Notes: generated by a model not told the origin, from the letters alone. Shown: positions 1-64,000, numbered from the stretch's first letter. The stretch is DNA of 64,000 nucleotides from Microcaldota archaeon (GCA_021799635.1 JAJZAB010000002.1:1-64000), one strand, 5' to 3'. A program made the numbers and translations.

Positions 1-1
1 A

Positions 2-145
2 GCCGCCTATGTGCTTGCTACGCAGGGCAGCTCAAAGAAGTCAGACGCGGCCAAGGTGATATCAAAGGCGCTGTCATACAACGACCTGGATGCGATAATG
101 CAGCAGCTCCCGGCCGGAACCTTCCATATTCATGCAGTCAGATAG
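2..145 (+). CDS. C-terminal fragment of a protein entering from the left window edge (..AAYVLATQGSSKKSDAAKVISKALSYNDLDAIMQQLPAGTFHIHAVR*)
   Basis: Open frame from base 2 to a TAG at 143-145; truncated by window edge. Confidence 0.45.
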   Translation, partial: AAYVLATQGSSKKSDAAKVISKALSYNDLDAIMQQLPAGTFHIHAVR

Positions 146-185
146 CCCGGATCCGAGCTCACGCTTTGCCAGAGGTTTTTGAAAG

Positions 186-272
186 TGCAGGAGGTGAGAT
201 TTGAACTCACGCACCCTCTAAAGGGAACGGGCCCTGAACCCGTCGCATTTGGCCAAGCTCTGCCACCCCTGC
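186..272 (-). tRNA. tRNA-Leu (CAG)
   Basis: Reverse complement GCAGGGGTGGCAGAG...ACGGG-TTCAGGG-CCCGT...long variable arm...GTGAGTTCAAATCTCACCTCCTGC; paired acceptor, anticodon loop TTCAGGG. Confidence 0.93.
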
Positions 273-330
273 ATGTATAACGTATTTTATATGCTTGCAA
301 TAAGTATAAATCTATATAATACTGCTCGCC

Positions 331-1668
331 ATGGGTTGGTATCACGTGGAAAGCTCTGATGGGTCTATAGGTAAATGGGTTGCCGTCGCTGTCGGTCTGG
401 GTGCCATAATAGGCGCAGGCATCTTTGTTCTCAGCGGCACTGCGATAGCGCTAGCCGGACCATACTCAATAATCGCCTTTATAGTTGTGGGCGTAGTGGC
501 CCTCATAGTTGCGCTCGAAATAGGGGAGCTGGCGACCATAAATCCAGGTGCGAAGGGCGCTTCATACTCATACGTTAGGGGCGCATTCGGCAGCGAGCTC
601 GGCTTCATAACAGGAATAACCCAGTATTTCAGCTACGCGACCTCTGTTTCGGCCATAGCCCTGGGATTCGGCACCTACCTGTCCAGCACCGTGGGAATGC
701 ACGGCTCCTACGCCATACCGCTATCCATAGTGCTGATACTTGTCCTCTCGTATGTCAACGTAATAGGTGTAAAGAAAGCTGCCAAGGCGGATTCATACCT
801 TGTCATGTTCAAGCTGCTCATACTTTTTGTCTTCGTTGCGTTCGCAGCAATATTTGCATTTTACTATGGCCACTTTTCATCTTCAAACTTTTCTGCTTTG
901 CCGTCCCAGGCAGGCATAGCTGCATTATTCGGCGCGAGCATAGCCATATTCTTCGCATTCTCCGGCTTCCAGACAATATCAACAATAACATCAAAGATAA
1001 GGGGAGGGCCGGTCGAGGCTGCAAGGGCGATATTCTATTCAGTATGCATAAGCATAGTGGTTTACCTGGCAGTAGTTATAGCTATGATGCTGATAATGCC
1101 GGCATCAAGATATACGATAACTGCAGACCCACTTTCCACCGCATTGACCTATGCATCTGCGCCCCAGTGGCTGCATCTTATTGTCAACATAGGCGCGCTG
1201 GTTGCCACCACGTCAGCGTGCCTGGCTATGATAATGGGTTCATCACGCGTAATCTATCAGATAAGTAAGGATGGGCTGCTCCCAAAGCTGTTCCGGAACT
1301 ATGACAAAAGAAGAGACGCCTCAAGCCACTCGATAATAGCTACAATGCTGATAGGGATAATAATGCTGTTTTCCGGAAATATATACATAATAGCGGCGAT
1401 AAGCAACTTTGGCCTCCTGTTCACCTACATAATGTCGAGCCTGGCCATTGTGCATTTCAGGCGCGCCAAGGCAGCAGCGCCGTTCCGCGTGCCATACTAT
1501 CCATACCTCACAATAATAGCGATATCAGGCCTGCTCTTATTCATGGTCGGCATGCCGAGGGAGGCCCTCACAATAGGTGTCATGCTGATACTTACCCTTA
1601 TAGTTGTGTATTATGCGCTCAGGGAGGCGGAGGGCAAAAAGCCCATAAACCTTAGGTTCTTCAAATAG
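331..1668 (+). CDS. APC-family amino acid permease
   Basis: 445 aa multi-TM ORF; N-terminal GLGAIIGAGIFVLSGTAIALAGP signature. Confidence 0.9.
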   Translation: MGWYHVESSDGSIGKWVAVAVGLGAIIGAGIFVLSGTAIALAGPYSIIAFIVVGVVALIVALEIGELATINPGAKGASYSYVRGAFGSELGFITGITQYFSYATSVSAIALGFGTYLSSTVGMHGSYAIPLSIVLILVLSYVNVIGVKKAAKADSYLVMFKLLILFVFVAFAAIFAFYYGHFSSSNFSALPSQAGIAALFGASIAIFFAFSGFQTISTITSKIRGGPVEAARAIFYSVCISIVVYLAVVIAMMLIMPASRYTITADPLSTALTYASAPQWLHLIVNIGALVATTSACLAMIMGSSRVIYQISKDGLLPKLFRNYDKRRDASSHSIIATMLIGIIMLFSGNIYIIAAISNFGLLFTYIMSSLAIVHFRRAKAAAPFRVPYYPYLTIIAISGLLLFMVGMPREALTIGVMLILTLIVVYYALREAEGKKPINLRFFK

Positions 1669-1669
1669 C

Positions 1670-2857
1670 GTGGTTTTGATGCTAGTTGGCATAGTTGGTT
1701 CCCCAAACAAGGGCAAGAGCACAATGTTTTCAGCGCTGACCATGATAGACGTGCACATAGCAGACTACCCATTCACTACAATAAAGCCCAACGTAGGGAC
1801 CACCTACATAACAAAAGAATGCGTGCATAACTCCCTTTCAGTCAAATGCACTCCCAGGAACTCGGAGTGCGTCGGCGGCGTGAGGAGGATACCTGTGGAA
1901 ATAATAGATGTGGCTGGTCTCGTAGCCGGAGCACACGAGGGCAGGGGCATGGGCAACCAATTCCTTGGAGACATATCGTCCGCTGACGCGTTGATCCTAG
2001 TCGCTGACGGCAGCGGCCACACCGACTCGTCCGGCAATCCGTGCCAGGGCTGCAATCCTGTGGAGGATGTGAGAGTGGTTGTTGATGAGATATCAGAATG
2101 GCTGGCAGGCATCATAACAAAGCACATGGGAGCCATTTCGCGGTCTAAAAACGCAGCGGAGGCTTTGGTGGGAATACTGACAGGCATGAGAATCGGCATG
2201 GCAGACATAGAGCACTGCATAAGCGAATGCAACCTAACGTCATCCAACGCCAACTGGAATGAAAATGACGTAAGGAAATTCTCAAAAGCGCTGCTAAAAA
2301 GGGCAAAGCCATTCATGATAGCGGCCAACAAGTCAGACATACCTGGATTCTACAATAAGGTAAAGCTGCTCTACAAGGAGTTCGGGGAGGAGCGGGTGGT
2401 CCCATGCTCCGCCGCCGTGGAGCTTGCCCTCAGGAAGGCCGAGAGGCAGGGGATAATAGAGTACAATGGAAACCCCGAGCAAATAAGGATAATAAAAAAG
2501 GAGATTACTCATGCACAGGAGTACGCGATAAACTACATGGTGGGGTTTGCAAGGGAGCACGGTACCGGCGTGCAGCAAATAATAAACAAAATATATTTCG
2601 ATATACTGGACAACATTGTCGTATACCCAGTTGAGGACGAAGGCAAATACACGGACCATTTCGGCAATGTGCTGCCAGACGCCATATTAATAAAGAGGGG
2701 GTCAACCGCGTTAGACCTGGCAGCAAAAATACACACAGACCTGGGAGAAAGGATGTTGTACGCGGTAGACGCAAGGACTAAGAAGAGGCTTGCCAAGGGC
2801 TACGTCCTCAATGATAATGACGTAATAAAGGTGGTCAGCGCTGCAAAGCCCAAGTGA
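1670..2857 (+). CDS. OBG/YchF-like GTPase with C-terminal TGS domain
   Basis: GSPNKGKSTMFSALT P-loop, DVAGLVAGAHEGRGMGNQFL, NKSD; C-terminal TGS-like region; likely start at 1679 (MLVGIVG). Confidence 0.9.
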   Translation: MVLMLVGIVGSPNKGKSTMFSALTMIDVHIADYPFTTIKPNVGTTYITKECVHNSLSVKCTPRNSECVGGVRRIPVEIIDVAGLVAGAHEGRGMGNQFLGDISSADALILVADGSGHTDSSGNPCQGCNPVEDVRVVVDEISEWLAGIITKHMGAISRSKNAAEALVGILTGMRIGMADIEHCISECNLTSSNANWNENDVRKFSKALLKRAKPFMIAANKSDIPGFYNKVKLLYKEFGEERVVPCSAAVELALRKAERQGIIEYNGNPEQIRIIKKEITHAQEYAINYMVGFAREHGTGVQQIINKIYFDILDNIVVYPVEDEGKYTDHFGNVLPDAILIKRGSTALDLAAKIHTDLGERMLYAVDARTKKRLAKGYVLNDNDVIKVVSAAKPK

Positions 2858-2896
2858 TACCGGTCGCTGCGTGGCGGCCATGCACAGCATGATGCA

Positions 2897-3160
2897 ATGA
2901 AGGAAAAGAGTATAGCAATCATCGGCGCGTTGTGGATAGCATCCGGGGCGGTTACGCTGCTGACCGGGTTGATTGTCAGCGCAGAGCAGGGCTGCCTGGA
3001 TTGTGGACCATACAACCACGCAGGAGCGCCAGCCAGCTCACATATAATCACACTGCTGATAGGACTATTCGTCATAGTACTTGGATCAGCCATAATAATA
3101 TTCAGAGTGCGCATAGGCGAAATAAGAGACAGGCAGTCCCGCAGGCTGAAAGCCGGCTGA
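2897..3160 (+). CDS. Small membrane protein (2 predicted TM), hypothetical
   Basis: 87 aa ORF with two hydrophobic segments, downstream of the GTPase. Confidence 0.55.
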   Translation: MKEKSIAIIGALWIASGAVTLLTGLIVSAEQGCLDCGPYNHAGAPASSHIITLLIGLFVIVLGSAIIIFRVRIGEIRDRQSRRLKAG

Positions 3161-3182
3161 TGGCGTCTCTGCCGAATGGCAG

Positions 3183-3725
3183 TCAGGAGTGTCTTGCCGC
3201 GGAAACCGAGGATATGAGCGGAGTCAGCACCAGCACTATTATCACCGGTATGGCAATGAGGTTGGTGATAAAGCTGTCAATTGTGAATCCGACGGGCAGC
3301 GCCTTGGCATCTATGTAGTATATAATCAGGTATATTATGAATATTACTATTGAGTATATCAGTGCAACGTAGATTGCGTTGAGCAGGCCTACCTTGAGCG
3401 ACAGTCTTACCTTCTTGCCCACGCTGCCTACTCTCTCCCCTACCCAAACCGCCACGACGAGCGGCAGCACTATAGCACCAGGAAGGTAGAGAAGGTAGTT
3501 GGCCACTGTTATAATGCCGCTGGTCGGTGCGCCTACTAATTTTGCTATGGGAACCCCGGCAAATTCGATTATTAGCCCTACCGCAAGCATGAATATCCAG
3601 AACGCCATCGGCCCAAATATGTCCGTGTCTATCCTGTTCTGTATATCCTCTATCTTATAAATGCTGCTTTTCAGGTGGTTTACCTTATCAGTCTTGGGAT
3701 CATACGTTACAGGCTTGAACGCCAT
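3183..3725 (-). CDS. Multi-TM membrane protein, hypothetical (Yip1-like topology)
   Basis: 180 aa ORF with about four long hydrophobic segments. Confidence 0.7.
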   Translation of the reverse strand: MAFKPVTYDPKTDKVNHLKSSIYKIEDIQNRIDTDIFGPMAFWIFMLAVGLIIEFAGVPIAKLVGAPTSGIITVANYLLYLPGAIVLPLVVAVWVGERVGSVGKKVRLSLKVGLLNAIYVALIYSIVIFIIYLIIYYIDAKALPVGFTIDSFITNLIAIPVIIVLVLTPLISSVSAARHS

Positions 3726-3918
3726 AAATACACCAGCAGTTGATTTTGTACGTGCAGATAATGTGCAATCAGATATATAAACCTCATTAAGCTTTAAAAA
3801 ATCATACTACTTAGGAATACGGGTCGGAAACCGCAATTCCTTCGGGATGAAGGCTGACCGCAGGGCATAAATACATTTCCATACAATAACATTTCTGACA
3901 GACTGCAGTCGGATATTA

Positions 3919-3950
3919 ACCCACACATTTTACTAGTGGGGGGATGTCAC
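3919..3950 (+). repeat. Solo IS200/IS605-type right-end-like hairpin
   Basis: aaCCCACacattttactaGTGGGgggATGTCAC; shares CCCAC..GTGGG..GGATGTCAC with 57869-57906. Confidence 0.45.
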
Positions 3951-3951
3951 C

Positions 3952-4107
3952 ATGGCTCTGCTGCAAACTCCGCAGTCCCAGGCAGGGGTAATGAGTTTCT
4001 ATGATGCCCCGACCAAAGGACCAAAGGTAAACCCGAAGATAGTGCTTATAGTAGTGATAGCCTTCGCTGTCATAGTGCTATTAGCAAACCACATAATACT
4101 GGGATGA
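3952..4107 (+). CDS. secG: Preprotein translocase Sec61 subunit beta (SecG/SecBeta); absent from the supplied ORF track
   Basis: 51 aa MALLQTPQSQAGVMSFYDAPTKGPKVNPKIVLIVVIAFAVIVLLANHIILG; GxxxFYDxxxxGPKVNPKxVL motif plus a single TM, typical of archaeal Sec61-beta. Confidence 0.85.
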   Translation: MALLQTPQSQAGVMSFYDAPTKGPKVNPKIVLIVVIAFAVIVLLANHIILG

Positions 4108-4131
4108 GCTTCCGACAGGGATGCAGGTCAA

Positions 4132-5010
4132 TCACGCAGTTTTGAACACATCCTTCCGTACTTCAGTGACATCGCCATTCTCTGCCATCACGTACAACAC
4201 CGCCCTTATGCCGTCTTCATCTATGCCGGTTTCTTTGGATATAGTGGCTACGTTGACTCCCTTCTGGCCGATGACCTTGTTTATCTTCGGTAGGCTTTTC
4301 GCTATAAATCCTTTTGTAACAATGTAGAACTTTTTGTTGAAGGCACGTGTGCCCACAACCAACCCCCTCCTTATACTCTCTTCAAGCGACGACGACGCGG
4401 CTGCTGCCTCGGTCTCAGTAGCCATTACCAGATACCCTCTTGCATCAAGCATTTTTATATAGTCCCCGCTTTCATCAAGCTTCTGCTCCCACTTCTTCTG
4501 CTGCTGGGCCTCTGGGGCAGCGGCTTCTGCCATCTGCGGGGATGGTACCACGGCGTTCCTCTTCCCAAAAAGGAAGTTGTCATATATGTATTTTGGTATT
4601 GTATATTTGTAGTCCTGCTCCCCGTCCTTCTTGTAAAGCATCACGAACTTCTTCTTTATAAGATCCTGCAGGGTCTTTTTTTCATCAGCGTTAAGCATGG
4701 AGCCGACCTTCTGTCCTGTCCTATTGTTGTATCTTATCGTGTCGAGCTTCTTCAGCACCTTAAGCTCATTTTCATCCGGGGCGCGGCCCTGTGCAGCCTG
4801 CTGCCTCCCAACATAAACCGGTTTTGCCGTGCTGCCAGGCGCGGCCCGGCCAGCGAGCACGTCTGCTATATAGCTTTTCTTTGCGAATAGGAAATAGTTG
4901 TCCTTCTTTATGAAGTCTATGTCATCTCCCTCATTTATGCCAAGCGCCCCTACTACCTCGAAGGGAAGGTAGACAACAAGCTTGTCCTTAATCTTATAGA
5001 CTTTCGACAA
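4132..5010 (-). CDS. AbrB/SpoVT-like N-terminal domain protein, putative DNA-binding, C-terminal winged-helix-like
   Basis: 292 aa; N-term KVYKIKDKLVVYLPFEVVGALGINEGDDIDF swapped-hairpin AbrB pattern. Confidence 0.55.
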   Translation of the reverse strand: MSKVYKIKDKLVVYLPFEVVGALGINEGDDIDFIKKDNYFLFAKKSYIADVLAGRAAPGSTAKPVYVGRQQAAQGRAPDENELKVLKKLDTIRYNNRTGQKVGSMLNADEKKTLQDLIKKKFVMLYKKDGEQDYKYTIPKYIYDNFLFGKRNAVVPSPQMAEAAAPEAQQQKKWEQKLDESGDYIKMLDARGYLVMATETEAAAASSSLEESIRRGLVVGTRAFNKKFYIVTKGFIAKSLPKINKVIGQKGVNVATISKETGIDEDGIRAVLYVMAENGDVTEVRKDVFKTA

Positions 5011-5056
5011 AAAACCCCCACGATAGAAATATATAGTTGTATAGGGATATTACAGC

Positions 5057-6601
5057 ATGCAAAGCTTAAAAGAGTTAGCCCTTTACACAAAAAAGAGCCT
5101 TACAATAAAGGATACGTATGCAATCAAGGAGAACCTGTCATCAATCGGACTTAGCGAAAGGATACTGGTTGAGACTGCGGGTGTAGCCCTTGCGGAAAAT
5201 ATAGGGAGGGGTCACAAAGGGAAAAAACTGCTTTTTGTGTGTGGCATCGGCGGCAAGGGGGCAATAGGCCTTTCAGCTGCGAGGCGCATGCTGCAGAGGC
5301 ACGAGGTCAATACGGTATTTATAGGCAGCCGCGATTCTATAAAAAATCAGTCTACCAAGCTCAACTTTGACCTGCTTAACGATATAGTAAGTATAAAATG
5401 CATAGACGATAAATACGAATCCTGGCTGCCAAAGGAGCTAGCCAGGGCAGACGTGGTAATAGATGCGATAGTGGGCTGCGGCATGAGGGGCAGGTTGGCC
5501 CAGCCAATACCAAGCATAATATCGCTGATAAACAGCTCAGGGGCTTACAAGATATCGATAGACCTGCCTTCAGGGATAAACGCCGATACAGGTATGCCTA
5601 GCTCGAAGTACATAAAGGCGGACCAGACGCTGACTATACACAAGCCCAAGGTCGGCATAGCGAGCAGCGGCATTGTAGGCTATACCGTAGTGGTAGACAT
5701 AGGCGTGCCAATATCTGCCGAGATTTTTGCAGGGCCTGGAGACATATCACTGGCTACCGAGCCGAGGCGCCTGGATTCCAGCAAGTACACCAACGGCGCG
5801 GTGCTGGTTGTTGGAGGAGGCAGGACCTATCACGGCGCGCCGCTCCTTGCCGCGTTTGCGGCAAACGCAGCCATTTCAGCGCTCAGGACCGGAGCAGGCT
5901 ACGTTACTGTTGCAGTCCCAAAAAGCGCATCAGTGCCTGTGAAGAGCCTGTCAAAGACGCTTGTGGTGAAGGAGCTGGAGTGGGAAGGCTCAGCAGCCAG
6001 CGCTGCGTCCTCTATATCTTCAATAAAGCACGACGCCATGGTCATAGGGCCTGGCCTTGATGAGGGTAGGGCATCCGAGGAGATAGTCTCTAAAATAATA
6101 AAACAGGAGAGGATGAAGGGAAACCCGGTCGTTGTGGATGCAACTGCAATTGGAATCATGGGAAAGCACAGGGGCATGTTCGGAGACAATCTCATACTGA
6201 CTCCGCATTACGGAGAATTCAAAAAGCTTTCAGGCACCGATGTATCCGACTGCGGGATGGTGGAGACTGCCAAGAAAGCTGCGAACTTTGCAAAGGCGAA
6301 CGGGTTCACCCTTGTCCTGAAGGGGCACAGCACTATAATAACCAACGGCGATCGGCTTAAGATAAACCGCGCCTCCACAATGGCGCTTGCGAAAATGGGC
6401 AGCGGCGACGTCCTTTCTGGAATCATAGCGGCATACGCTGCAGTTCATAGGGACCCATTCGAAAGTTCTGTTGCCGGAGTTTATGCGCATTCGCGCATAG
6501 GCGACCTTTTATACGCTAGCAAGGGTTATCATATAACTGCTGAGGATGTTATAGACACGATACCTGACGTGCTTAGGTTATTTGACTCGATGTCAGGCTG
6601 A
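5057..6601 (+). CDS. nnr: Bifunctional NAD(P)HX epimerase / ADP- or ATP-dependent NAD(P)HX dehydratase
   Basis: 514 aa; YjeF_N-like N-term and C-term LTPHYGEFKKLSG, LKGHSTIITNGD, KMGSGDVLSGIIAA. Confidence 0.92.
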   Translation: MQSLKELALYTKKSLTIKDTYAIKENLSSIGLSERILVETAGVALAENIGRGHKGKKLLFVCGIGGKGAIGLSAARRMLQRHEVNTVFIGSRDSIKNQSTKLNFDLLNDIVSIKCIDDKYESWLPKELARADVVIDAIVGCGMRGRLAQPIPSIISLINSSGAYKISIDLPSGINADTGMPSSKYIKADQTLTIHKPKVGIASSGIVGYTVVVDIGVPISAEIFAGPGDISLATEPRRLDSSKYTNGAVLVVGGGRTYHGAPLLAAFAANAAISALRTGAGYVTVAVPKSASVPVKSLSKTLVVKELEWEGSAASAASSISSIKHDAMVIGPGLDEGRASEEIVSKIIKQERMKGNPVVVDATAIGIMGKHRGMFGDNLILTPHYGEFKKLSGTDVSDCGMVETAKKAANFAKANGFTLVLKGHSTIITNGDRLKINRASTMALAKMGSGDVLSGIIAAYAAVHRDPFESSVAGVYAHSRIGDLLYASKGYHITAEDVIDTIPDVLRLFDSMSG

Positions 6602-6613
6602 ATATGTGGTAAT

Positions 6614-8506
6614 ATGTCATCACCATACGCAGTGCTGAAGAATTCAATAGAGAAGGGAATTGGTGAATCCCTGGCAGCACTGGGGTACAGCTTCCAGAAT
6701 ATAAATGGAACTATAGAGACTAAAGGGGTGGCAGGAGACATATCATGCTCAGTTGCGCTGAGGCTGTCAGGCGCCGCGGGGAAAAGCAGGGAGGAGCTTG
6801 CAGATCGCATAGCATCAGGAATTGGAAGGATCGCGTTTGTAGAAAAGGTTACAACCGAGAATGGGTTTATAAACTTTCATCTCGACAAACCGGCTTTTTC
6901 GAAAGAGGCAATAGCTTACATAATGAAGAGAAGGGAAGGGTCTGTTAGGTCTGATGAAAGGAAAACCGCAAAAATGATCGTAGAGTACCCGAGCGTGAAC
7001 CCGGTGCACCCCTGGCACGTGGGGCAGGTGCGCAGCGCAATACTCGGCGACGTAATGTCAAACATATATGAAGCCTGCGGCTATGTTGTGGAGAGGGAGG
7101 ACTACATAGACGACTTGGGGCTGCAGATGGCTGAGGCGGTGTGGGGCACGATAAACGCAGAGAGGCTGGGCATTGAAAGGGATGCAAAAAAGAAATTTGA
7201 TCATGCAGTAGGTGAAGTGTATGTATCGGTTAACAGGCTGTTGGAAAGAGAGCCCCAGCTAATCGGCGATATAAAAAAGGTCCTTGCTTCCATGGAGCAG
7301 GACGGCACTTACGAGTCGAAGCTGTCGAGGGAGATGGCGGAGGAATACGTCAGGGCGGAATACCTGACGGCCTTTGATTTTGGTATGTACCACAACGTTC
7401 TCATATGGGAGAGCGACATAGTCAGGAATAACCTGCTCGGCGCCGCGCTCGGCATACTGAAAGAAAAAGGGATAACAAAGAGGCCGAGCGAAGGCAAGTA
7501 CGCAAACTGCGTGGTCATAGATATAAAGGACCTGAAGAACCTGCCGAAGGAGCTCTCAGGGCTAAGGGAGGAATCAAAGGTGCTGGTCAGGAGCGACGGG
7601 ACACCCAACTATCTCGCAAAAGACATAGCGTTCCACATGTGGAAGTTAGGGATAATAAAGGATTGCTTTTTATTCAGGAAATTCATGGAATCGCAGCCCA
7701 ACGGCGCACCGCTATACACAACCGGACCGGGCGGAGACAGGATGGACTTCGGGGGCGGATACGGCGCCATAAACACCATAGACTCGAGGCAGAGCTATGA
7801 GCAGATGCTGATAAGGGTTGTGCTTGACTCTATAGGGGAGGGGGAGAGAGTGGCGATGCTGAAGCACCTCGCCTACGGAGTCGTGGAGCTGGAGAGCGGC
7901 CCGCTTGCTGGGAGGAGGGGAACCTTCGCTGGATACACAGCCGATGACCTGCTCAGGGAGGCGAAGGAAATGGCAAAATCGATGATAAAAAAGGGTGACC
8001 TCATGGGCGCCGCGCAGCGCGAATCCGTGGCGAGGGCGGTTGCGATCTCAGCCATAAAGTTCGAGTTCCTCAAGGTCTCCCCAGAGCGCAAGATAGTATT
8101 CTCATGGAAGAGGGCGCTGAACTTCGAGGGCGACTCTGGCCCGTACTGCCAGTACACCTACGCCAGGGCTGCAAGGATACTGGAGAAATCCGGACTCACG
8201 CATTCAGGAATTGACGGCGCAGATCTGTCCCAATTCACAGACGAGCGCGTATTTTCTTTGGTTAAGCTCATGGCAATGGCGCATTCGATGGTAGAAAAGG
8301 CTGCCGCGGAGTACAGGCCAAATGTAATAACCGAATATATAATAGACCTCGCAGTTAGTTTTAGCAGATTTTACGAAAACATACCGGTGCTGAAGAGCAA
8401 TACCGAGGAAGAGGCCAGGTCGAAGCTCGCAGTGGTATCCGCCTTCGCGCATACGATGCGTGGTATGCTCGGAGTGCTCGGCATAGAAGCGATAGACAGC
8501 ATGTAG
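6614..8506 (+). CDS. argS: Arginyl-tRNA synthetase
   Basis: 630 aa; VEYPSVNPVHPWHVGQVRSAILGD class I motif, DALR-like C-terminus. Confidence 0.95.
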   Translation: MSSPYAVLKNSIEKGIGESLAALGYSFQNINGTIETKGVAGDISCSVALRLSGAAGKSREELADRIASGIGRIAFVEKVTTENGFINFHLDKPAFSKEAIAYIMKRREGSVRSDERKTAKMIVEYPSVNPVHPWHVGQVRSAILGDVMSNIYEACGYVVEREDYIDDLGLQMAEAVWGTINAERLGIERDAKKKFDHAVGEVYVSVNRLLEREPQLIGDIKKVLASMEQDGTYESKLSREMAEEYVRAEYLTAFDFGMYHNVLIWESDIVRNNLLGAALGILKEKGITKRPSEGKYANCVVIDIKDLKNLPKELSGLREESKVLVRSDGTPNYLAKDIAFHMWKLGIIKDCFLFRKFMESQPNGAPLYTTGPGGDRMDFGGGYGAINTIDSRQSYEQMLIRVVLDSIGEGERVAMLKHLAYGVVELESGPLAGRRGTFAGYTADDLLREAKEMAKSMIKKGDLMGAAQRESVARAVAISAIKFEFLKVSPERKIVFSWKRALNFEGDSGPYCQYTYARAARILEKSGLTHSGIDGADLSQFTDERVFSLVKLMAMAHSMVEKAAAEYRPNVITEYIIDLAVSFSRFYENIPVLKSNTEEEARSKLAVVSAFAHTMRGMLGVLGIEAIDSM

Positions 8507-8529
8507 CAAGAAGACCTCAAACAATTGAC

Positions 8530-8654
8530 AATGAAGGCGAGCTGGCCCTCAAAGATGGCAAGGGGGACTTGCTGCGGACACGGGGGAAGACCTCGGCAAG
8601 ACGAGGCTTGCGGTAAGCAAGGCGATAAAATCTCTGCAAAGCGATGGGCGATAG
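8530..8654 (+). pseudogene. Possible frameshifted BirA-like winged-HTH remnant
   Basis: Two frames together read ELALKDGKG / GEDLGKTRLAVSKAIKSLQSDGR*, resembling the BirA N-terminal HTH (SGEEL..LGVSRTAVWKHIKxLxxxG). Confidence 0.25.
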
Positions 8655-8799
8655 CCAGAACCTATTATTTGACATAAAAAAATATTGTTATGGTACAGGT
8701 AAAGTATGCCTTTAGAATGGAGGGAGCAAGCGATATCAAACAATACCTCTCCTTTAGATAACAAAGCCTTAAATAATCGTATTCAGTTTATTTCCTAAA

Positions 8800-8890
8800 G
8801 GGCTCCTAGCTCAGCTTGGATAGAGCGACGTCCTCCTAATATTATGGAGTGGAAAGACGTAGGTCGCGGGTTCAAATCCCGCGGAGCCCG
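8800..8890 (+). tRNA. tRNA-Arg (CCT) with about 16-nt canonical (37/38) intron
   Basis: GGGCTCC/GGAGCCC acceptor; ACGTC-CTCCTA-[atattatggagtggaa]-A-GACGT anticodon arm. Confidence 0.92.
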
Positions 8891-8960
8891 TCCATAACAT
8901 AAAGCAATATAAAATGTTACATGTTAATATGATTTGGTAATCTGACTGGCTGGTGTTTTT

Positions 8961-10010
8961 ATGGCAGAAACTAAAAAAAAGCAAAAGGCTAGCGAGCCCG
9001 TATTCATAATAAAGCCGGCGCTGAAGCGCGGAGGGCTTGACTACCTGCACATCTCGCTCATTGCCCTGGTTTTGGTACTAGTGGCCCTGGCATTCTCGCT
9101 GGCATACTTCAAGCAGGGCGTTGTGCTGGAGAACTGCCAGTACGGCATTGTCAACGGCACCTGCTCAGCCCCAAAGTACAACTCGACGCAGGCGCTCGCT
9201 GCGGCAGAGAGAGTACTGGCAAGCTACGCCTATGTAAATTCATCCCTGTCCCTGTTGCCGTACTATTCAGAAGTGGGCCTGGCCAACGTTTCCTTCATCC
9301 AGTCAGAAAACGAATGGTTTATCCAAATACCTTACGAGGACCCACTCCTGAACTACAAGACATTTTACGTCTCAATGCTGCTATCCGGGAACAATTTGAC
9401 ACTGGTGCAGCCGTTCCTGCAGACGGTCAAGCCCGTCAGCTATACCAACAACAGCGTAGTATCATTAGGCGTAGTGAACATATCCGGCAGGGTGCTGTGC
9501 ACGACCAAAACGCCCATCCCCGTATACCTGATGGTAGATCCATATGCACCGGGTGCGATGCAGAGCATAAACAACGCAATAAACCTTTCGGATAGCCTAA
9601 GAAACAGCATAAACATGAGCTACAAGATAATATTCACGAACTACTCAAGAAGCTTCTATTCAGGGTACGGCACCGGCACAACCCAAGACCTGGGCAGGTA
9701 CCTCCTCTGCACGTCATCGCAGAAGGATTTCGCAGGCTACGTCGCAAACCTGAGCAAGGTGTTCGTAGGCAGGCCCCTGGACAACCTTACACTATACCAG
9801 ACTGCAGAAGGCTCAGGCATCAACCTCACAATGCTCAGCGCCTGCATGGACAACAGCACCCAGACACTACAGTTTCAAGCAAGCCTTGCGCAGCTTTACA
9901 ACATAGTATCTACACCGCAGTACGTTGTCGACTGCAAGTATTCTGCAATACCGCAAACGGTTGGCGAGGCGATAAACTATACGCTTGATAGCTTGAACCA
10001 GTCCAGCTGA
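8961..10010 (+). CDS. Membrane-anchored extracytoplasmic protein with DsbA/thioredoxin-like fold lacking CXXC
   Basis: 349 aa; N-terminal TM; CTTKTPIPVYLMVDPYAPGAM resembles the DsbA active-site strand with no CXXC; later cis-Pro-like STPQYVVDC. Confidence 0.5.
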   Translation: MAETKKKQKASEPVFIIKPALKRGGLDYLHISLIALVLVLVALAFSLAYFKQGVVLENCQYGIVNGTCSAPKYNSTQALAAAERVLASYAYVNSSLSLLPYYSEVGLANVSFIQSENEWFIQIPYEDPLLNYKTFYVSMLLSGNNLTLVQPFLQTVKPVSYTNNSVVSLGVVNISGRVLCTTKTPIPVYLMVDPYAPGAMQSINNAINLSDSLRNSINMSYKIIFTNYSRSFYSGYGTGTTQDLGRYLLCTSSQKDFAGYVANLSKVFVGRPLDNLTLYQTAEGSGINLTMLSACMDNSTQTLQFQASLAQLYNIVSTPQYVVDCKYSAIPQTVGEAINYTLDSLNQSS

Positions 10011-10035
10011 ATAGGTGCTGCATAGTTGGTAATAC

Positions 10036-10518
10036 ATGGCCCACATGATTGTTGGCGTAGATCCAGGCAAGACTTCAGCCATAGCGTGCATAGGCCTTGA
10101 CGGTAAGCTCATAGGCACCGCGCACAAGAGCCAGGCCGGTGCAGGCTGGATCATAGAGAGCATAAGCGAGCTCGGAACGCCGTCCATCGTTGCCGTAGAC
10201 AAAAAAACGCCGAGCAAAATAGCCGAAAGGGTCAATGCGGCTTTCCATTCAAGGATGTTCATACCTGATAAGGACATATCAACTGCGGAGAAGAGGCCTG
10301 CAGCAGCGGCCGCTGGCATAAAGAACCAGCACGAGAGGGATGCGTACGCAGCCGCAATCAAGGCCTACAACGCATACGCGAACAAGCTCAAGCAGGCAGA
10401 GCGCATATCAAAAGAAATGAAAGTAAGCGAAAGTAGCATTGACGCGATAAAAGCGAAAGTTCTGGACAGGTATTCCGTAAAGGAGGCCATAGAAGGAAGA
10501 AAGGCCAACAGGGCATAA
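10036..10518 (+). CDS. DUF460-like RNase H-fold protein
   Basis: 160 aa; IVGVDPGKTSAIACIGLDGKLIG...SIVAVDKKTPSKIAERV...ERDAYAAAIKAY. Confidence 0.7.
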   Translation: MAHMIVGVDPGKTSAIACIGLDGKLIGTAHKSQAGAGWIIESISELGTPSIVAVDKKTPSKIAERVNAAFHSRMFIPDKDISTAEKRPAAAAAGIKNQHERDAYAAAIKAYNAYANKLKQAERISKEMKVSESSIDAIKAKVLDRYSVKEAIEGRKANRA

Positions 10519-10632
10519 AAAGGCCAGTGATGCCCGCCGCAATGGCCCTGAGAACTCCATACAAGCAAATCCATAAAGTCTGAAATGCACCAGTTTCAAT
10601 CATCGCTCGCGATGTTAAATTAAGTGATGTAG

Positions 10633-11430
10633 TTGCATAGGTCAAAATCAAAGGCTGCCAGGCAGGTGTCGTCTAGAATAACCTCCTTGGAGATAAGGTC
10701 GCGATCAAACGCGCTTCCTGTGAAGAGTCTCATATATGCAATCAGCCACGCGCTGAACGACCCGAATATAAAAAGAGAGGTGAGCAACAATGGCATCAGC
10801 CACAGGGCAAGCACGCTTTCAAGGCACATCTCAAGGCTGTGCAGAATCTCAGACGCGCTGTGCCGCGCCGGGATGGTCAACCCCGATGCAATGTACTCCA
10901 CGCTCCGCGCAGCTACGACTTCATACGTCAACTTTTTCTATTCCATGAAGCAGAGCACGCTCAACGGTTTTATAGAGCAGTTTTACCTCACAGACGTATG
11001 CAGGAGGGTCAGGCCGGAGAACAACCTCCTGGTGATGCCGGCGCTCATGGCTACGAAGAAAGATAATAGGAGAAAGGTGTCGGCGCACATACTGAACAAC
11101 CTTTACCGCATGCCCATAAATTTCGTATACAAGAACAGCAAGGCGGCAATGCACGTGGAGCTGCTCGAGCAGTCCCTCTCAGCAAAGAGCATATCAGATT
11201 CAGACCTTGATAGGTTCTCCGACTCCCTGAAGCGCTTGGACTTGCTGGTCGAGTCCATAAAGAACGGGAACGTGAATCCCACCGCTGACGAGGATGTGAA
11301 GGAGCATTTCATCGATTTGGTAGTGAATATGTCGCACGGCAGCGACATAGGCATTGCAGATTTCATAAATGAAAAACTCTCACAAAACACCACGGGCATC
11401 GATTCGGCTAAGAGGATAATAAGGAAGTGA
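10633..11430 (+). CDS. Hypothetical protein
   Basis: 265 aa ORF, backbone-like composition. Confidence 0.6.
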   Translation: MHRSKSKAARQVSSRITSLEIRSRSNALPVKSLIYAISHALNDPNIKREVSNNGISHRASTLSRHISRLCRISDALCRAGMVNPDAMYSTLRAATTSYVNFFYSMKQSTLNGFIEQFYLTDVCRRVRPENNLLVMPALMATKKDNRRKVSAHILNNLYRMPINFVYKNSKAAMHVELLEQSLSAKSISDSDLDRFSDSLKRLDLLVESIKNGNVNPTADEDVKEHFIDLVVNMSHGSDIGIADFINEKLSQNTTGIDSAKRIIRK

Positions 11431-11494
11431 CCAAGCCAATTTATATTTTGTTGGATATATGTCTAGGTAAATGCAGAAGCGTCCGCAGCGTCAG

Positions 11495-11569
11495 GCTCCG
11501 ATCGTCTAGCTCGGTCAAGGACACGGCCCTCTCAAGGCTGAAACTCGGGTTCAAATCCCGATCGGAGCA
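11495..11569 (+). tRNA. tRNA-Glu (CTC)
   Basis: GCTCCGA/TCGGAGC acceptor, CGGCC-CTCTCAA-GGCTG anticodon arm, GGGTTCAAATCCC. Confidence 0.93.
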
Positions 11570-11602
11570 AATAAGATTCGGGGTTATATATAAAAGCCAC
11601 AA

Positions 11603-11680
11603 ATGTCCCCCTTCTCTAACATAGTTTTAGCATGGAGACGGTATGAGAAAGAGAGGATGTTTTTTTATCTAGGGATGTAG
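11603..11680 (+). pseudogene. Truncated element ORF MSPFSNIVLAWRRYEKERMFFYLGM* directly after tRNA-Glu
   Basis: Homologous at DNA and protein level to 55934-56047; preceded by GGGGTTATATATA. Confidence 0.45.
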
Positions 11681-11940
11681 TTCATTACAAAATCAATTAG
11701 AGAATCCGCTCCAAAAGGTTCTAACCCAATAAATATTGAATCTATAGCCAGCAAAACAATGAAGATAACTGATACATTGTAAAAGGTATTTTCAAAACTC
11801 TGACCATTAAAGTAGTTAGGCATGCCTGAAAAATAAGAATTAACTATTTGAAGTCCGTACCCTATCACAGTAAAGATTACAACTCCGCAAAATGCAATGA
11901 GGAGGTGTTTTCCTAATGTCTTGAGCTTTTCAATGTCCAT
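11665..11940 (-). CDS. Small membrane protein, hypothetical (island)
   Basis: 91 aa, 2 TM, AT-rich region adjacent to tRNA-Glu. Confidence 0.5.
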   Translation of the reverse strand: MDIEKLKTLGKHLLIAFCGVVIFTVIGYGLQIVNSYFSGMPNYFNGQSFENTFYNVSVIFIVLLAIDSIFIGLEPFGADSLIDFVMNYIPR

Positions 11941-11988
11941 ATTCTCACAGTATTTTCATCAACTTCTTTAATGTTTTCCTCTCTAACT

Positions 11989-12270
11989 CTATCTTCTTTC
12001 TTCTTTTATTCTTTTCTTCAATCTAAACAAGTGCCTCTTTGATAATCCAATACGTCTAGCGTCTTTTGTAGTCATATTCTTGATAACACCTGTTATCTTT
12101 TGCTCTGTTTTGTTGTCGTAGATAACATAATCATTATCAGAAACACCGATAACTTCGCTTTCCTCTAGGTTGTTTGATTCTTTGCCGATGTGTTCAATAT
12201 CATTGATAACGATTTGTTTCCGTCTTAGCTCCCCTATATAGCCATCGTACTTGCCATAGTTATGATCCAT
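11989..12270 (-). CDS. Hypothetical protein with C-terminal HTH-like segment (island)
   Basis: 93 aa; C-term MTTKDARRIGLSKRHLFRLKKRIKEE. Confidence 0.45.
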   Translation of the reverse strand: MDHNYGKYDGYIGELRRKQIVINDIEHIGKESNNLEESEVIGVSDNDYVIYDNKTEQKITGVIKNMTTKDARRIGLSKRHLFRLKKRIKEERR

Positions 12271-12330
12271 GTAGCTAAAGAGGAATTCTACAGAACCAAG
12301 CTTTTAAACTTTTCTTGACGTATTTATATC

Positions 12331-12744
12331 ATGGCGATAAAGATTACTTGGGCTACAACCAAAGACGTTGATAAATTATATGACTTAGATAAAATAGCCC
12401 ATAAAGAGAACAAATTCTGGAATGTACAGACAAAAGCTAGTTTCAGAAAGATTATAAAGAAGTCTAAATTTTTGACAATAATAGCATTTAATAACAATAA
12501 ACCAGTAGGCTATTTGCAATCAGGCATGAAAAACACAAAGATACATTTATGGATAGAAAATATATTTGTAGTAAAGAAATATAGGAGAAAGGGCATAGCA
12601 AGACTATTAGTGAAAAGGTTTACATCCCATTGGAAGAGCAGAGTTGAAAATATTGTATTGATAACATCTGATAGAAACCTCAGAATATTCAAGAGACTTG
12701 GATTTAAAAAGGAAATGAATTATATGAACTATAAGAAAAAATGA
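12331..12744 (+). CDS. GNAT-family N-acetyltransferase (island)
   Basis: 137 aa; IENIFVVKKYRRKGIARLLVKRF acetyl-CoA binding motif. Confidence 0.85.
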   Translation: MAIKITWATTKDVDKLYDLDKIAHKENKFWNVQTKASFRKIIKKSKFLTIIAFNNNKPVGYLQSGMKNTKIHLWIENIFVVKKYRRKGIARLLVKRFTSHWKSRVENIVLITSDRNLRIFKRLGFKKEMNYMNYKKK

Positions 12745-13021
12745 AGTGCAAAACCTGTGCTATGTAAAGTTTCCAACCTTATTCTGGTTAACTGTTTCAA
12801 TTCGGTAATTTCCTTTTCTGATACACCGCTGAAAAATAAAGAAATATTTCCTCTACTTAACAAATATTGTTATATAATTCCCAATTCATAAGGTCGTTAA
12901 TGTTCATCGCAGAATGAACATGTCCCAGGGGTCTTAAAAATCCCTGCGTTTTTGTTGGATTATTTGACACCCAACCTCAATGTTATTAATATAAATATCA
13001 AAAAAGCAAGCAAATACTGAT

Positions 13022-13972
13022 TTGATGGCATCGCATTCAAAAGACATAAAACCTTCCGACAGGATATTCGGTAGCCTAGTTTTTGTCTACAGGCTCTTTA
13101 AAAGCAGCTTTGATTATTCTATTATATCATACATACTGCTGGAGAATTGGTATGACGCGATAATGGTTAGAGGAGGGCTTAGGAAGGAATTTGTCCCAAA
13201 GCCCAGGAGGAAGCCGATACACAATTCCCCTTCAGGCAAGCTAATCGGCCTCTACGCCTCCAACCTGGGCGATTGCATAATAAGCGGGGACCGGATACGC
13301 TTAAACTACAGGGGAAAAGAGATTCTCTTCTATTTTAAGAATTACTACCAGCTAGTCACTACGCTTACGGGCATAAAGGAGCAGTTTATCGAAGGACAGT
13401 ATTCCCAAGTAAAGGTAAAAGGATATACTGTGCTTGACATAGGCGCAAGCGTATGCGACAGCGCCATATTCTTTGCAGTAAACGGCGCCAAAAAAGTTAT
13501 AACGCTAGAGCCTTACCCGTTTGCCTATGAAACAGGGAAAAGGAACATAGGGCTGAACGGCATGGGTAACAAGATAAAGCTAATGAATTGCGCCTGCAGG
13601 GCAAAAAGCGGAGTTGCGATTATAGACCCAAAGTTCCAGAACAATGACAGGGACTCAATCAGATACAGCAAAATGGGTGCAAGAATACCTGTTACTACGC
13701 TGGACGCGCTAGTCAGGGACTGGAAGATAAATGACGGCGTCCTTAAGATAGACTGCGAGGGCTATGAATACGAGATAGTAGAGGGCGCTAGCATATCAAT
13801 CCTAAGGAAGTTTAGGTCCATTGTCATGGAATACCACTACGGGTTCAGGAGCATCGAGGAAAAACTGAAAAAGAGCGGATTCGCAGTTAGGCATACAAAC
13901 CCATTCTACATGCCAAAAGTGGATGACAAGGTCGACGTCCTGTGCGGCCTTATCTTTGCTGAAAGGATATAG
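13022..13972 (+). CDS. FkbM-family methyltransferase
   Basis: VLDIGASVCDSAIFFAVNGAKKVITLEPYPFAYE...VTTLDALV...LKIDCEGYEYEIVEGA. Confidence 0.85.
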   Translation: MMASHSKDIKPSDRIFGSLVFVYRLFKSSFDYSIISYILLENWYDAIMVRGGLRKEFVPKPRRKPIHNSPSGKLIGLYASNLGDCIISGDRIRLNYRGKEILFYFKNYYQLVTTLTGIKEQFIEGQYSQVKVKGYTVLDIGASVCDSAIFFAVNGAKKVITLEPYPFAYETGKRNIGLNGMGNKIKLMNCACRAKSGVAIIDPKFQNNDRDSIRYSKMGARIPVTTLDALVRDWKINDGVLKIDCEGYEYEIVEGASISILRKFRSIVMEYHYGFRSIEEKLKKSGFAVRHTNPFYMPKVDDKVDVLCGLIFAERI

Positions 13973-14059
13973 TTGGCCCACGGGCCATTAGATCAGCCTC
14001 CAGCCCAAAGCCCGAAAGGAACGCATAAATATTTTTCATGCCTAATTATAAATGATTGG

Positions 14060-14380
14060 ATGGATAACCTCAATGAAAAAGATATAGATAAATTTATCAA
14101 GAAAAGGGATGCCACAACCGTGCTATTCTACGCTGACTGGTGCCCCTTCTGCAGGAAATTTAAGCCGATATTTGAGAACTACGAAAAAGCAGCAAATGCA
14201 AGGTTTGGAGAGGCAAAAATCAACGAAGATGATAATCCGATGTGGGATAGGTTCAGCATAAGTGTAATACCCACGCTGGTGGCGTTCAAAAATGGCAAAG
14301 CGGTGGCTAGGAGGGACGGCGTGGCCGGAGTTGGCTTAAGCGAAACAGACCTAAAGTCAATAATGGATGAAATCCAATGA
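14060..14380 (+). CDS. Thioredoxin
   Basis: TTVLFYADWCPFCRKFKPIFE; ORF 13973-14380 with likely start at 14060. Confidence 0.85.
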   Translation: MDNLNEKDIDKFIKKRDATTVLFYADWCPFCRKFKPIFENYEKAANARFGEAKINEDDNPMWDRFSISVIPTLVAFKNGKAVARRDGVAGVGLSETDLKSIMDEIQ

Positions 14381-14927
14381 ACCGTTGATATGCGCCAGCA
14401 TTCAGGGAAGAGTCGCCGGCTTTGCCAATCGACCAATGGTTACCATGGTCTTACAAAATGCAAACCAGGGCACATCTACAAACTCGTCAGCATCAGCGGA
14501 GTATGATAAAGGCAGCGAGCACCACAGCGGACTTTTCAGGAAGTTCAAAACTGTAAAGTCTTCAGTGCTGGATGGACTAGACCGCGCCGCTCTCCTGCTG
14601 CTCAGGAACGAAACTGTATTTGGCGCGGCGAAGAAAGTTGATGAATTCATAAGCGTTGCGACCGACCACAGGCCGCTGGCTGCGCTGGCGCTGCTTGACA
14701 TAGACCTTCCGGTGGCATTTCCAATAGCTGCCGAAGCGATACGCGGCGCATACGGCTACAGGCAGATGATCGGTCCTGTAGAGGTTACAGACATAGCTGC
14801 CCTTTTCGCATTCGAGTACGCGGTGGTAAGCGGATCGGTAGCTGCATACAAAAAGCTGAGATCGCATTTTATTTCGATTTACTGCAATAGCGGCTCCGCG
14901 CCGCACGGTGATGGGAGGTCGGGTTAG
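14367..14927 (+). CDS. Hypothetical protein
   Basis: 186 aa ORF; start uncertain. Confidence 0.45.
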   Translation: MKSNEPLICASIQGRVAGFANRPMVTMVLQNANQGTSTNSSASAEYDKGSEHHSGLFRKFKTVKSSVLDGLDRAALLLLRNETVFGAAKKVDEFISVATDHRPLAALALLDIDLPVAFPIAAEAIRGAYGYRQMIGPVEVTDIAALFAFEYAVVSGSVAAYKKLRSHFISIYCNSGSAPHGDGRSG

Positions 14928-16291
14928 TTGCGCAGCAACCCCTGGCGCTTCTCGTGTACATATCCGGTAGCGCCAAGATATTCTACAGTCGCATCTATCC
15001 GCGCAGCGTAGGACCAGGCGAGCCTCTGGATTGGCTCTCCGCAGTTTTCTTCAAGGTCCCTCATTCCGCGCGTGCTGCCAGGATTCGCAGGATCAACTAT
15101 TTCCTGCTCAGGTAGGAAATTTTTGTACTTGCGCGCAACATAATTTATCCTTGACACAGCATCAATGAAGTTGCCGCTCCATGAAGAGAGTATTGACCTT
15201 TCGAAAAGCAGATTGAGCCAACGCCCTCCAGTAAAATACTCATCACCCCTGTACCTTATAGGCGCGTAGTTCCCGTTGAACAGGTCTGAGTCAATTTTTG
15301 CCATTGTGGACTTGACTACGCCGTCCCCAAGCTCCATATCTCCTATACCAAACCTTGTGAATATGAACATATCCTCTCCGTTCACCCCGGAACGCGGGGA
15401 CTGTTCTGTGAAGGGCTCCCTGGACCCGTAGAGGATATTGTTGTGGACGTGCTTCCTCAGGAAACCAATCGGTCCCCTCCCATCCTTGCCTACGTAGAAA
15501 TCCGATATGCTGTCCAAGCTGCCATGGGTCATGTCCAGCAACCCTGCATCGATGAAATACCTAAGCGACCTGAAGCCTGAGTGGACTGCTGCGATGTCAT
15601 AGGAATGGAGGAGGTGATTGTTTTCCTCCCACGCATTGGCGCACGGTGTCATATATATCTTACCCATGTATTCCGCCAAGAGCGGTCCGGTATTCCTTAC
15701 GAAGCTTTTCTCGTAGTCGCTCAGGCCGTCCGGGCCGCACAGCCGCGCTTCCTTCTCCAAAGCCATCAGCGCGAGCGGAACGGTGTCGTACTGCCTCAGG
15801 TTGCTGTCGATGTGCATGTGGTTCCTGTCGTCTATCGTAAACTCCCTCCCGGAGGCGCTCCTCAATTTTGCAACGTAAAGTCTGCCGGACTCGTCGACCC
15901 TGGCTGGTACGTGGCTGGCCAGCGAGTTGAACGCGGCCTTGTCCCTATCCTCAAGGCTGAGGTCCACTGCCCTCCTCATGTTCTCAGAATATTTATCTAT
16001 AACAAAGGAATGGAAGGTGTTTATCCTCCTCGCCACGCTGTGGGCTAGTACTGCCATCTTCTGGTTTGCTTCAGAATGGAATTCGGAATAGTTTAGGAGG
16101 CTAATTGCTACCCAAGACGCATCCCTAATCCAGTGCGGAGAATAAGCCTGGTAATCTGGGGAGGCTGATAGAAATCCGTTATGCCTTACCTGCGAGATAA
16201 GGTGGAGCGCGGCAGAGTCGGCTTCATGGTGCAGAGTTTTGTCTGCATCGTCATGCCTGTACGCCCTGCTGGTTACTGTGGCTGATATCAC
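14924..16291 (-). CDS. Glucoamylase/GH15-like six-hairpin glycosidase
   Basis: 455 aa; YSPHWIRDASWVAISLLNYS, WEENNHLLHSYDIAAVHSG, GEPIQRLAWSYA. Confidence 0.7.
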   Translation of the reverse strand: MISATVTSRAYRHDDADKTLHHEADSAALHLISQVRHNGFLSASPDYQAYSPHWIRDASWVAISLLNYSEFHSEANQKMAVLAHSVARRINTFHSFVIDKYSENMRRAVDLSLEDRDKAAFNSLASHVPARVDESGRLYVAKLRSASGREFTIDDRNHMHIDSNLRQYDTVPLALMALEKEARLCGPDGLSDYEKSFVRNTGPLLAEYMGKIYMTPCANAWEENNHLLHSYDIAAVHSGFRSLRYFIDAGLLDMTHGSLDSISDFYVGKDGRGPIGFLRKHVHNNILYGSREPFTEQSPRSGVNGEDMFIFTRFGIGDMELGDGVVKSTMAKIDSDLFNGNYAPIRYRGDEYFTGGRWLNLLFERSILSSWSGNFIDAVSRINYVARKYKNFLPEQEIVDPANPGSTRGMRDLEENCGEPIQRLAWSYAARIDATVEYLGATGYVHEKRQGLLRN

Positions 16292-16330
16292 TTTTCCACT
16301 GTAGGATTATCCATGGAAAAGTTTAAAAAG

Positions 16331-16353
16331 AAGGGCTTTAGGCAAAAGCCCTT
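16331..16353. terminator. Perfect 9-bp stem hairpin AAGGGCTTT-aggca-AAAGCCCTT
   Basis: Inverted repeat downstream of nothing coding on +, between two minus-strand genes. Confidence 0.4.
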
Positions 16354-16394
16354 GGGCGTTTGAACTTTAGGGCCGGGCGTTGAAGTGCAACCAG

Positions 16395-17159
16395 CTATAT
16401 CAGGTGACCCATATGATCGCCAACCAGCCACACCGCAGCACCAAAAACTATCAGAGCAACCCCGGACCATATGTATGTGAACACACCCCCGCTGTAGTCA
16501 CCGTACAGCCACACTATAACCCCTATGGCTATCAGCGCCACTCCCAGCAGTATTAGCCTTGAGGAAGGCGCCTTCTTCTTCATCATAGATAGTGCCATAG
16601 CCACCAACACAACGCCAATGCCAAGTACCATAAGAATCAGGTTGGTTCCTATGCTGTTTGCATTGTGCTTAACTGGCGGCGCAGCCACAGATGTTGTCGG
16701 TGTGGCAGTGGCATTCTGCACGTGTCCTACAATCACCGTAAGGGTTGCGTTGCTTACTGACGGGTCGTCTCCAGTGGCGTCCAGGACTACGCTATAGATT
16801 CCGTTGCTAGTTGATGCGCTTGTAGTCAGCGTAATCAATCCGTAGAACGTTGGATTCGCGAAAGTTTTGCTCAGCGTTACGTTTATGCCTTGTGAGGCGA
16901 GCACGGCCTGGTCTACTACCGATACAGAAGTTCCCCAAGTATTTCCACTGGCAAGGCTGACTGTGTAGTTTACCGATGCGCTACCTCCTGGGGTCACGTT
17001 CAACTCGCTGGAGGAAAAGGATATGCTGGAGGTGCCGTAGCCTGCGGCCGGGAAGGCCACTCCGGCGAAAAGCGTGACTACAGTCGCGGCGAGCAAAAAC
17101 ATTGCAATATGTCTTCTATCAAACAAGAAACTACCTGTGATTAATAAAACAGCCAGCAT
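16395..17159 (-). CDS. Secreted/surface protein with Ig-like domain and C-terminal TM helices
   Basis: Signal/TM N-term, SFSSSELNVTPGGSASVNYTVSLASG, C-terminal multi-TM. Confidence 0.6.
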   Translation of the reverse strand: MLAVLLITGSFLFDRRHIAMFLLAATVVTLFAGVAFPAAGYGTSSISFSSSELNVTPGGSASVNYTVSLASGNTWGTSVSVVDQAVLASQGINVTLSKTFANPTFYGLITLTTSASTSNGIYSVVLDATGDDPSVSNATLTVIVGHVQNATATPTTSVAAPPVKHNANSIGTNLILMVLGIGVVLVAMALSMMKKKAPSSRLILLGVALIAIGVIVWLYGDYSGGVFTYIWSGVALIVFGAAVWLVGDHMGHLI

Positions 17160-17240
17160 TTCTATACTTGCTTTAATTTATATAATTGTTTACTTCGGAT
17201 TGATATACAAAGCTACGCCAGCGGGGAAATTGCTGCGCCG

Positions 17241-17636
17241 CTAGGCAAGCCTGGGTACCAGGAATATGGCTATCAAGAGGTTTATGAAAACTATTACAGT
17301 TATGAATACGTAGAGCCAATCCCTCTCGGCCACGAAAAGCGCTATGGAGAAGCCGACCCTAAAAACAGGCGTGGCGATCAGTATCAGTATGCCTGTCAGT
17401 ATGTAGGACAACCAGTAGAAGTAGAAAAGCCCAGACGCGACTTCCTGCAGGCTTATGTTGAGCGTTGTCACCTGGCTCGGCTTCGCTGGTATCCCCTTCA
17501 ATGGAACGCCCGGGCCGAAAACCACGAGAAGCAGCGATCCCGCAATTATGAATGCAATGCTCAGCACTACACCGAAACGCAGCAGCACGCCTATGTAACC
17601 CTCAATCTTTTCGTAATTGTTTTTGATGTTCCTCAC
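17241..17636 (-). CDS. DUF1634-like membrane protein
   Basis: 131 aa 3-TM, overlapping the TauE/SafE permease gene, the usual genomic partner. Confidence 0.6.
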   Translation of the reverse strand: MRNIKNNYEKIEGYIGVLLRFGVVLSIAFIIAGSLLLVVFGPGVPLKGIPAKPSQVTTLNISLQEVASGLFYFYWLSYILTGILILIATPVFRVGFSIALFVAERDWLYVFITVIVFINLLIAIFLVPRLA

Positions 17637-18502
17637 GCTATCCCCAAGCCCTTGAGTATCATTTCAACCGCGAATATTACTATTATAAACATGAAAAGGA
17701 TGTTTATCTTGGAGCTGCGCATCCTGTTGAACCTTCTGGTGCCTATGTACGCCCCAACAAGTATGCCTATCGCAACAGGCCCTGCTATAAGCGGCTGTAT
17801 GTACCCGAATTCCCAGTATATTGCGCTGCTCACCGCCGCGGTTACCCCTATCATGAAATCACTCGTTGCAGTGCTGACCTTTGTGGGCAGGTTCATCACG
17901 TCATCAAGCGCAATTACCTTGAGCACTCCGGAGCCTATGCCGAGAAGGCCGGAAAACAGGCCTGCAAAGGCCATGACCAGCTCGCCGTACCACCACCGAA
18001 TGCCCTTGTACGCAATCCTTTTCTTTTCCGCGGCATCGTAGTAGCTGCCCGACATACTGAATATCTTTGTGGTGGAGTCGGCAACAGGTCTGGGCTGGCC
18101 CTTGACAACCATCTTCCTGTAGCTGGGATATACAGAAAGCATCAGCACTACGCCGAATATTATGTATATTATCGCCTGCAGGTGGGTCCTGTATATGTAG
18201 ACGGCCAGGAGCGATCCCACTATCGCTCCTGCCGTAGTGCATATCTCAAGCGACATCCCTATCCTTATGTTTGTTATTCTGTCCTTTATGTATGCGCTCG
18301 CCGCGCCGCTGGACGTCGCAATCGCAGCCACAAGGCTGGCTCCAGCAGCATACTCTATCGGAACCCCAAGCGCAAGGGTAAGTATTGGAACTATTATCAC
18401 CGCCCCCCCAAGGCCCAGTATGGATCCAAGGAAGCCTCCAAGTACTCCGGAGATCAGGACGAACAGCGCCATTACCACAGGGCCCAGCATTAAATATACC
18501 AT
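17633..18502 (-). CDS. TauE/SafE-family sulfite exporter-like permease
   Basis: GVLGGFLGSILGLGGAVIIVPIL and GLFSGLLGIGSGVLKV repeats. Confidence 0.88.
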   Translation of the reverse strand: MVYLMLGPVVMALFVLISGVLGGFLGSILGLGGAVIIVPILTLALGVPIEYAAGASLVAAIATSSGAASAYIKDRITNIRIGMSLEICTTAGAIVGSLLAVYIYRTHLQAIIYIIFGVVLMLSVYPSYRKMVVKGQPRPVADSTTKIFSMSGSYYDAAEKKRIAYKGIRWWYGELVMAFAGLFSGLLGIGSGVLKVIALDDVMNLPTKVSTATSDFMIGVTAAVSSAIYWEFGYIQPLIAGPVAIGILVGAYIGTRRFNRMRSSKINILFMFIIVIFAVEMILKGLGIA

Positions 18503-18607
18503 TTTCTAAGGAAGGCGCGACTTCAGCACTCCCAAAAGACTTTCAATAAATCATAGGGCTCCATTATTATAAAACTTATCAGTATGGATGTTAAGCCCTG
18601 CAGTATT

Positions 18608-18679
18608 AGCCTCAAGAGGGAATTGAACCCCCGACCTTCTGCTTACCATGCAGACGCTCTACCACTGAGCTACTGAGGC
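18608..18679 (-). tRNA. tRNA-Thr (GGT)
   Basis: Reverse complement GCCTCAGTAGCTCAGTGGTAGAGC..TCTGC-ATGGTAA-GCAGA..GGGGGTTCAATTCCC. Confidence 0.92.
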
Positions 18680-18687
18680 CCAAGTAT

Positions 18688-19038
18688 CTATTTTATCCTA
18701 TAAACCGAGCTGCCCTCTGCAACCTGCCCATCAATCTTTATCCCAACGTCGTCGCCGTTGCCGGCCTCCATCACGTTCGTCCTGTTTATCTGCATGCTCG
18801 CTACCCTTTGTCTTACAGTACTACCTTCATTTACTATCTCTATCTCGTCCCCCACACGCAGGCTTGCCGTAAGCTCTATAGCGGCCACGTTTATTTTACC
18901 GAAGAACTTGGTTATCCTTCCTATCCAGACCCTGCTATCGTCATCGGGGTAGCGCTTCTCCGGTCCATCGGCTACCGTGCCCTTTGTCAAGGCCTCCCTC
19001 TCCTCCAGGTTCCTCATCGCGTCTTCAAGGTAATCCAT
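18688..19038 (-). CDS. EF-Tu domain 2-like small protein
   Basis: 116 aa; VWIGRITKFFGKINVAAIELTASLRVGDEIEI...DVGIKIDGQVAEGSSVYRI. Confidence 0.65.
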   Translation of the reverse strand: MDYLEDAMRNLEEREALTKGTVADGPEKRYPDDDSRVWIGRITKFFGKINVAAIELTASLRVGDEIEIVNEGSTVRQRVASMQINRTNVMEAGNGDDVGIKIDGQVAEGSSVYRIK

Positions 19039-19148
19039 AAAACAGCCATATAAAGTTTCATGATAAGTTATAAAGAAGTTTTTGTTTTAATGCCGTCCAT
19101 AAATAGGTATAAATTGCAGCGCCGAATAATAAATATGATAGGGGTCGC

Positions 19149-19946
19149 ATGGATGCATCATACTACAAAGGCATAATAAACGGCTTCGGAGCGTCGAAGA
19201 GGCTGGGGCAGAGCTTCCTGATAGACACAACGGTAGCCAGGGCAGAAGCAGTCCACGGGGCAGGGAAAAAGGTTCTTGAGATGGGGCCGGGCCTTGGCAT
19301 ACTCACTGCAGAGCTTTCCAAGGTTGCGAAGTCTGTTGTCGCAATAGAGGTGGACCCAAGGGCGTACCGTTTCCTGATGTCAGTGGCAGGCATGCCAAAC
19401 GTGCGCATAATAAACTCCGACTTCTTCAGGTTCGACTTCAGCTCAATACCGAGGCAGGACATAATGATATCAAACATACCATATTCACTATCCAGCAAAG
19501 TGATTGGATGGCTGGCCAGCCACCGCATGCACGGGGTACTGTGTCTGCAGAGAGAATTTGTTGAGCACATGCTGGCCAGGCCTGGCACGGAGAGCTACTC
19601 GAAGCTCAGCGTCTTCTCATCATTGCAGTTCAGCCTCTCATACATAATGGATGTCCAGCCGCGGTGCTTCTATCCGGAGCCGCGGGTCAGCTCTTCGGTA
19701 ATATACCTGAAGCCCAAAGGGAGGAAGGTAAGCCGTGCGGAGAAGGAGATGCTCTCCCTCATAATGGAGCACAAGAAGAAAAAGCTCAGGAACGCAATAA
19801 TCGATTCCGAGAAAGCGCTCTCCATAACCCACGAAGGGGCCATGCGCATAGCAGACTTGGTAGAACACAGCAACGAGCGGCCCTTCATGCTGCCTCCGGA
19901 AGCGCTGCTCAGTGCGGCGAAGAGCCTGATAAAGCTTTTAAAATGA
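19149..19946 (+). CDS. ksgA: rRNA small-subunit dimethyladenosine transferase (KsgA/Dim1), copy 1
   Basis: KRLGQSFLID, EMGPGLGILTAELS, ISNIPYSLSS, FYPEPRVSSSVI. Confidence 0.93.
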   Translation: MDASYYKGIINGFGASKRLGQSFLIDTTVARAEAVHGAGKKVLEMGPGLGILTAELSKVAKSVVAIEVDPRAYRFLMSVAGMPNVRIINSDFFRFDFSSIPRQDIMISNIPYSLSSKVIGWLASHRMHGVLCLQREFVEHMLARPGTESYSKLSVFSSLQFSLSYIMDVQPRCFYPEPRVSSSVIYLKPKGRKVSRAEKEMLSLIMEHKKKKLRNAIIDSEKALSITHEGAMRIADLVEHSNERPFMLPPEALLSAAKSLIKLLK

Positions 19947-20636
19947 GTATGATGGTTCTGCTATCTCCTTCATTATCTTTGCATTCCTGAGCTCGCTGGT
20001 AAACTTCTTCTCAGCGGCAGCGGATCCCTCCCTTCCAAGCAGAGCCTTGTAGTGCATCGGCACAACGGCCGCAGCGTCAATGCTCTTCCCGGCCTCGACC
20101 GCCTCATCGACGTCCATCACATACGTGCCTCCCATCGGCAGCAGCGCTGCGTTCAGCCCCTTCAGCGTCTTCATCTCGTCTATGAAGTCGGTGTCTCCCG
20201 CGTGATATATTTTAGTGCCTCCTATGTCAAGAACGTACCCTACCCAGTTGTTCTTTCTGGGATGGAACTGCAGCCTCTCGCTCTTAGTGTTGTACGCCGG
20301 AACAGCCTCTATGCCAACGCCCTTTACTTCGTCCCTAAATCCAGGCTTTGAGATTATAAGGTCTCTGTAGCCCTTCTCCTCCAGGCAGCCCTGGGATGAT
20401 ATCATTACAGTATCCTTCTTTATCACTCTGTCTATGTCATCCTTGCTGCAGTGGTCGAAGTGTGCGTGGGTTATAAGCAGTATATCGGCCTTCTCATGCA
20501 GTCCTTCAGGTATCTTGAAAGGGTCTATAAAGATGTTTATGCCATTCGCCTTCACGTAGAAGCAGGCATGCCCAACCCAGAAAAGTATGTCGTCTACCGC
20601 CAAGCCATCACAACCAATAAATAATCTAACATACAT
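19938..20636 (-). CDS. Metal-dependent hydrolase, metallo-beta-lactamase fold (UPF0173-like)
   Basis: LLITHAHFDHCSKDD, IYHAGDTDF, VPMHYKALLG. Confidence 0.9.
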   Translation of the reverse strand: MYVRLFIGCDGLAVDDILFWVGHACFYVKANGINIFIDPFKIPEGLHEKADILLITHAHFDHCSKDDIDRVIKKDTVMISSQGCLEEKGYRDLIISKPGFRDEVKGVGIEAVPAYNTKSERLQFHPRKNNWVGYVLDIGGTKIYHAGDTDFIDEMKTLKGLNAALLPMGGTYVMDVDEAVEAGKSIDAAAVVPMHYKALLGREGSAAAEKKFTSELRNAKIMKEIAEPSYSF

Positions 20637-20690
20637 AAAGTTATTAATTATGTGCGTTGAATTTCCATGATTACATTATAAGGGCGTTCC

Positions 20691-23600
20691 ATGGTTAGCG
20701 GTTTCATTGTCAAGGCTGCGGCTGCCATACTACTGGTTGCAATTGCATCAGTTCTAGTGTTCAACTATTTCGTGTTCACCTCCAGCTACACCGACTCATG
20801 TGCAGGCAACGGATGCCAGTACAACGTAGCCGGCCCAGGTGCAATAAACTTTACCCACTCACCCTTCGCCTTCTCCCCGCCATCTAGCATCTCATCCACC
20901 TCAACTATAGGAGTATTCACTCCCTCATGCAATTCCTGTTTTAACATTACCCAGCACCCAAAATGGCAGTGCCCCTCAGCCTGCATTGCTTCCCAAGGCT
21001 GCCATATAGGAGGCAAAAGCACCAACTTTGTGGAGTGCTATGCCCCGGCAACAGTCACAACATCTGTCTCAACTTCATCTACTTCAACCAGCACCTCAAC
21101 CTCCACAACAACTTCCATACCTTACATAATATGCAATCCGAATACACCGACAAACGGGCTGTGCGTTGTTACCAACACCACCAACTTTTTGACATCCAAG
21201 CCGTTCCTGCTCGCTCCAAATGGCAGCATAGTGCAGAGCTTTGGAGGTAGTTCAACTTATCCGGACACCAGCCTTGTCCAGCAGTACAACGACCAGAATG
21301 CGACGTGGCTAATAACCTGCCCCGACGCTCCCAACACGCTCAATACAAACGAATACATATCTCCATACTATCCGCCGTACAACAGCCCATACATAGAGGG
21401 TGACCTGTGCCTTACACCAACAACCCCGCTCAACACCATACTTGCTTTCGTCACTACTATAACCTGGAACGGCGTTTCGCCTGCAAGCGCAAACTTCCTT
21501 CTAAACACTTCAGATATAACAAACCTGAACATAACAAACCTTGGCTTTTCTGGCCAGGCCAACACCACAAACAACGGCATAATAGAATCTAACATCTCCA
21601 ACGGCTACAACACGTATTCGAACATATTCTCAGGAGTGCCGCCATCAATGCAGCAGGGGATATGGACATGGCACGCACAGATAGCTAACCTCTCTGTAGC
21701 AAACGTCCCCTACTACCAAAACACAACACTACCTACCGACACCGGGGCATCATTCAAAGACCTACAGTTCAAGAGCGGTTCATGCACGTACAACTACAAC
21801 TTCACGGTCAACGTAACCCTGCAGAGCGTCCAAAACCGGAAAATATCACTTCCAGAGGCGCCGAATACAATCTCCGATTCTCTAATAGTGAACGGCGTAG
21901 CATACAATGGTATCACAGCAGATACAAACAGCATAACCAACTACGGCGCAAACGCAATACAGTTCGCAGACTGCTACCTCCCAGACATATACTCCGGCTG
22001 GAAGTTTGTAGGCGCAAACGGGAACTACGGCTTTTACGGGGGCCTGTGCGTATACCAGTACAACAACACGCCACAGTACTGGACAGACGGCTACAATTCA
22101 ATATCAGACAGCTACTACCCAGAGTATGTGAATACTATAGTAACGCCTAAATTCGACAACGTCACAGCACTCCCATTCTTCCTGTATAACTTTACCATAC
22201 CATCAGCGTACAGCGACGTAAGCAGCACGCCCAGCTACTACAACCAGTCTCTGGCCCTTTACACGTACGACAACCTAAACAACCCATCTAGATTTATTGA
22301 CCCTGTGCCGCTCAACGGGGGCTCCGGCATCTTCATAAACCAGAGCGGCAACCTCACAGAGCTCTATTCACAATTTTTCTATGGAAGCAACAGCAACACG
22401 CCCCTAATAGCCCCAGCAAACCCGCTCTACTACAGGGGCCTGCGCAAGCTGGCCAATGAGTTTATAGTCGATTACAACGCAATCACTGCAAACCAGGTGT
22501 ACGGCCTGCTAGCCAGTGCCCCGCTAGGGCAGAACTACTCAATATCAAACATAATCAACCCGGAATTCCTTTCAACTTCAGTCAACAACAAACTCTTCGT
22601 GCTCAACGGCAACCCGCCAGTTAACTTGAAGGCCTATCAAGGTCCAAATGGATATTTTCTTTTTACATTTAATTACCTATATGAGCTTACGTACATACCT
22701 ACAGGGTACATGAACGTTTCGCTGCAACCCCCAAAAAGCGTTGAGCCGTATTACCAGGTACCGGTCGGCACTGCCAACCTTGCGCAGTACAATCAAACCT
22801 GGGATTCGTACATGGCAAACGCGATATCAGAGCAGTCAGGATCGTTCTATATAACCAAGGCTTACAACATAACCGCTCTTCGCGCAGGATTTTATGGAGG
22901 GCCATATCAATCAATCCTTGATGGTACGCTTGGCTATCAAAACCCGTACATTTACAACGCTCTAGCACCTGGTCCAAAACCATCTGGACAAAATCCCTCT
23001 GGGCTATCCGCATCCCAAGTGGTGCCATTCGGCATGACGAGCGATACGGCAGGCGATGTGTTCATAATGGGCGCTAACGTCATACCAGCATACAATACAA
23101 CTGATACGTGTGAGTCACAGCCCGGTTCGCTGGCTTCGCCACCATCACCACCATGCGGTGGCAGCGGGTTTAACATACTGCTTATAGAGAATAACGGAAA
23201 TGTCCTAGGTGCAAACGTGCTAGATCCAGCGTTTGGTCCTGCTTCTAGTCTTGGATACGACATATATCAAGCTCTAATCCTTAATGAACCATCTGCGATC
23301 TCTATGGCAGTCTCTCCAGGAGGGCAATACCTGTACCTAAGCTATTCCGGCCTGCCAAATGTATTCATATACGAAGTTTCAACCGCAAACAATGCCCTTT
23401 CAGTATCATATCAGGGCGACATCAACCTGAGCTATTCAAATATAAACTACAACATGAACATAACGAAGTACCTTGCCGATGGAGGGCCGTTCAATTCAAG
23501 CATACTGAAGAATGCCTATAATTCATCAAAGGTCAGCAACATCCAGACAGTGAACGATATCAGCAGCTACCACACACCATTCTTCATAACAGATTCGCAG

Positions 23601-26246
23601 GGAATATTATACGTACTGGACAACTGGGTATTCCCAACCCCTACAACAAACGCCCTGTCCGGCGGGTCTGGCGCGAGCGGGGACATACTTATGTTAAGGG
23701 CGTTCGGATCCAACGGCATTGAGATACCAATTCACCCCTCAAATTACGATGACATGCTCTCTACAGGGACCGTATCGCTTTCAACTGGGCTGGTGCCAAA
23801 CCAGACATATCCTCCATACGGGTGGCCGCTCTCAGTCAACATAACCGTCCAGCAGCCTGGCAACGGCAATCTTAACTACGTCAGCTACTGCGCATACGGA
23901 TGCGGCAACTCTCCGACATCGTACAACGGCGTGCAGTATCCTGATGGCAATGTCCCAGCATACGATGGCTATCCGCCAATAGGGCCTTTCTATGGAGACC
24001 AGCTTTCGGACCAAGGCGGAAGTACAGTAAGCTTCTTCCCAGTGCATACGCAGATATCATCAGACTTCAACGGCAGCATATACCTTGACGGTTTTGGATT
24101 GGCCGATCCGCCCAGCAATCCATCGCAATGCAGCATCGAGTATGTGGGAGAATACGGCTGCCAGTTCTACACAGAATTGCTTGCATTGCATCCCGTGCTC
24201 CAGAATTACACTAGAATATCGCTGGGCGCAGGGGCGCAGTACACGTGCTATCTAGGCGTAAATCAGTACGACAGCGAACTTAACCTTCCGACTAAGAATT
24301 CCACAACGCCGTGCGGCGTAGAAAACAGCATCAGCAACACTATACCACCAGGGATAGGCATGCCCAACTCCTTTGCCTATTCTGAGAGCCTAGGGAGCCC
24401 GCAGCAATACCTTTCTGAGCTGTCCCTGCTCTCAGCCGCATTGCCGACCACAGGGTCTGTGTCTGGAGGCGGCACTACAAGTACAGTAAACCCATTCCCG
24501 TTTACTACGAGCGGCGTATCACTACCTACGCCAAAGACCCTTCCAAGCACATATATAAACAGCATAATATCAGGGTATCTGCTCGTCCCATACGAGTATA
24601 CATATCAAATCAAGCAGAGCTACGCGCCCAACCCGGATCCAAGCGCTACCTCTGGGTGCCCAGACTACAACTTCAACAACGGCGTTTCAACTTACACGGC
24701 ATACAGGAACGTCCCATCGTACAACGACAAGAATTCCACTGTAAACCAGACAATACAGGGGGGCGGCACATACCTCAAGTACATAAACAACGGCCAGTAC
24801 TATGTGGCAAACCTATCAGATGCAAATCTGATAATGCCACCGCAGCTGTACTACAATCTGTTCACCAACAGGCTCTTCGGTGAGATATTCATAAACCAGA
24901 GCGTAGACAACGTAGCCATGCTCAAGAAACAGCTTGTCATAAACGCAACAACAAATCTTTACTACGCGCAGGTGGTGTACGGCCAGTACTCCAATACGAA
25001 TCCATTCCTGAACCCGAATGGGGGTCAATTTCCAGGATTTTCGGTAGAGCAAACAAAGCCGGTAGAGCCAAGCGTATATGGCGTTGCATCGTCCTCCCCA
25101 TACTATAGCTATAATCCATTCAGCCAGGGCAGCAACATAATCTTCAGCAACCAGACCTCACCTAACCTGGTGGAGCTTTTCAGCATATTCAGCAGGGACA
25201 CCTACCTCGATGGGCTGGACCTGAACCTCGGCTTCAGCAACACTATACTCGGATACAACAGGCTGAACTACACATATGTAGACGAATTCAACAACAGGAT
25301 AAACATGCCTGTTGACGTAGACTTCGCCAACTCAACAGCAATAGCGCTTCATGAGACAGCATCTGTAAATGTAATAAATCCAAACCAGACGCTGGTGAAG
25401 ATAAACGGCACCGCAGGGTACTATCCAAGTATATTCTCAATAACACCAATCCCGCTACCTCCGGGCAGCAGCATATACCTATACTACGACACCAACATAA
25501 ATTTCTACAACACTACAAACACCCCGCTCAACAATCCAGCCTCATACTACAAATACGCGGAGCAGTGCGCCTTCAGCGGCATAAGCGGCTGCACATTCGC
25601 CAACCCGCTCTTCACCCAGACTCCGCCCCTTGGCCAGGGAGGCCTTGGTCCTTTGGAATCCAACATAGTAACATTCCATACGCAGTACAACAGCATAGGG
25701 GAGTGCCCGCAGGAACCAAACAGCCTGCTGCTCATACCAAACACTGTAGAGTGCAACATATATGGTGATTATGGGCTACCAGCAACAGGGACCTCTGTGA
25801 CTGGCAACACCCTTTTCTGCATACCTGATTACACTAACGGCACCGGCGTGCTGAGCTCGGAGCTGGGCTTGATAGGCATACTTCAGCCCAACAGCATAGG
25901 CTACTTCAACTACACGTTCAACGTGTGCGGCACAGGCAGCGGGAGGGTTGTAGCCGCTTTCTACGGCTGGCCTCCGCCGCAGCCCACCTATTTCACCCAG
26001 ACTCCGCTCGAGGTAAGCGCAGCTACGCAGCTCGCGGCGGCGGGAAAGCCTGTGCTCATCACATCGCCAGAATTCAACTACACCACGGCTCCAAACTCTA
26101 CTACCCTGTCGTTCCTTACAGGCACCTACTATCTCTCATTCGGAAGCATAGGGATCATCGCAGCCATCGTCATTGCGACGCTCATAATTTTGTACATGAT
26201 AGTGGCTGGCATTCCAGGCCATAAAAAAGGCATGTCAAATAAATAG
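20691..26246 (+). CDS. Giant surface protein (1851 aa), N-terminal TM/signal, Thr/Ser linker, C-terminal TM
   Basis: Longest ORF in window; STSTSTSTT linker; Tyr/Asn-rich ectodomain; C-terminal GSIGIIAAIVIATLIILYMIVAG anchor. Confidence 0.85.
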   Translation: MVSGFIVKAAAAILLVAIASVLVFNYFVFTSSYTDSCAGNGCQYNVAGPGAINFTHSPFAFSPPSSISSTSTIGVFTPSCNSCFNITQHPKWQCPSACIASQGCHIGGKSTNFVECYAPATVTTSVSTSSTSTSTSTSTTTSIPYIICNPNTPTNGLCVVTNTTNFLTSKPFLLAPNGSIVQSFGGSSTYPDTSLVQQYNDQNATWLITCPDAPNTLNTNEYISPYYPPYNSPYIEGDLCLTPTTPLNTILAFVTTITWNGVSPASANFLLNTSDITNLNITNLGFSGQANTTNNGIIESNISNGYNTYSNIFSGVPPSMQQGIWTWHAQIANLSVANVPYYQNTTLPTDTGASFKDLQFKSGSCTYNYNFTVNVTLQSVQNRKISLPEAPNTISDSLIVNGVAYNGITADTNSITNYGANAIQFADCYLPDIYSGWKFVGANGNYGFYGGLCVYQYNNTPQYWTDGYNSISDSYYPEYVNTIVTPKFDNVTALPFFLYNFTIPSAYSDVSSTPSYYNQSLALYTYDNLNNPSRFIDPVPLNGGSGIFINQSGNLTELYSQFFYGSNSNTPLIAPANPLYYRGLRKLANEFIVDYNAITANQVYGLLASAPLGQNYSISNIINPEFLSTSVNNKLFVLNGNPPVNLKAYQGPNGYFLFTFNYLYELTYIPTGYMNVSLQPPKSVEPYYQVPVGTANLAQYNQTWDSYMANAISEQSGSFYITKAYNITALRAGFYGGPYQSILDGTLGYQNPYIYNALAPGPKPSGQNPSGLSASQVVPFGMTSDTAGDVFIMGANVIPAYNTTDTCESQPGSLASPPSPPCGGSGFNILLIENNGNVLGANVLDPAFGPASSLGYDIYQALILNEPSAISMAVSPGGQYLYLSYSGLPNVFIYEVSTANNALSVSYQGDINLSYSNINYNMNITKYLADGGPFNSSILKNAYNSSKVSNIQTVNDISSYHTPFFITDSQGILYVLDNWVFPTPTTNALSGGSGASGDILMLRAFGSNGIEIPIHPSNYDDMLSTGTVSLSTGLVPNQTYPPYGWPLSVNITVQQPGNGNLNYVSYCAYGCGNSPTSYNGVQYPDGNVPAYDGYPPIGPFYGDQLSDQGGSTVSFFPVHTQISSDFNGSIYLDGFGLADPPSNPSQCSIEYVGEYGCQFYTELLALHPVLQNYTRISLGAGAQYTCYLGVNQYDSELNLPTKNSTTPCGVENSISNTIPPGIGMPNSFAYSESLGSPQQYLSELSLLSAALPTTGSVSGGGTTSTVNPFPFTTSGVSLPTPKTLPSTYINSIISGYLLVPYEYTYQIKQSYAPNPDPSATSGCPDYNFNNGVSTYTAYRNVPSYNDKNSTVNQTIQGGGTYLKYINNGQYYVANLSDANLIMPPQLYYNLFTNRLFGEIFINQSVDNVAMLKKQLVINATTNLYYAQVVYGQYSNTNPFLNPNGGQFPGFSVEQTKPVEPSVYGVASSSPYYSYNPFSQGSNIIFSNQTSPNLVELFSIFSRDTYLDGLDLNLGFSNTILGYNRLNYTYVDEFNNRINMPVDVDFANSTAIALHETASVNVINPNQTLVKINGTAGYYPSIFSITPIPLPPGSSIYLYYDTNINFYNTTNTPLNNPASYYKYAEQCAFSGISGCTFANPLFTQTPPLGQGGLGPLESNIVTFHTQYNSIGECPQEPNSLLLIPNTVECNIYGDYGLPATGTSVTGNTLFCIPDYTNGTGVLSSELGLIGILQPNSIGYFNYTFNVCGTGSGRVVAAFYGWPPPQPTYFTQTPLEVSAATQLAAAGKPVLITSPEFNYTTAPNSTTLSFLTGTYYLSFGSIGIIAAIVIATLIILYMIVAGIPGHKKGMSNK

Positions 26247-26397
26247 GCTCAAACATATCTCTGCATTGGCACGCCGCCCAAGCCCATCCAGCACGCCAAC
26301 CTTTACAACAACGCCTTCTCAATATTGGATTATTTGGCAAGGCCAAAAAGATAAGTATTTATATGAGAAACTACCTAATATTATTAGTGGTGATGGG

Positions 26398-27663
26398 ATG
26401 TTGCTGTTGTATGCCGCAACCGCGCTAAGCATAGGAGCGATATACTCCTTCATACCTATAATAATCATACTGCTTCTTATAGGTGCTGCAGTCGGGCTAA
26501 GCAGAGGCAGCAGCATATTTGCGTTTCTTGGACTGGGTGCACTGGCAAGCAGGGCAGCATACGGAGGAGGGGTCGGGAAGGCAGTAACGGGTAAAGGCAC
26601 AAAGTTCGGCGGAGCAGGAGCAACAGGAACAGCAGCCAAAGCAGGATCGACCATAGGCAAGAGCACTATAAGCAAGAAAGGTAGTGCTGAAATAAGCAAA
26701 AACATACAGTACCAAAAAGACGTAAGAGCTGCAGAGGTTGGAATCCTGGCCGGCACTGCAGTGGCTGGGAGCAGTAAGGCTGCAAGCATGGCGGTAAATT
26801 CTAACACGGCGAAGCCTTCGACTGGAATGCGCATGGCGGTTGCTACACCGGCCGTAGCATTCACACCGGTGAAAGGTGCAAAGACGCCGCTTCCAGCCCT
26901 TTCAAAAGTGGCCAACATAGGCAGCACAACCATCAAAAACCCATCCAATCCTGCAGAAACAGCGAACGTGACGATTTTATCATCTTCAAAGCCTGCAGTC
27001 ACAAATGTAATTCTTCATCCTATACAGACTGGAGTCAATCTGACTGCAGCAGTGCTCTCCGCAGCCCCGGCAAGCTGGCTTGGCAGGCCAGCGCCCGAAG
27101 GAGGCTCGCGTTTTAAAGGGTTGGGAGCCGACCTAAGGAACGCTGCTATGGAGAGGAAGCGCAACAGATATGAGACCAGGGAAAATAAAAAGCTGGAGAA
27201 GGATAATAGCAGGGAGACTGACAGGGCCAACAAGGATACCCTGGCGTTGTTCCATAAGCATGCATCCAAGGATGAGATACGCAATGTAAGGAACCAGGCC
27301 AGAACAGCGGTTGCAGCAGGATTTACGGCATCAAAGAAGGGTAGCAATGCCTTTGAAGAATGGAAGAATAATTTGCAGGCATCAGGGAAGAGCATGCCAG
27401 CACCTCCAATGCCTATGAAGCAGAGCACTGTAGGATACTTTGCAATGGCCAACCCATTCTCAATGATTTCAGCATCAACGCGGCAAAATAAAACCAAGAT
27501 GTACGATGCTGCTGTAAAGAGATCTGGAGAAGCATCCAAAGCCGAGAGTAATAGGCAGAACATACTTTTACAGCGGAAGCAGGTTTCACTAAACAGGGAG
27601 CAGGCAAGAGCGCAGAAGGCACAGGCAAAGGCGATGAGAAAGCAGTCTAGAAAAAACCCATAA
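26398..27663 (+). CDS. Membrane protein with long basic cytoplasmic tail, downstream of the surface protein
   Basis: MLLLYAATALSIGAIYSFIPIIIILLLIGAAVG TM followed by about 370 aa K/R/A-rich region. Confidence 0.7.
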   Translation: MLLLYAATALSIGAIYSFIPIIIILLLIGAAVGLSRGSSIFAFLGLGALASRAAYGGGVGKAVTGKGTKFGGAGATGTAAKAGSTIGKSTISKKGSAEISKNIQYQKDVRAAEVGILAGTAVAGSSKAASMAVNSNTAKPSTGMRMAVATPAVAFTPVKGAKTPLPALSKVANIGSTTIKNPSNPAETANVTILSSSKPAVTNVILHPIQTGVNLTAAVLSAAPASWLGRPAPEGGSRFKGLGADLRNAAMERKRNRYETRENKKLEKDNSRETDRANKDTLALFHKHASKDEIRNVRNQARTAVAAGFTASKKGSNAFEEWKNNLQASGKSMPAPPMPMKQSTVGYFAMANPFSMISASTRQNKTKMYDAAVKRSGEASKAESNRQNILLQRKQVSLNREQARAQKAQAKAMRKQSRKNP

Positions 27664-27767
27664 GGAAGAATAATCCCAACAAGCCGAACGAGCCAAAATA
27701 CAGCTAACGCGGTTTGTAGGTAGATAAAATTACATGAGCTATTTCACTGGACTGCTGAAGCAGTGCC

Positions 27768-28541
27768 TCAGATAAGCCTTTTTGCTATCTCGTTCCCTAT
27801 GCTCATTCCCGCGGTTATGCCAGGCAGCACCAGCCTGTAGGCGCCCGCCTTGCTAAGTTTCTGCATGTCCTCTTCCCTGGCTACCCTGGATATGACATCT
27901 ATATTCCTGTTCACGTCCTTCGCAGTTATGATTATCATCGCGTTCCTTATGTCGTTGTCATCGCAGCTTATAAGGCTCGAAGCGCGCTCGATCCCGGCGG
28001 TTATGAAAACATCCTTGTCATTTATGTTGCCTACCACTGCAGGTATTCCCTTGCTGCTCAGCTTGGATGCCTGGGCATCCTTCTCTACAATAACAACGGG
28101 CTTTATCCTCTCCTTTGCAAGCTCGTCTATGAGCGCGGCTGCAAAGCTGTTGTATGGGGCTATTACGGTGTGGCCCCTGAGCTTCCTTATCTTCTTTATC
28201 GTAAGGTACCTCCTTATGCTTATGTTGCTTATTATGTTTATGAACCACGTTGCCAGAAAAACCGCAAACAGGGCGAACACGAAGGCGTCCATCAGGTTAG
28301 ATATAAGTATTAGTGGGTTGTTGGCGGCAATGCTGTTTGGTATGAGGTCATAGTATATGTATAGGGACGAGAGCAGGTTCCAGATTACGGCTATGCCAAA
28401 CCCAACTCCTGCCACAATGGTCAGAGTCACGGATATCATAAAAAGCAATACAGCCACGCCAAGTATTATGTACTGCGTGTTCCTTATAAGCGCCATCTCA
28501 CAGCCTCGATCTGATGTAGTTTCCCATCTCAACTCCTGCAA
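27768..28541 (-). CDS. RCK/TrkA-N domain protein with N-terminal TM helices, no TVGYGD filter
   Basis: GHTVIAPYNSFAAALIDELAKERIKPVVIVEKD...AVVGNINDKDVFITAGIERASSLI. Confidence 0.8.
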   Translation of the reverse strand: MQELRWETTSDRGCEMALIRNTQYIILGVAVLLFMISVTLTIVAGVGFGIAVIWNLLSSLYIYYDLIPNSIAANNPLILISNLMDAFVFALFAVFLATWFINIISNISIRRYLTIKKIRKLRGHTVIAPYNSFAAALIDELAKERIKPVVIVEKDAQASKLSSKGIPAVVGNINDKDVFITAGIERASSLISCDDNDIRNAMIIITAKDVNRNIDVISRVAREEDMQKLSKAGAYRLVLPGITAGMSIGNEIAKRLI

Positions 28542-29271
28542 GTACCTCCGGCACCACGCAGAGCTCTGCGCCCGCGCGCTGCACTTTTGTCATAAGATCC
28601 TCATTTCCTACTCTAGACAATATCTTTATCTTTGGATTCAGGTGCCTCGCGGTTACGACCCCAAGCAGGTTCGATATGTCATCCCTAGCAGTAAAGATTA
28701 TTCCCATAGCCTTGTCTATCGCCGCGCTGACCAGCACATCTTCCTTGGCGAAGTCCCCGTCTATTACGGTGTAGCCCCTGTCCCTAAGCATCTCAACCCT
28801 GGCTTCGTCCTTCTCTATTATCACGAAGTTGGCCTTTTTTGCGGACAGGTCGCCGCAGATCCTAGCGGCTAGTCCAGAATATCCGCAAACTATGACGTGC
28901 CGTTTCAGCCTCCTCGCTTCTATCCTGTTCAGCCTGGACAGGATGCCAGCCCCGGTCATTATCTCTACAAGCGCCGCCAGCGCAAGCCCAACAGCCACCG
29001 TCTTCGCCACTCCGTCTATTATTGATATGGCCATGAGTATGTCGAACTTTGTGGTGAATGGCGCAGCTGCAGCCTCCAGGGCAGGAACAGTGTTTATCCC
29101 CACGGCGTCAAAGAGGGAGGAGATTGTGTAGTAGGCGGATACGTAGAAGTTGTGCGATATGTAATAAACGACCGCAAGCGTAACTATTGCAAACGCAACG
29201 GCGGTTATGCCCAAGCCCAGCAGGGTCTTGCCTGCAATGCTCTTTTTCTCTATATCTGGCACCTTTACCAA
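28498..29271 (-). CDS. RCK/TrkA-N domain protein with TM helices and degenerate pore region
   Basis: HVIVCGYSGLAARICGDLSAKKANFVIIEKDEARVEMLRDRGYTVIDGDFAKEDVL; pore-loop position reads YYTISSLFDAVGINTV. Confidence 0.8.
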   Translation of the reverse strand: MVKVPDIEKKSIAGKTLLGLGITAVAFAIVTLAVVYYISHNFYVSAYYTISSLFDAVGINTVPALEAAAAPFTTKFDILMAISIIDGVAKTVAVGLALAALVEIMTGAGILSRLNRIEARRLKRHVIVCGYSGLAARICGDLSAKKANFVIIEKDEARVEMLRDRGYTVIDGDFAKEDVLVSAAIDKAMGIIFTARDDISNLLGVVTARHLNPKIKILSRVGNEDLMTKVQRAGAELCVVPEVLAGVEMGNYIRSRL

Positions 29272-29285
29272 GGGTCCACCTTCAA

Positions 29286-29762
29286 CTATTTTATGAGCTC
29301 CTTGACTATCTCCCTGCTTGCAGTCTTCTGCGGCATTACTATGTAGTCCGCACCGGCGTCTATCAGCTTCTCCCTAAGGAAATCATCGTTTGACCTTGTA
29401 GCTATGAATATCTTCTTGTTAAGGTCGCGCGATGTAAGCACTGCGAAGAGGTTCTTGGCATCGTCATCCATGGTTATAGCTATTGCCTTGGCGCTGGCTA
29501 TGCCGGCGCTCTTGAGCACCTTTGACGAGGTTGCATCTCCTTCAATGGCCTTGTAGCCCAGCTCGTTCACCTTCTTCATAACCTCGGGGCTGGTGTCAAC
29601 AACAACAAAGTCTATATTGTGCTCAACCAGGGAATCCACGACCTTCTGGCCTACTACCCCAAAGCCGCAGACTATGACGTGGCCCTTGGCCTCAATCCTC
29701 CTCTCAGCCATTGCAACACCCAGAAAGTACCTGAGGTACGCACGCGCGGGGTGGTGCCTCAT
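29286..29762 (-). CDS. Soluble TrkA-N (RCK) protein
   Basis: GHVIVCGFGVVGQKVVDSLVEHNIDFVVVDTSPE. Confidence 0.85.
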   Translation of the reverse strand: MRHHPARAYLRYFLGVAMAERRIEAKGHVIVCGFGVVGQKVVDSLVEHNIDFVVVDTSPEVMKKVNELGYKAIEGDATSSKVLKSAGIASAKAIAITMDDDAKNLFAVLTSRDLNKKIFIATRSNDDFLREKLIDAGADYIVMPQKTASREIVKELIK

Positions 29763-29898
29763 GCGGCATCACGCACTGCCCAAGCCTCCTGTTCCTCGTC
29801 CGGCACTTCATGGAATCATATCATAGCTCACACTTATATACTTTATTGCTGCTGCATCCCCACAGCCACTCCGGCTGGCTTTCCAGGAAGCCGCAAAA

Positions 29899-30972
29899 CT
29901 AGATCTGCCTATCTACAACAAACTCCAGCAGCTGTTTCAGCTTTTCCTTGCCTGCTGAATCAGGCAGCAGCTTGTCTACTCCGGCCCAGGCCTCTGCAAC
30001 CAGCCTGTTCTGGATACCGCTGGCGTGCTCAACTGCACCGGATTTCAATATCAGCGCTATTGCCTCATCCTTGAGCTTCTGGTCCTGCGTGTGCATCCTT
30101 AGTATTTCCATCAACCTGCTCCTCTCATTCTCCGGCAGGGTCCTGAACGCGTGTATTGCGTAAATGGTTATCTTGCCCTCAGTTATGTCGTCTCCCACGC
30201 CGCCCTTGTTTTTTGATACGCCGCTTGGTATTATGTTCAAGAGGTCATCCTGTATCTGGAACGCCACGCCCAAAGTAGAGCCGAACCTGCCGAGCGCAGA
30301 AGTAAGCGCGTCGTCCGCTCCGCAGATTACCCCGCCGAGCTGCGCGGCCATGCTAGAAAGCACCCCGGTCTTGCTGAATACCATCTGCATGTAGTTCTCT
30401 TCAGTTATGCCGAACGGGTCTACCAGGAAATTATGCCAGGCGATGTCTATCGCCTGCCCAACGGTGCAGCGCAGCATCTCCCTGGCGCATATGCTCATGG
30501 CGCGCCTTTTTGTCTCTGGGGTAAGCTTCGGGCTGTCGAGCAGCACCACCAAGGGGAAGAAATACATAAAATCGCCTATGTTATTCCCGATATCAATCCC
30601 AAATTTTACGTGGACTGCAGGCGAGCCTCTCCTGTCCGCGCTGCCGTCCTCTATGTCATCGTGTATCAGCGTTGCGTTGTGGATGACCTCAGGCACAAGG
30701 GAAAACTCCAGATACTGGCTGGAGTCCTTGCCCAGCGCGTCTATAACTGTAAGCATGAGTACCGAGCGCAAGCGCTTCCCGCCAAGCCCAAGGAGGTACC
30801 ACGCAGGCTCGAACACGCTTTTGTTTATCGCGTCCATGTCGTAGATGTATCCGCTCCTTCCCAGCAGGGTAGTGAGGTACTGCTCCGAAGCCTTGTGCTT
30901 CAGTACTTCATCAAGCTTTGCATTTACCTCATCAGCGCGCCTTTTCAGGTATTCATTTATATTTTCAGTCAT
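29899..30972 (-). CDS. Polyprenyl synthetase (geranylgeranyl-diphosphate synthase-like), copy 1
   Basis: LIHDDIEDGSADRRG first Asp-rich motif; second motif FQIQDDLLN. Confidence 0.9.
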   Translation of the reverse strand: MTENINEYLKRRADEVNAKLDEVLKHKASEQYLTTLLGRSGYIYDMDAINKSVFEPAWYLLGLGGKRLRSVLMLTVIDALGKDSSQYLEFSLVPEVIHNATLIHDDIEDGSADRRGSPAVHVKFGIDIGNNIGDFMYFFPLVVLLDSPKLTPETKRRAMSICAREMLRCTVGQAIDIAWHNFLVDPFGITEENYMQMVFSKTGVLSSMAAQLGGVICGADDALTSALGRFGSTLGVAFQIQDDLLNIIPSGVSKNKGGVGDDITEGKITIYAIHAFRTLPENERSRLMEILRMHTQDQKLKDEAIALILKSGAVEHASGIQNRLVAEAWAGVDKLLPDSAGKEKLKQLLEFVVDRQI

Positions 30973-30984
30973 GGCAATGCCCCA

Positions 30985-32028
30985 TCATTTCGCTCTTTTT
31001 ACCGTGTGGATTATCGAAGAACGGGCGAGCTGCTTAACCCTAGATTCAGGTATATCGGCCTCTATCTCATCGAATTTCTCTGCAGCTTCCTTGCCAAGCC
31101 TCTCCGCTTCGTTCTGGGCATACACTATAGATCCGAGCTCATTGAAAGTATCCAGCACGAACTTTATTTCCTCTTCGCTCTTTTCGGCGCGGTCCTTGGC
31201 ATATATCTCCTTTAGCCTGTTCAGGGTACCGGATGGTGCGTTATTCACGGCGTGCCACAAGATTAAGGTCTTGGTGCCCTCCCTTACATCATTTCCGATA
31301 GTTTTACCCAGCACCTCGGTTGTAGAGGTGCAGTCCAGTATGTCATCTGTTATCTGGAACGCCAGTCCGGCAGGGGTCCCGTACTCCACAATCTTTTCGA
31401 TCTTATCACCTTCTGCCTCGGCTACTATCGCACCAGCCTGCATAGGTCCGTATACCGTGTAATAAGCGGCCTTTGCATGTATGGATTTGTAGTAGTCCTT
31501 GTCAGTAAATTTCGTAATGTCCTTCACCCCGTGCCCCAGCTTGGTGTCCAGGAACTGCCCTACGTGGGTAATATCCATCATGTCGTATAGCTTGTTGAAG
31601 TACATATCACCCCTCTCCTTTCCCAGGGAGTCAGCCGCGTCCTTGGCCATTCTCCACATGATCATGTGGAGGTTGTCTCCGGCCAGCATTGCATTGTCAG
31701 TCCCGTAAAGGGCGTGCGCGCTCGGTGCGCCGCGCCTTACGAGGTTCCCATCCATGATGTCATCGTGTATAAGTATCCAGTCCTCGGATGCCTGCTGCAC
31801 CGCGGCTGGCAGGATAGCCTCATCCAAATCACCCCCATACAGGGCACACCATAGCAAGACATAGGATGGCCTCCTGTACTGGCCCTTCCTATCAACATAA
31901 ACCCTGATCATCTTTCTGTACTCTTCAGGCTCCCTTCTGTCCAGGTATTCGCATATCTTGCTGTATACTCTGTCCTTGTACAGGGCGGAGAACTGCTTGA
32001 AGTTGTCTGGAAAATCATCGTAGTTCAT
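30985..32028 (-). CDS. Polyprenyl synthetase, copy 2
   Basis: LIHDDIMDGNLVRRG and FQITDDILD. Confidence 0.9.
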   Translation of the reverse strand: MNYDDFPDNFKQFSALYKDRVYSKICEYLDRREPEEYRKMIRVYVDRKGQYRRPSYVLLWCALYGGDLDEAILPAAVQQASEDWILIHDDIMDGNLVRRGAPSAHALYGTDNAMLAGDNLHMIMWRMAKDAADSLGKERGDMYFNKLYDMMDITHVGQFLDTKLGHGVKDITKFTDKDYYKSIHAKAAYYTVYGPMQAGAIVAEAEGDKIEKIVEYGTPAGLAFQITDDILDCTSTTEVLGKTIGNDVREGTKTLILWHAVNNAPSGTLNRLKEIYAKDRAEKSEEEIKFVLDTFNELGSIVYAQNEAERLGKEAAEKFDEIEADIPESRVKQLARSSIIHTVKRAK

Positions 32029-32117
32029 AGAATTGCCACCAAATAACCAACATCTATCTCTTCCTGCCTTTTGGCATCAGGATAGATCCTGAACTTGTAG
32101 GCTCTTGCCTGTTCCAT
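32025..32117 (-). pseudogene. TnpB (IS605 OrfB) N-terminal fragment MEQARAYKFRIYPDAKRQEEID-VGYLVAIL*
   Basis: AYKFRIYPxxxRQEEID is the TnpB N-terminal signature; frame stops in an ATGA overlap with the 32028 gene start. Confidence 0.65.
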
Positions 32118-32180
32118 TAGATTCCCTTTTGTTTGTCTACGTATTCCTAAATTTTTATACCTTCTTGTTCTGCGGTTCGC

Positions 32181-32220
32181 TCTCATCCCACCGCTAAAGC
32201 ATGCGGGATTTCCAGCTCAC
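32181..32220 (-). repeat. IS200/IS605-type end-like hairpin upstream of the tnpB fragment
   Basis: Minus strand GAGCTGGAAATCCCGCatgctttaGCGGTGGGATGAGA, similar to 58999-59040. Confidence 0.4.
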
Positions 32221-32394
32221 TGTGTTAAACCTTTCCATTATCAGCTTCGTTTTGTATCATGCCTTCTAGCTTGCATCTGTTCCTATATCGGAGATGCAGT
32301 ATTTAAGCACCGATTATAATGTTTGACTATAGACGAATGCGCAGGTCATATATTTATATCAAGAACCAGCCTATTTTCTTTGTTTAGTGGTAAT

Positions 32395-33093
32395 ATGGCC
32401 AGTGCCCTATCAACTATCAACACTGAAAGGACGGAGAAGGCGGGGATGGAGATCGCCTGCGTTATACTCAAGCCGGATACTATAGCGGATGGCAGGAAGG
32501 ATGCAATAGTTGCGTATTTGAAGGACTTCTGCAAAAATAACAGCCTGACAATTGTGGAAGAGCGGCAGATACCTCCGGAAATCGCAGACCGAATGCGAAA
32601 GATGCACTTTGACGGCGATGCCAAGCTTGAAGAAACAGGGGAGAAGGTCCTGAAGGCTTTTATTCGGAGGGGGATAGACGAAGTACAGTATTCGGACTTA
32701 CTGAGAAAGCACGGCTTAGACCTCCAGGATAAGAAGAGCATAGGGCGCTGGATTATGGACGTAGAAACGCGCAGCTACGAAGGCAAGGGCAGCCACCTTG
32801 TAGTGGTTGCAGGCGAGGGTGCGATAAGCAAGCTGTTCAGCATAAGGGGAGGGTCTGATCCGATGTTTGCCGAGGATGGGACGCTAAGGCATATGTTCAG
32901 CAAAAAAATGTCCATAACTGAAATGTTTGACGGCGCAGGAGGCAAGCCGCTAGACAATGTGCTTCACATACCAGACACAATTGAGGAAACCAACCGCCAC
33001 CTGCGCGCCTACACCGGGAAGGGATACGGGGAGCTGCTGGCCGAGATAAATTCAAAGCAGCCTGACTTCGGCTGCAATAAACTGAGAAGATGA
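32395..33093 (+). CDS. ndk: Nucleoside diphosphate kinase-like protein
   Basis: IACVILKPDTIADGRKDAIVAYLKDF...LDNVLHIPDTIEETNRHL (active-site His retained); divergent. Confidence 0.7.
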   Translation: MASALSTINTERTEKAGMEIACVILKPDTIADGRKDAIVAYLKDFCKNNSLTIVEERQIPPEIADRMRKMHFDGDAKLEETGEKVLKAFIRRGIDEVQYSDLLRKHGLDLQDKKSIGRWIMDVETRSYEGKGSHLVVVAGEGAISKLFSIRGGSDPMFAEDGTLRHMFSKKMSITEMFDGAGGKPLDNVLHIPDTIEETNRHLRAYTGKGYGELLAEINSKQPDFGCNKLRR

Positions 33094-33608
33094 CAGCTGC
33101 AGAGGATAGAGGGGCAGGCCTACTTGTGGATGCCAGGATAGAGATGACGAGCGGCTCCACGCTGAAACACATCTACCACGCAGAGACCGGCAATATAACA
33201 GTGCAGAGGGAGTTGCCGAAGCCGCTACCGAATCCGTACAACTACGGATTCATCCACGGGACGCTTGGTGAGGATGGGGACGAGCTTGATGTGTTTGTGA
33301 TAAGCGGTACCAAAATCGCCCTGGGCGCCAGGGTCAGGGCCAGGCCGGTAGGGGTAATATTTATGGAGGATGAGAACGGTGTGGATGACAAGATAATTGC
33401 AACGTGGAGCGGAGATCCAGTGTACTCAAAGGTATCTGGAATAAATGAGTTAGAAGATGGGGTGATAAGCACTCTGGTCTACTACATACAGCACAACAAA
33501 GACGGGCTGCCAGGCAGGTTCGTAAAGATAAATGGTATTGGCAGCGCGAGCGACGCAGCTTCCGTAATCTCCAAAGCGCTGGATAGGGCGAGGCAAAACG
33601 GCAAGTGA
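33090..33608 (+). CDS. ppa: Inorganic pyrophosphatase, family I
   Basis: ELPKPLPNPYNYGFIHGTLGEDGDELDVFVI. Confidence 0.88.
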   Translation: MTAAEDRGAGLLVDARIEMTSGSTLKHIYHAETGNITVQRELPKPLPNPYNYGFIHGTLGEDGDELDVFVISGTKIALGARVRARPVGVIFMEDENGVDDKIIATWSGDPVYSKVSGINELEDGVISTLVYYIQHNKDGLPGRFVKINGIGSASDAASVISKALDRARQNGK

Positions 33609-33697
33609 CCACGTACCAAACAGATAAGCATGCAGGGCTGCAATGCAGGCGGCGCAGCCTGTTCAAGTAAGAAGCGCATAGATGTGCTCACCACTGA

Positions 33698-35245
33698 TCA
33701 GAAAATGTTGGTAGCCCACCACCTGGACAGCTTCTTCATCGCAACCCTGTAGCCGCTGGTGTTCTTCTTTATGTCATTTATCATCTTCTTGTATATTATC
33801 TTCTCCTGAGCGTCCAGCTTGCCCTCCTTTATTATCTCCTGCTTCTTCCCGTCCACTATGTTTGTTTCGGTCTTGCTTATCACATCCTTCTTGACCATCA
33901 GGTACCATTCGTCAAGCGAGCTTCCGGCCGTATCCTTGTCCTTGAGTATAGACATTATGTCCTTCATCTTCAGCTTCCTCTCCTTGCTGTATTTGTGCTC
34001 GTGCAGCAGCGGCTTCATCGCCGCTTTGTCAACTATCCTTTCTATGTCAGCAGGGGAGTAGCCTGCGGTTGCGCGCGCAAGCCTGCCGAAGCCTATCCTG
34101 CCCTTTGGCTTGTTTTTCATAGAATACCTGAACATTTCAACCCTCGCCCTGTGGTTTGGCGGCGACAGGTATATGTGGTCGCCGAACCTTCCGCTCCTCT
34201 TCAGCGCCGGGTCTATGTCCCAGGGCTGGTTGGTGGTGCCTATAACATATATGCCTTCCGGGTTCTCCTCCACCCCGTTCATCTCAGTAAGGAACTGGTT
34301 GACCGCCAGCCTCATGGCGGAGTTGTCCCCGCCTGCAGGGCTGCTGCCGCTCCTCTTCGTGCCTATGGCATCTAGTTCGTCAAACATTATTATGCACGGC
34401 GCGTTCGCCCTTGCCTGCTCAAACACCGCGTGCAGGTTCTTCTCTGTGTTTCCGGTGTACATGTCCACTATCTGGTTTATCCTGGCTATTATTACGTTAG
34501 CTTCCGCCTCCCCGGCTATCGCGTTGACTATGTGCGTCTTCCCTACTCCCGGGGGTCCGTACAGTATCAGGCCCAGCCCCCTCTTCTTCCCGTATTTCTC
34601 GAACAGCTGCGGCTTCTGTATCGCAAGCACAACGTTCTCATAAAGGTATTTCTTTACATCATCAAGGCCTACCACGCTGTCGAACTTGACCTTTGACCTG
34701 TAAAAATCCAGCTTTTTTATCTGCCCCTCCTCTATAACAGCGCCGCCTCCCTTTTTCATCTGGGCTTCAGCCGGCTGCTGCGCTGCGGTCGGGCCGTACG
34801 GCTTCTGCTCCATGTGTATCATGGAGTCTATGTGCTCCAGCCTGCTCTTGGCTTCAGCGTAGTCTGGATTGTTTGAGAGCGATTTCTCGTACCAGTACCT
34901 CGCGCCTAGCAGGTCGTTGTTGCTTTCGGCTATGTCGCCTATAAGCAGCGGCGCATCGAAGCTCTTTGGCTGCAGCCCAATCACCGCTTCCAGGTCCTTC
35001 TTTGCGGCCGAGTAGTTATGGACTATCCTGTTGGTAAGCGCCCTGTTGAAGTATGCATCAGCATAATCTGGCTTTATCCTTATGGCCTCGTCGTATTCCA
35101 TTATAGCTTCCTGGAACTTGCTGGATTCAAAAAGGCTGTTGCCTTTCTTCCAGTGCTCCTTGGCTTCGTCAACTACCCCTTCCTGCGCAGAAGCTCCTGC
35201 TTTAACTCCAGCATCAGTGCCTGAATTCAGATTATCACCCTGCAT
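33698..35245 (-). CDS. TPR-containing AAA+ ATPase (CDC48/Vps4-like AAA module)
   Basis: TPR repeats in N-term; LILYGPPGVGKTHIVNAIAGE, IIMFDELDAIG, IGTTNQPWDIDPALKRSGRF. Confidence 0.9.
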   Translation of the reverse strand: MQGDNLNSGTDAGVKAGASAQEGVVDEAKEHWKKGNSLFESSKFQEAIMEYDEAIRIKPDYADAYFNRALTNRIVHNYSAAKKDLEAVIGLQPKSFDAPLLIGDIAESNNDLLGARYWYEKSLSNNPDYAEAKSRLEHIDSMIHMEQKPYGPTAAQQPAEAQMKKGGGAVIEEGQIKKLDFYRSKVKFDSVVGLDDVKKYLYENVVLAIQKPQLFEKYGKKRGLGLILYGPPGVGKTHIVNAIAGEAEANVIIARINQIVDMYTGNTEKNLHAVFEQARANAPCIIMFDELDAIGTKRSGSSPAGGDNSAMRLAVNQFLTEMNGVEENPEGIYVIGTTNQPWDIDPALKRSGRFGDHIYLSPPNHRARVEMFRYSMKNKPKGRIGFGRLARATAGYSPADIERIVDKAAMKPLLHEHKYSKERKLKMKDIMSILKDKDTAGSSLDEWYLMVKKDVISKTETNIVDGKKQEIIKEGKLDAQEKIIYKKMINDIKKNTSGYRVAMKKLSRWWATNIF

Positions 35246-35303
35246 AATAAAGCCGGCGGCCTCTCCAGGCAGCCCCAGTTAATTCTATGATAAATCAATA
35301 TAT

Positions 35304-35768
35304 TTAGTCTTTTGCGTGGCCTTCGATAGAGTCAAGAAGGTTGTTTAGGCTCCTGTCGACCTCCTTTATGTGCCTCTCTTCCCTGGGGACGTTGTAAAAC
35401 CTTATCCAGCCCAGCCTTGCGCACATCGCCTTCACCGCGTCGTTCATACTCTTCATTTTCTCCGATCTTACTTTGTAGCGCCCGACGAGCTGCCTCACCA
35501 CCAGCTCGCTGTCAGAGTATACCTCAACCTTCCTCTCAAAGAAGCCGCCCACGTTGGCGGCGCACCACTCCAGCGCCATGAGCACCGCCTTGTATTCGGC
35601 GAAATTGTTGGTCTCCGCGCCGTTGTATTCCGCACGCCTCCCGGCCAGCCTGCCGTCAACATACACAACGAAGCCAGAGGCGCTAGGTCCGGGGTTTCCC
35701 CTGGCCGCGCCGTCAGTATATATGATTACTTTACCATCCTCCATAGAACCAACAGAATATTCAATCAT
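35304..35768 (-). CDS. rnhA: RNase H-like protein
   Basis: IYTDGAARGNPGPSASGFVVY...NNFAEYKAVLMALEW...VYSDSELVVRQL; ORF runs to 35897, likely start at 35768 or 35744. Confidence 0.88.
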   Translation of the reverse strand: MIEYSVGSMEDGKVIIYTDGAARGNPGPSASGFVVYVDGRLAGRRAEYNGAETNNFAEYKAVLMALEWCAANVGGFFERKVEVYSDSELVVRQLVGRYKVRSEKMKSMNDAVKAMCARLGWIRFYNVPREERHIKEVDRSLNNLLDSIEGHAKD

Positions 35769-35949
35769 ACATTGATCAAAAACATTTATCTGCGTTGCAG
35801 CTAAGCCTGCCAAGCAACTCAAACAAAATGCAACATATATAAATATGAATTGCGTAGTAAGAATGGTTGCCATAAGCTGCGTACAAACGCCGCGCAAAAT
35901 CGTTCAAAACAGCAGTATGCAACTATAGGGTACAAATCAGGTGCCTTGC

Positions 35950-36612
35950 ATGCACAAATACAACCTGGCAGAGGGGGAACTACTTGTAAGGGCTGCCAAG
36001 AACTCCATAGAGCTGTTCCTGAGGAATCCACACTTCGACAAGGCCGTTGTCTACGAGACTACGAAGCACCTCAGGGAAATGGACGGGATATTCATAACTC
36101 TCGAGCACCATCCGACCGGCGCGCTTAGGGGATGCATAGGGTTCCCCACCGCAGTATCAACAATAGGAGAGAGCGTGATAGACGCTGCAATAGCGGCCGC
36201 GTTCGAGGACCCGAGGTTCGTGCCAGTTTCAATACACGAGCTTGACAGGCTTGCAGTTGAAGTAAGCATACTGTCAAAGCTGGAAGAAATCGGGGGTGCA
36301 GCTTCGCAAAGATACAAAAAATTGGCCGTTGGAGAGGATGGCGTAATGGTGAAGTACGGCCTGCACTCCGGATTGCTGCTGCCCATAGTGGCGGTGCAGC
36401 AGGGATGGGACGCAAAGACCCTGCTAAAGGAGGCGTGCATCAAGGCTGGACTGGACGGCTTCCACTGGCTGCAGCCGAACGTCAAGGTATACAAGTTCCA
36501 AACCCAGGTTTTCAGGGAGGAGTCTCCGGGCGGCAGCGTGATTGAGGTAGAGACGAAGAAAGCTGGGCCTGAAAACCACGGCGCCGCCAAAGAGAAAACT
36601 TATAAATCCTAA
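35950..36612 (+). CDS. AMMECR1-domain protein
   Basis: GIFITLEHHPTGALRGCIGFPTA, ILSKLEEI. Confidence 0.9.
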   Translation: MHKYNLAEGELLVRAAKNSIELFLRNPHFDKAVVYETTKHLREMDGIFITLEHHPTGALRGCIGFPTAVSTIGESVIDAAIAAAFEDPRFVPVSIHELDRLAVEVSILSKLEEIGGAASQRYKKLAVGEDGVMVKYGLHSGLLLPIVAVQQGWDAKTLLKEACIKAGLDGFHWLQPNVKVYKFQTQVFREESPGGSVIEVETKKAGPENHGAAKEKTYKS

Positions 36613-36640
36613 TAATAATAGGTTAACTGCCCAAGCCCGT

Positions 36641-36751
36641 GGGCCCGTAGCTTACTAGCAAACCTGCCAGTCTGGTTTGCATGGCTAAAAGTCCGGTTGG
36701 AGCGCTCGACTGATAATCGAGAGGTCAGGAGTTCAAATCTCCTCGGGCCCA
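36641..36751 (+). tRNA. tRNA-Ile (GAT) with about 36-nt insertion in the D-arm (non-canonical intron)
   Basis: GGGCCCG/CGGGCCC acceptor, CTCGA-CTGATAA-TCGAG anticodon arm; D-arm GCTTA-[ctagcaaacctgccagtctggtttgcatggctaaaa]-GTCCGGTTGGAGC. Confidence 0.85.
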
Positions 36752-36907
36752 CTCTTGGCGTGGTTGGCGTAAGCCAATCAAGAGGTGCGTGCATTGCCAA
36801 ATTGTGCAACCGGCATTACGGACGCATGGCTTTATAATCATCAGCCCACATACTAAAACGCAGGTGTTTGGATAGAGTATAAAAATGCATCGGCCGCAAA
36901 GAAAACC

Positions 36908-37432
36908 GTGCTGGAGCCAGGGAAACAAATCCCAAACGCGCCCTCAATTTACTACGCCAAGGACGAGGACAGGATGCTTGAAATTCTCATAATAAACGGG
37001 GACTTTGCTGCGAACATAAAGGTAACCCACGCCAAGCCGAGCGACTGCCTGAAGCAGAAAACCCTGGAAAACCTCATTTCCGTTTCTTTCATAGGCAGCC
37101 CGCAATTCTACAGCTATGCGAATAATAAAAATGAATACCTGGCGCACTTCTCCATTGATGATGAGACGACAGCCAGGATTATAAAGACTTTTGATGAGAG
37201 CCCACAGATGATCATACACATGGTGTTCTCCGAAATAAGCAAGGGCTTATTCTCCGGATTGGCTGACAGCGCCGCAGGTTCAAGAATGCAGTCCTTAAGC
37301 AGCTTCAACCTGCTGAGCCAGGCGTTCCTCCAATCTACCGTTTCAATAGAGATGGACATAAGGAGAGATGCAGAGTCAAATATGTCAAAAGGGGCCGCCT
37401 CCCGCAGCATATTTATTAGAGAGGATGACTAG
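36908..37432 (+). CDS. Hypothetical protein
   Basis: 174 aa ORF. Confidence 0.6.
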   Translation: MLEPGKQIPNAPSIYYAKDEDRMLEILIINGDFAANIKVTHAKPSDCLKQKTLENLISVSFIGSPQFYSYANNKNEYLAHFSIDDETTARIIKTFDESPQMIIHMVFSEISKGLFSGLADSAAGSRMQSLSSFNLLSQAFLQSTVSIEMDIRRDAESNMSKGAASRSIFIREDD

Positions 37433-38420
37433 TAGGCAGCACGGCCACGGCGCCGCCGCGCCGCGCTTTGGTCTCGAAAGGCATGGCATCATATCCCCTG
37501 TCTGCGAGCGCGGATGCGAGCTCCAGCCTGTTCTGGCCGTAAGTTAAAACCTTCTTAGCCCCGGCTGCGTCTATGTATTCTGTGCACTGCTTAAAGTCTG
37601 CGTGGTCGCTGAGCGGGAACTGCACCTCTGTATTGAACTTCATGATCTTTGCGAATCCTGTAGCAACAGCGGTGTGCACCCTTCTGTTGCACAATTCTGC
37701 CAGGGCAGCGGCCATTGCGCCAAGGAGGCCGTTCTCCACTATGCAGACAAAATTGCCCCTGAGCAGCGATAGGTATTCATCGTTGCCCTCGTATGCCGAC
37801 GCGTAGTCAAGCTTCACTCCGTTATTCCTGTACACTCTGTTTATGGTGCTTATTTTCCTGCTCACCAGCGGGAGCACGCCCTTCTCGTTGAGTATGGATA
37901 TGAGCTCCTGAGCCTTCCCAAGCGCGTAGGTGCCGAACAACACAATGCCATCGTTCAGCTTCTGCTCCGCCCAGTACTGGATTGCATCCTCCACCTCCTG
38001 CCTTTCGCCAAACACAAGCGATGGTTGGTAATACGTCGAGTCTACTATCGCTACGTCAGCTTCCTCTATCTCTATACCCTCGCAGCTCCTCGACTTCTGC
38101 ATCTGGAAATCCCCAGTGTACACTATCCTAGAGCCGTTCACCTCATCATCAGCTACTATCTGCCTTGATCCAAGTATGTGGCCGGCGTTTATGAGCTTCG
38201 TTGATTTTGGCATCCCAACGTCAGACTGCGGCACCATGCTGCTCACGGCGCAAAGCAGATCCTTGGTAATGCCGCTGGCGTATATCCTGCTTGAGGATTT
38301 GGCAGCGGCTATGTGGTCTGAGTGTGCGTGCGATATAAAATCGATATCTGCCCCCTTTTCCTTCCTGTCAAGGGAGAAAGAAACGCCGTTAACGCTTATC
38401 ATCCAGTCGCCTGGAGACAA
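37416..38420 (-). CDS. Metallo-beta-lactamase/beta-CASP-like exonuclease family protein
   Basis: ISHAHSDHIAA, GHILGSRQI, VYTGDFQ, LSDHADFKQ. Confidence 0.85.
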   Translation of the reverse strand: MSPGDWMISVNGVSFSLDRKEKGADIDFISHAHSDHIAAAKSSSRIYASGITKDLLCAVSSMVPQSDVGMPKSTKLINAGHILGSRQIVADDEVNGSRIVYTGDFQMQKSRSCEGIEIEEADVAIVDSTYYQPSLVFGERQEVEDAIQYWAEQKLNDGIVLFGTYALGKAQELISILNEKGVLPLVSRKISTINRVYRNNGVKLDYASAYEGNDEYLSLLRGNFVCIVENGLLGAMAAALAELCNRRVHTAVATGFAKIMKFNTEVQFPLSDHADFKQCTEYIDAAGAKKVLTYGQNRLELASALADRGYDAMPFETKARRGGAVAVLPTSHPL

Positions 38421-38467
38421 ATCTCACGAAAGATTATTATACGCTGCGTTACCACGGCGCACTGGCA

Positions 38468-39448
38468 GTGCAACTATTAATATATTTTTCAATGCCTAGC
38501 AATAATGGTGTTTTGTTGGTTGAAAGTGTGGTAATAATAGGATCAGGGCCTGCAGGCCTCAGTGCAGCAATATACACTGCCAGGGAGGGATTCAGCCCTC
38601 TGCTCATAGGAGGCGCTGTGTCGGGCGGCCAGCTTATGCTTACAACAGCTGTTGAAAACATGCCGGGCTTCCCTGATGGAGTGCAGGGGCCAGAGCTTAT
38701 AGAGCTCATGCGGAAGCAGGCGGAGAGGTTTGGAACGCGCTTCGTCAACGAGGATGTGACAGGAGTGGAATTCAGCTCAAAGCCTCTAGTCGTTAGGACA
38801 GAATCCAATGAATACCAGGCGCGCAGCGTCATAATAGCCACGGGGGCAAACGCAAAGGTCCTCGGAATACCATCGGAGAGCAAGCTGTTTGGTCATGGGG
38901 TGAGCACCTGCGCCACGTGCGACGGCCCCTTCTTTAAAAACAGGGACGTTGTAGTGGTTGGCGGCGGGGATACCGCTATGGAGGACTCCCTATTTCTTAC
39001 AAGGTTCTGCAGGAGCGTTACAATAGTTCACAGGCGCGATGCATTCAAGGCCAGCAAGGCAATGCAGGACAAGGTGATGTCCAACCCAAAGATAAAGGTA
39101 ATTTGGAATTCGGAGGTGTCGGAGATAATCGGCGACGAAAGCGTCTCAGGGGTAAGGATAAAAGATTCTTCGGGCAGGGTGACCGAGATGCAGGCCGGCG
39201 GCGTATTTGTGGCGATAGGGCACGCGCCAAACACAAAATTCCTTGCGGGATCGATGCGCCTGGACAGCGAAGGCTACATAATAACCCACGATGAGGTGCT
39301 AACAGACAAAGAGGGAGTATACGTAGCAGGAGATAATGCAGACAGATACTACAGGCAGGCCGGCACAGCGTCGGCGAGCGGGATAAAGGCGGCGCTCCGG
39401 GTCAGGGAGTACCTCCAGGGAATGCAAAAGGGGCACTCAGAAGAGTGA
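38468..39448 (+). CDS. trxB: Thioredoxin-disulfide reductase
   Basis: VVIIGSGPAGLSAAIYTAREG, CATCDGPFF, YVAGDNAD. Confidence 0.93.
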   Translation: MQLLIYFSMPSNNGVLLVESVVIIGSGPAGLSAAIYTAREGFSPLLIGGAVSGGQLMLTTAVENMPGFPDGVQGPELIELMRKQAERFGTRFVNEDVTGVEFSSKPLVVRTESNEYQARSVIIATGANAKVLGIPSESKLFGHGVSTCATCDGPFFKNRDVVVVGGGDTAMEDSLFLTRFCRSVTIVHRRDAFKASKAMQDKVMSNPKIKVIWNSEVSEIIGDESVSGVRIKDSSGRVTEMQAGGVFVAIGHAPNTKFLAGSMRLDSEGYIITHDEVLTDKEGVYVAGDNADRYYRQAGTASASGIKAALRVREYLQGMQKGHSEE

Positions 39449-40489
39449 CTTCTGCCCTCCCCTGCTGGCCAGGGAAGAAACCCTTACGCCTATCTTCCTT
39501 ACCGGCTTTTCCTTGACCAGGTCGCTGAGAAGCGACGTGGCTGTTTTTAGCACAAGCTCCTCAGAATCTGAGTAGTTGTTTAAGCTTCTGCTCTTCAGCC
39601 TATCAGTGAAATCGCTGTACCTCGCCTTCACCCCTATGCTCTTGAAAACGAAATTGTTGCGCCTGACCTCTCCTATAACTTCCTTAGTCAGCATTTTTAT
39701 CAGGCTTTCTACCTCACGCATGCTGTGCGCGTTGCTGTCAAGGGTACGCTCCCTACCTATGGACACCACGTTCGCATTGTCCACTATAGAGCTGGTATCG
39801 GTCCCGTTTGCTAGTATGAACAGCTCCTTGCCGAAGGAGCCAAGGAGGTCTATCAGCACCATTGGGTCTGCCTGTGAAAGGTCTCCTATTGTCTTTATTC
39901 CGATTGCAGCCAGTTTTTCCTCCGTCTTCCTCCCAACCCCTGGTATCTTCCCAACGCTCCTGTCCTTAAGGAATTCCTTTATCCCATCCTGCCCGACAGC
40001 CTTGAGACCGTCAGGCTTGGCGCTGTCGCACACCATCTTGGCAAATATCTTGCCGCTGCTTATACCTATGGTGCAGGGCAAGCCGGTTTTGTCCCTTACA
40101 ATCCCTTTTATCTCTTTGCCGATGGCCAATGCCTCCTCGTAGCTGCCAACCTCGAACTCAAGCACGGCCTCGTCTATGCTGTCGGCCTCCATCCTTGCCT
40201 TGTAGCCTGACAGCAGGGTCATTATCCTCTTCGAAATCTCCTCATAGTAGTTCCAGTCCGCCTGGACGTACGCCATGTTAGGGTTCAGTTTGTAGGCTTC
40301 AGAGGTCCGCATTGCGCTGTGAACTCCAAAGGCCCTGGCCTCGTAGTTGCAGGTCTGGACAACGCCCTTCAGCTTCTCCGATTCCGGGCTGGATCCGACT
40401 ACCAGAGGCTTGCCCTTGAGCTCCTGGTGACGCACCTCCTCGCAGGCCGCGAAGAAGTAGTCCATGTCTATGTAAAGCATTACCTTCAA
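39437..40489 (-). CDS. dinB: DNA polymerase IV (Y-family)
   Basis: YIDMDYFFAACEEVRHQELKGKPLVVG, ADSIDEAVLE, KIPGVGRKTEEKL. Confidence 0.93.
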   Translation of the reverse strand: MKVMLYIDMDYFFAACEEVRHQELKGKPLVVGSSPESEKLKGVVQTCNYEARAFGVHSAMRTSEAYKLNPNMAYVQADWNYYEEISKRIMTLLSGYKARMEADSIDEAVLEFEVGSYEEALAIGKEIKGIVRDKTGLPCTIGISSGKIFAKMVCDSAKPDGLKAVGQDGIKEFLKDRSVGKIPGVGRKTEEKLAAIGIKTIGDLSQADPMVLIDLLGSFGKELFILANGTDTSSIVDNANVVSIGRERTLDSNAHSMREVESLIKMLTKEVIGEVRRNNFVFKSIGVKARYSDFTDRLKSRSLNNYSDSEELVLKTATSLLSDLVKEKPVRKIGVRVSSLASRGGQKSLF

Positions 40490-40681
40490 AGTATCAAGTT
40501 AACATATAACAAAGCACAATTTTAAGGCTTGCCAAGGAAACCTTGCACACGATGTCAACCCGGCGCGCTCATCGTTCCGGAGCGCCGCGGTTTGCCGGCA
40601 CCGCAACATATATGAGCGTCATGGTCAAAATAATTGTGCGGCAGCGGAGGGTGCGGAACTTTCCTGCAGCGCGTTCGATAA

Positions 40682-41542
40682 TTGACAATTGGCGTTTCGA
40701 TGAAAAGCGTTAGGGAGATGGCAGTTTCCGGGAGCTTCTATACATCAGACAAGGACGCGCTCGCTGACTTCATAGACCGGGCCGTAAAGGAGGCGAGGAT
40801 GGTGCACGACGTTGAGGAAGCGGCGTCATACATAGTCCCGCACGCTGGCTACATCTACTCCGGAAGGACGGCTGCGTGCGCGTACTCAGCCATGCTCTTC
40901 AATAAAAGCATTGAGGAAATAGAGACGATAGTTGTGGTCGGCCCAAATCACACAGGCGAAGGGAAGCCCATATCAGTATCAATGCGCGATTGGAGGACCC
41001 CTTTTGGTATTGTGGCCAATGACACAGCGCTGTCAAAGCTCATCTCAAAGGCGGCTGGAATGTACAAGGACGAGGTTGCGCACGCGCGCGAACACTCAGT
41101 GGAAGTTCAGCTTCCATTCATAAAGAGGCTGCTGCCTGATGCCATGGCGTCTTTTGTTTGCATGGGAGACCAGAGCATTGGCGCGGCCTCCGCCCTCTCA
41201 AACTCAGTAGCCAGCGCCGCCGAATCCCTGGGCAGGAGAATCCTAGTGGTGGCAAGCTCGGACTTCAACCACTACGAGCCGAGAAGCGTGGCAGACAGTA
41301 AGGACACGCCTCTCTTCGAAAGGATTTCTGACATGGATGTGGAAGGTTTTTACACGCTGAGGGAGCGGCTCGGCGAGAGCTCGTGCGGCTTCGGCCCCAT
41401 CGCTGTTTCCATGCTGTTCGCAAAGAGAATGTACGGCAGGAGCAAAGGGTTAATGATATGCAGGTCTGACTCAGGGGACCAAACCGGAGACAAAAGCAGC
41501 GTTGTGGACTATGCATCCTTCGCATTCGTAAGGCAGGGTTAG
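40682..41542 (+). CDS. MEMO1-family protein (AmmeMemoRadiSam protein B)
   Basis: VPHAGYIYSGRTAACAYSAM, VVGPNHTG, REHSVEVQLPFIKRL, SSDFNHY. Confidence 0.92.
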   Translation: MTIGVSMKSVREMAVSGSFYTSDKDALADFIDRAVKEARMVHDVEEAASYIVPHAGYIYSGRTAACAYSAMLFNKSIEEIETIVVVGPNHTGEGKPISVSMRDWRTPFGIVANDTALSKLISKAAGMYKDEVAHAREHSVEVQLPFIKRLLPDAMASFVCMGDQSIGAASALSNSVASAAESLGRRILVVASSDFNHYEPRSVADSKDTPLFERISDMDVEGFYTLRERLGESSCGFGPIAVSMLFAKRMYGRSKGLMICRSDSGDQTGDKSSVVDYASFAFVRQG

Positions 41543-41552
41543 CAGCGTGAGC

Positions 41553-41593
41553 TGGAAACCCCGCGCTCTTTGGGTTGGGCGGTCGAGTGTCAC
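41553..41593 (+). repeat. Solo IS200/IS605-type end-like motif
   Basis: GCTGGAAACCCCGCGCTCTTTGGGTTGGGCGGTCGAGTGTCAC; compare 57869-57906. Confidence 0.35.
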
Positions 41594-42822
41594 ATAACTA
41601 TACCTATGCCTGCGAACTCCTTTCCGGAGTAGACTACAAACCTGCCCAGCTCCCTGGTTTCATCGAACCTTTCCGCAGGTATTTTTACCATAAGGCTGAG
41701 TTCGGCGTCAACCGCGTTCAGCTCAGCTGCCCTTTTCGATTTTATAAGTTCCCCTGTTGTAGAATCTATCTGATCGATTATTTTTATGGACCTGCATCTT
41801 ATATCCATGCCGTTGAACCTTATACTCAGCCTGCCCGACAGCCTCCGGGTGACGAATATCCTGGCCCTTATCGCGCTCCTTGCGATCGGGCAGTACGCCT
41901 CGCCGCAGAGTATGGAGCCCCTCACGTCGGCATCAACGCTCCTGTCAAGCTTCAGCGCCACGCTGCTGCCGACCTTTGCCGACTTCACGCCCCTGCCGTT
42001 GACTATTATCCCCCTGACCGTTATGTTTATATCAAGCGGGATTATGCACGTGCCCTTCTGATTCACCTTTATGTGGCCCCTGACTATCCTGCCTGATACA
42101 ATATCCTTTCTCCCTCCAAGGAATCCCTGCAGAACTATCCTCAAAGCACCGTCGTTTTTGCCTTCAGCCCCGCCGGCTTTCTCATACAGCAGCTCGATCA
42201 GCGGCTTTCCGCGGTACCATCCGGTGTTGCCGCTCCTTTCTACAATGTTGTCTCCCATGTAGGCCGATATAGGCACGAAACTAACGTTATCCCCAGCGAA
42301 GCCTATCCTGCTTATGAATGCAGAAAGTCCCTTCCTTATCTGATCAAACTCCGCCCTGTCAAACCCGACCAAATCCATCTTGTTTACGGCTACGACAAGG
42401 TTGTCTATGCCCAGCATCCTGGCTATGAACAGGTGCCTTTTCGTCTGGTCGCGTATGCCCTCATCCCTCTTAGCAGAGACAATGAGCAGTGCCGTATTGG
42501 CGTAAGAGGCGCCGCTTATCATGTTCTTTATCAGCTCCTCGTGCCCCGGGACGTCGATGAGCGAGAACGCGGCGTCCTTGTACGACACCTCCGCCCTTGT
42601 CACGTCTATGGTCAGCCCGCCCATCCTTTCCTCATGGAAGCTGTCCAGTATGAAAGCCGGCTCAAAGCTCTTGTGCAGCTTACTGCTATATTTCTTGGCC
42701 TCTTCCACCCTTGCCCTGCTAACCGAGTTTGTGAGCATCAGAAGGCTGCCTATAAGCGTGGACTTCCCGTGGTCCTTGTGCCCCAGCATGGTAATGTTGC
42801 GCACTTTCATCATATCCCTCAA
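41590..42822 (-). CDS. cysN: EF-1alpha/CysN-like GTPase (sulfate adenylyltransferase large subunit by context)
   Basis: GHKDHGKSTLIGSLL, DVPGHEELIKNMISGA, NKMD; adjacent to CysD-like gene. Confidence 0.75.
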   Translation of the reverse strand: MRDMMKVRNITMLGHKDHGKSTLIGSLLMLTNSVSRARVEEAKKYSSKLHKSFEPAFILDSFHEERMGGLTIDVTRAEVSYKDAAFSLIDVPGHEELIKNMISGASYANTALLIVSAKRDEGIRDQTKRHLFIARMLGIDNLVVAVNKMDLVGFDRAEFDQIRKGLSAFISRIGFAGDNVSFVPISAYMGDNIVERSGNTGWYRGKPLIELLYEKAGGAEGKNDGALRIVLQGFLGGRKDIVSGRIVRGHIKVNQKGTCIIPLDINITVRGIIVNGRGVKSAKVGSSVALKLDRSVDADVRGSILCGEAYCPIARSAIRARIFVTRRLSGRLSIRFNGMDIRCRSIKIIDQIDSTTGELIKSKRAAELNAVDAELSLMVKIPAERFDETRELGRFVVYSGKEFAGIGIVM

Positions 42823-42882
42823 TCAAAGTCCAGGCCTCGGCCTTCGGCGGCGCATCATGGCGCGCCCCAGCGCCTCTGGAGT

Positions 42883-43680
42883 TTACATGTATCCCAGCGC
42901 CCTAAGCCTCTGCATAACCATCTCGTTTTCCTTGTCCATGCTCCTTCCAGAGCGTTCCTCGGTCTTCGTTACCTCGAGCTCCTTTATTATCTGGTCTACG
43001 GTTCTGGCATCGGATTTCACAGGCACGGTGCAGTGCGTACATCCAAGGCTCCTGTACCTGAAGCCGTTTCTTGCGAAGTAGAGAGGGTTGACCGGTATGC
43101 GCTCCTGCTTCACATAGCTCCATATGTCTATCTCATTCCAATCTAGCAGCGGGTGCACCCTAACGTGGCTGCCACCGTCAAGCTTGGAGGAGTAGTCATC
43201 CCACAGCTCAGCCGGCTGGTTTTTGTAGTCCCACCTGAACTTCGCATCCCTTGGCGACATGTACCTCTCCTTGCTCCTTATCCCGTGCTCATCCCTCCTT
43301 ATCGATACTATCAGCGCATCGAAGCCGTGCTCCTTCATCACCTTTTTCAATGTCTCCGGCTTGTTCTTGCCGCAGCAAGCAGAGCCTATCGCATCAGGCT
43401 TCACATCGCTGTAGGCAACTATGAGGTTCAGCTTCCACTTCTTGGCGAGGTACTCTCTGAAAGAGTATGTCTCCGGGAAGTCTATCCTGTTGTCTATGTG
43501 TATAACTGGAAATGGCACTTTGCCAAGGAATGCCTTCCTTGCCAGGGCGAGCATAGTGGTTGAATCCTTGCCCATAGACCAGAGCGCAGCGATGTTGCTG
43601 AACTTCGAGTCGGCCTCCCTCAATATGTATATGCTTCTATCTTCCAGCGTCTTTAGGTTCTGTTTTATCATGATATCCAC
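42883..43680 (-). CDS. cysD: Sulfate adenylyltransferase subunit 2 / PAPS-reductase-family protein (CysD-like)
   Basis: SMGKDSTTMLALARKAF, IDNRIDFPETYSFREYLAKKW, VHPLLDWNEIDIWSYV. Confidence 0.85.
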   Translation of the reverse strand: MDIMIKQNLKTLEDRSIYILREADSKFSNIAALWSMGKDSTTMLALARKAFLGKVPFPVIHIDNRIDFPETYSFREYLAKKWKLNLIVAYSDVKPDAIGSACCGKNKPETLKKVMKEHGFDALIVSIRRDEHGIRSKERYMSPRDAKFRWDYKNQPAELWDDYSSKLDGGSHVRVHPLLDWNEIDIWSYVKQERIPVNPLYFARNGFRYRSLGCTHCTVPVKSDARTVDQIIKELEVTKTEERSGRSMDKENEMVMQRLRALGYM

Positions 43681-43970
43681 TCCTTGTAATCCCTGTTTGT
43701 GTTCAGCAGCTCCTTCAGGTAAATGGTAGCGCCCCGCACCTTTCCGCCTACCTTAACGACTATCGGCACCCTGAACATGGGCACGTACCTAGAGTCGTAT
43801 ATCATAGCGTAGGCCGAAAGCATGTCCTTCCCGGACCTCAGCTTCCTCGGATAAAACACCTTGTAGTATTTTGCCCCGCCCTTCAGCATGAATTTCCTGA
43901 ACGCTTCCCAGTGCTTCTCATCTGGATGCGCGTTTAGCTGCTCCGCCACCTCTGCCTGCTTCCTAACCAT
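43668..43970 (-). CDS. Hypothetical protein, third gene of the cysND-like operon
   Basis: 100 aa ORF overlapping the cysD start. Confidence 0.65.
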   Translation of the reverse strand: MVRKQAEVAEQLNAHPDEKHWEAFRKFMLKGGAKYYKVFYPRKLRSGKDMLSAYAMIYDSRYVPMFRVPIVVKVGGKVRGATIYLKELLNTNRDYKEWIS

Positions 43971-43980
43971 ACAACCACTT

Positions 43981-44014
43981 ATTATACATAATTAATAAAA
44001 TTATACATAATTAA
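43981..44014. promoter_or_regulatory. Tandem 15-bp operator-like repeats ATTATACATAATTAA (19-bp period)
   Basis: Identical copies at 43981-43995 and 44000-44014, each with a TTAT-AC-ATAA dyad, in the divergent promoter region. Confidence 0.6.
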
Positions 44015-44053
44015 ATATAAAAACCTTGCGCGCAATATATATTCAGTGGTTGC

Positions 44054-44278
44054 ATGAAGCTAAAAAGGGAGAATAAGGTTGAATTCACATCGGTTTCGAT
44101 ACCAGGCACTCTGTTCAGGAAGACGGAAAAGCACATAGAGGGGACCGGTTTCCCTTCCGTGTCAAGCTACGTGGCCTTTCTCCTCAGGATGGTGCTCAGC
44201 GATAAAAAGTCATCCGGAAAGTCAGATTACGAGAGCCGGATGATAAAGAGGCGGCTAAGGGAGCTCGGATACATGTAG
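44054..44278 (+). CDS. Ribbon-helix-helix-like regulator
   Basis: 74 aa; VEFTSVSIPGTLFRKTEKHIEGTGFPSVSSYVAFLLR matches beta-strand + two-helix RHH pattern. Confidence 0.6.
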   Translation: MKLKRENKVEFTSVSIPGTLFRKTEKHIEGTGFPSVSSYVAFLLRMVLSDKKSSGKSDYESRMIKRRLRELGYM

Positions 44279-44728
44279 TCACGAGCTCCTGATGAAGTCA
44301 ATCACGTTTTTCGGGTCTTCAGTTGGATTTACCTTTCTGAATATCTTTGCTACCCTGCCCTTCCTTATAACGAATGTATTCCTTATGGTTCCCATCCCAA
44401 AGATTCCTCTGTCACCATAAGAATCGTATTTTTTAATGACTTTGTGATCAGGGTCTGACAGGAGCAGGAATTTTATGTTGCACAGGCTCTTGAACCGGCT
44501 GTGCGACTTTAAGTCATCGCTGCTCACGCCTACAACAGCGGCGTCCAACCCCCTAAGCTTTGCTATATTCTTGCTGTAAGCCCTAGCCTGCATCGTGCAT
44601 CCAGGGGTCATGTCCTTTGGATAGAAGTATAAGACTAGGTATTCTGATTTGAAGTCCTTCAGCGAGTGCTGCTTGCCATCAACCCCCTTCAGCCTGAAGT
44701 CAGGCGCCTTTGATCCCGTTTTTATCAT
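44279..44728 (-). CDS. bcp: Peroxiredoxin (BCP/AhpC-TSA family)
   Basis: GSKAPDFRLKGVDGKQHSLKDF, YFYPKDMTPGCTMQARAY. Confidence 0.92.
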   Translation of the reverse strand: MIKTGSKAPDFRLKGVDGKQHSLKDFKSEYLVLYFYPKDMTPGCTMQARAYSKNIAKLRGLDAAVVGVSSDDLKSHSRFKSLCNIKFLLLSDPDHKVIKKYDSYGDRGIFGMGTIRNTFVIRKGRVAKIFRKVNPTEDPKNVIDFIRSS

Positions 44729-44798
44729 TTAATCAACATAGTATCTGTATTTAAACTTTTAAATGTTATTCCTAATGTCTTTTATCTAAAGTGTTGCA

Positions 44799-45509
44799 AT
44801 GGCGGTGTTGTCAGGCGTTATTGATAGGTTTAGGAAAGGGGGAGCGCAGCCCAGGGTGACCATAACAAGCATAAACATGAGGTGGAGGGGGACCACGCAC
44901 AGCAGGGAGGGCATGGTGCTCAAAAGCAGGAGCTTCTCAATATCAATACCGTTCCAGAACAAGACAAGCGACGCCGCGCTGCGCTTCGATGCCCTGAAGG
45001 AAAGGTTCAAGTCCCAGGAAGAGCCGCCGGTGAAGATACGAAGCATAGAGGTATCAGATCCATTCAAGCTCCTGTCGGTAGAGCCTGCGCCGCCTGCCGA
45101 GATAAAAAGCGGGCAAAAAGTCGATTTTGTGATCAATGTGGAAGCACCGGACTATGGCTATTCCGGCCCAATGACAGTCTCCTTCGATGCCGACGACTCC
45201 GGATTCGTCAAGGTGCAGGTCAACAAGGTCATACTGTCTTCAAAGGGCAAGAGGGTTGAAATAGAGAACTCGGGGGTAATACTGAACATGCCAAGAGGGG
45301 GAGTCTTCAAAAACAGCGTGCAGATGTACAAGGCGCTTAGCTATGGAGACGAGGTCAGCCGCGTAACCGTAAGCAAGCCCTTCGAGTTTGTAAGCTCAGA
45401 CCCCAAGCTCCCGTTCAGAATAGACGACAAGGGCAGCTACATCGCAACATTCTACATAAAGTGCCCGGACGTGGACTACGCGGGGCCGATGGAGATAGAG
45501 GTAAGCTGA
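44799..45509 (+). CDS. Hypothetical protein with two tandem Ig-like/beta-sandwich repeats
   Basis: 236 aa; IEVSDPFKLLSVEP...VEAPDYGYSGPMTV vs VTVSKPFEFVSSDP...IKCPDVDYAGPMEIEV. Confidence 0.6.
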   Translation: MAVLSGVIDRFRKGGAQPRVTITSINMRWRGTTHSREGMVLKSRSFSISIPFQNKTSDAALRFDALKERFKSQEEPPVKIRSIEVSDPFKLLSVEPAPPAEIKSGQKVDFVINVEAPDYGYSGPMTVSFDADDSGFVKVQVNKVILSSKGKRVEIENSGVILNMPRGGVFKNSVQMYKALSYGDEVSRVTVSKPFEFVSSDPKLPFRIDDKGSYIATFYIKCPDVDYAGPMEIEVS

Positions 45510-45515
45510 CCCTGG

Positions 45516-46481
45516 CTACTTCTCCACTCCAAGTATAGATATCTTTGCAAGCATCGACTCCAGCTGTATCCTCTCATTTGCACCCTCCACCACCCTGAAA
45601 TTGCATTCCCCTATATCTACTATTATCCTTAGCTTGGCCTTTTCCTCAATGTTCAGGTACTGCACCTCCCTGTAGCACTGTGACAGTATGTCTTCAGCGC
45701 TCATGCCGTGGCTGAGTATTAGGTTATCCAGCTCCTTTCTCGCATTCTCAAATTCACCAGATATCGCATGCTTTAGCATCGCAGCGATCTCCTTGGGCCT
45801 GGCCCTGGCCGCTATGTCGTATATGCTTGCTTCTGTAATCTCCCGCGCCTGCATTGCCGCACTCTGCAGTATGTTGCTTATTTTCCTAAGGTCTCCGTCG
45901 CCTACGTAAAGCAGCGCCTTTATGGCGTTCTCGTCTATCTTCAGCCTTTCCCCCTGGACTACCCTGTTTACGTATTCTTCCATTTCATCCTCATTGAGCG
46001 GCTTGAACCTGAAAACTACGCACCTGCTCTGGATCGGCTCTATTATCTTGCTGGCGTAGTTGGCGCTGAGTATGAACCTGGTTTCAGCAGAGAATTTTTC
46101 CATAGTCCTCCTCAGCGCATGCTGCGCCTCAGCAGTAAGCGAGTCGGCCTCATCCAGAAATATTATCTTGATCGGCACTCTTGCTATGGAAATCGTCTTC
46201 GCGAACTCCTTCACCTCTCCCCTTATGACATCTATTCCCCTGGTGTCGCTTGCATTAAGCTCCTTGAACGCCCCTCCAAGCTCGCTTCCGTACAGGTCAT
46301 GCGCCATTGCAAGCGCGCACGATGTCTTTCCTATCCCGGCAGAGCCCGCAAATATCATGCTTGGAAAGTTCCCCTTCTCAACAAATGAGGACAGCTTCTG
46401 GACTATGGCCTTCTGCCCTATAACCTCCTTCAGGGACCCAGGCCTATATTTCTCCTGCCATGGCAGGTCTACTACGCCCAT
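45516..46481 (-). CDS. rfcS: Replication factor C small subunit
   Basis: LPWQEKYRPGSLKEVIGQ, FAGSAGIGKTSCALAMAHDLYG, FLDEADSLTAEAQHALRRTMEKF. Confidence 0.95.
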   Translation of the reverse strand: MGVVDLPWQEKYRPGSLKEVIGQKAIVQKLSSFVEKGNFPSMIFAGSAGIGKTSCALAMAHDLYGSELGGAFKELNASDTRGIDVIRGEVKEFAKTISIARVPIKIIFLDEADSLTAEAQHALRRTMEKFSAETRFILSANYASKIIEPIQSRCVVFRFKPLNEDEMEEYVNRVVQGERLKIDENAIKALLYVGDGDLRKISNILQSAAMQAREITEASIYDIAARARPKEIAAMLKHAISGEFENARKELDNLILSHGMSAEDILSQCYREVQYLNIEEKAKLRIIVDIGECNFRVVEGANERIQLESMLAKISILGVEK

Positions 46482-46587
46482 ATAAAACCAACTATTATGC
46501 TAAAACAAGCAGATAGATATCATTTTGTAAAAAGCATTTATTAACTTTTCCATAGAGTATTAGTGCATCACATCTATTTTGCCTCAT

Positions 46588-46660
46588 GGGGAGTTACGCT
46601 AACCTGGTAGACTACCAGCTTTGGGAGCTGGCCACCCGAGTTCAAATCTCGGACTCCCCA
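46588..46660 (+). tRNA. tRNA-Pro (TGG); apparent integration target
   Basis: GGGGAGT/ACTCCCC acceptor, CCAGC-TTTGGGA-GCTGG, 3' end CAAATCTCGGACTCCCCA repeated downstream. Confidence 0.93.
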
Positions 46661-46779
46661 TTTATGCTTATCGAGGATAAGGTTGTAAATTGGGGACATA
46701 AAGCTTTAAATAGCTTTGTTTCTATACTACTTGATTCTGCCAATATGGTGCTGAAAGTATATTGCCTGGATTATATGGT

Positions 46780-47433
46780 GTTGCTGCCCACTGATTTAGA
46801 TCGGTCATAATCTGTTTTGGGAGGCCATAACGTTTCACTGCCTTTTTGAGAACTAATAACGCGTTGTCTGTCGTCGCATTTGGGAACTTTCCATATCCAA
46901 CTATGAACCTGGATGCGTCGTCTATGTATGAGATTATCTGTTCCCCCTGTTCAGTTTCTGTATAGTATGTATGCCACAGACTGTTGCTGTTGTACCTTTC
47001 ATACCGGACCCACTTCTTTCTCCGTATTTTCTTCTCTGAGGGGGGTTGTCAGTCCTGCATCCGTAAGTATCCTCTGTATTCTGTTGTGCGGTATACGAGG
47101 AATTCCGAGTATCTGATGGTACTTCTCCATCTTGACAGCTCCGAGAGGCATCTTATTATGTAATTCAAGGACAATCTTCCTTTCATTTTCATCGATTGGA
47201 TTAGACGGTCTACCACTGATGCTGACCCTAATCTTGTAAAGGGGTGTTTCACCGTATTTTTTCATCAGGATTCGTACGTATCTGGGTGTTATTCCTTGTT
47301 GTCTTGCAATGTGGTACACTGAAAATTCCCCTCTTTTCATCTCCCTGATAATCCATCGTAATTGACGCTTGTTCAGTTTCCGCATGACTTCTCTATTCCC
47401 GAGAGACGTTAAATATTTTGACGAGAGGAACAT
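46780..47433 (-). pseudogene. Frameshifted and truncated DDE (rve/IS481-like) transposase
   Basis: HTH part 46999-47433 (KRQLRWIIREMKRGEF..IARQQGITPRYVRILMKKYGETP); next frame reads RRKKWVRYERYNSNSLWHTYYTETEQGEQIISYIDDASRFIVGYGKFPNATTDNALLVLKKAVKRYGLPKQIMTDLNQW. Confidence 0.8.
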
Positions 47434-47523
47434 ATTTCGGGATTCTACAATCCCATTTTAAAAGCTAAGGTATATATATTTAGAGAAATGAAATTATATT
47501 GTGATTGCATGGCGCGTAAACTG

Positions 47524-47610
47524 ATGGGTATAAACAAGATAGTAGACAGGATTCTGAGCGAACCTAAAAAGGTACGTAAGATATATGACATGTGGAGAGG
47601 ACGCTCGTAA
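47524..47610 (+). CDS. Candidate 28-aa peptide MGINKIVDRILSEPKKVRKIYDMWRGRS upstream of radical SAM gene
   Basis: Small ORF between a TATA-like element (gtatatatattta ~47470) and the rSAM start at 47649. Confidence 0.3.
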   Translation: MGINKIVDRILSEPKKVRKIYDMWRGRS

Positions 47611-47648
47611 ACATTACACCATTACAGTTATAAAATAACTGTGAATAG

Positions 47649-48896
47649 ATGTATACAATACAACAGCTAGAGGATGCCAATTCGGCAGTTAGCAAATCTA
47701 TAGAGAGTATCTCAAAATCCAGTAGATTTGTCCCTAACAGTGTCTCAATTGTCGTAAAGCTTACGAATAGCTGCAACTATGGTTGCACCTATTGCTACAT
47801 ATCAGGGCCACTAATAAGCGGTGATAAAAAGGAGTTTAACAACCACAAGCACTTATCCGACCTGTATGATAAGTTATCAAAAAGCGAGACTATAAAGTAT
47901 GTCAATTTAATTGCCCATGGTGGAGAACCTCTTTTACTTGGTAAGAGGTTCTTTAAAGATATGATTAAGGCTCAAAAAGAGATACTTAAAGATAAGCAAG
48001 TAGTTAATACCATACAAACAAATGGTTCCTTAATTGATGAAGAGTGGGCTGAATTCTTCAAAGAAAACAATTTTCAAGTTGGGATAAGCTTAGATGGACC
48101 TGAAGATTTACACATAGAACAACGTCCTTCATTATCAGGGGACTCTTTTGAACAGACAATTAGAGGGATACAAATTCTTCAGGAAAATGGTATAAAATTT
48201 CATTGTCTTGCAGTAGCAACAAAAAAACTTATTACATACGATGTGGAAAGGCTGTTTCACTTCTTTTTAGATAATGGTATAAAGAGCTTTGAGTTCTTGC
48301 CACAGGACTCGGTTATAGATAGTAGCGGTAACATATTGTCAGAGGATATCTATTTCACAAACGAATATGCGAATTTCATTATAAAATTATTCGATGTATG
48401 GTATGAACATAATGATCCAAACGTACATATACTTCTTTTCGAGGATATAATAAGAACACTCGTAGGGAATGTAACAAAGAGCTGCCAAATAGGTAAAGGC
48501 ATGTGCGCCAATGCTGTTTTTACTTACTACCCAGATGGCACACTCCAACCATGTGACAAGTTTCCTAGGGCTTATGGTGATTCAGAAAATCTCATCACAA
48601 AGTTGCCTGAAGTAATCTCTTTTGATGATGTTTTCACCTTGGAGAAACAAAAATCCGCTATCCTGAGTCAGGTAAAAAGCTTCGAAATGTGTAAAGGTTG
48701 TCCATGGATAAAGAAATGTAGAGGAGGATGCGTCTTTGATCGGTATATGTATTTCAAGCTGGGCTTAGACAAAACAAATACCTTTAGGGATTGTCCCACA
48801 TACAAACTATACAGCCACATTGCCAAGCGCTTAATGAAACTTAATGTAATAAAACCAAATCTTGAGCCGTTACCTTATGATAAAATAGTGGTTTAA
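47649..48896 (+). CDS. Radical SAM protein with SPASM domain
   Basis: 415 aa; CNYGCTYCYISGP CxxxCxxC motif; C-terminal CQIGKGMCANAVFTYYPDGTLQPCDKF...CKGCPWIKKCRGGC. Confidence 0.92.
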   Translation: MYTIQQLEDANSAVSKSIESISKSSRFVPNSVSIVVKLTNSCNYGCTYCYISGPLISGDKKEFNNHKHLSDLYDKLSKSETIKYVNLIAHGGEPLLLGKRFFKDMIKAQKEILKDKQVVNTIQTNGSLIDEEWAEFFKENNFQVGISLDGPEDLHIEQRPSLSGDSFEQTIRGIQILQENGIKFHCLAVATKKLITYDVERLFHFFLDNGIKSFEFLPQDSVIDSSGNILSEDIYFTNEYANFIIKLFDVWYEHNDPNVHILLFEDIIRTLVGNVTKSCQIGKGMCANAVFTYYPDGTLQPCDKFPRAYGDSENLITKLPEVISFDDVFTLEKQKSAILSQVKSFEMCKGCPWIKKCRGGCVFDRYMYFKLGLDKTNTFRDCPTYKLYSHIAKRLMKLNVIKPNLEPLPYDKIVV

Positions 48897-49471
48897 TGAC
48901 AAACGAGAAAACAAAAAGTCCAAAGATGACTAAAGAGGAGTTTGTAAGAAGAATAGAGAAGGGAGAAACAAATTTCGCAGGAGTTGAATTTCCAAAAGGA
49001 ATAGAACTGAAAGGCATGAAGTTCGTAGGGTTTGATTTCAGGGATGCAATAATCCAAAATTCGGACCTTTCTGGCTCAGACTTCAGCTCTTCATACCTTA
49101 GGGATATCGATCTTAAAGGCTCAAAGGTTAGGAGTTCAATATTTGTGCGTGCTGACATAAGGGGCGGAGACTTAGAAAGCGTTGATGCTACTTCTGCTGT
49201 GTTTGAAAGAGCTTATATGTGTGGAGCTTATATAAAGAATGCAATCTTTAAGGATACTAGAATAGGTAATGCATTCCTTAGTGGAACTTATTTTGAAGCC
49301 ACAGACATTAGAGGGATGTCTGGGCTCGACACTGCTCATGGAATAGAAGCTACAGTATTTAGACAAACTGTTGTGACTGATAAGCAAAGAAGGCAGATAG
49401 AATCAAGAAAGAGCACAAAAATAGAGCAGTTTGTGATAAAGACAGAACCACAATTAAGGAAAGAGAAATAG
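48896..49471 (+). CDS. Pentapeptide-repeat protein, translationally coupled to the radical SAM gene
   Basis: FDFRDAIIQNSDLSGSDFSSSYLRDIDLKGSKVRSSIFVRADIRGGDLESVDATSAVFERAYMCGAYIKNAIF; TAATG overlap at 48894-48898. Confidence 0.88.
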   Translation: MTNEKTKSPKMTKEEFVRRIEKGETNFAGVEFPKGIELKGMKFVGFDFRDAIIQNSDLSGSDFSSSYLRDIDLKGSKVRSSIFVRADIRGGDLESVDATSAVFERAYMCGAYIKNAIFKDTRIGNAFLSGTYFEATDIRGMSGLDTAHGIEATVFRQTVVTDKQRRQIESRKSTKIEQFVIKTEPQLRKEK

Positions 49472-51406
49472 CTATTGTTGGTTTTGTTTTATTTTCTTTA
49501 TTCTGGTTGAAAAGCTCATTTCAGACGTAGCCTTTTCATGGACTAGCCCGTAATCCCTTTTTGCAGTATTGTATATGTTATCCATTAATTCAACTATTTG
49601 ACCGCCCATACCATGAACTGGATGCTCTTTGTCTATAGTTATCCTATCTATATAGCTTACAAGATCCTGACTCTTATTTTTGTCATCAGCAAATATTTCT
49701 TCTATACAATCACGAAGCATAATGTTTGATGGTATAGTCCAATAAGCAAAGGAATATAGTGAAAGTTTTAAAGCTTCGGATAGAGTATTTCTGTCTCCAA
49801 TTACGTATCGGCTCATCAGATATTTTGAATCGTCATAGTAGCCGGAAGCTATTTTAAGATAATGGTTTATCTTTTTATCTATTTTTTCTACATCTTTTGT
49901 TCTAGTGATTTTTGAGGCTTCCAAGACTTCCTTTCTTATTCTCTTGCTTTTTTTACACGCCTCAAACAATACAGAATATCTATACCACACTTCTGAACCG
50001 CCATCTAGTACTGGTAGATTGTACTTTTTGTGCAATGCTGATGTTATAATACTTAGATCGCCTGCAAGTGATAAATGATAGTGTAATGTAATTCTAGAAT
50101 AATCTTTTTCGATTATTGTAATCTTGCCCCAGTATTTGAAAATGGAAAGTTTGTCTGGGTCAACGTATGTGGCCTTACGAACCTTTTTTATGACTAGTTC
50201 TTTCCTGTTAGGAAGCGTAACCTTTCCAGTATCACCATCTATACAAACTTCTTCGTTGTTTTTTATTATGGTAGCTGCCTTATCTACACCAACTACACAG
50301 GGCACTTTATATTCCCTAGACAGTATTGCAACGTGTGAGGTTATCCCGGCAGGCTCTACAATCACCCCTCCAAAATCTTTTATTATATAAGAATCATCAA
50401 GAGGTAATTCGCCAGCCACAAGCACCCTATCTTTACCCTTTATCATTTCATCTATATTTGCTTTTGGATCAAATATTACAACTTTACCACAGAAGCTTCC
50501 GCTGCTTGCTGGAAATCCACCAAATTCCATATTGCCAGATCGTAAGGGAACTTTAGCAGTCAATTTCCGAGCTTGAAGAAGTATCGGTCCGTTTGCTGAA
50601 TAAGCCCATTCAATGTCTAATGGAAACATAATATGCTCTATCTTTTTCATAATAGAGGATAAATCTTTAATCTCGAAATCAAAGAGAATGCTCTTTTCAC
50701 TTTCGGCTTTATATTTTATTATTTCTCCAGTTTCTTTATGCATTATGTATGTATCTGGTGTTTTTGTTCCTGCCGTTACGCCTTCTGGATCATTAGAAAC
50801 CGCTTCTATTACATAACGTTTGCTATTGTCTTCATCTGGATTGAAAAAGAAACCTACACCATATTTAGAATTTAAAACCATTTCTTGAACTATGCAAGCC
50901 ATTTTTATGTTTTTGATCTCTATTTTATTTTCTGCCATATATTTTACTGCACGGGAACTAAAAAGAGAACAGAAAACCTTTTTTATAGCGTTTTTGACAT
51001 TCTCCTTATCTAAATTTAAAAATGTATCGAATCTACCAGCAAAGCTTGCATTGGGTGAATCTTCGCATGTTGCAGAACTTCTTACTACAAAAGGCTGTTG
51101 CAAGTCCTTTATACAATCTTCTATTTCTGAGCTAATTTGATCGTTTATTATCGTCTTGTCTAAAAGTTCCGAAGTCTTTTTGCTATATGTATCCTCTGTT
51201 ATGTCACCTTTAATGAAATTTTCTACACAATTTAGCAATTCGTTAAAGATGACTTTGTTATTTATAAAATCATCATAAGCAGCTGTAGTTACTACTATGC
51301 CCTTTGGAATTTTAGCATATTTGGCTACGAGGGATAGATTGTATGCTTTATTACCAATTAATCTAGCTTTTCTTACTATTTTATCAAGCTTAAAGCAATA
51401 TTGCAT
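49472..51406 (-). CDS. PEP synthase/rifampin-phosphotransferase-like protein (ATP-grasp PPDK_N + His swivel domain + unique C-terminus)
   Basis: PFVVRSSATCEDSPNASFAGRFDTFLN; FGGVIVEPAGITSHVAILSREYKVPCVVGV (phospho-His loop). Confidence 0.85.
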   Translation of the reverse strand: MQYCFKLDKIVRKARLIGNKAYNLSLVAKYAKIPKGIVVTTAAYDDFINNKVIFNELLNCVENFIKGDITEDTYSKKTSELLDKTIINDQISSEIEDCIKDLQQPFVVRSSATCEDSPNASFAGRFDTFLNLDKENVKNAIKKVFCSLFSSRAVKYMAENKIEIKNIKMACIVQEMVLNSKYGVGFFFNPDEDNSKRYVIEAVSNDPEGVTAGTKTPDTYIMHKETGEIIKYKAESEKSILFDFEIKDLSSIMKKIEHIMFPLDIEWAYSANGPILLQARKLTAKVPLRSGNMEFGGFPASSGSFCGKVVIFDPKANIDEMIKGKDRVLVAGELPLDDSYIIKDFGGVIVEPAGITSHVAILSREYKVPCVVGVDKAATIIKNNEEVCIDGDTGKVTLPNRKELVIKKVRKATYVDPDKLSIFKYWGKITIIEKDYSRITLHYHLSLAGDLSIITSALHKKYNLPVLDGGSEVWYRYSVLFEACKKSKRIRKEVLEASKITRTKDVEKIDKKINHYLKIASGYYDDSKYLMSRYVIGDRNTLSEALKLSLYSFAYWTIPSNIMLRDCIEEIFADDKNKSQDLVSYIDRITIDKEHPVHGMGGQIVELMDNIYNTAKRDYGLVHEKATSEMSFSTRIKKIKQNQQ

Positions 51407-51484
51407 TTAAACACCCACTCTCTAACTATTGATATGTGATATAGACGTATCAATATCTTAAAACCCTACCATTTAATAATGAAA

Positions 51485-52082
51485 GGGCTTTGAAATCCCT
51501 TGCCTTCAGGCATGTGGATGAAAAAGCCACAATTTTCTATTTCTTTTTATCGTAGTAAATGTTAAGGCGGCCGTTAGGCCGCCGAAACGTGAACAACATG
51601 AATAGTGGGAACTATAAAAATAAAGAGTTTGCGCATGGGCCGCATTTGATTGGGGTAAGTGAATATCACTTGCAGTGGGTGACGAAATACAGGTATGAAA
51701 CCCTGTTGAAGGAAAGTCACTATGTTGACTGTGAAAACGCGCTGAAAAATGCGGCGGAAAGGCACGGAATATTCGTGAAAGAACTCGGCGTAATGCCGGA
51801 CCATGTCCACATGATCGTATTTCTGCCGCCGGAAATGAGTGTTTCAAAGGTGATAAATCTTCTGAAAGGATGCAGTTCCTACGAACTTTTCAAATTGCAC
51901 CCCAAATTTCGACTGCAATATCAAAGAGGACATTTTTGGGGAAGGGGTTACTTCTACAGATCCGTCAGCAATGTCGACGACGAAACGGCCAGCAGGTACG
52001 TAAGAGAAGATAACGATCCACGGCAAAGACGTCTCAATTGACCGCCATGGAAACCCACGCCTTTAGGCGTGGGAGGAGATCA
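51485..52082 (+). mobile_element. IS200-type insertion sequence (TnpA only)
   Basis: Left hairpin TGCCTTCAGGCA ~51500, right hairpin CCCACGCC-TTTA-GGCGTGGG at 52051-52070, internal tnpA. Confidence 0.85.
51598..52041 (+). CDS. tnpA: IS200/IS605-family Y1 transposase TnpA
   Basis: HLQWVTKYRYETLL, MPDHVHMIVFLPP (HUH), GYFYRSVSNV catalytic Tyr region. Confidence 0.95.
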   Translation: MNSGNYKNKEFAHGPHLIGVSEYHLQWVTKYRYETLLKESHYVDCENALKNAAERHGIFVKELGVMPDHVHMIVFLPPEMSVSKVINLLKGCSSYELFKLHPKFRLQYQRGHFWGRGYFYRSVSNVDDETASRYVREDNDPRQRRLN

Positions 52083-52113
52083 TACATACAAACCCCAATT
52101 ACGATGTCAATCA

Positions 52114-52131
52114 CAAATCTCGGACTCCCCA
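52114..52131. repeat. att-like copy B of tRNA-Pro 3' end (CAAATCTCGGACTCCCCA, 18/18)
   Basis: Exact match to 46643-46660. Confidence 0.8.
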
Positions 52132-52254
52132 ATTAAAGATAGGGGTTATATATAGAAGCATTAAGTGTTACCTTTTTGTAACATAGATAGACAGAGTAGC
52201 ATCGCTTTTATGCACAATGCAAAATTTATAATAGGAAATCGTGGCATAAATTAG

Positions 52255-52896
52255 TCATTTGCTGTCAGCGTTTAATGTCGTTTGAATTATTATCCTTACT
52301 GCCTTTTCTAGCATCGATTCCTCCATACTTGGTATTTTCTCGCGGGTTGCGTAGTGCACATGCTCCATAGTTACAACCTGCTTTGTTGTCAACGGCAAGT
52401 GAACAAAGCCTGCTTTTCTTATTCCAATTTTATCTGAGAGCCTCATAACTTCGTAGAACACTTCGTTTGATACGAAAGTATCTGGGAAAAATGAGTACTC
52501 CGCGGGTATGCCGTGATTTTGCAAGCTCGCTTTTATCTCTTTCAGCGGCAGCCCGGAAAAATACGCGCTTGGTCCATTTTCGTACAGTGGTTCGTCGAAC
52601 TCCTCTTTGTCATTTCTGAAATAATATCTGTTTATCGCAATTCTTTCCAACGATATGCAGCCCCTTCCGCCAGCCAGCCCCAAAGCTACCACAAACGCTG
52701 GCTTGTATTCTTCAACATAATTCTCAAGGACCTTCCTAACTTCCTTATGCTCTACCAGCAAAAGTTTGCCTACAATCGTAGTGTTCATTATCGTTTTGCC
52801 ATCCAGTTTCTTTGCAATCTCTCCAGAAGGATTATAAGTATAATTCAGAAACGGCCCGAATCCGGTTAAAAGCATATTCGTCGTTTTATGATTCAT
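52255..52896 (-). CDS. Pyrrolidone-carboxylate peptidase (C15) homolog with Ser at nucleophile position
   Basis: LLTGFGPFLNYTYNPSGEIAKKLDGK, GLAGGRGCISLERIAIN, DTFVSNEVFY (normally Cys-Asn), AGFVHLPL. Confidence 0.8.
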   Translation of the reverse strand: MNHKTTNMLLTGFGPFLNYTYNPSGEIAKKLDGKTIMNTTIVGKLLLVEHKEVRKVLENYVEEYKPAFVVALGLAGGRGCISLERIAINRYYFRNDKEEFDEPLYENGPSAYFSGLPLKEIKASLQNHGIPAEYSFFPDTFVSNEVFYEVMRLSDKIGIRKAGFVHLPLTTKQVVTMEHVHYATREKIPSMEESMLEKAVRIIIQTTLNADSK

Positions 52897-53131
52897 ACAA
52901 CCATCAGTATTTGATAATGCTATCTTTTTTATATGTTTCTGCATATACCGCAATGTTGACTTATTTATACTAACCTCTTGCGATCTCGCGGCGTTAAACT
53001 TAGCACCTTACTGCGAATATCTGTGTTATCCACCATTTATCTAGAGTTCTGGCATGTTAAATTGAAGCTTGATAAGTATATAATAATCAGCACAATAAGC
53101 ACACAGAATTGTATAACGAAATATAGCAAGT

Positions 53132-53184
53132 GATATACATTCCACAACATCTATTTTACGGGAGATTAGCGGACTCCCCATTTA
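53132..53184. repeat. Long direct repeat copy 1 (53 bp) containing the att core CGGACTCCCCA (scar C)
   Basis: 52/53 identical to 55851-55903. Confidence 0.9.
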
Positions 53185-53495
53185 TGCTTAGGGGTTATAT
53201 ATAACTCATCGAAATGCCTTCCTATTTTATCGTCTAAGTCAAATTCTACTATCTGTAAATTCTGTATCTTTTAGGAACGGAATCTTAACATAGTTTTAGT
53301 ATGGTGAAAAACCAGTTATGAAACTTTCTTTATGCCTTACCCCTAGTTTATATTATCTTATAATATTCAACACCTGATATTTATTATCAGTACAAGTGCA
53401 AAAGTATTTAAGGATCCAGCCTCACAATTACTTGAATTGGGATAAAGAACGAGAAAACTAGAATAATATAAAAATGCTAACTTTGAAGTGTAATT

Positions 53496-54338
53496 ATGGC
53501 TATTCTAGACGCATTAAAGAAGATCAGTGGCAATATAGGAACAGGCATCAAAAAATCAATAAACCAAGCACAAGAGAATGCTAGAGAAAATACCGAACGA
53601 CGAAATTTAAAGCGACGTCTATTAAGTTATTTCACTCGCAATCAATTGGATAGGATGTTACTACAATATGGTGAAAGTCCATTACCTAATTTTAGAAAAG
53701 ACCCCATAACCAATGAAAAATATAAAACAACTATGGATGACAGGATTAACGATTGCATCAACAAAATATCCCTAAAAAATATGGAAGTATTTGCTAGTAA
53801 AAACCTTAGGAATAATCCTTATGTACGAGATATGATAATTGAAATAGATAAATGGTTAGATGAGCAAAAAAAGAGGCGTCGAGATACTTCATCTCAAGTT
53901 ATAAAAACAGAGGGCGAGAATACGCCAATTTCTGAACTTACAAATTTATTAAATAAGATAAAGGTAAATTTTGAAGAAACGATGGGGGATCAGCACTATA
54001 ATACTGAAGACGAATTTAATAAAGCACTAGTTGCTTGGCTAAGAAGTAGATATGGAAATAAAATAGAAGACCCACATAATATCCACACAGGGCATTCGGG
54101 AGACATAGTTTATAACGGTGAGCAAGGTAGATATGTACTCGAACTAAAACTTGCTTATGGTGGATCGCTAGATTATGGTTTTAAGGAGATAGCAGAATAT
54201 AAATACTCGGGCGAATTTAAAGACATTGGTGTTATAATCTGGGATGATGGCCAGATGCCTTATGATAGTCTAAAAAGCGAACAGCGTAAACTTGAACTAA
54301 GTGGAGCGAAAGTTATAATTATAAAACCAAGAGCGTAG
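53496..54338 (+). CDS. Putative PD-(D/E)XK nuclease-fold protein (island)
   Basis: 280 aa; EDEFNKALVAWLRSRYG...HTGHSGDIVYNGEQGRYVLELKLA (GD-x(n)-ExK). Confidence 0.6.
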   Translation: MAILDALKKISGNIGTGIKKSINQAQENARENTERRNLKRRLLSYFTRNQLDRMLLQYGESPLPNFRKDPITNEKYKTTMDDRINDCINKISLKNMEVFASKNLRNNPYVRDMIIEIDKWLDEQKKRRRDTSSQVIKTEGENTPISELTNLLNKIKVNFEETMGDQHYNTEDEFNKALVAWLRSRYGNKIEDPHNIHTGHSGDIVYNGEQGRYVLELKLAYGGSLDYGFKEIAEYKYSGEFKDIGVIIWDDGQMPYDSLKSEQRKLELSGAKVIIIKPRA

Positions 54339-54549
54339 CAGTGGCGTTCTAATTTTATTGAAATCCGAGTCATAATTGTTTAAATACTTTCTAAGCGTTA
54401 AAAAGTAAGTTCACATGTGCGTTTACAAAAGAAGGCAGACTAACTTTGAAAATTTAAAATCACTCGGAAAACTCGGCATTGAAAACTTAGGTTATTACCT
54501 TTAGGATCTGGACACTTTGCGGATGTTTTGATTGGATGCTTTCCATGCG

Positions 54550-55368
54550 CTACTTTTTCCTTGCCACTAGCAGTACATGTACGCTTACATTTACAACCTC
54601 GGGCCTTGTGCATAAGTTGTAGTGCATTTCTAGCCAGTTCTTCCATGCCTTCTTGTTCTTTGCGAGCTTGTTTATGGCATCTATGGATGGAGTTGCTAGG
54701 CCCTCGAGGCCAGCAAGCTCTAGCACCTCTGCGTTCTTGCATGCAGCGCCGAATTCGCTGACCAGTTCATTCGGGGAGAAGTAATGGCAGTAGTACTTGC
54801 CTATCCAGAGACGGTCTTCGCCAGTCTTCCATAAGCTTCTGAAGTTGTCTGTGGCTATCTCTTCCGGCCACCCGCTCGGCCCCAGGGACACTGCGCCGTA
54901 CCTGTTCATAACCGATATGAAAATCGGGGCGCCGTGCTTTGCCACGCGCACCAGCTCAGACATTGCCTTCCTCCTCTTCGGCTTTCCGTAAACAAGCGAT
55001 AGCGGACCGCCCAGGCACAAAACGGCATCGAATGTCGAATCCTTGAATCCTGACAAATTCGTTATGTCTCCTACGACTGCACTTTTCACATTTTGGACAA
55101 TACCTTCACGCGCAATTTCTTTTTTTGCAGCCGCTATGTTGTGGCTTGATATGTCAAGCAGGACCATATTGTGGCCCTGCTTTGCAAGCTCAATCGTATA
55201 AACGCCAGTGCCGCCCCCGGCATCCAGCACAAGCCCTGCCTTGGGCAGGTACTTGTTAAGAAACATTAAAGTGGTGCTGAATTCTAGCGAATGGTACGGA
55301 TCCTGCTTTAGACGGATATGTTCGTGTTCCCAGTATGTTGAATAAAGCTTTCTTATATCTTTGATCAT
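54550..55368 (-). CDS. SAM-dependent methyltransferase (class I)
   Basis: GLVLDAGGGTGVYTIELAKQGHNMVLLDISSHNI; FDAVLCLGGPLS. Confidence 0.88.
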   Translation of the reverse strand: MIKDIRKLYSTYWEHEHIRLKQDPYHSLEFSTTLMFLNKYLPKAGLVLDAGGGTGVYTIELAKQGHNMVLLDISSHNIAAAKKEIAREGIVQNVKSAVVGDITNLSGFKDSTFDAVLCLGGPLSLVYGKPKRRKAMSELVRVAKHGAPIFISVMNRYGAVSLGPSGWPEEIATDNFRSLWKTGEDRLWIGKYYCHYFSPNELVSEFGAACKNAEVLELAGLEGLATPSIDAINKLAKNKKAWKNWLEMHYNLCTRPEVVNVSVHVLLVARKK

Positions 55369-55784
55369 GTTTTCACCACTTTAGCTTTAGCACTGGTTAG
55401 GATTTCTCTCCATGCGTCATGATTAAATTTGGTTAATGCATCATTAAATGTTGCCCAGATATACCCTTTGTGCTCTTGGCTAATAATTACCTTATCGTTT
55501 GGTACTTTTATAAGATATAAGAATATTATGCGTGTATTTCCAGTAGAACTGCTAACATATTCGTTTTTTCCTACAAAATTTTCTATCAACTCAAATTTTT
55601 CAATACCTGTTTCTTCTTTAAGTTCACGCTTAAGCGTTTCGATGTCATTTTCATCTTCTAACTGATGTCCTTTTGGAAACTCCCAGAAATCGCCATTTTT
55701 ATCAGCTCTATTTAATAATAAATAGAGGCCAGATGAATTAACAACTATCGCTCCAACAGATTTTTCTACTACCATACAAATCAC
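55365..55784 (-). CDS. NUDIX hydrolase (Ap4A-hydrolase-like)
   Basis: WEFPKGHQLEDENDIETLKRELKEETGI Nudix box. Confidence 0.92.
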   Translation of the reverse strand: MICMVVEKSVGAIVVNSSGLYLLLNRADKNGDFWEFPKGHQLEDENDIETLKRELKEETGIEKFELIENFVGKNEYVSSSTGNTRIIFLYLIKVPNDKVIISQEHKGYIWATFNDALTKFNHDAWREILTSAKAKVVKT

Positions 55785-55850
55785 TTTTTAATAAAAGTTT
55801 TTTTTCTATTACATCTATTAATCTATTTATAATTGCGATATATAGAGATC

Positions 55851-55903
55851 GATATACATTTCACAACATCTATTTTACGGGAGATTAGCGGACTCCCCAT
55901 TTA
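55851..55903. repeat. Long direct repeat copy 2 (53 bp) containing the att core (scar D)
   Basis: 52/53 identical to 53132-53184. Confidence 0.9.
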
Positions 55904-55933
55904 GATTTGTGTGGGTATATATAAATCCTTCAA

Positions 55934-56047
55934 ATGTCCCCATTCTCTAACATAGTTTTAGAGTGGAGAAGGGCTGAAAATGAAAAGATTGATTGCGTTA
56001 CGGCATATTTACGGATGCTACTTCCGATCCAAAATAAGAATTATTGA
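55934..56047 (+). pseudogene. Truncated element ORF MSPFSNIVLEWRRAENEKIDCVTAYLRMLLPIQNKNY*
   Basis: N-terminus matches ORF at 11603; GGGTATATATA upstream; 35 nt past att core. Confidence 0.45.
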
Positions 56048-56216
56048 TCGCAAAAGGTTGTGCAGGTTGTCGTGTGTAATTTAGCCAGAAATAGCCATCA
56101 AAAAGTCCCAAAAGTTCTCATACTTGATGTAGTAGATGAAAATTCATGTCATTGCGCGGAACTACTGATAAATAAAAATTAGAAATATAAAAATAAAAAA
56201 AAAGGAAGCCTTTGCT

Positions 56217-56483
56217 CTAGGAGATTATCTCTCCTATTGCAAACCTCTCCTTTACTTCAGAGATTCTTACCTTTACCGAGTCGCCTTCTTTAGCGCCCTT
56301 AATAAAGATTACGAAACCGTCCTTCTTGGCAATGCCGTCGCCTTTTGATGCAACAGCTTCGACAGTCACTTCGACTTCGTCTCCTTCTTTCACTGGCTTT
56401 GGTGCACCGCCGCCAGAGCTTCCTCTTCCTCCATATCTGCGACTGCCTTCAGAGTAGCCGCCCATATTTTCGTCTTGATTCAT
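56217..56483 (-). CDS. TRAM-domain small RNA-binding protein
   Basis: VKEGDEVEVTVEAVASKGDGIAKKDGFVIFIKGAKEGDSVKVRISEVKERFAIGEII. Confidence 0.9.
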   Translation of the reverse strand: MNQDENMGGYSEGSRRYGGRGSSGGGAPKPVKEGDEVEVTVEAVASKGDGIAKKDGFVIFIKGAKEGDSVKVRISEVKERFAIGEIIS

Positions 56484-56599
56484 TTATTCACTTTATTTCT
56501 TTTTTATTCACTTCAGAATTAGAGCCTTAAAAGCCTTTCTTCCTCAGTGATTGTATATACGTAGTTTCACATATATAAACATTTGCATTGGACCGAGTC

Positions 56600-56720
56600 T
56601 GGGACAAAAGTCAACCACAACCCATCCTGAATAAGTTATGGAGAACTGCGATGCACTATGTCGTAATAACTAAAGACAGAGAGAAATCCATAAGCGATTA
56701 AAAGACGACTTTTGTCCCAA
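56600..56720. mobile_element. MITE-like 121-bp element with 13-bp perfect inverted repeats
   Basis: TGGGACAAAAGTC (56600-56612) and GACTTTTGTCCCA (56708-56720). Confidence 0.5.
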
Positions 56721-56824
56721 TGTCTGAAGCGGCAAAATGTATAAATATCAATGCACCAATAGATTATTGGAAGTTAATGGTCCTGCGCCTCTGGAGAATA
56801 CAAAATGTATAAATATGTGATAAC

Positions 56825-57775
56825 ATGGCAGTAGCATCAAGATCGCACGAGAAAAGCCCATACGAGACGAGAATATCGAACGCGTTGCAGGAAGACAACG
56901 AATTATCTTCAATCAAACTTTCAAACCAGGAATATGCAGTGATGCTGGCCGTGTGGAGCAATCAAAGGAGTGGAAGGCTGAGCGAGATCAAGGATCTGTC
57001 CGAGAAGATAAAGGATAAGGATATGGATGGAATAGATGTGGAAAAGACGGTCCAAGCGCTTATCGGAAGGAAGATGCTGACAAGCACCATAGTAAAAACC
57101 AAGGTTGATGATGAAACCAAGTTTGTGAACTCCATTACGATACCAAACTACATGGAGACCAGCATGGAGATATTGTGGAAAAGGGTAAGCAATTTTGATT
57201 CTGTAATGGCGGAACTGAGCCAAAAAGCTGCCTATCTGAAAGAGCACGCCACAGCAAGGCACAATGAAATTAAAGGGGTTGCCATCGGAGAACCAGAAAG
57301 CGCCCAAGCTCTGCTAGCAACGCAACAGACCCAAATCGGCGAAAAACTATACAACGCCGCGGAGATCAGGCAGCAGATAAAGGCCATATGCTCAAGCACA
57401 AGGATTGGGGATAATCTGCGCGATGTAGCAATCCTCATGCTATCACTGTACGATGGGCCGTACAACGGATTATCAAGGAAGTCAATGGCAGTTGGCTTCA
57501 TTTACGCCGCGTCGCAGGAAATAGGGGCAGGCTACACTATAAACTACCTTTCAAAATATGTTAGGCTGGCAAACAAGACTTTGGAGAAGCAAAAGAAAGC
57601 AAATAAGGTTGAAGACAGGCAAGAAACGCTCGATTTCATAAAGGAGCTAAAGGTAATGACGGTGGCCAGGGCCTATAAGCGGATAGTCGATAACATAGGT
57701 TTGGAATATGTGCATCCTAACGGCGTCGAACACCTTATCAGGAGGTACAACACATCAGACAAGGCGGAAACGTAA
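56825..57775 (+). CDS. Putative single-cyclin-fold TFB-like protein with N-terminal wHTH-like region
   Basis: 316 aa; IKAICSSTRIGDNLRDVAILMLSLYDGPYNGLSRKSMAVGFIYAASQEIGAGYTINYLSKYVRLANKTLEKQ resembles a TFB core repeat. Confidence 0.4.
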   Translation: MAVASRSHEKSPYETRISNALQEDNELSSIKLSNQEYAVMLAVWSNQRSGRLSEIKDLSEKIKDKDMDGIDVEKTVQALIGRKMLTSTIVKTKVDDETKFVNSITIPNYMETSMEILWKRVSNFDSVMAELSQKAAYLKEHATARHNEIKGVAIGEPESAQALLATQQTQIGEKLYNAAEIRQQIKAICSSTRIGDNLRDVAILMLSLYDGPYNGLSRKSMAVGFIYAASQEIGAGYTINYLSKYVRLANKTLEKQKKANKVEDRQETLDFIKELKVMTVARAYKRIVDNIGLEYVHPNGVEHLIRRYNTSDKAET

Positions 57776-57868
57776 CATCACGCCGCCACGCGGCTTGGTT
57801 GCTGTGAAGCCTTGCAATCAAAGCTGCCATGCAGCTAAAACCCGGCTTTAAATTTAGCAAATGCGTGC

Positions 57869-57906
57869 GGGAAACCCCACACCATTAATTGGTGGGAGGA
57901 TGTCAC
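57869..57906 (+). repeat. Solo IS200/IS605-type right-end-like hairpin
   Basis: GGGAAACCCCACACCATTAATTGGTGGGAGGATGTCAC. Confidence 0.5.
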
Positions 57907-57926
57907 TATTGCCGTAGAGAATCCAC

Positions 57927-58412
57927 CTACGCATCGTGCTCGTAGCCGCCCATTACCTTTAAATCGGCCTTCATGCCGAGCCCTATCTCAACTATGGCTT
58001 TTATGCCTCTAACCGTCCTTTCGAGCTTTTTGTTGAACCTGAGTCTTTTCGGCGAAAATAACCACGAGTTCGTCAACGATTCGCCTCCAGGCAGGCTGGT
58101 CGGGTATAATTTTATGTGGTAGTTCCCAGGCGACGTCCAGAAGTTCATCGTTGTGTTAATCCTGTTTTCGCTGTGCGATTTAAGGTTTAACTTTGTCTTG
58201 AGTATATTGATATAGCCCATCTCCAGCAGCTCCTCGCTTACCGAGATGCTGGACCTCGGCACCCCGTACTCTGTGCAAATGAGGATTGTGAACTCCTCAG
58301 AGAGCCATACGTGCGCCTCCTTTTCATCTCCTACCTTTGCAACGTATCTGTTCCCTAGCCCAACTGCCGGTTTTCTCTTCACTGTTTTATACAGGCTCAC
58401 ATATTTTTCCAT
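57927..58412 (-). CDS. Hypothetical protein
   Basis: 161 aa ORF. Confidence 0.6.
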   Translation of the reverse strand: MEKYVSLYKTVKRKPAVGLGNRYVAKVGDEKEAHVWLSEEFTILICTEYGVPRSSISVSEELLEMGYINILKTKLNLKSHSENRINTTMNFWTSPGNYHIKLYPTSLPGGESLTNSWLFSPKRLRFNKKLERTVRGIKAIVEIGLGMKADLKVMGGYEHDA

Positions 58413-58625
58413 TCATACCACAGATCTTTATTTTTTTTAAATTCAGTTATTAGGACGTTTCAGATATTTAAATGCTTCTATTATGTCTTTGCCTGTTTAT
58501 TGGCCGCAGCCTATTATTGCGCCGCGTCTAAAAACCAGCAGTATAAAGTATATCATTCTGGCCACGCCATCGTCTCCTGCCACCCCTCCAAAAAGCTTTA
58601 AATATGTGGAAAAAGAAAATATATA

Positions 58626-58979
58626 TTGGGTGATGGGATGGAGGGTGACTTTAACTTGGGTGTGGAGTATATAAAGGAGATGATAGCCGAGAGCATACGC
58701 GGTATAGAAGGGTTGAAGAGTTTTGACGATGCAAAAACCCAGAACGCGCGGCTGATGGTACTGTCAAACACAATATCAGGCATGCCGATAGTAGAGGACA
58801 GGGATTGCTCCAGGAAGATATATTCGATGATAAAGGAGCTAAATAAGATAGGCACAAAGGTGGCAAGGAGACTGAGGGTGAACTACATTCCCTTCCTGGC
58901 ATCAGTGGAGAAGGAGAGCGATTCCGGCAGGATAATGATGAAGGTGCTAAAACAGCAGGAAGCTGAATTTGAAACCTGA
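58626..58979 (+). CDS. Hypothetical protein
   Basis: 117 aa ORF; TATA-like sequence upstream. Confidence 0.55.
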   Translation: MGDGMEGDFNLGVEYIKEMIAESIRGIEGLKSFDDAKTQNARLMVLSNTISGMPIVEDRDCSRKIYSMIKELNKIGTKVARRLRVNYIPFLASVEKESDSGRIMMKVLKQQEAEFET

Positions 58980-59096
58980 GGTTGCTGCCAGGCTTTGCAA
59001 CGCAAGCTGGAAAATCCATACTGTTTAGCGGTAGAGGATGTTCTGGCTCCAATTGGCGTGCGTGATAGCTATAAATATGTAAAAAGCATATGTGGT

Positions 59097-59453
59097 ATGG
59101 CTGATAAAATGGCAACTAAGGAGCTTCAAGTGGAGCAAGCGTCTCGCAGCACCGGCCAATATCCATTAACAATAAGGAATCATCAAACGGCCTCCAGCCA
59201 TTCGCCAAGGCTTCTCCGCAGATCAGGCAGGGGAACCGCCGACGCCGGAGCGTGCATGTGGGGCGGCATAAAAGGTGCGCTAACTGGAGGTATACTAATT
59301 GATATAATTTACGCTGCCTGGGAGGTAAGCAACGAAGGCCTGCACATAGCGGTTATAGAGTCTGCAGCCGCCCAGGCAACTATCTACGGCGTGGCGATAG
59401 GTGCAGTTTGGGGCGTGTACTCCGCATACAAAAACTCATCAGAGAAGAATTAG
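59097..59453 (+). CDS. Small membrane protein with two Gly-rich hydrophobic segments
   Basis: C-term of ORF 58995-59453; GGIKGALTGGILIDIIYAAWE..ATIYGVAIGAVWGVYSAYK. Confidence 0.45.
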   Translation: MADKMATKELQVEQASRSTGQYPLTIRNHQTASSHSPRLLRRSGRGTADAGACMWGGIKGALTGGILIDIIYAAWEVSNEGLHIAVIESAAAQATIYGVAIGAVWGVYSAYKNSSEKN

Positions 59454-59481
59454 TCATTCGTGTGCGCCAAACACGCAGGGC

Positions 59482-60369
59482 CTACCTGGCCTTGGATGCA
59501 GATTTTTCCACAGCTTCGTTCAGCGCCTCTTTTATTTTTTCCTCCTCAACCGCAGGCACATGCCTTGCACGTATCTCAACACCATACTCCCCAGAGTTTA
59601 TATCTGATATTATCACCTCTATGTCAGATACCTTAATCTTTCCTGCAATAAGCTTGTTATTCTTGATATTGTGCATCAGCCTGCTCCTGAACTTCGCGAA
59701 ATCAACGCCGTGGGCAAGCCCTGCCCTTACCCTTATGTATTTACTACTAGTTCTAGTGTGGTTGAGGACCACAGACTGTATGAGTATGCCGTTCGGCACA
59801 TACAACCTGGTGCCGTTCTCCAGGGTCATTGATGTGTACATCAGTCCTATCTCATCTACCACCCCGCTATGCCCTGGGAGTATGTAGTCGTGGCTGTAGG
59901 ATGGCGGTATAATGTTGTACTGCCATGTGGAGAAGGTTATCCTGTCATTGTCCTGGAAAGGCTTCGTAGCCATTATAGTTATGCCAGCGAACAGGTTGCC
60001 AAGCGTAGTCTGCGAAGCAAGGCCTATCACAATGCCCAGGAAGCCAGCGCTTACGAGTATCCCACTGATGTTGACTCCCACGTAGCCAAGTATAAATATT
60101 GCGAGGATAGAGATGCTCAGCATCAGGAAGATCCTGGATATAGGGCCAGCGTCCTTATACCTGCCGCCCTTTGCGTAGAAGGAGAGCGCCTCGTTCAGCA
60201 GATATATTATAAGCAGTCCAAAAATCCCAAGTACTGCTGCGTCTATAGCTTTTTCCAAAACCACGCTGTGCACCTGCGCGTATACTAGCGTATGCAGAAG
60301 GATTATGGTTGCGACTGCCAGGCACGCGATTATAAAGGATGATATGATTGTGGTATTGTAGGAACTCAA
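59482..60369 (-). CDS. mscS: MscS-family mechanosensitive channel
   Basis: VSAGFLGIVIGLASQTTLGNLFAGITIMATKPFQDNDRI. Confidence 0.92.
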   Translation of the reverse strand: MSSYNTTIISSFIIACLAVATIILLHTLVYAQVHSVVLEKAIDAAVLGIFGLLIIYLLNEALSFYAKGGRYKDAGPISRIFLMLSISILAIFILGYVGVNISGILVSAGFLGIVIGLASQTTLGNLFAGITIMATKPFQDNDRITFSTWQYNIIPPSYSHDYILPGHSGVVDEIGLMYTSMTLENGTRLYVPNGILIQSVVLNHTRTSSKYIRVRAGLAHGVDFAKFRSRLMHNIKNNKLIAGKIKVSDIEVIISDINSGEYGVEIRARHVPAVEEEKIKEALNEAVEKSASKAR

Positions 60370-60531
60370 TGAAGCACCATTCCTGTTTGTTTCAGCACAA
60401 AACTATCTGAATACGCAATCAATAAAAGCTTTTGTGCCGCGTTTGTGCAAACTTAGGCAAGCCCGCGTGTTATGTACGCTGCCGCCCAACCCGTAATATC
60501 ACTGTATGCGGTGACAGCATCCTGGGTATGC

Positions 60532-61761
60532 TTATGCGCTATGGTCGATATCTATTTTTATCAGCCTTTTATAGTACCTTTCGAATAGGCTCTCTATCTG
60601 CCCCTTGAGCATCTTCTGCGCCTTCCTTATATTCTCCTCCTCCTTAATTATGTCTGATGCAGACCTGATCCTTTCAGCCTCACCCCTCTCCGCCCTGCTT
60701 ATATCCCTGCTTATCCTCTCAAGCTCAGCCATCTCATCCACTATTGGCTTCCTGCTGCTTTCCAGCACCCCGATCTCTTCTATAAGCGCGGATAGGGTCC
60801 CGCTTAGAATGAAATCCGCAGCGGCAATGGCTTGCTGCCTGTTCTTTACATCTACCTTCCCGGACTCCATCTCCTTCTTCAGCGACAATACGTTTTTGTA
60901 GAACTGCCCGTATTCTTCAGTAGCTCTGAAGAGTGTATCTACAGGGTTTTCTATGTAGTATGAGAGCACCTTTTTTGACTGCATGCCATGCTCGTACTTC
61001 TTCGTCGCCTTCGCAAGCGGCGCCATTGTAAGGGATATTCTTGATTTGATGTCAGATATTCCCTTGTTCGCGGCGGTCAGGCGTTCCCCAAGCTCACTAA
61101 TCTTCATCCTCACCTGCGACATTTCCTGTTCCTTGGACGAGCGCGCCTCATTGGCCGATCCGCCGATGTCTGCAGAGGCCTTCCTGATCTCTTCCAGCTC
61201 CTCCCTGAAGGCTACGAGCTTCTGTATGGACTCAAGGATCTCCCTGTATTCTCCCACCTCCCTGCTTCTCAGGGTCAGCTCGGCCTTCAGAGCCTTTGCA
61301 TACCTCTCCATGCTCGAAAAGGACGCCCTGAACATGTCCAGCCCGTTTGAATAGGATTCAAGCACCAGCCTGAACCTCGCGTTTACCTTGAGTATCTCAT
61401 TTTTCGCGTACTCGATGTTCGCCAGTTCGCTTTCATACCTGTTGTATATGTTGTCAGACTCTCCGGCTGCCTCAGCAGACAGTATCCTCCTCAGGGCGTT
61501 TATGTAAGCCTTTTTCTGCTCATTTATGAAAGTCTGGCTCACATTCCTTAAACCCTCTCTATCCGGCTCCGCTTCCGATGCCTCGAACGCGCTGCAGGCT
61601 TCAAGAAATGCGTCTCTTGAAGCGCGTATGCCAACCACTATAGAGTGGGCTTTTGCCTCAAGGCTGCCGAGCTTCCTGTCAAAAAGCTCGTTTAGCAGCG
61701 GCACTAGATGGATTACAAGGACGTCTTCCGAATCTTTCTGTTTGCCCCTTCCGAAAAGCAT
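60532..61761 (-). CDS. Long coiled-coil protein
   Basis: Charged heptad-rich ORF 60532-61905; likely start MLFGRGKQKDS at 61761. Confidence 0.7.
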   Translation of the reverse strand: MLFGRGKQKDSEDVLVIHLVPLLNELFDRKLGSLEAKAHSIVVGIRASRDAFLEACSAFEASEAEPDREGLRNVSQTFINEQKKAYINALRRILSAEAAGESDNIYNRYESELANIEYAKNEILKVNARFRLVLESYSNGLDMFRASFSSMERYAKALKAELTLRSREVGEYREILESIQKLVAFREELEEIRKASADIGGSANEARSSKEQEMSQVRMKISELGERLTAANKGISDIKSRISLTMAPLAKATKKYEHGMQSKKVLSYYIENPVDTLFRATEEYGQFYKNVLSLKKEMESGKVDVKNRQQAIAAADFILSGTLSALIEEIGVLESSRKPIVDEMAELERISRDISRAERGEAERIRSASDIIKEEENIRKAQKMLKGQIESLFERYYKRLIKIDIDHSA

Positions 61762-61843
61762 TAACGCACCATAGCCTGTAGTACCAGCAACTTTTATAAA
61801 TACATTATATAATATATGATTGTAACTGTACAATAGTGACCAG

Positions 61844-62086
61844 ATGGAATACAAATCACGGCTTTTGCCATGGATAACAATGCTTGTATTTGTATACAAC
61901 GTCATAGTCGGATATGTGGTTGTAGTATATACCGTTGGGCTCTATAAAGCCCTTTTCCTTTTTCTCATAGTAATAGACTACGTTATAATATTTTACTTTA
62001 TGCTTTTGTCAAGGACCTCAGTGACCAAAGAGCGTATACCTGCCGTGCCCGGCGCCGGACGCCGAAGGAATGTATCTAAGGATTGA
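61844..62086 (+). CDS. Small 2-TM membrane protein, paralog of next gene
   Basis: 80 aa; VFVYNVIVGYVVV...FLIVIDYVIIFYFMLL. Confidence 0.6.
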   Translation: MEYKSRLLPWITMLVFVYNVIVGYVVVVYTVGLYKALFLFLIVIDYVIIFYFMLLSRTSVTKERIPAVPGAGRRRNVSKD

Positions 62087-62101
62087 TTTTCAATAGGTGA
62101 G

Positions 62102-62323
62102 TTGCGGATGATAAAATATGAGAACGGGGTTGCCTTCCTTGCAATAATATACAACGTTGTCATAGGCGTTGCGGCTATAAGGCTTGTGCTGCTGCCAGCC
62201 GTAGTGCTGATATTCCTATCCGTGGACTTTTTTCTCGTGGCCTACTACGTCTTTTTCCTGCTCGATGAAAGGAAGAAGATGCTCAATGCCCCTGCAAAGC
62301 CTCGCGGCGCTAGGCGCAAGTAG
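62102..62323 (+). CDS. Small 2-TM membrane protein, paralog of previous gene
   Basis: 73 aa; IIYNVVIGVAAI...IFLSVDFFLVAYYVFFLL. Confidence 0.6.
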   Translation: MRMIKYENGVAFLAIIYNVVIGVAAIRLVLLPAVVLIFLSVDFFLVAYYVFFLLDERKKMLNAPAKPRGARRK

Positions 62324-62359
62324 CCCCTGCCAATCCTGACGCATGCGGAGAAGCCTCCG

Positions 62360-63232
62360 ATGAAGCCCAGCAGGCCTCAATCTGGTAATATAATGACAAC
62401 CCCAAGGCAGGCATACAGGATAATGCAAGAGCAGCATTTTTTAGTGGACCAGGATGCAATAAATTCGATAGTGGGCAGGGCTGGCCTAAACACTTCGGAT
62501 ACTGTGCTTGAGATAGGCGGCGGAACAGGAAAGCTGAGCTCAGAAATCGCGTCCAGGTGCGGAAGGCTGATCATCGTAGAAAAGGACAGGAGGCTATGTG
62601 CACTACTCACCAGGAAGCTCGCCCCCGTTGGAAATGTTTCCGTTGTCCCAGGCGACGCCCTGTCAGTAAAGCTGCCCGCATTTGATAAAATTGTGGCCAA
62701 CATGCCGTACTCCATAACTATGCAATTTTTTGAAAGGCTCGTCAATGAAGGAAGGCAGCTCTTCGACAGTGCGGTGCTGGTCCTGCCATATTCCCTGCAG
62801 AAAAAGATTACCACAGGAGTGGATTCTGAGGCCTTTGGACTTCCTTCCGCTTTTTTCTTCGCTTTCTACGAAACTGAGGTTTTCCTTGACATAGGAAGGG
62901 ACAGCTTCAGCCCTCCTCCGCGCGGGAGGTCCTCTGCAGTGTTTTTCAAGCCTGCCGGAAATTCGTCAATGCACGCTGCGGCAAGGCTAGTGCTGCGGTA
63001 TATGTTCAAGCACAGGAACATGAAGGTTGGCAACGCTATAACCAGGTCGCTATGGGATGGATACGCCGAGCTGGGAAAAAGGCTGACAAAGAAGGAGGCG
63101 GCCGTGGCTGCAAACCGCATATTGTCAGGTAGAGAAAGCCACCTTGGCGATAAGGTTATACTCCGTCTTTCAAACATGGAATATAGGGATATTACTGCGA
63201 AGCTCATCTCCTGGGAAACGGCAAGCCGGTAG
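62360..63232 (+). CDS. KsgA/Dim1-family rRNA adenine dimethyltransferase, copy 2
   Basis: QEQHFLVDQDAINSIV, VLEIGGGTGKLSSEIA, VANMPYSITMQFFERL, FSPPPRGRSSAVF. Confidence 0.88.
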   Translation: MKPSRPQSGNIMTTPRQAYRIMQEQHFLVDQDAINSIVGRAGLNTSDTVLEIGGGTGKLSSEIASRCGRLIIVEKDRRLCALLTRKLAPVGNVSVVPGDALSVKLPAFDKIVANMPYSITMQFFERLVNEGRQLFDSAVLVLPYSLQKKITTGVDSEAFGLPSAFFFAFYETEVFLDIGRDSFSPPPRGRSSAVFFKPAGNSSMHAAARLVLRYMFKHRNMKVGNAITRSLWDGYAELGKRLTKKEAAVAANRILSGRESHLGDKVILRLSNMEYRDITAKLISWETASR

Positions 63233-63266
63233 CCAAAAACATGACAAGATGGCAGGCGCTTTTAAA

Positions 63267-64000
63267 CTACAATGAATTAATTTGGAATGCGTGCACCACA
63301 TCTACCAGCCTCTTGACATTTTCAGGCTTCGTATCTGGCAAAATCCCGTGCCCAAGGTTAAAAATGTGTCCCCTCCTGCCGCGTACCAGTTCCAGTATCC
63401 CAACTGCAGAGTCGGTCATGTGCTTGCCGCCATCAACTAGAAGCGACGGGTCTAAGTTCCCCTGTATAGCCCTTGAATATCCGATCTGCGACCATGCGTG
63501 ATTTATATCATTATGCCAGTCTACACCAATGACATCGCAGCCGAGCTGCGCTATATCCTTTAGTATGCTGTCCGAGTTAAGGGCAAAATGTATTTTGGGT
63601 ACTGAAGAGTCCACTGCGGAAATACTTTTAAAGATTTTTTTGGAATACGGCATTATAAACCTGCAGTATGTTTCTCTATCAAGTATCCCACACCACGTGT
63701 CAAAAAGCTGTATGGCATCCGCGCCAGCCCGCACCTGAAGCTCCAGATACTCTATTACTATGTTGGTAAGCTTGTCCATAAGCCTATTGAATACGCCCTG
63801 CTCGTTTTCTAACATCCATAGCGTTTTTTCAAATTTTTTGTTGTGCACCCCGTCTATCATATAGCATGCCATGGTAAAGGGGCCCCCAGCAAAGCCTATG
63901 ACCGGCACATCTACCTTGCCCTTTAGCAATTTTATCGCATCTGCTACAAAACCGACTTCCTCCACATCATACTCGGTTAAATTTTCTACGTCAGACATGC
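63267..64000 (-). CDS. hemE: Uroporphyrinogen decarboxylase (5' end beyond window)
   Basis: PVIGFAGGPFTMACYMIDG, QLFDTWCGIL, VIGVDWHNDI, GNLDPSLL, NLGHGILPDTKPENV. Confidence 0.92.
   Translation of the reverse strand, partial: MSDVENLTEYDVEEVGFVADAIKLLKGKVDVPVIGFAGGPFTMACYMIDGVHNKKFEKTLWMLENEQGVFNRLMDKLTNIVIEYLELQVRAGADAIQLFDTWCGILDRETYCRFIMPYSKKIFKSISAVDSSVPKIHFALNSDSILKDIAQLGCDVIGVDWHNDINHAWSQIGYSRAIQGNLDPSLLVDGGKHMTDSAVGILELVRGRRGHIFNLGHGILPDTKPENVKRLVDVVHAFQINSL

Follow-up and report, generated by a model that had tools for sequence, protein, structure and literature searches.

The window, by which we mean the whole 64-kb stretch of DNA analysed, carries a tRNA-Glu(CTC) gene, an intact tRNA-Pro gene and three further tRNA-Pro 3'-end copies ending at 52131, 53180 and 55899. 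Direct reading of the sequence placed one and the same module behind the tRNA-Glu gene and behind each of the three tRNA-Pro copies, four sites that had been named in the original prediction and that are borne out by profile matches. The features of the window are given below, with the casposon parts named according to the interpretation that we argue for in the following paragraphs (TIR, terminal inverted repeat).

11495..11569, + strand: tRNA-Glu(CTC), insertion target (ARAGORN); the orthologous locus in congeners is mostly without the module
11566..11579, + strand: 14-nt target segment AGCA+AATAAGATTC, made up of the final 4 nt of the tRNA and the next 10 nt
11580..11652, + strand: casposon TIR, short form, containing a 25-aa MSPFSNIVLAWRR reading at 11603 (profile match at 11578, 77.3 bits, E 3.9e-22)
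11665..11940, - strand: 91-aa small membrane-type protein, element cargo, with relatives in loci L160 and L141
11992..12288, - strand: remnant of a casposon PolB C-terminus, 99 codons (tblastn 4e-45; ORF 11989-12270)
46588..46660, + strand: intact tRNA-Pro(TGG), insertion target, with no TIR behind it now
46657..46670, + strand: 14-mer CCCATTTATGCTTA spanning the 3' end of this intact gene, the same as the target segment of the 53.2-kb copy
52128..52141, + strand: target segment CCCA+ATTAAAGATA, with a tRNA-Pro 3' end fragment before it
52142..52186, + strand: casposon TIR, degenerate short form (profile match at 52141, 33.6 bits, E 1.8e-8)
53117..53180, + strand: tRNA-Pro copy with an internal deletion, including the region upstream of it (repeat of 68 bp that shares 91% identity with 55836-55903)
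53177..53190, + strand: target segment CCCATTTATGCTTA
53191..53320, + strand: casposon TIR, long form, including a supposed insertion (profile match at 53190, 95.9 bits, E 9.7e-28)
55836..55899, + strand: second internally deleted tRNA-Pro copy
55896..55909, + strand: target segment CCCA+TTTAGATTTG
55910..55982, + strand: casposon TIR, short form, first bases degenerate, with a 37-aa MSPFSNIVLEWRR reading at 55934 (profile match at 55911, 61.6 bits, E 3.3e-17)

Within the modules, GGGGTTATATATA stands at 11580, 52142 and 53191 (chance expectation 0.13 at up to one mismatch), and its counterpart in the 55.9-kb copy is degenerate (TGTGGGTATATATA). The sequence TTCTCTAACATAGTTTTAG occurs exactly at 11612 and 55943, where 0.02 occurrences are expected by chance, and TAACATAGTTTTAG was also found at 53286. 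A search for the module elsewhere in the genome, proposed with the original prediction, located the TAACATAGTTTTAG core at three places only, all within the window modules. The 25-aa and 37-aa ORFs and the GTG-LPFCNI reading of the 52.1-kb copy are present as they had been described.

Used as a protein query, the 36-aa ORF matched 26 of 100 related genomes over short stretches; the top matches start at residue 1 and fade after about 14-23 aa, which pointed to conserved DNA rather than to a conserved protein. We searched the 165 genomes of the same Micrarchaeota order at the DNA level with CTAACATAGTTTTAGCATGGAGA, using the reversed sequence as a control. The TAACATAG core, at up to three mismatches, was found at 68 places in 42 of these genomes, and the control at none. 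At up to two mismatches the core was absent from 137 genomes of the rest of the phylum, and the viral contigs searched contained neither an exact module nor a casposase relative. The named module-bearing records are Candidatus Micrarchaeota MAGs, one of them filed as Marsarchaeota, and the isolate codes, as we read them, point to acid mine drainage as their origin.

When aligned, the copies share one layout: the tRNA end, 10 nt, GGGGTTATATATA, about 10 nt, ATGTCCCCCTTCT or ATGTTACCTTTTT, and then CTAACATAGTTTTAGCATGGAGA. The gap between the tRNA end and GGGGTTATATATA is exactly 10 nt in 48 of the 54 tRNA-linked copies, so that the constant feature is this interval up to the GGGG and not, as first thought, the distance to a start codon. 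Target tRNAs in the relatives belong to at least seven species (Glu, Pro, Ile, Lys, Val, Gln and Arg). The earlier view that the window modules are ends of one integrative-element family on two tRNAs is supported. What had been taken for a 60-90 nt insertion in the 53.2-kb copy is actually a long form of the module, which about ten copies elsewhere in the genomes share and in which a conserved block of about 59 nt separates the module halves; the same form also stands at one end of the casposase elements L200 and L202. The orthologous tRNA-Glu sites of five congeners (G001, G002, G003, G004 and G007) are empty, which refutes the idea of an ordinary gene that always follows tRNAs; at this site, G005 has a full TIR and G008 a degenerate one.

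A scan of all fetched loci recovered nine distinct elements with facing inverted modules and 14-bp target duplications, eight of them perfect. For comparison, random position pairs agreed at three or fewer mismatches in 11 of 6000 cases. In L105, for example, the two facing modules lie 8.5 kb apart with AGCATGCTGAACAA on the outer side of each, and the AGCA of this sequence is the tRNA-Glu end. Throughout the tRNA-linked elements the duplication consists of the last 4 nt of the tRNA and a further 10 nt, and the 4+10 layout at 11566..11579 in the window matches it, as the tRNA-side copy of the expected duplication. Facing modules and 14-bp duplications thus identify the module as a terminal inverted repeat (about 65 bp in the short form and about 130 bp in the long form) and the 14-mer as a target-site duplication (TSD). 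Loci L115 and L123 have the look of TIR pairs, but their outer flanks are unmatched, and L110 has only a 12-bp imperfect repeat; these were not counted as complete.

Casposase and polymerase genes, intact or broken, are present in seven of the nine elements. As is typical of casposons, whose Cas1 homologue is encoded within the element and away from CRISPR loci, an intact Cas1 lies between the TIR pairs of L105, L193, L194, L196 and L197, in which core genes recur, and the genes are broken in L200 and L202. The Cas1 of L105 is a 403-aa protein with its own start (6766-7977) that matches Pfam Cas_Cas1 at 4.8e-59. Its best PDB match is 6opm, the casposase of Methanosarcina mazei (1.8e-78 over residues 2-400, including the C-terminal domain), and motifs around the expected catalytic residues are present (YEGRIADIYW, FLHE and YDIQE). 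A second protein, of 883 aa in L105 and about 880-900 aa in the intact cas1 elements, had no match among Pfam and PDB profiles; its motifs (DFTSMYPS, KIIANATSYG and YCDTDS, as in B-family polymerases) and its position suggest that it is a B-family-like polymerase, casposons being known to encode a family B DNA polymerase; it is here called PolB. YCDTDS resembles the motif of the PolB_CDTDS group, which includes a casposon polymerase (PMC7544198). Cas1 and PolB have a C-terminal domain in common (residues 364-400 and 840-876, respectively; 49% identity, E 3e-7), as is reported for family 2 casposons (PMC4046053); the HTH nature of the domain we take from the literature. The elements further encode a 96-aa protein with an HNH-like motif and a weak PHROGs HNH match (E 0.003), as well as conserved proteins of 113, 221 and 388 aa without profile matches; no Cas2 or effector was seen in them.

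We conclude with high confidence that the module belongs to a family of Micrarchaeota casposons (Cas1-encoding transposons), whose terminal inverted repeat it forms, and that it is not the start of a gene. At the level of sequence, this reading draws on the TIR pairs, the TSDs, the casposase, the polymerase remnant and the empty orthologous sites. The Cas1 integrase, or casposase, would insert the element at a fixed place. By analogy with characterised casposases, one strand of the target would be cut 4 nt inside the tRNA 3' end and the other 10 nt past it, a stagger that would leave the tRNA sequence whole, flank the element with the 14-nt duplication and yield the order tRNA - 10 nt - GGGGTTATATATA. 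Because the target is kept, insertions could pile up at one tRNA. Counting against this scheme, a 14-nt duplication does not explain all of the tRNA sequence present in the internally deleted tRNA-Pro copies at 53.1 and 55.8 kb.

All four window copies are one-ended casposon remnants. Each shows what marks a casposon end, a TIR at a fixed position behind tRNA-derived sequence. We rejected the presence of complete elements, since neither a facing TIR (at up to two mismatches) nor a second copy of the tRNA-Glu target segment was found in the window, and no Cas1 was found across the window genome (749 kb in four contigs, 88% complete). The four copies would thus be leftovers of insertions at tRNA-Glu and tRNA-Pro whose bodies were probably lost by deletion or replaced, except for the piece of polymerase gene behind the tRNA-Glu copy. 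This piece (11992-12288) corresponds to residues 769-867 of the L105 polymerase at 84.8% identity. The neighbouring 91-aa protein is 84% identical to the L160 copy (genome G016) and 67% identical to the L141 copy (G142), both of which adjoin a TIR and a polymerase scrap.

At most TIR loci, Cas1 or polymerase is reduced to scraps, which nearly always come from the C-terminus. The two genes of an intact element are directed outward, and internal deletion would therefore leave exactly such ends. With their variable breakpoints and occasional stops, the remnants look like products of decay; on these grounds, and because internal deletion explains the scraps, we rejected the idea, prompted by the C-terminal bias of the remnants, that stand-alone C-terminal domains were kept as TIR-binding repressors. 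Two small elements are complete: L141 (1.4 kb, perfect duplication) is without cas1 and carries a ParE-type toxin and a polymerase scrap, and L139 (2.85 kb, one-mismatch duplication) is without cas1 or other casposon genes. These elements, the recurrence of a TIR - small membrane protein - PolB scrap arrangement behind different tRNAs in three genera (the window, L160 and L141) and the movement in trans of an engineered mini-casposon in M. mazei (PMC10359463) all speak for the view that the lone TIR copies function as non-autonomous elements, as natural mini-casposons that the casposases of other elements or cells move in trans. We hold this to be less likely than not, as most copies, including all those in the window, have one detectable TIR only, and the variable breakpoints and in-frame stops are as expected from decay after insertion. 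Tentatively, and at somewhat less than an even chance, we suggest that natural cas1-less casposons, with toxin-antitoxin or cargo genes only, move in trans between tRNA genes and Micrarchaeota genera, the lone ends of the window being debris. Between L105, L193, L194 and L196, which come from two host families, Cas1 is 82-90% and PolB 76-89% identical, and host proteins compared inside the genus of the window show about 33-87% identity; we read these values, which compare different proteins for elements and hosts, as pointing to horizontal spread of the casposons.

The ORF had initially been proposed to be the N-terminal part of an SSV-type split integrase, or another att-proximal gene of a tyrosine-recombinase element. 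The place of the module behind tRNA 3' ends agrees with this, as do the start codon (ATG, GTG or TTG) that 48 of 56 short-form copies have where one is expected and the somewhat higher variability of third codon positions (0.184 vs 0.096 and 0.122), although two alternative blocks (TCCCCCTTCT / TTACCTTTTT) contribute part of the latter signal. However, ten of the 56 copies run into a stop by about codon 11, ORF length has a median of 23 aa, and what follows the shared part is not conserved; the long form also breaks the reading, and the same sequence lies inverted at both ends of complete elements. The integrase of these elements is the separate, intact Cas1-type casposase, and together with the TSD/TIR anatomy it accounts for the ends without a split tyrosine integrase; a tyrosine recombinase was absent among the Pfam matches of the tested window-island ORFs and of the L105 element. 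An integrase fragment or att-proximal gene is thus very improbable, and 'MSPFSNIVL..WRR' is best read as the TIR translated into protein. It is likewise highly unlikely that the module is a conserved promoter or non-coding RNA belonging behind tRNA genes in these hosts, as its strong conservation and the resemblance of TTATATATA to an archaeal TATA box might suggest, for it is missing behind orthologous tRNA-Glu genes of congeners, it occurs at distal element ends without a tRNA upstream, and an Rfam search of the window matched only tRNAs; a promoter role inside the TIR is compatible with these data.

As casposons, the Micrarchaeota elements are most like family 2, exemplified by MetMaz-C1 of M. 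mazei. Common to both are a Cas1 C-terminal extension similar to the PolB C-terminus and insertion sites that take in 4-7 nt of a tRNA 3' end (PMC4046053), together with small proteins, a size of 5-13 kb, TIRs and tandem insertions. Family 2 is further characterised by an HNH endonuclease and two HTH proteins; of the small proteins here, the 96-aa one may be HNH-like. Casposons are flanked by duplications of about 14-15 nt that lie at tRNA or aEF-2 gene 3' ends, with a median of 15 nt in PMC4046053 (Krupovic et al. 2014) and 14 nt for MetMaz-C1 (PMC10359463); here they measure 14 nt, of which 4 are tRNA. The MetMaz-C1 TIR begins GGGATATAGGTAACTC, similar in flavour to the Micrarchaeota GGGGTTATATATAACTC. 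Unlike family 2, whose hosts are Euryarchaeota, the elements described here reside in Micrarchaeota, have one TIR sequence across a whole order, target at least seven tRNA species, and are far outnumbered, where intact, by deletion derivatives and lone ends. The engineered M. mazei mini-casposon (PMC10359463) has the TIR-cargo-TIR structure without cas1 of L141 and L139, whereas the latter are natural and their mobilisation in trans is hypothetical. CRISPR Cas1-Cas2 adaptation likewise involves a related Cas1, a duplicated target and insertion next to a fixed leader-like sequence, a part that the tRNA plays here, but no Cas2 or effector was seen in the Micrarchaeota elements, and it is the entire element, not a spacer, that inserts. 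SSV-type and other tyrosine-integrase islands also insert at tRNA 3' ends and preserve the tRNA; in contrast to them, the Micrarchaeota elements have true TIRs and 14-bp duplications and repeat only 4 nt of the tRNA, and no tyrosine integrase was seen in those examined.

Casposons are regarded as the origin of the CRISPR adaptation enzymes. Their TIRs, 14-15 bp duplications, tRNA 3'-end targets and tandem insertion are known (PMC4046053, PMC10359463). The literature we searched held no description of Micrarchaeota casposons or of natural non-autonomous casposons, though other papers may have one; the papers searched also appear not to report the hosts among Micrarchaeota, the TIR common to the elements or their many deletion derivatives. 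Our analysis adds casposons in a DPANN lineage where this search found none, natural derivatives without a casposase among them, and provides a ruler-like insertion rule (4 nt of tRNA plus 10 nt) from dozens of sites. The shared end sequence marks casposon insertions at the DNA level, with no need for their genes, and can be used to find more insertions in small archaeal genomes; with the insertion rule, it makes target recognition by the casposase directly testable.

Two of the terminal inverted repeat (TIR) copies in the window follow tRNA-Pro copies with internal deletions, and a third adjoins a transposase gene:
51559-52041, IS200-type Y1 transposase gene, immediately preceding the 52.1-kb TIR copy
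53117-53184, first tRNA-Pro copy with an internal deletion, upstream region included
55836-55903, second such tRNA-Pro copy, likewise including the upstream region

The two deleted copies share 91% identity, and both retain only the acceptor-stem strands of the tRNA (GGGAG..CTCCCC). Their origin is not explained by the 14-bp target duplications.

Apparent fusions of polymerase sequence with parts of the casposase, Cas1, occur at two loci from related genomes:
L131, 889-1338, reading frame in which the C-terminal third of Cas1 follows directly on the end of the PolB-like polymerase
L240 (congener G007), 9929-10068, internal Cas1 scraps (aa 235-281)

The first is apparently a deletion fusion; the scraps, which have no detected TIR close by, also appear to be fused to a polymerase fragment.

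At L193 (4938-4981), two TIR tips are joined in an 18-bp palindrome, GGGGTTATATATAACCCC, with a copy of the target duplication on either side and an intact casposon adjoining; a deleted element may have left this as its footprint. Element cargo included defence-like matches at L200 (7328-9631), L193 (5858-7579), and L115 (3402-4922), namely DndB/DpdB-like and Eco57I-type methyltransferase matches and a single weak GapS1-like match below the cut-off.

Many TIR modules lie at most a few hundred bases from contig ends (genomes G056, G028, G095, G070, G142, and G009), and the repeats therefore probably break metagenome assemblies, leaving module copy numbers underestimated. Between tRNA-Glu and the gene at 43153 (window 11569-43153) lie ~31 kb; in congeners G004 and G008 the corresponding interval measures about 6-9 kb. 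Thus, DNA was gained or rearranged here, far exceeding the visible casposon remnant.
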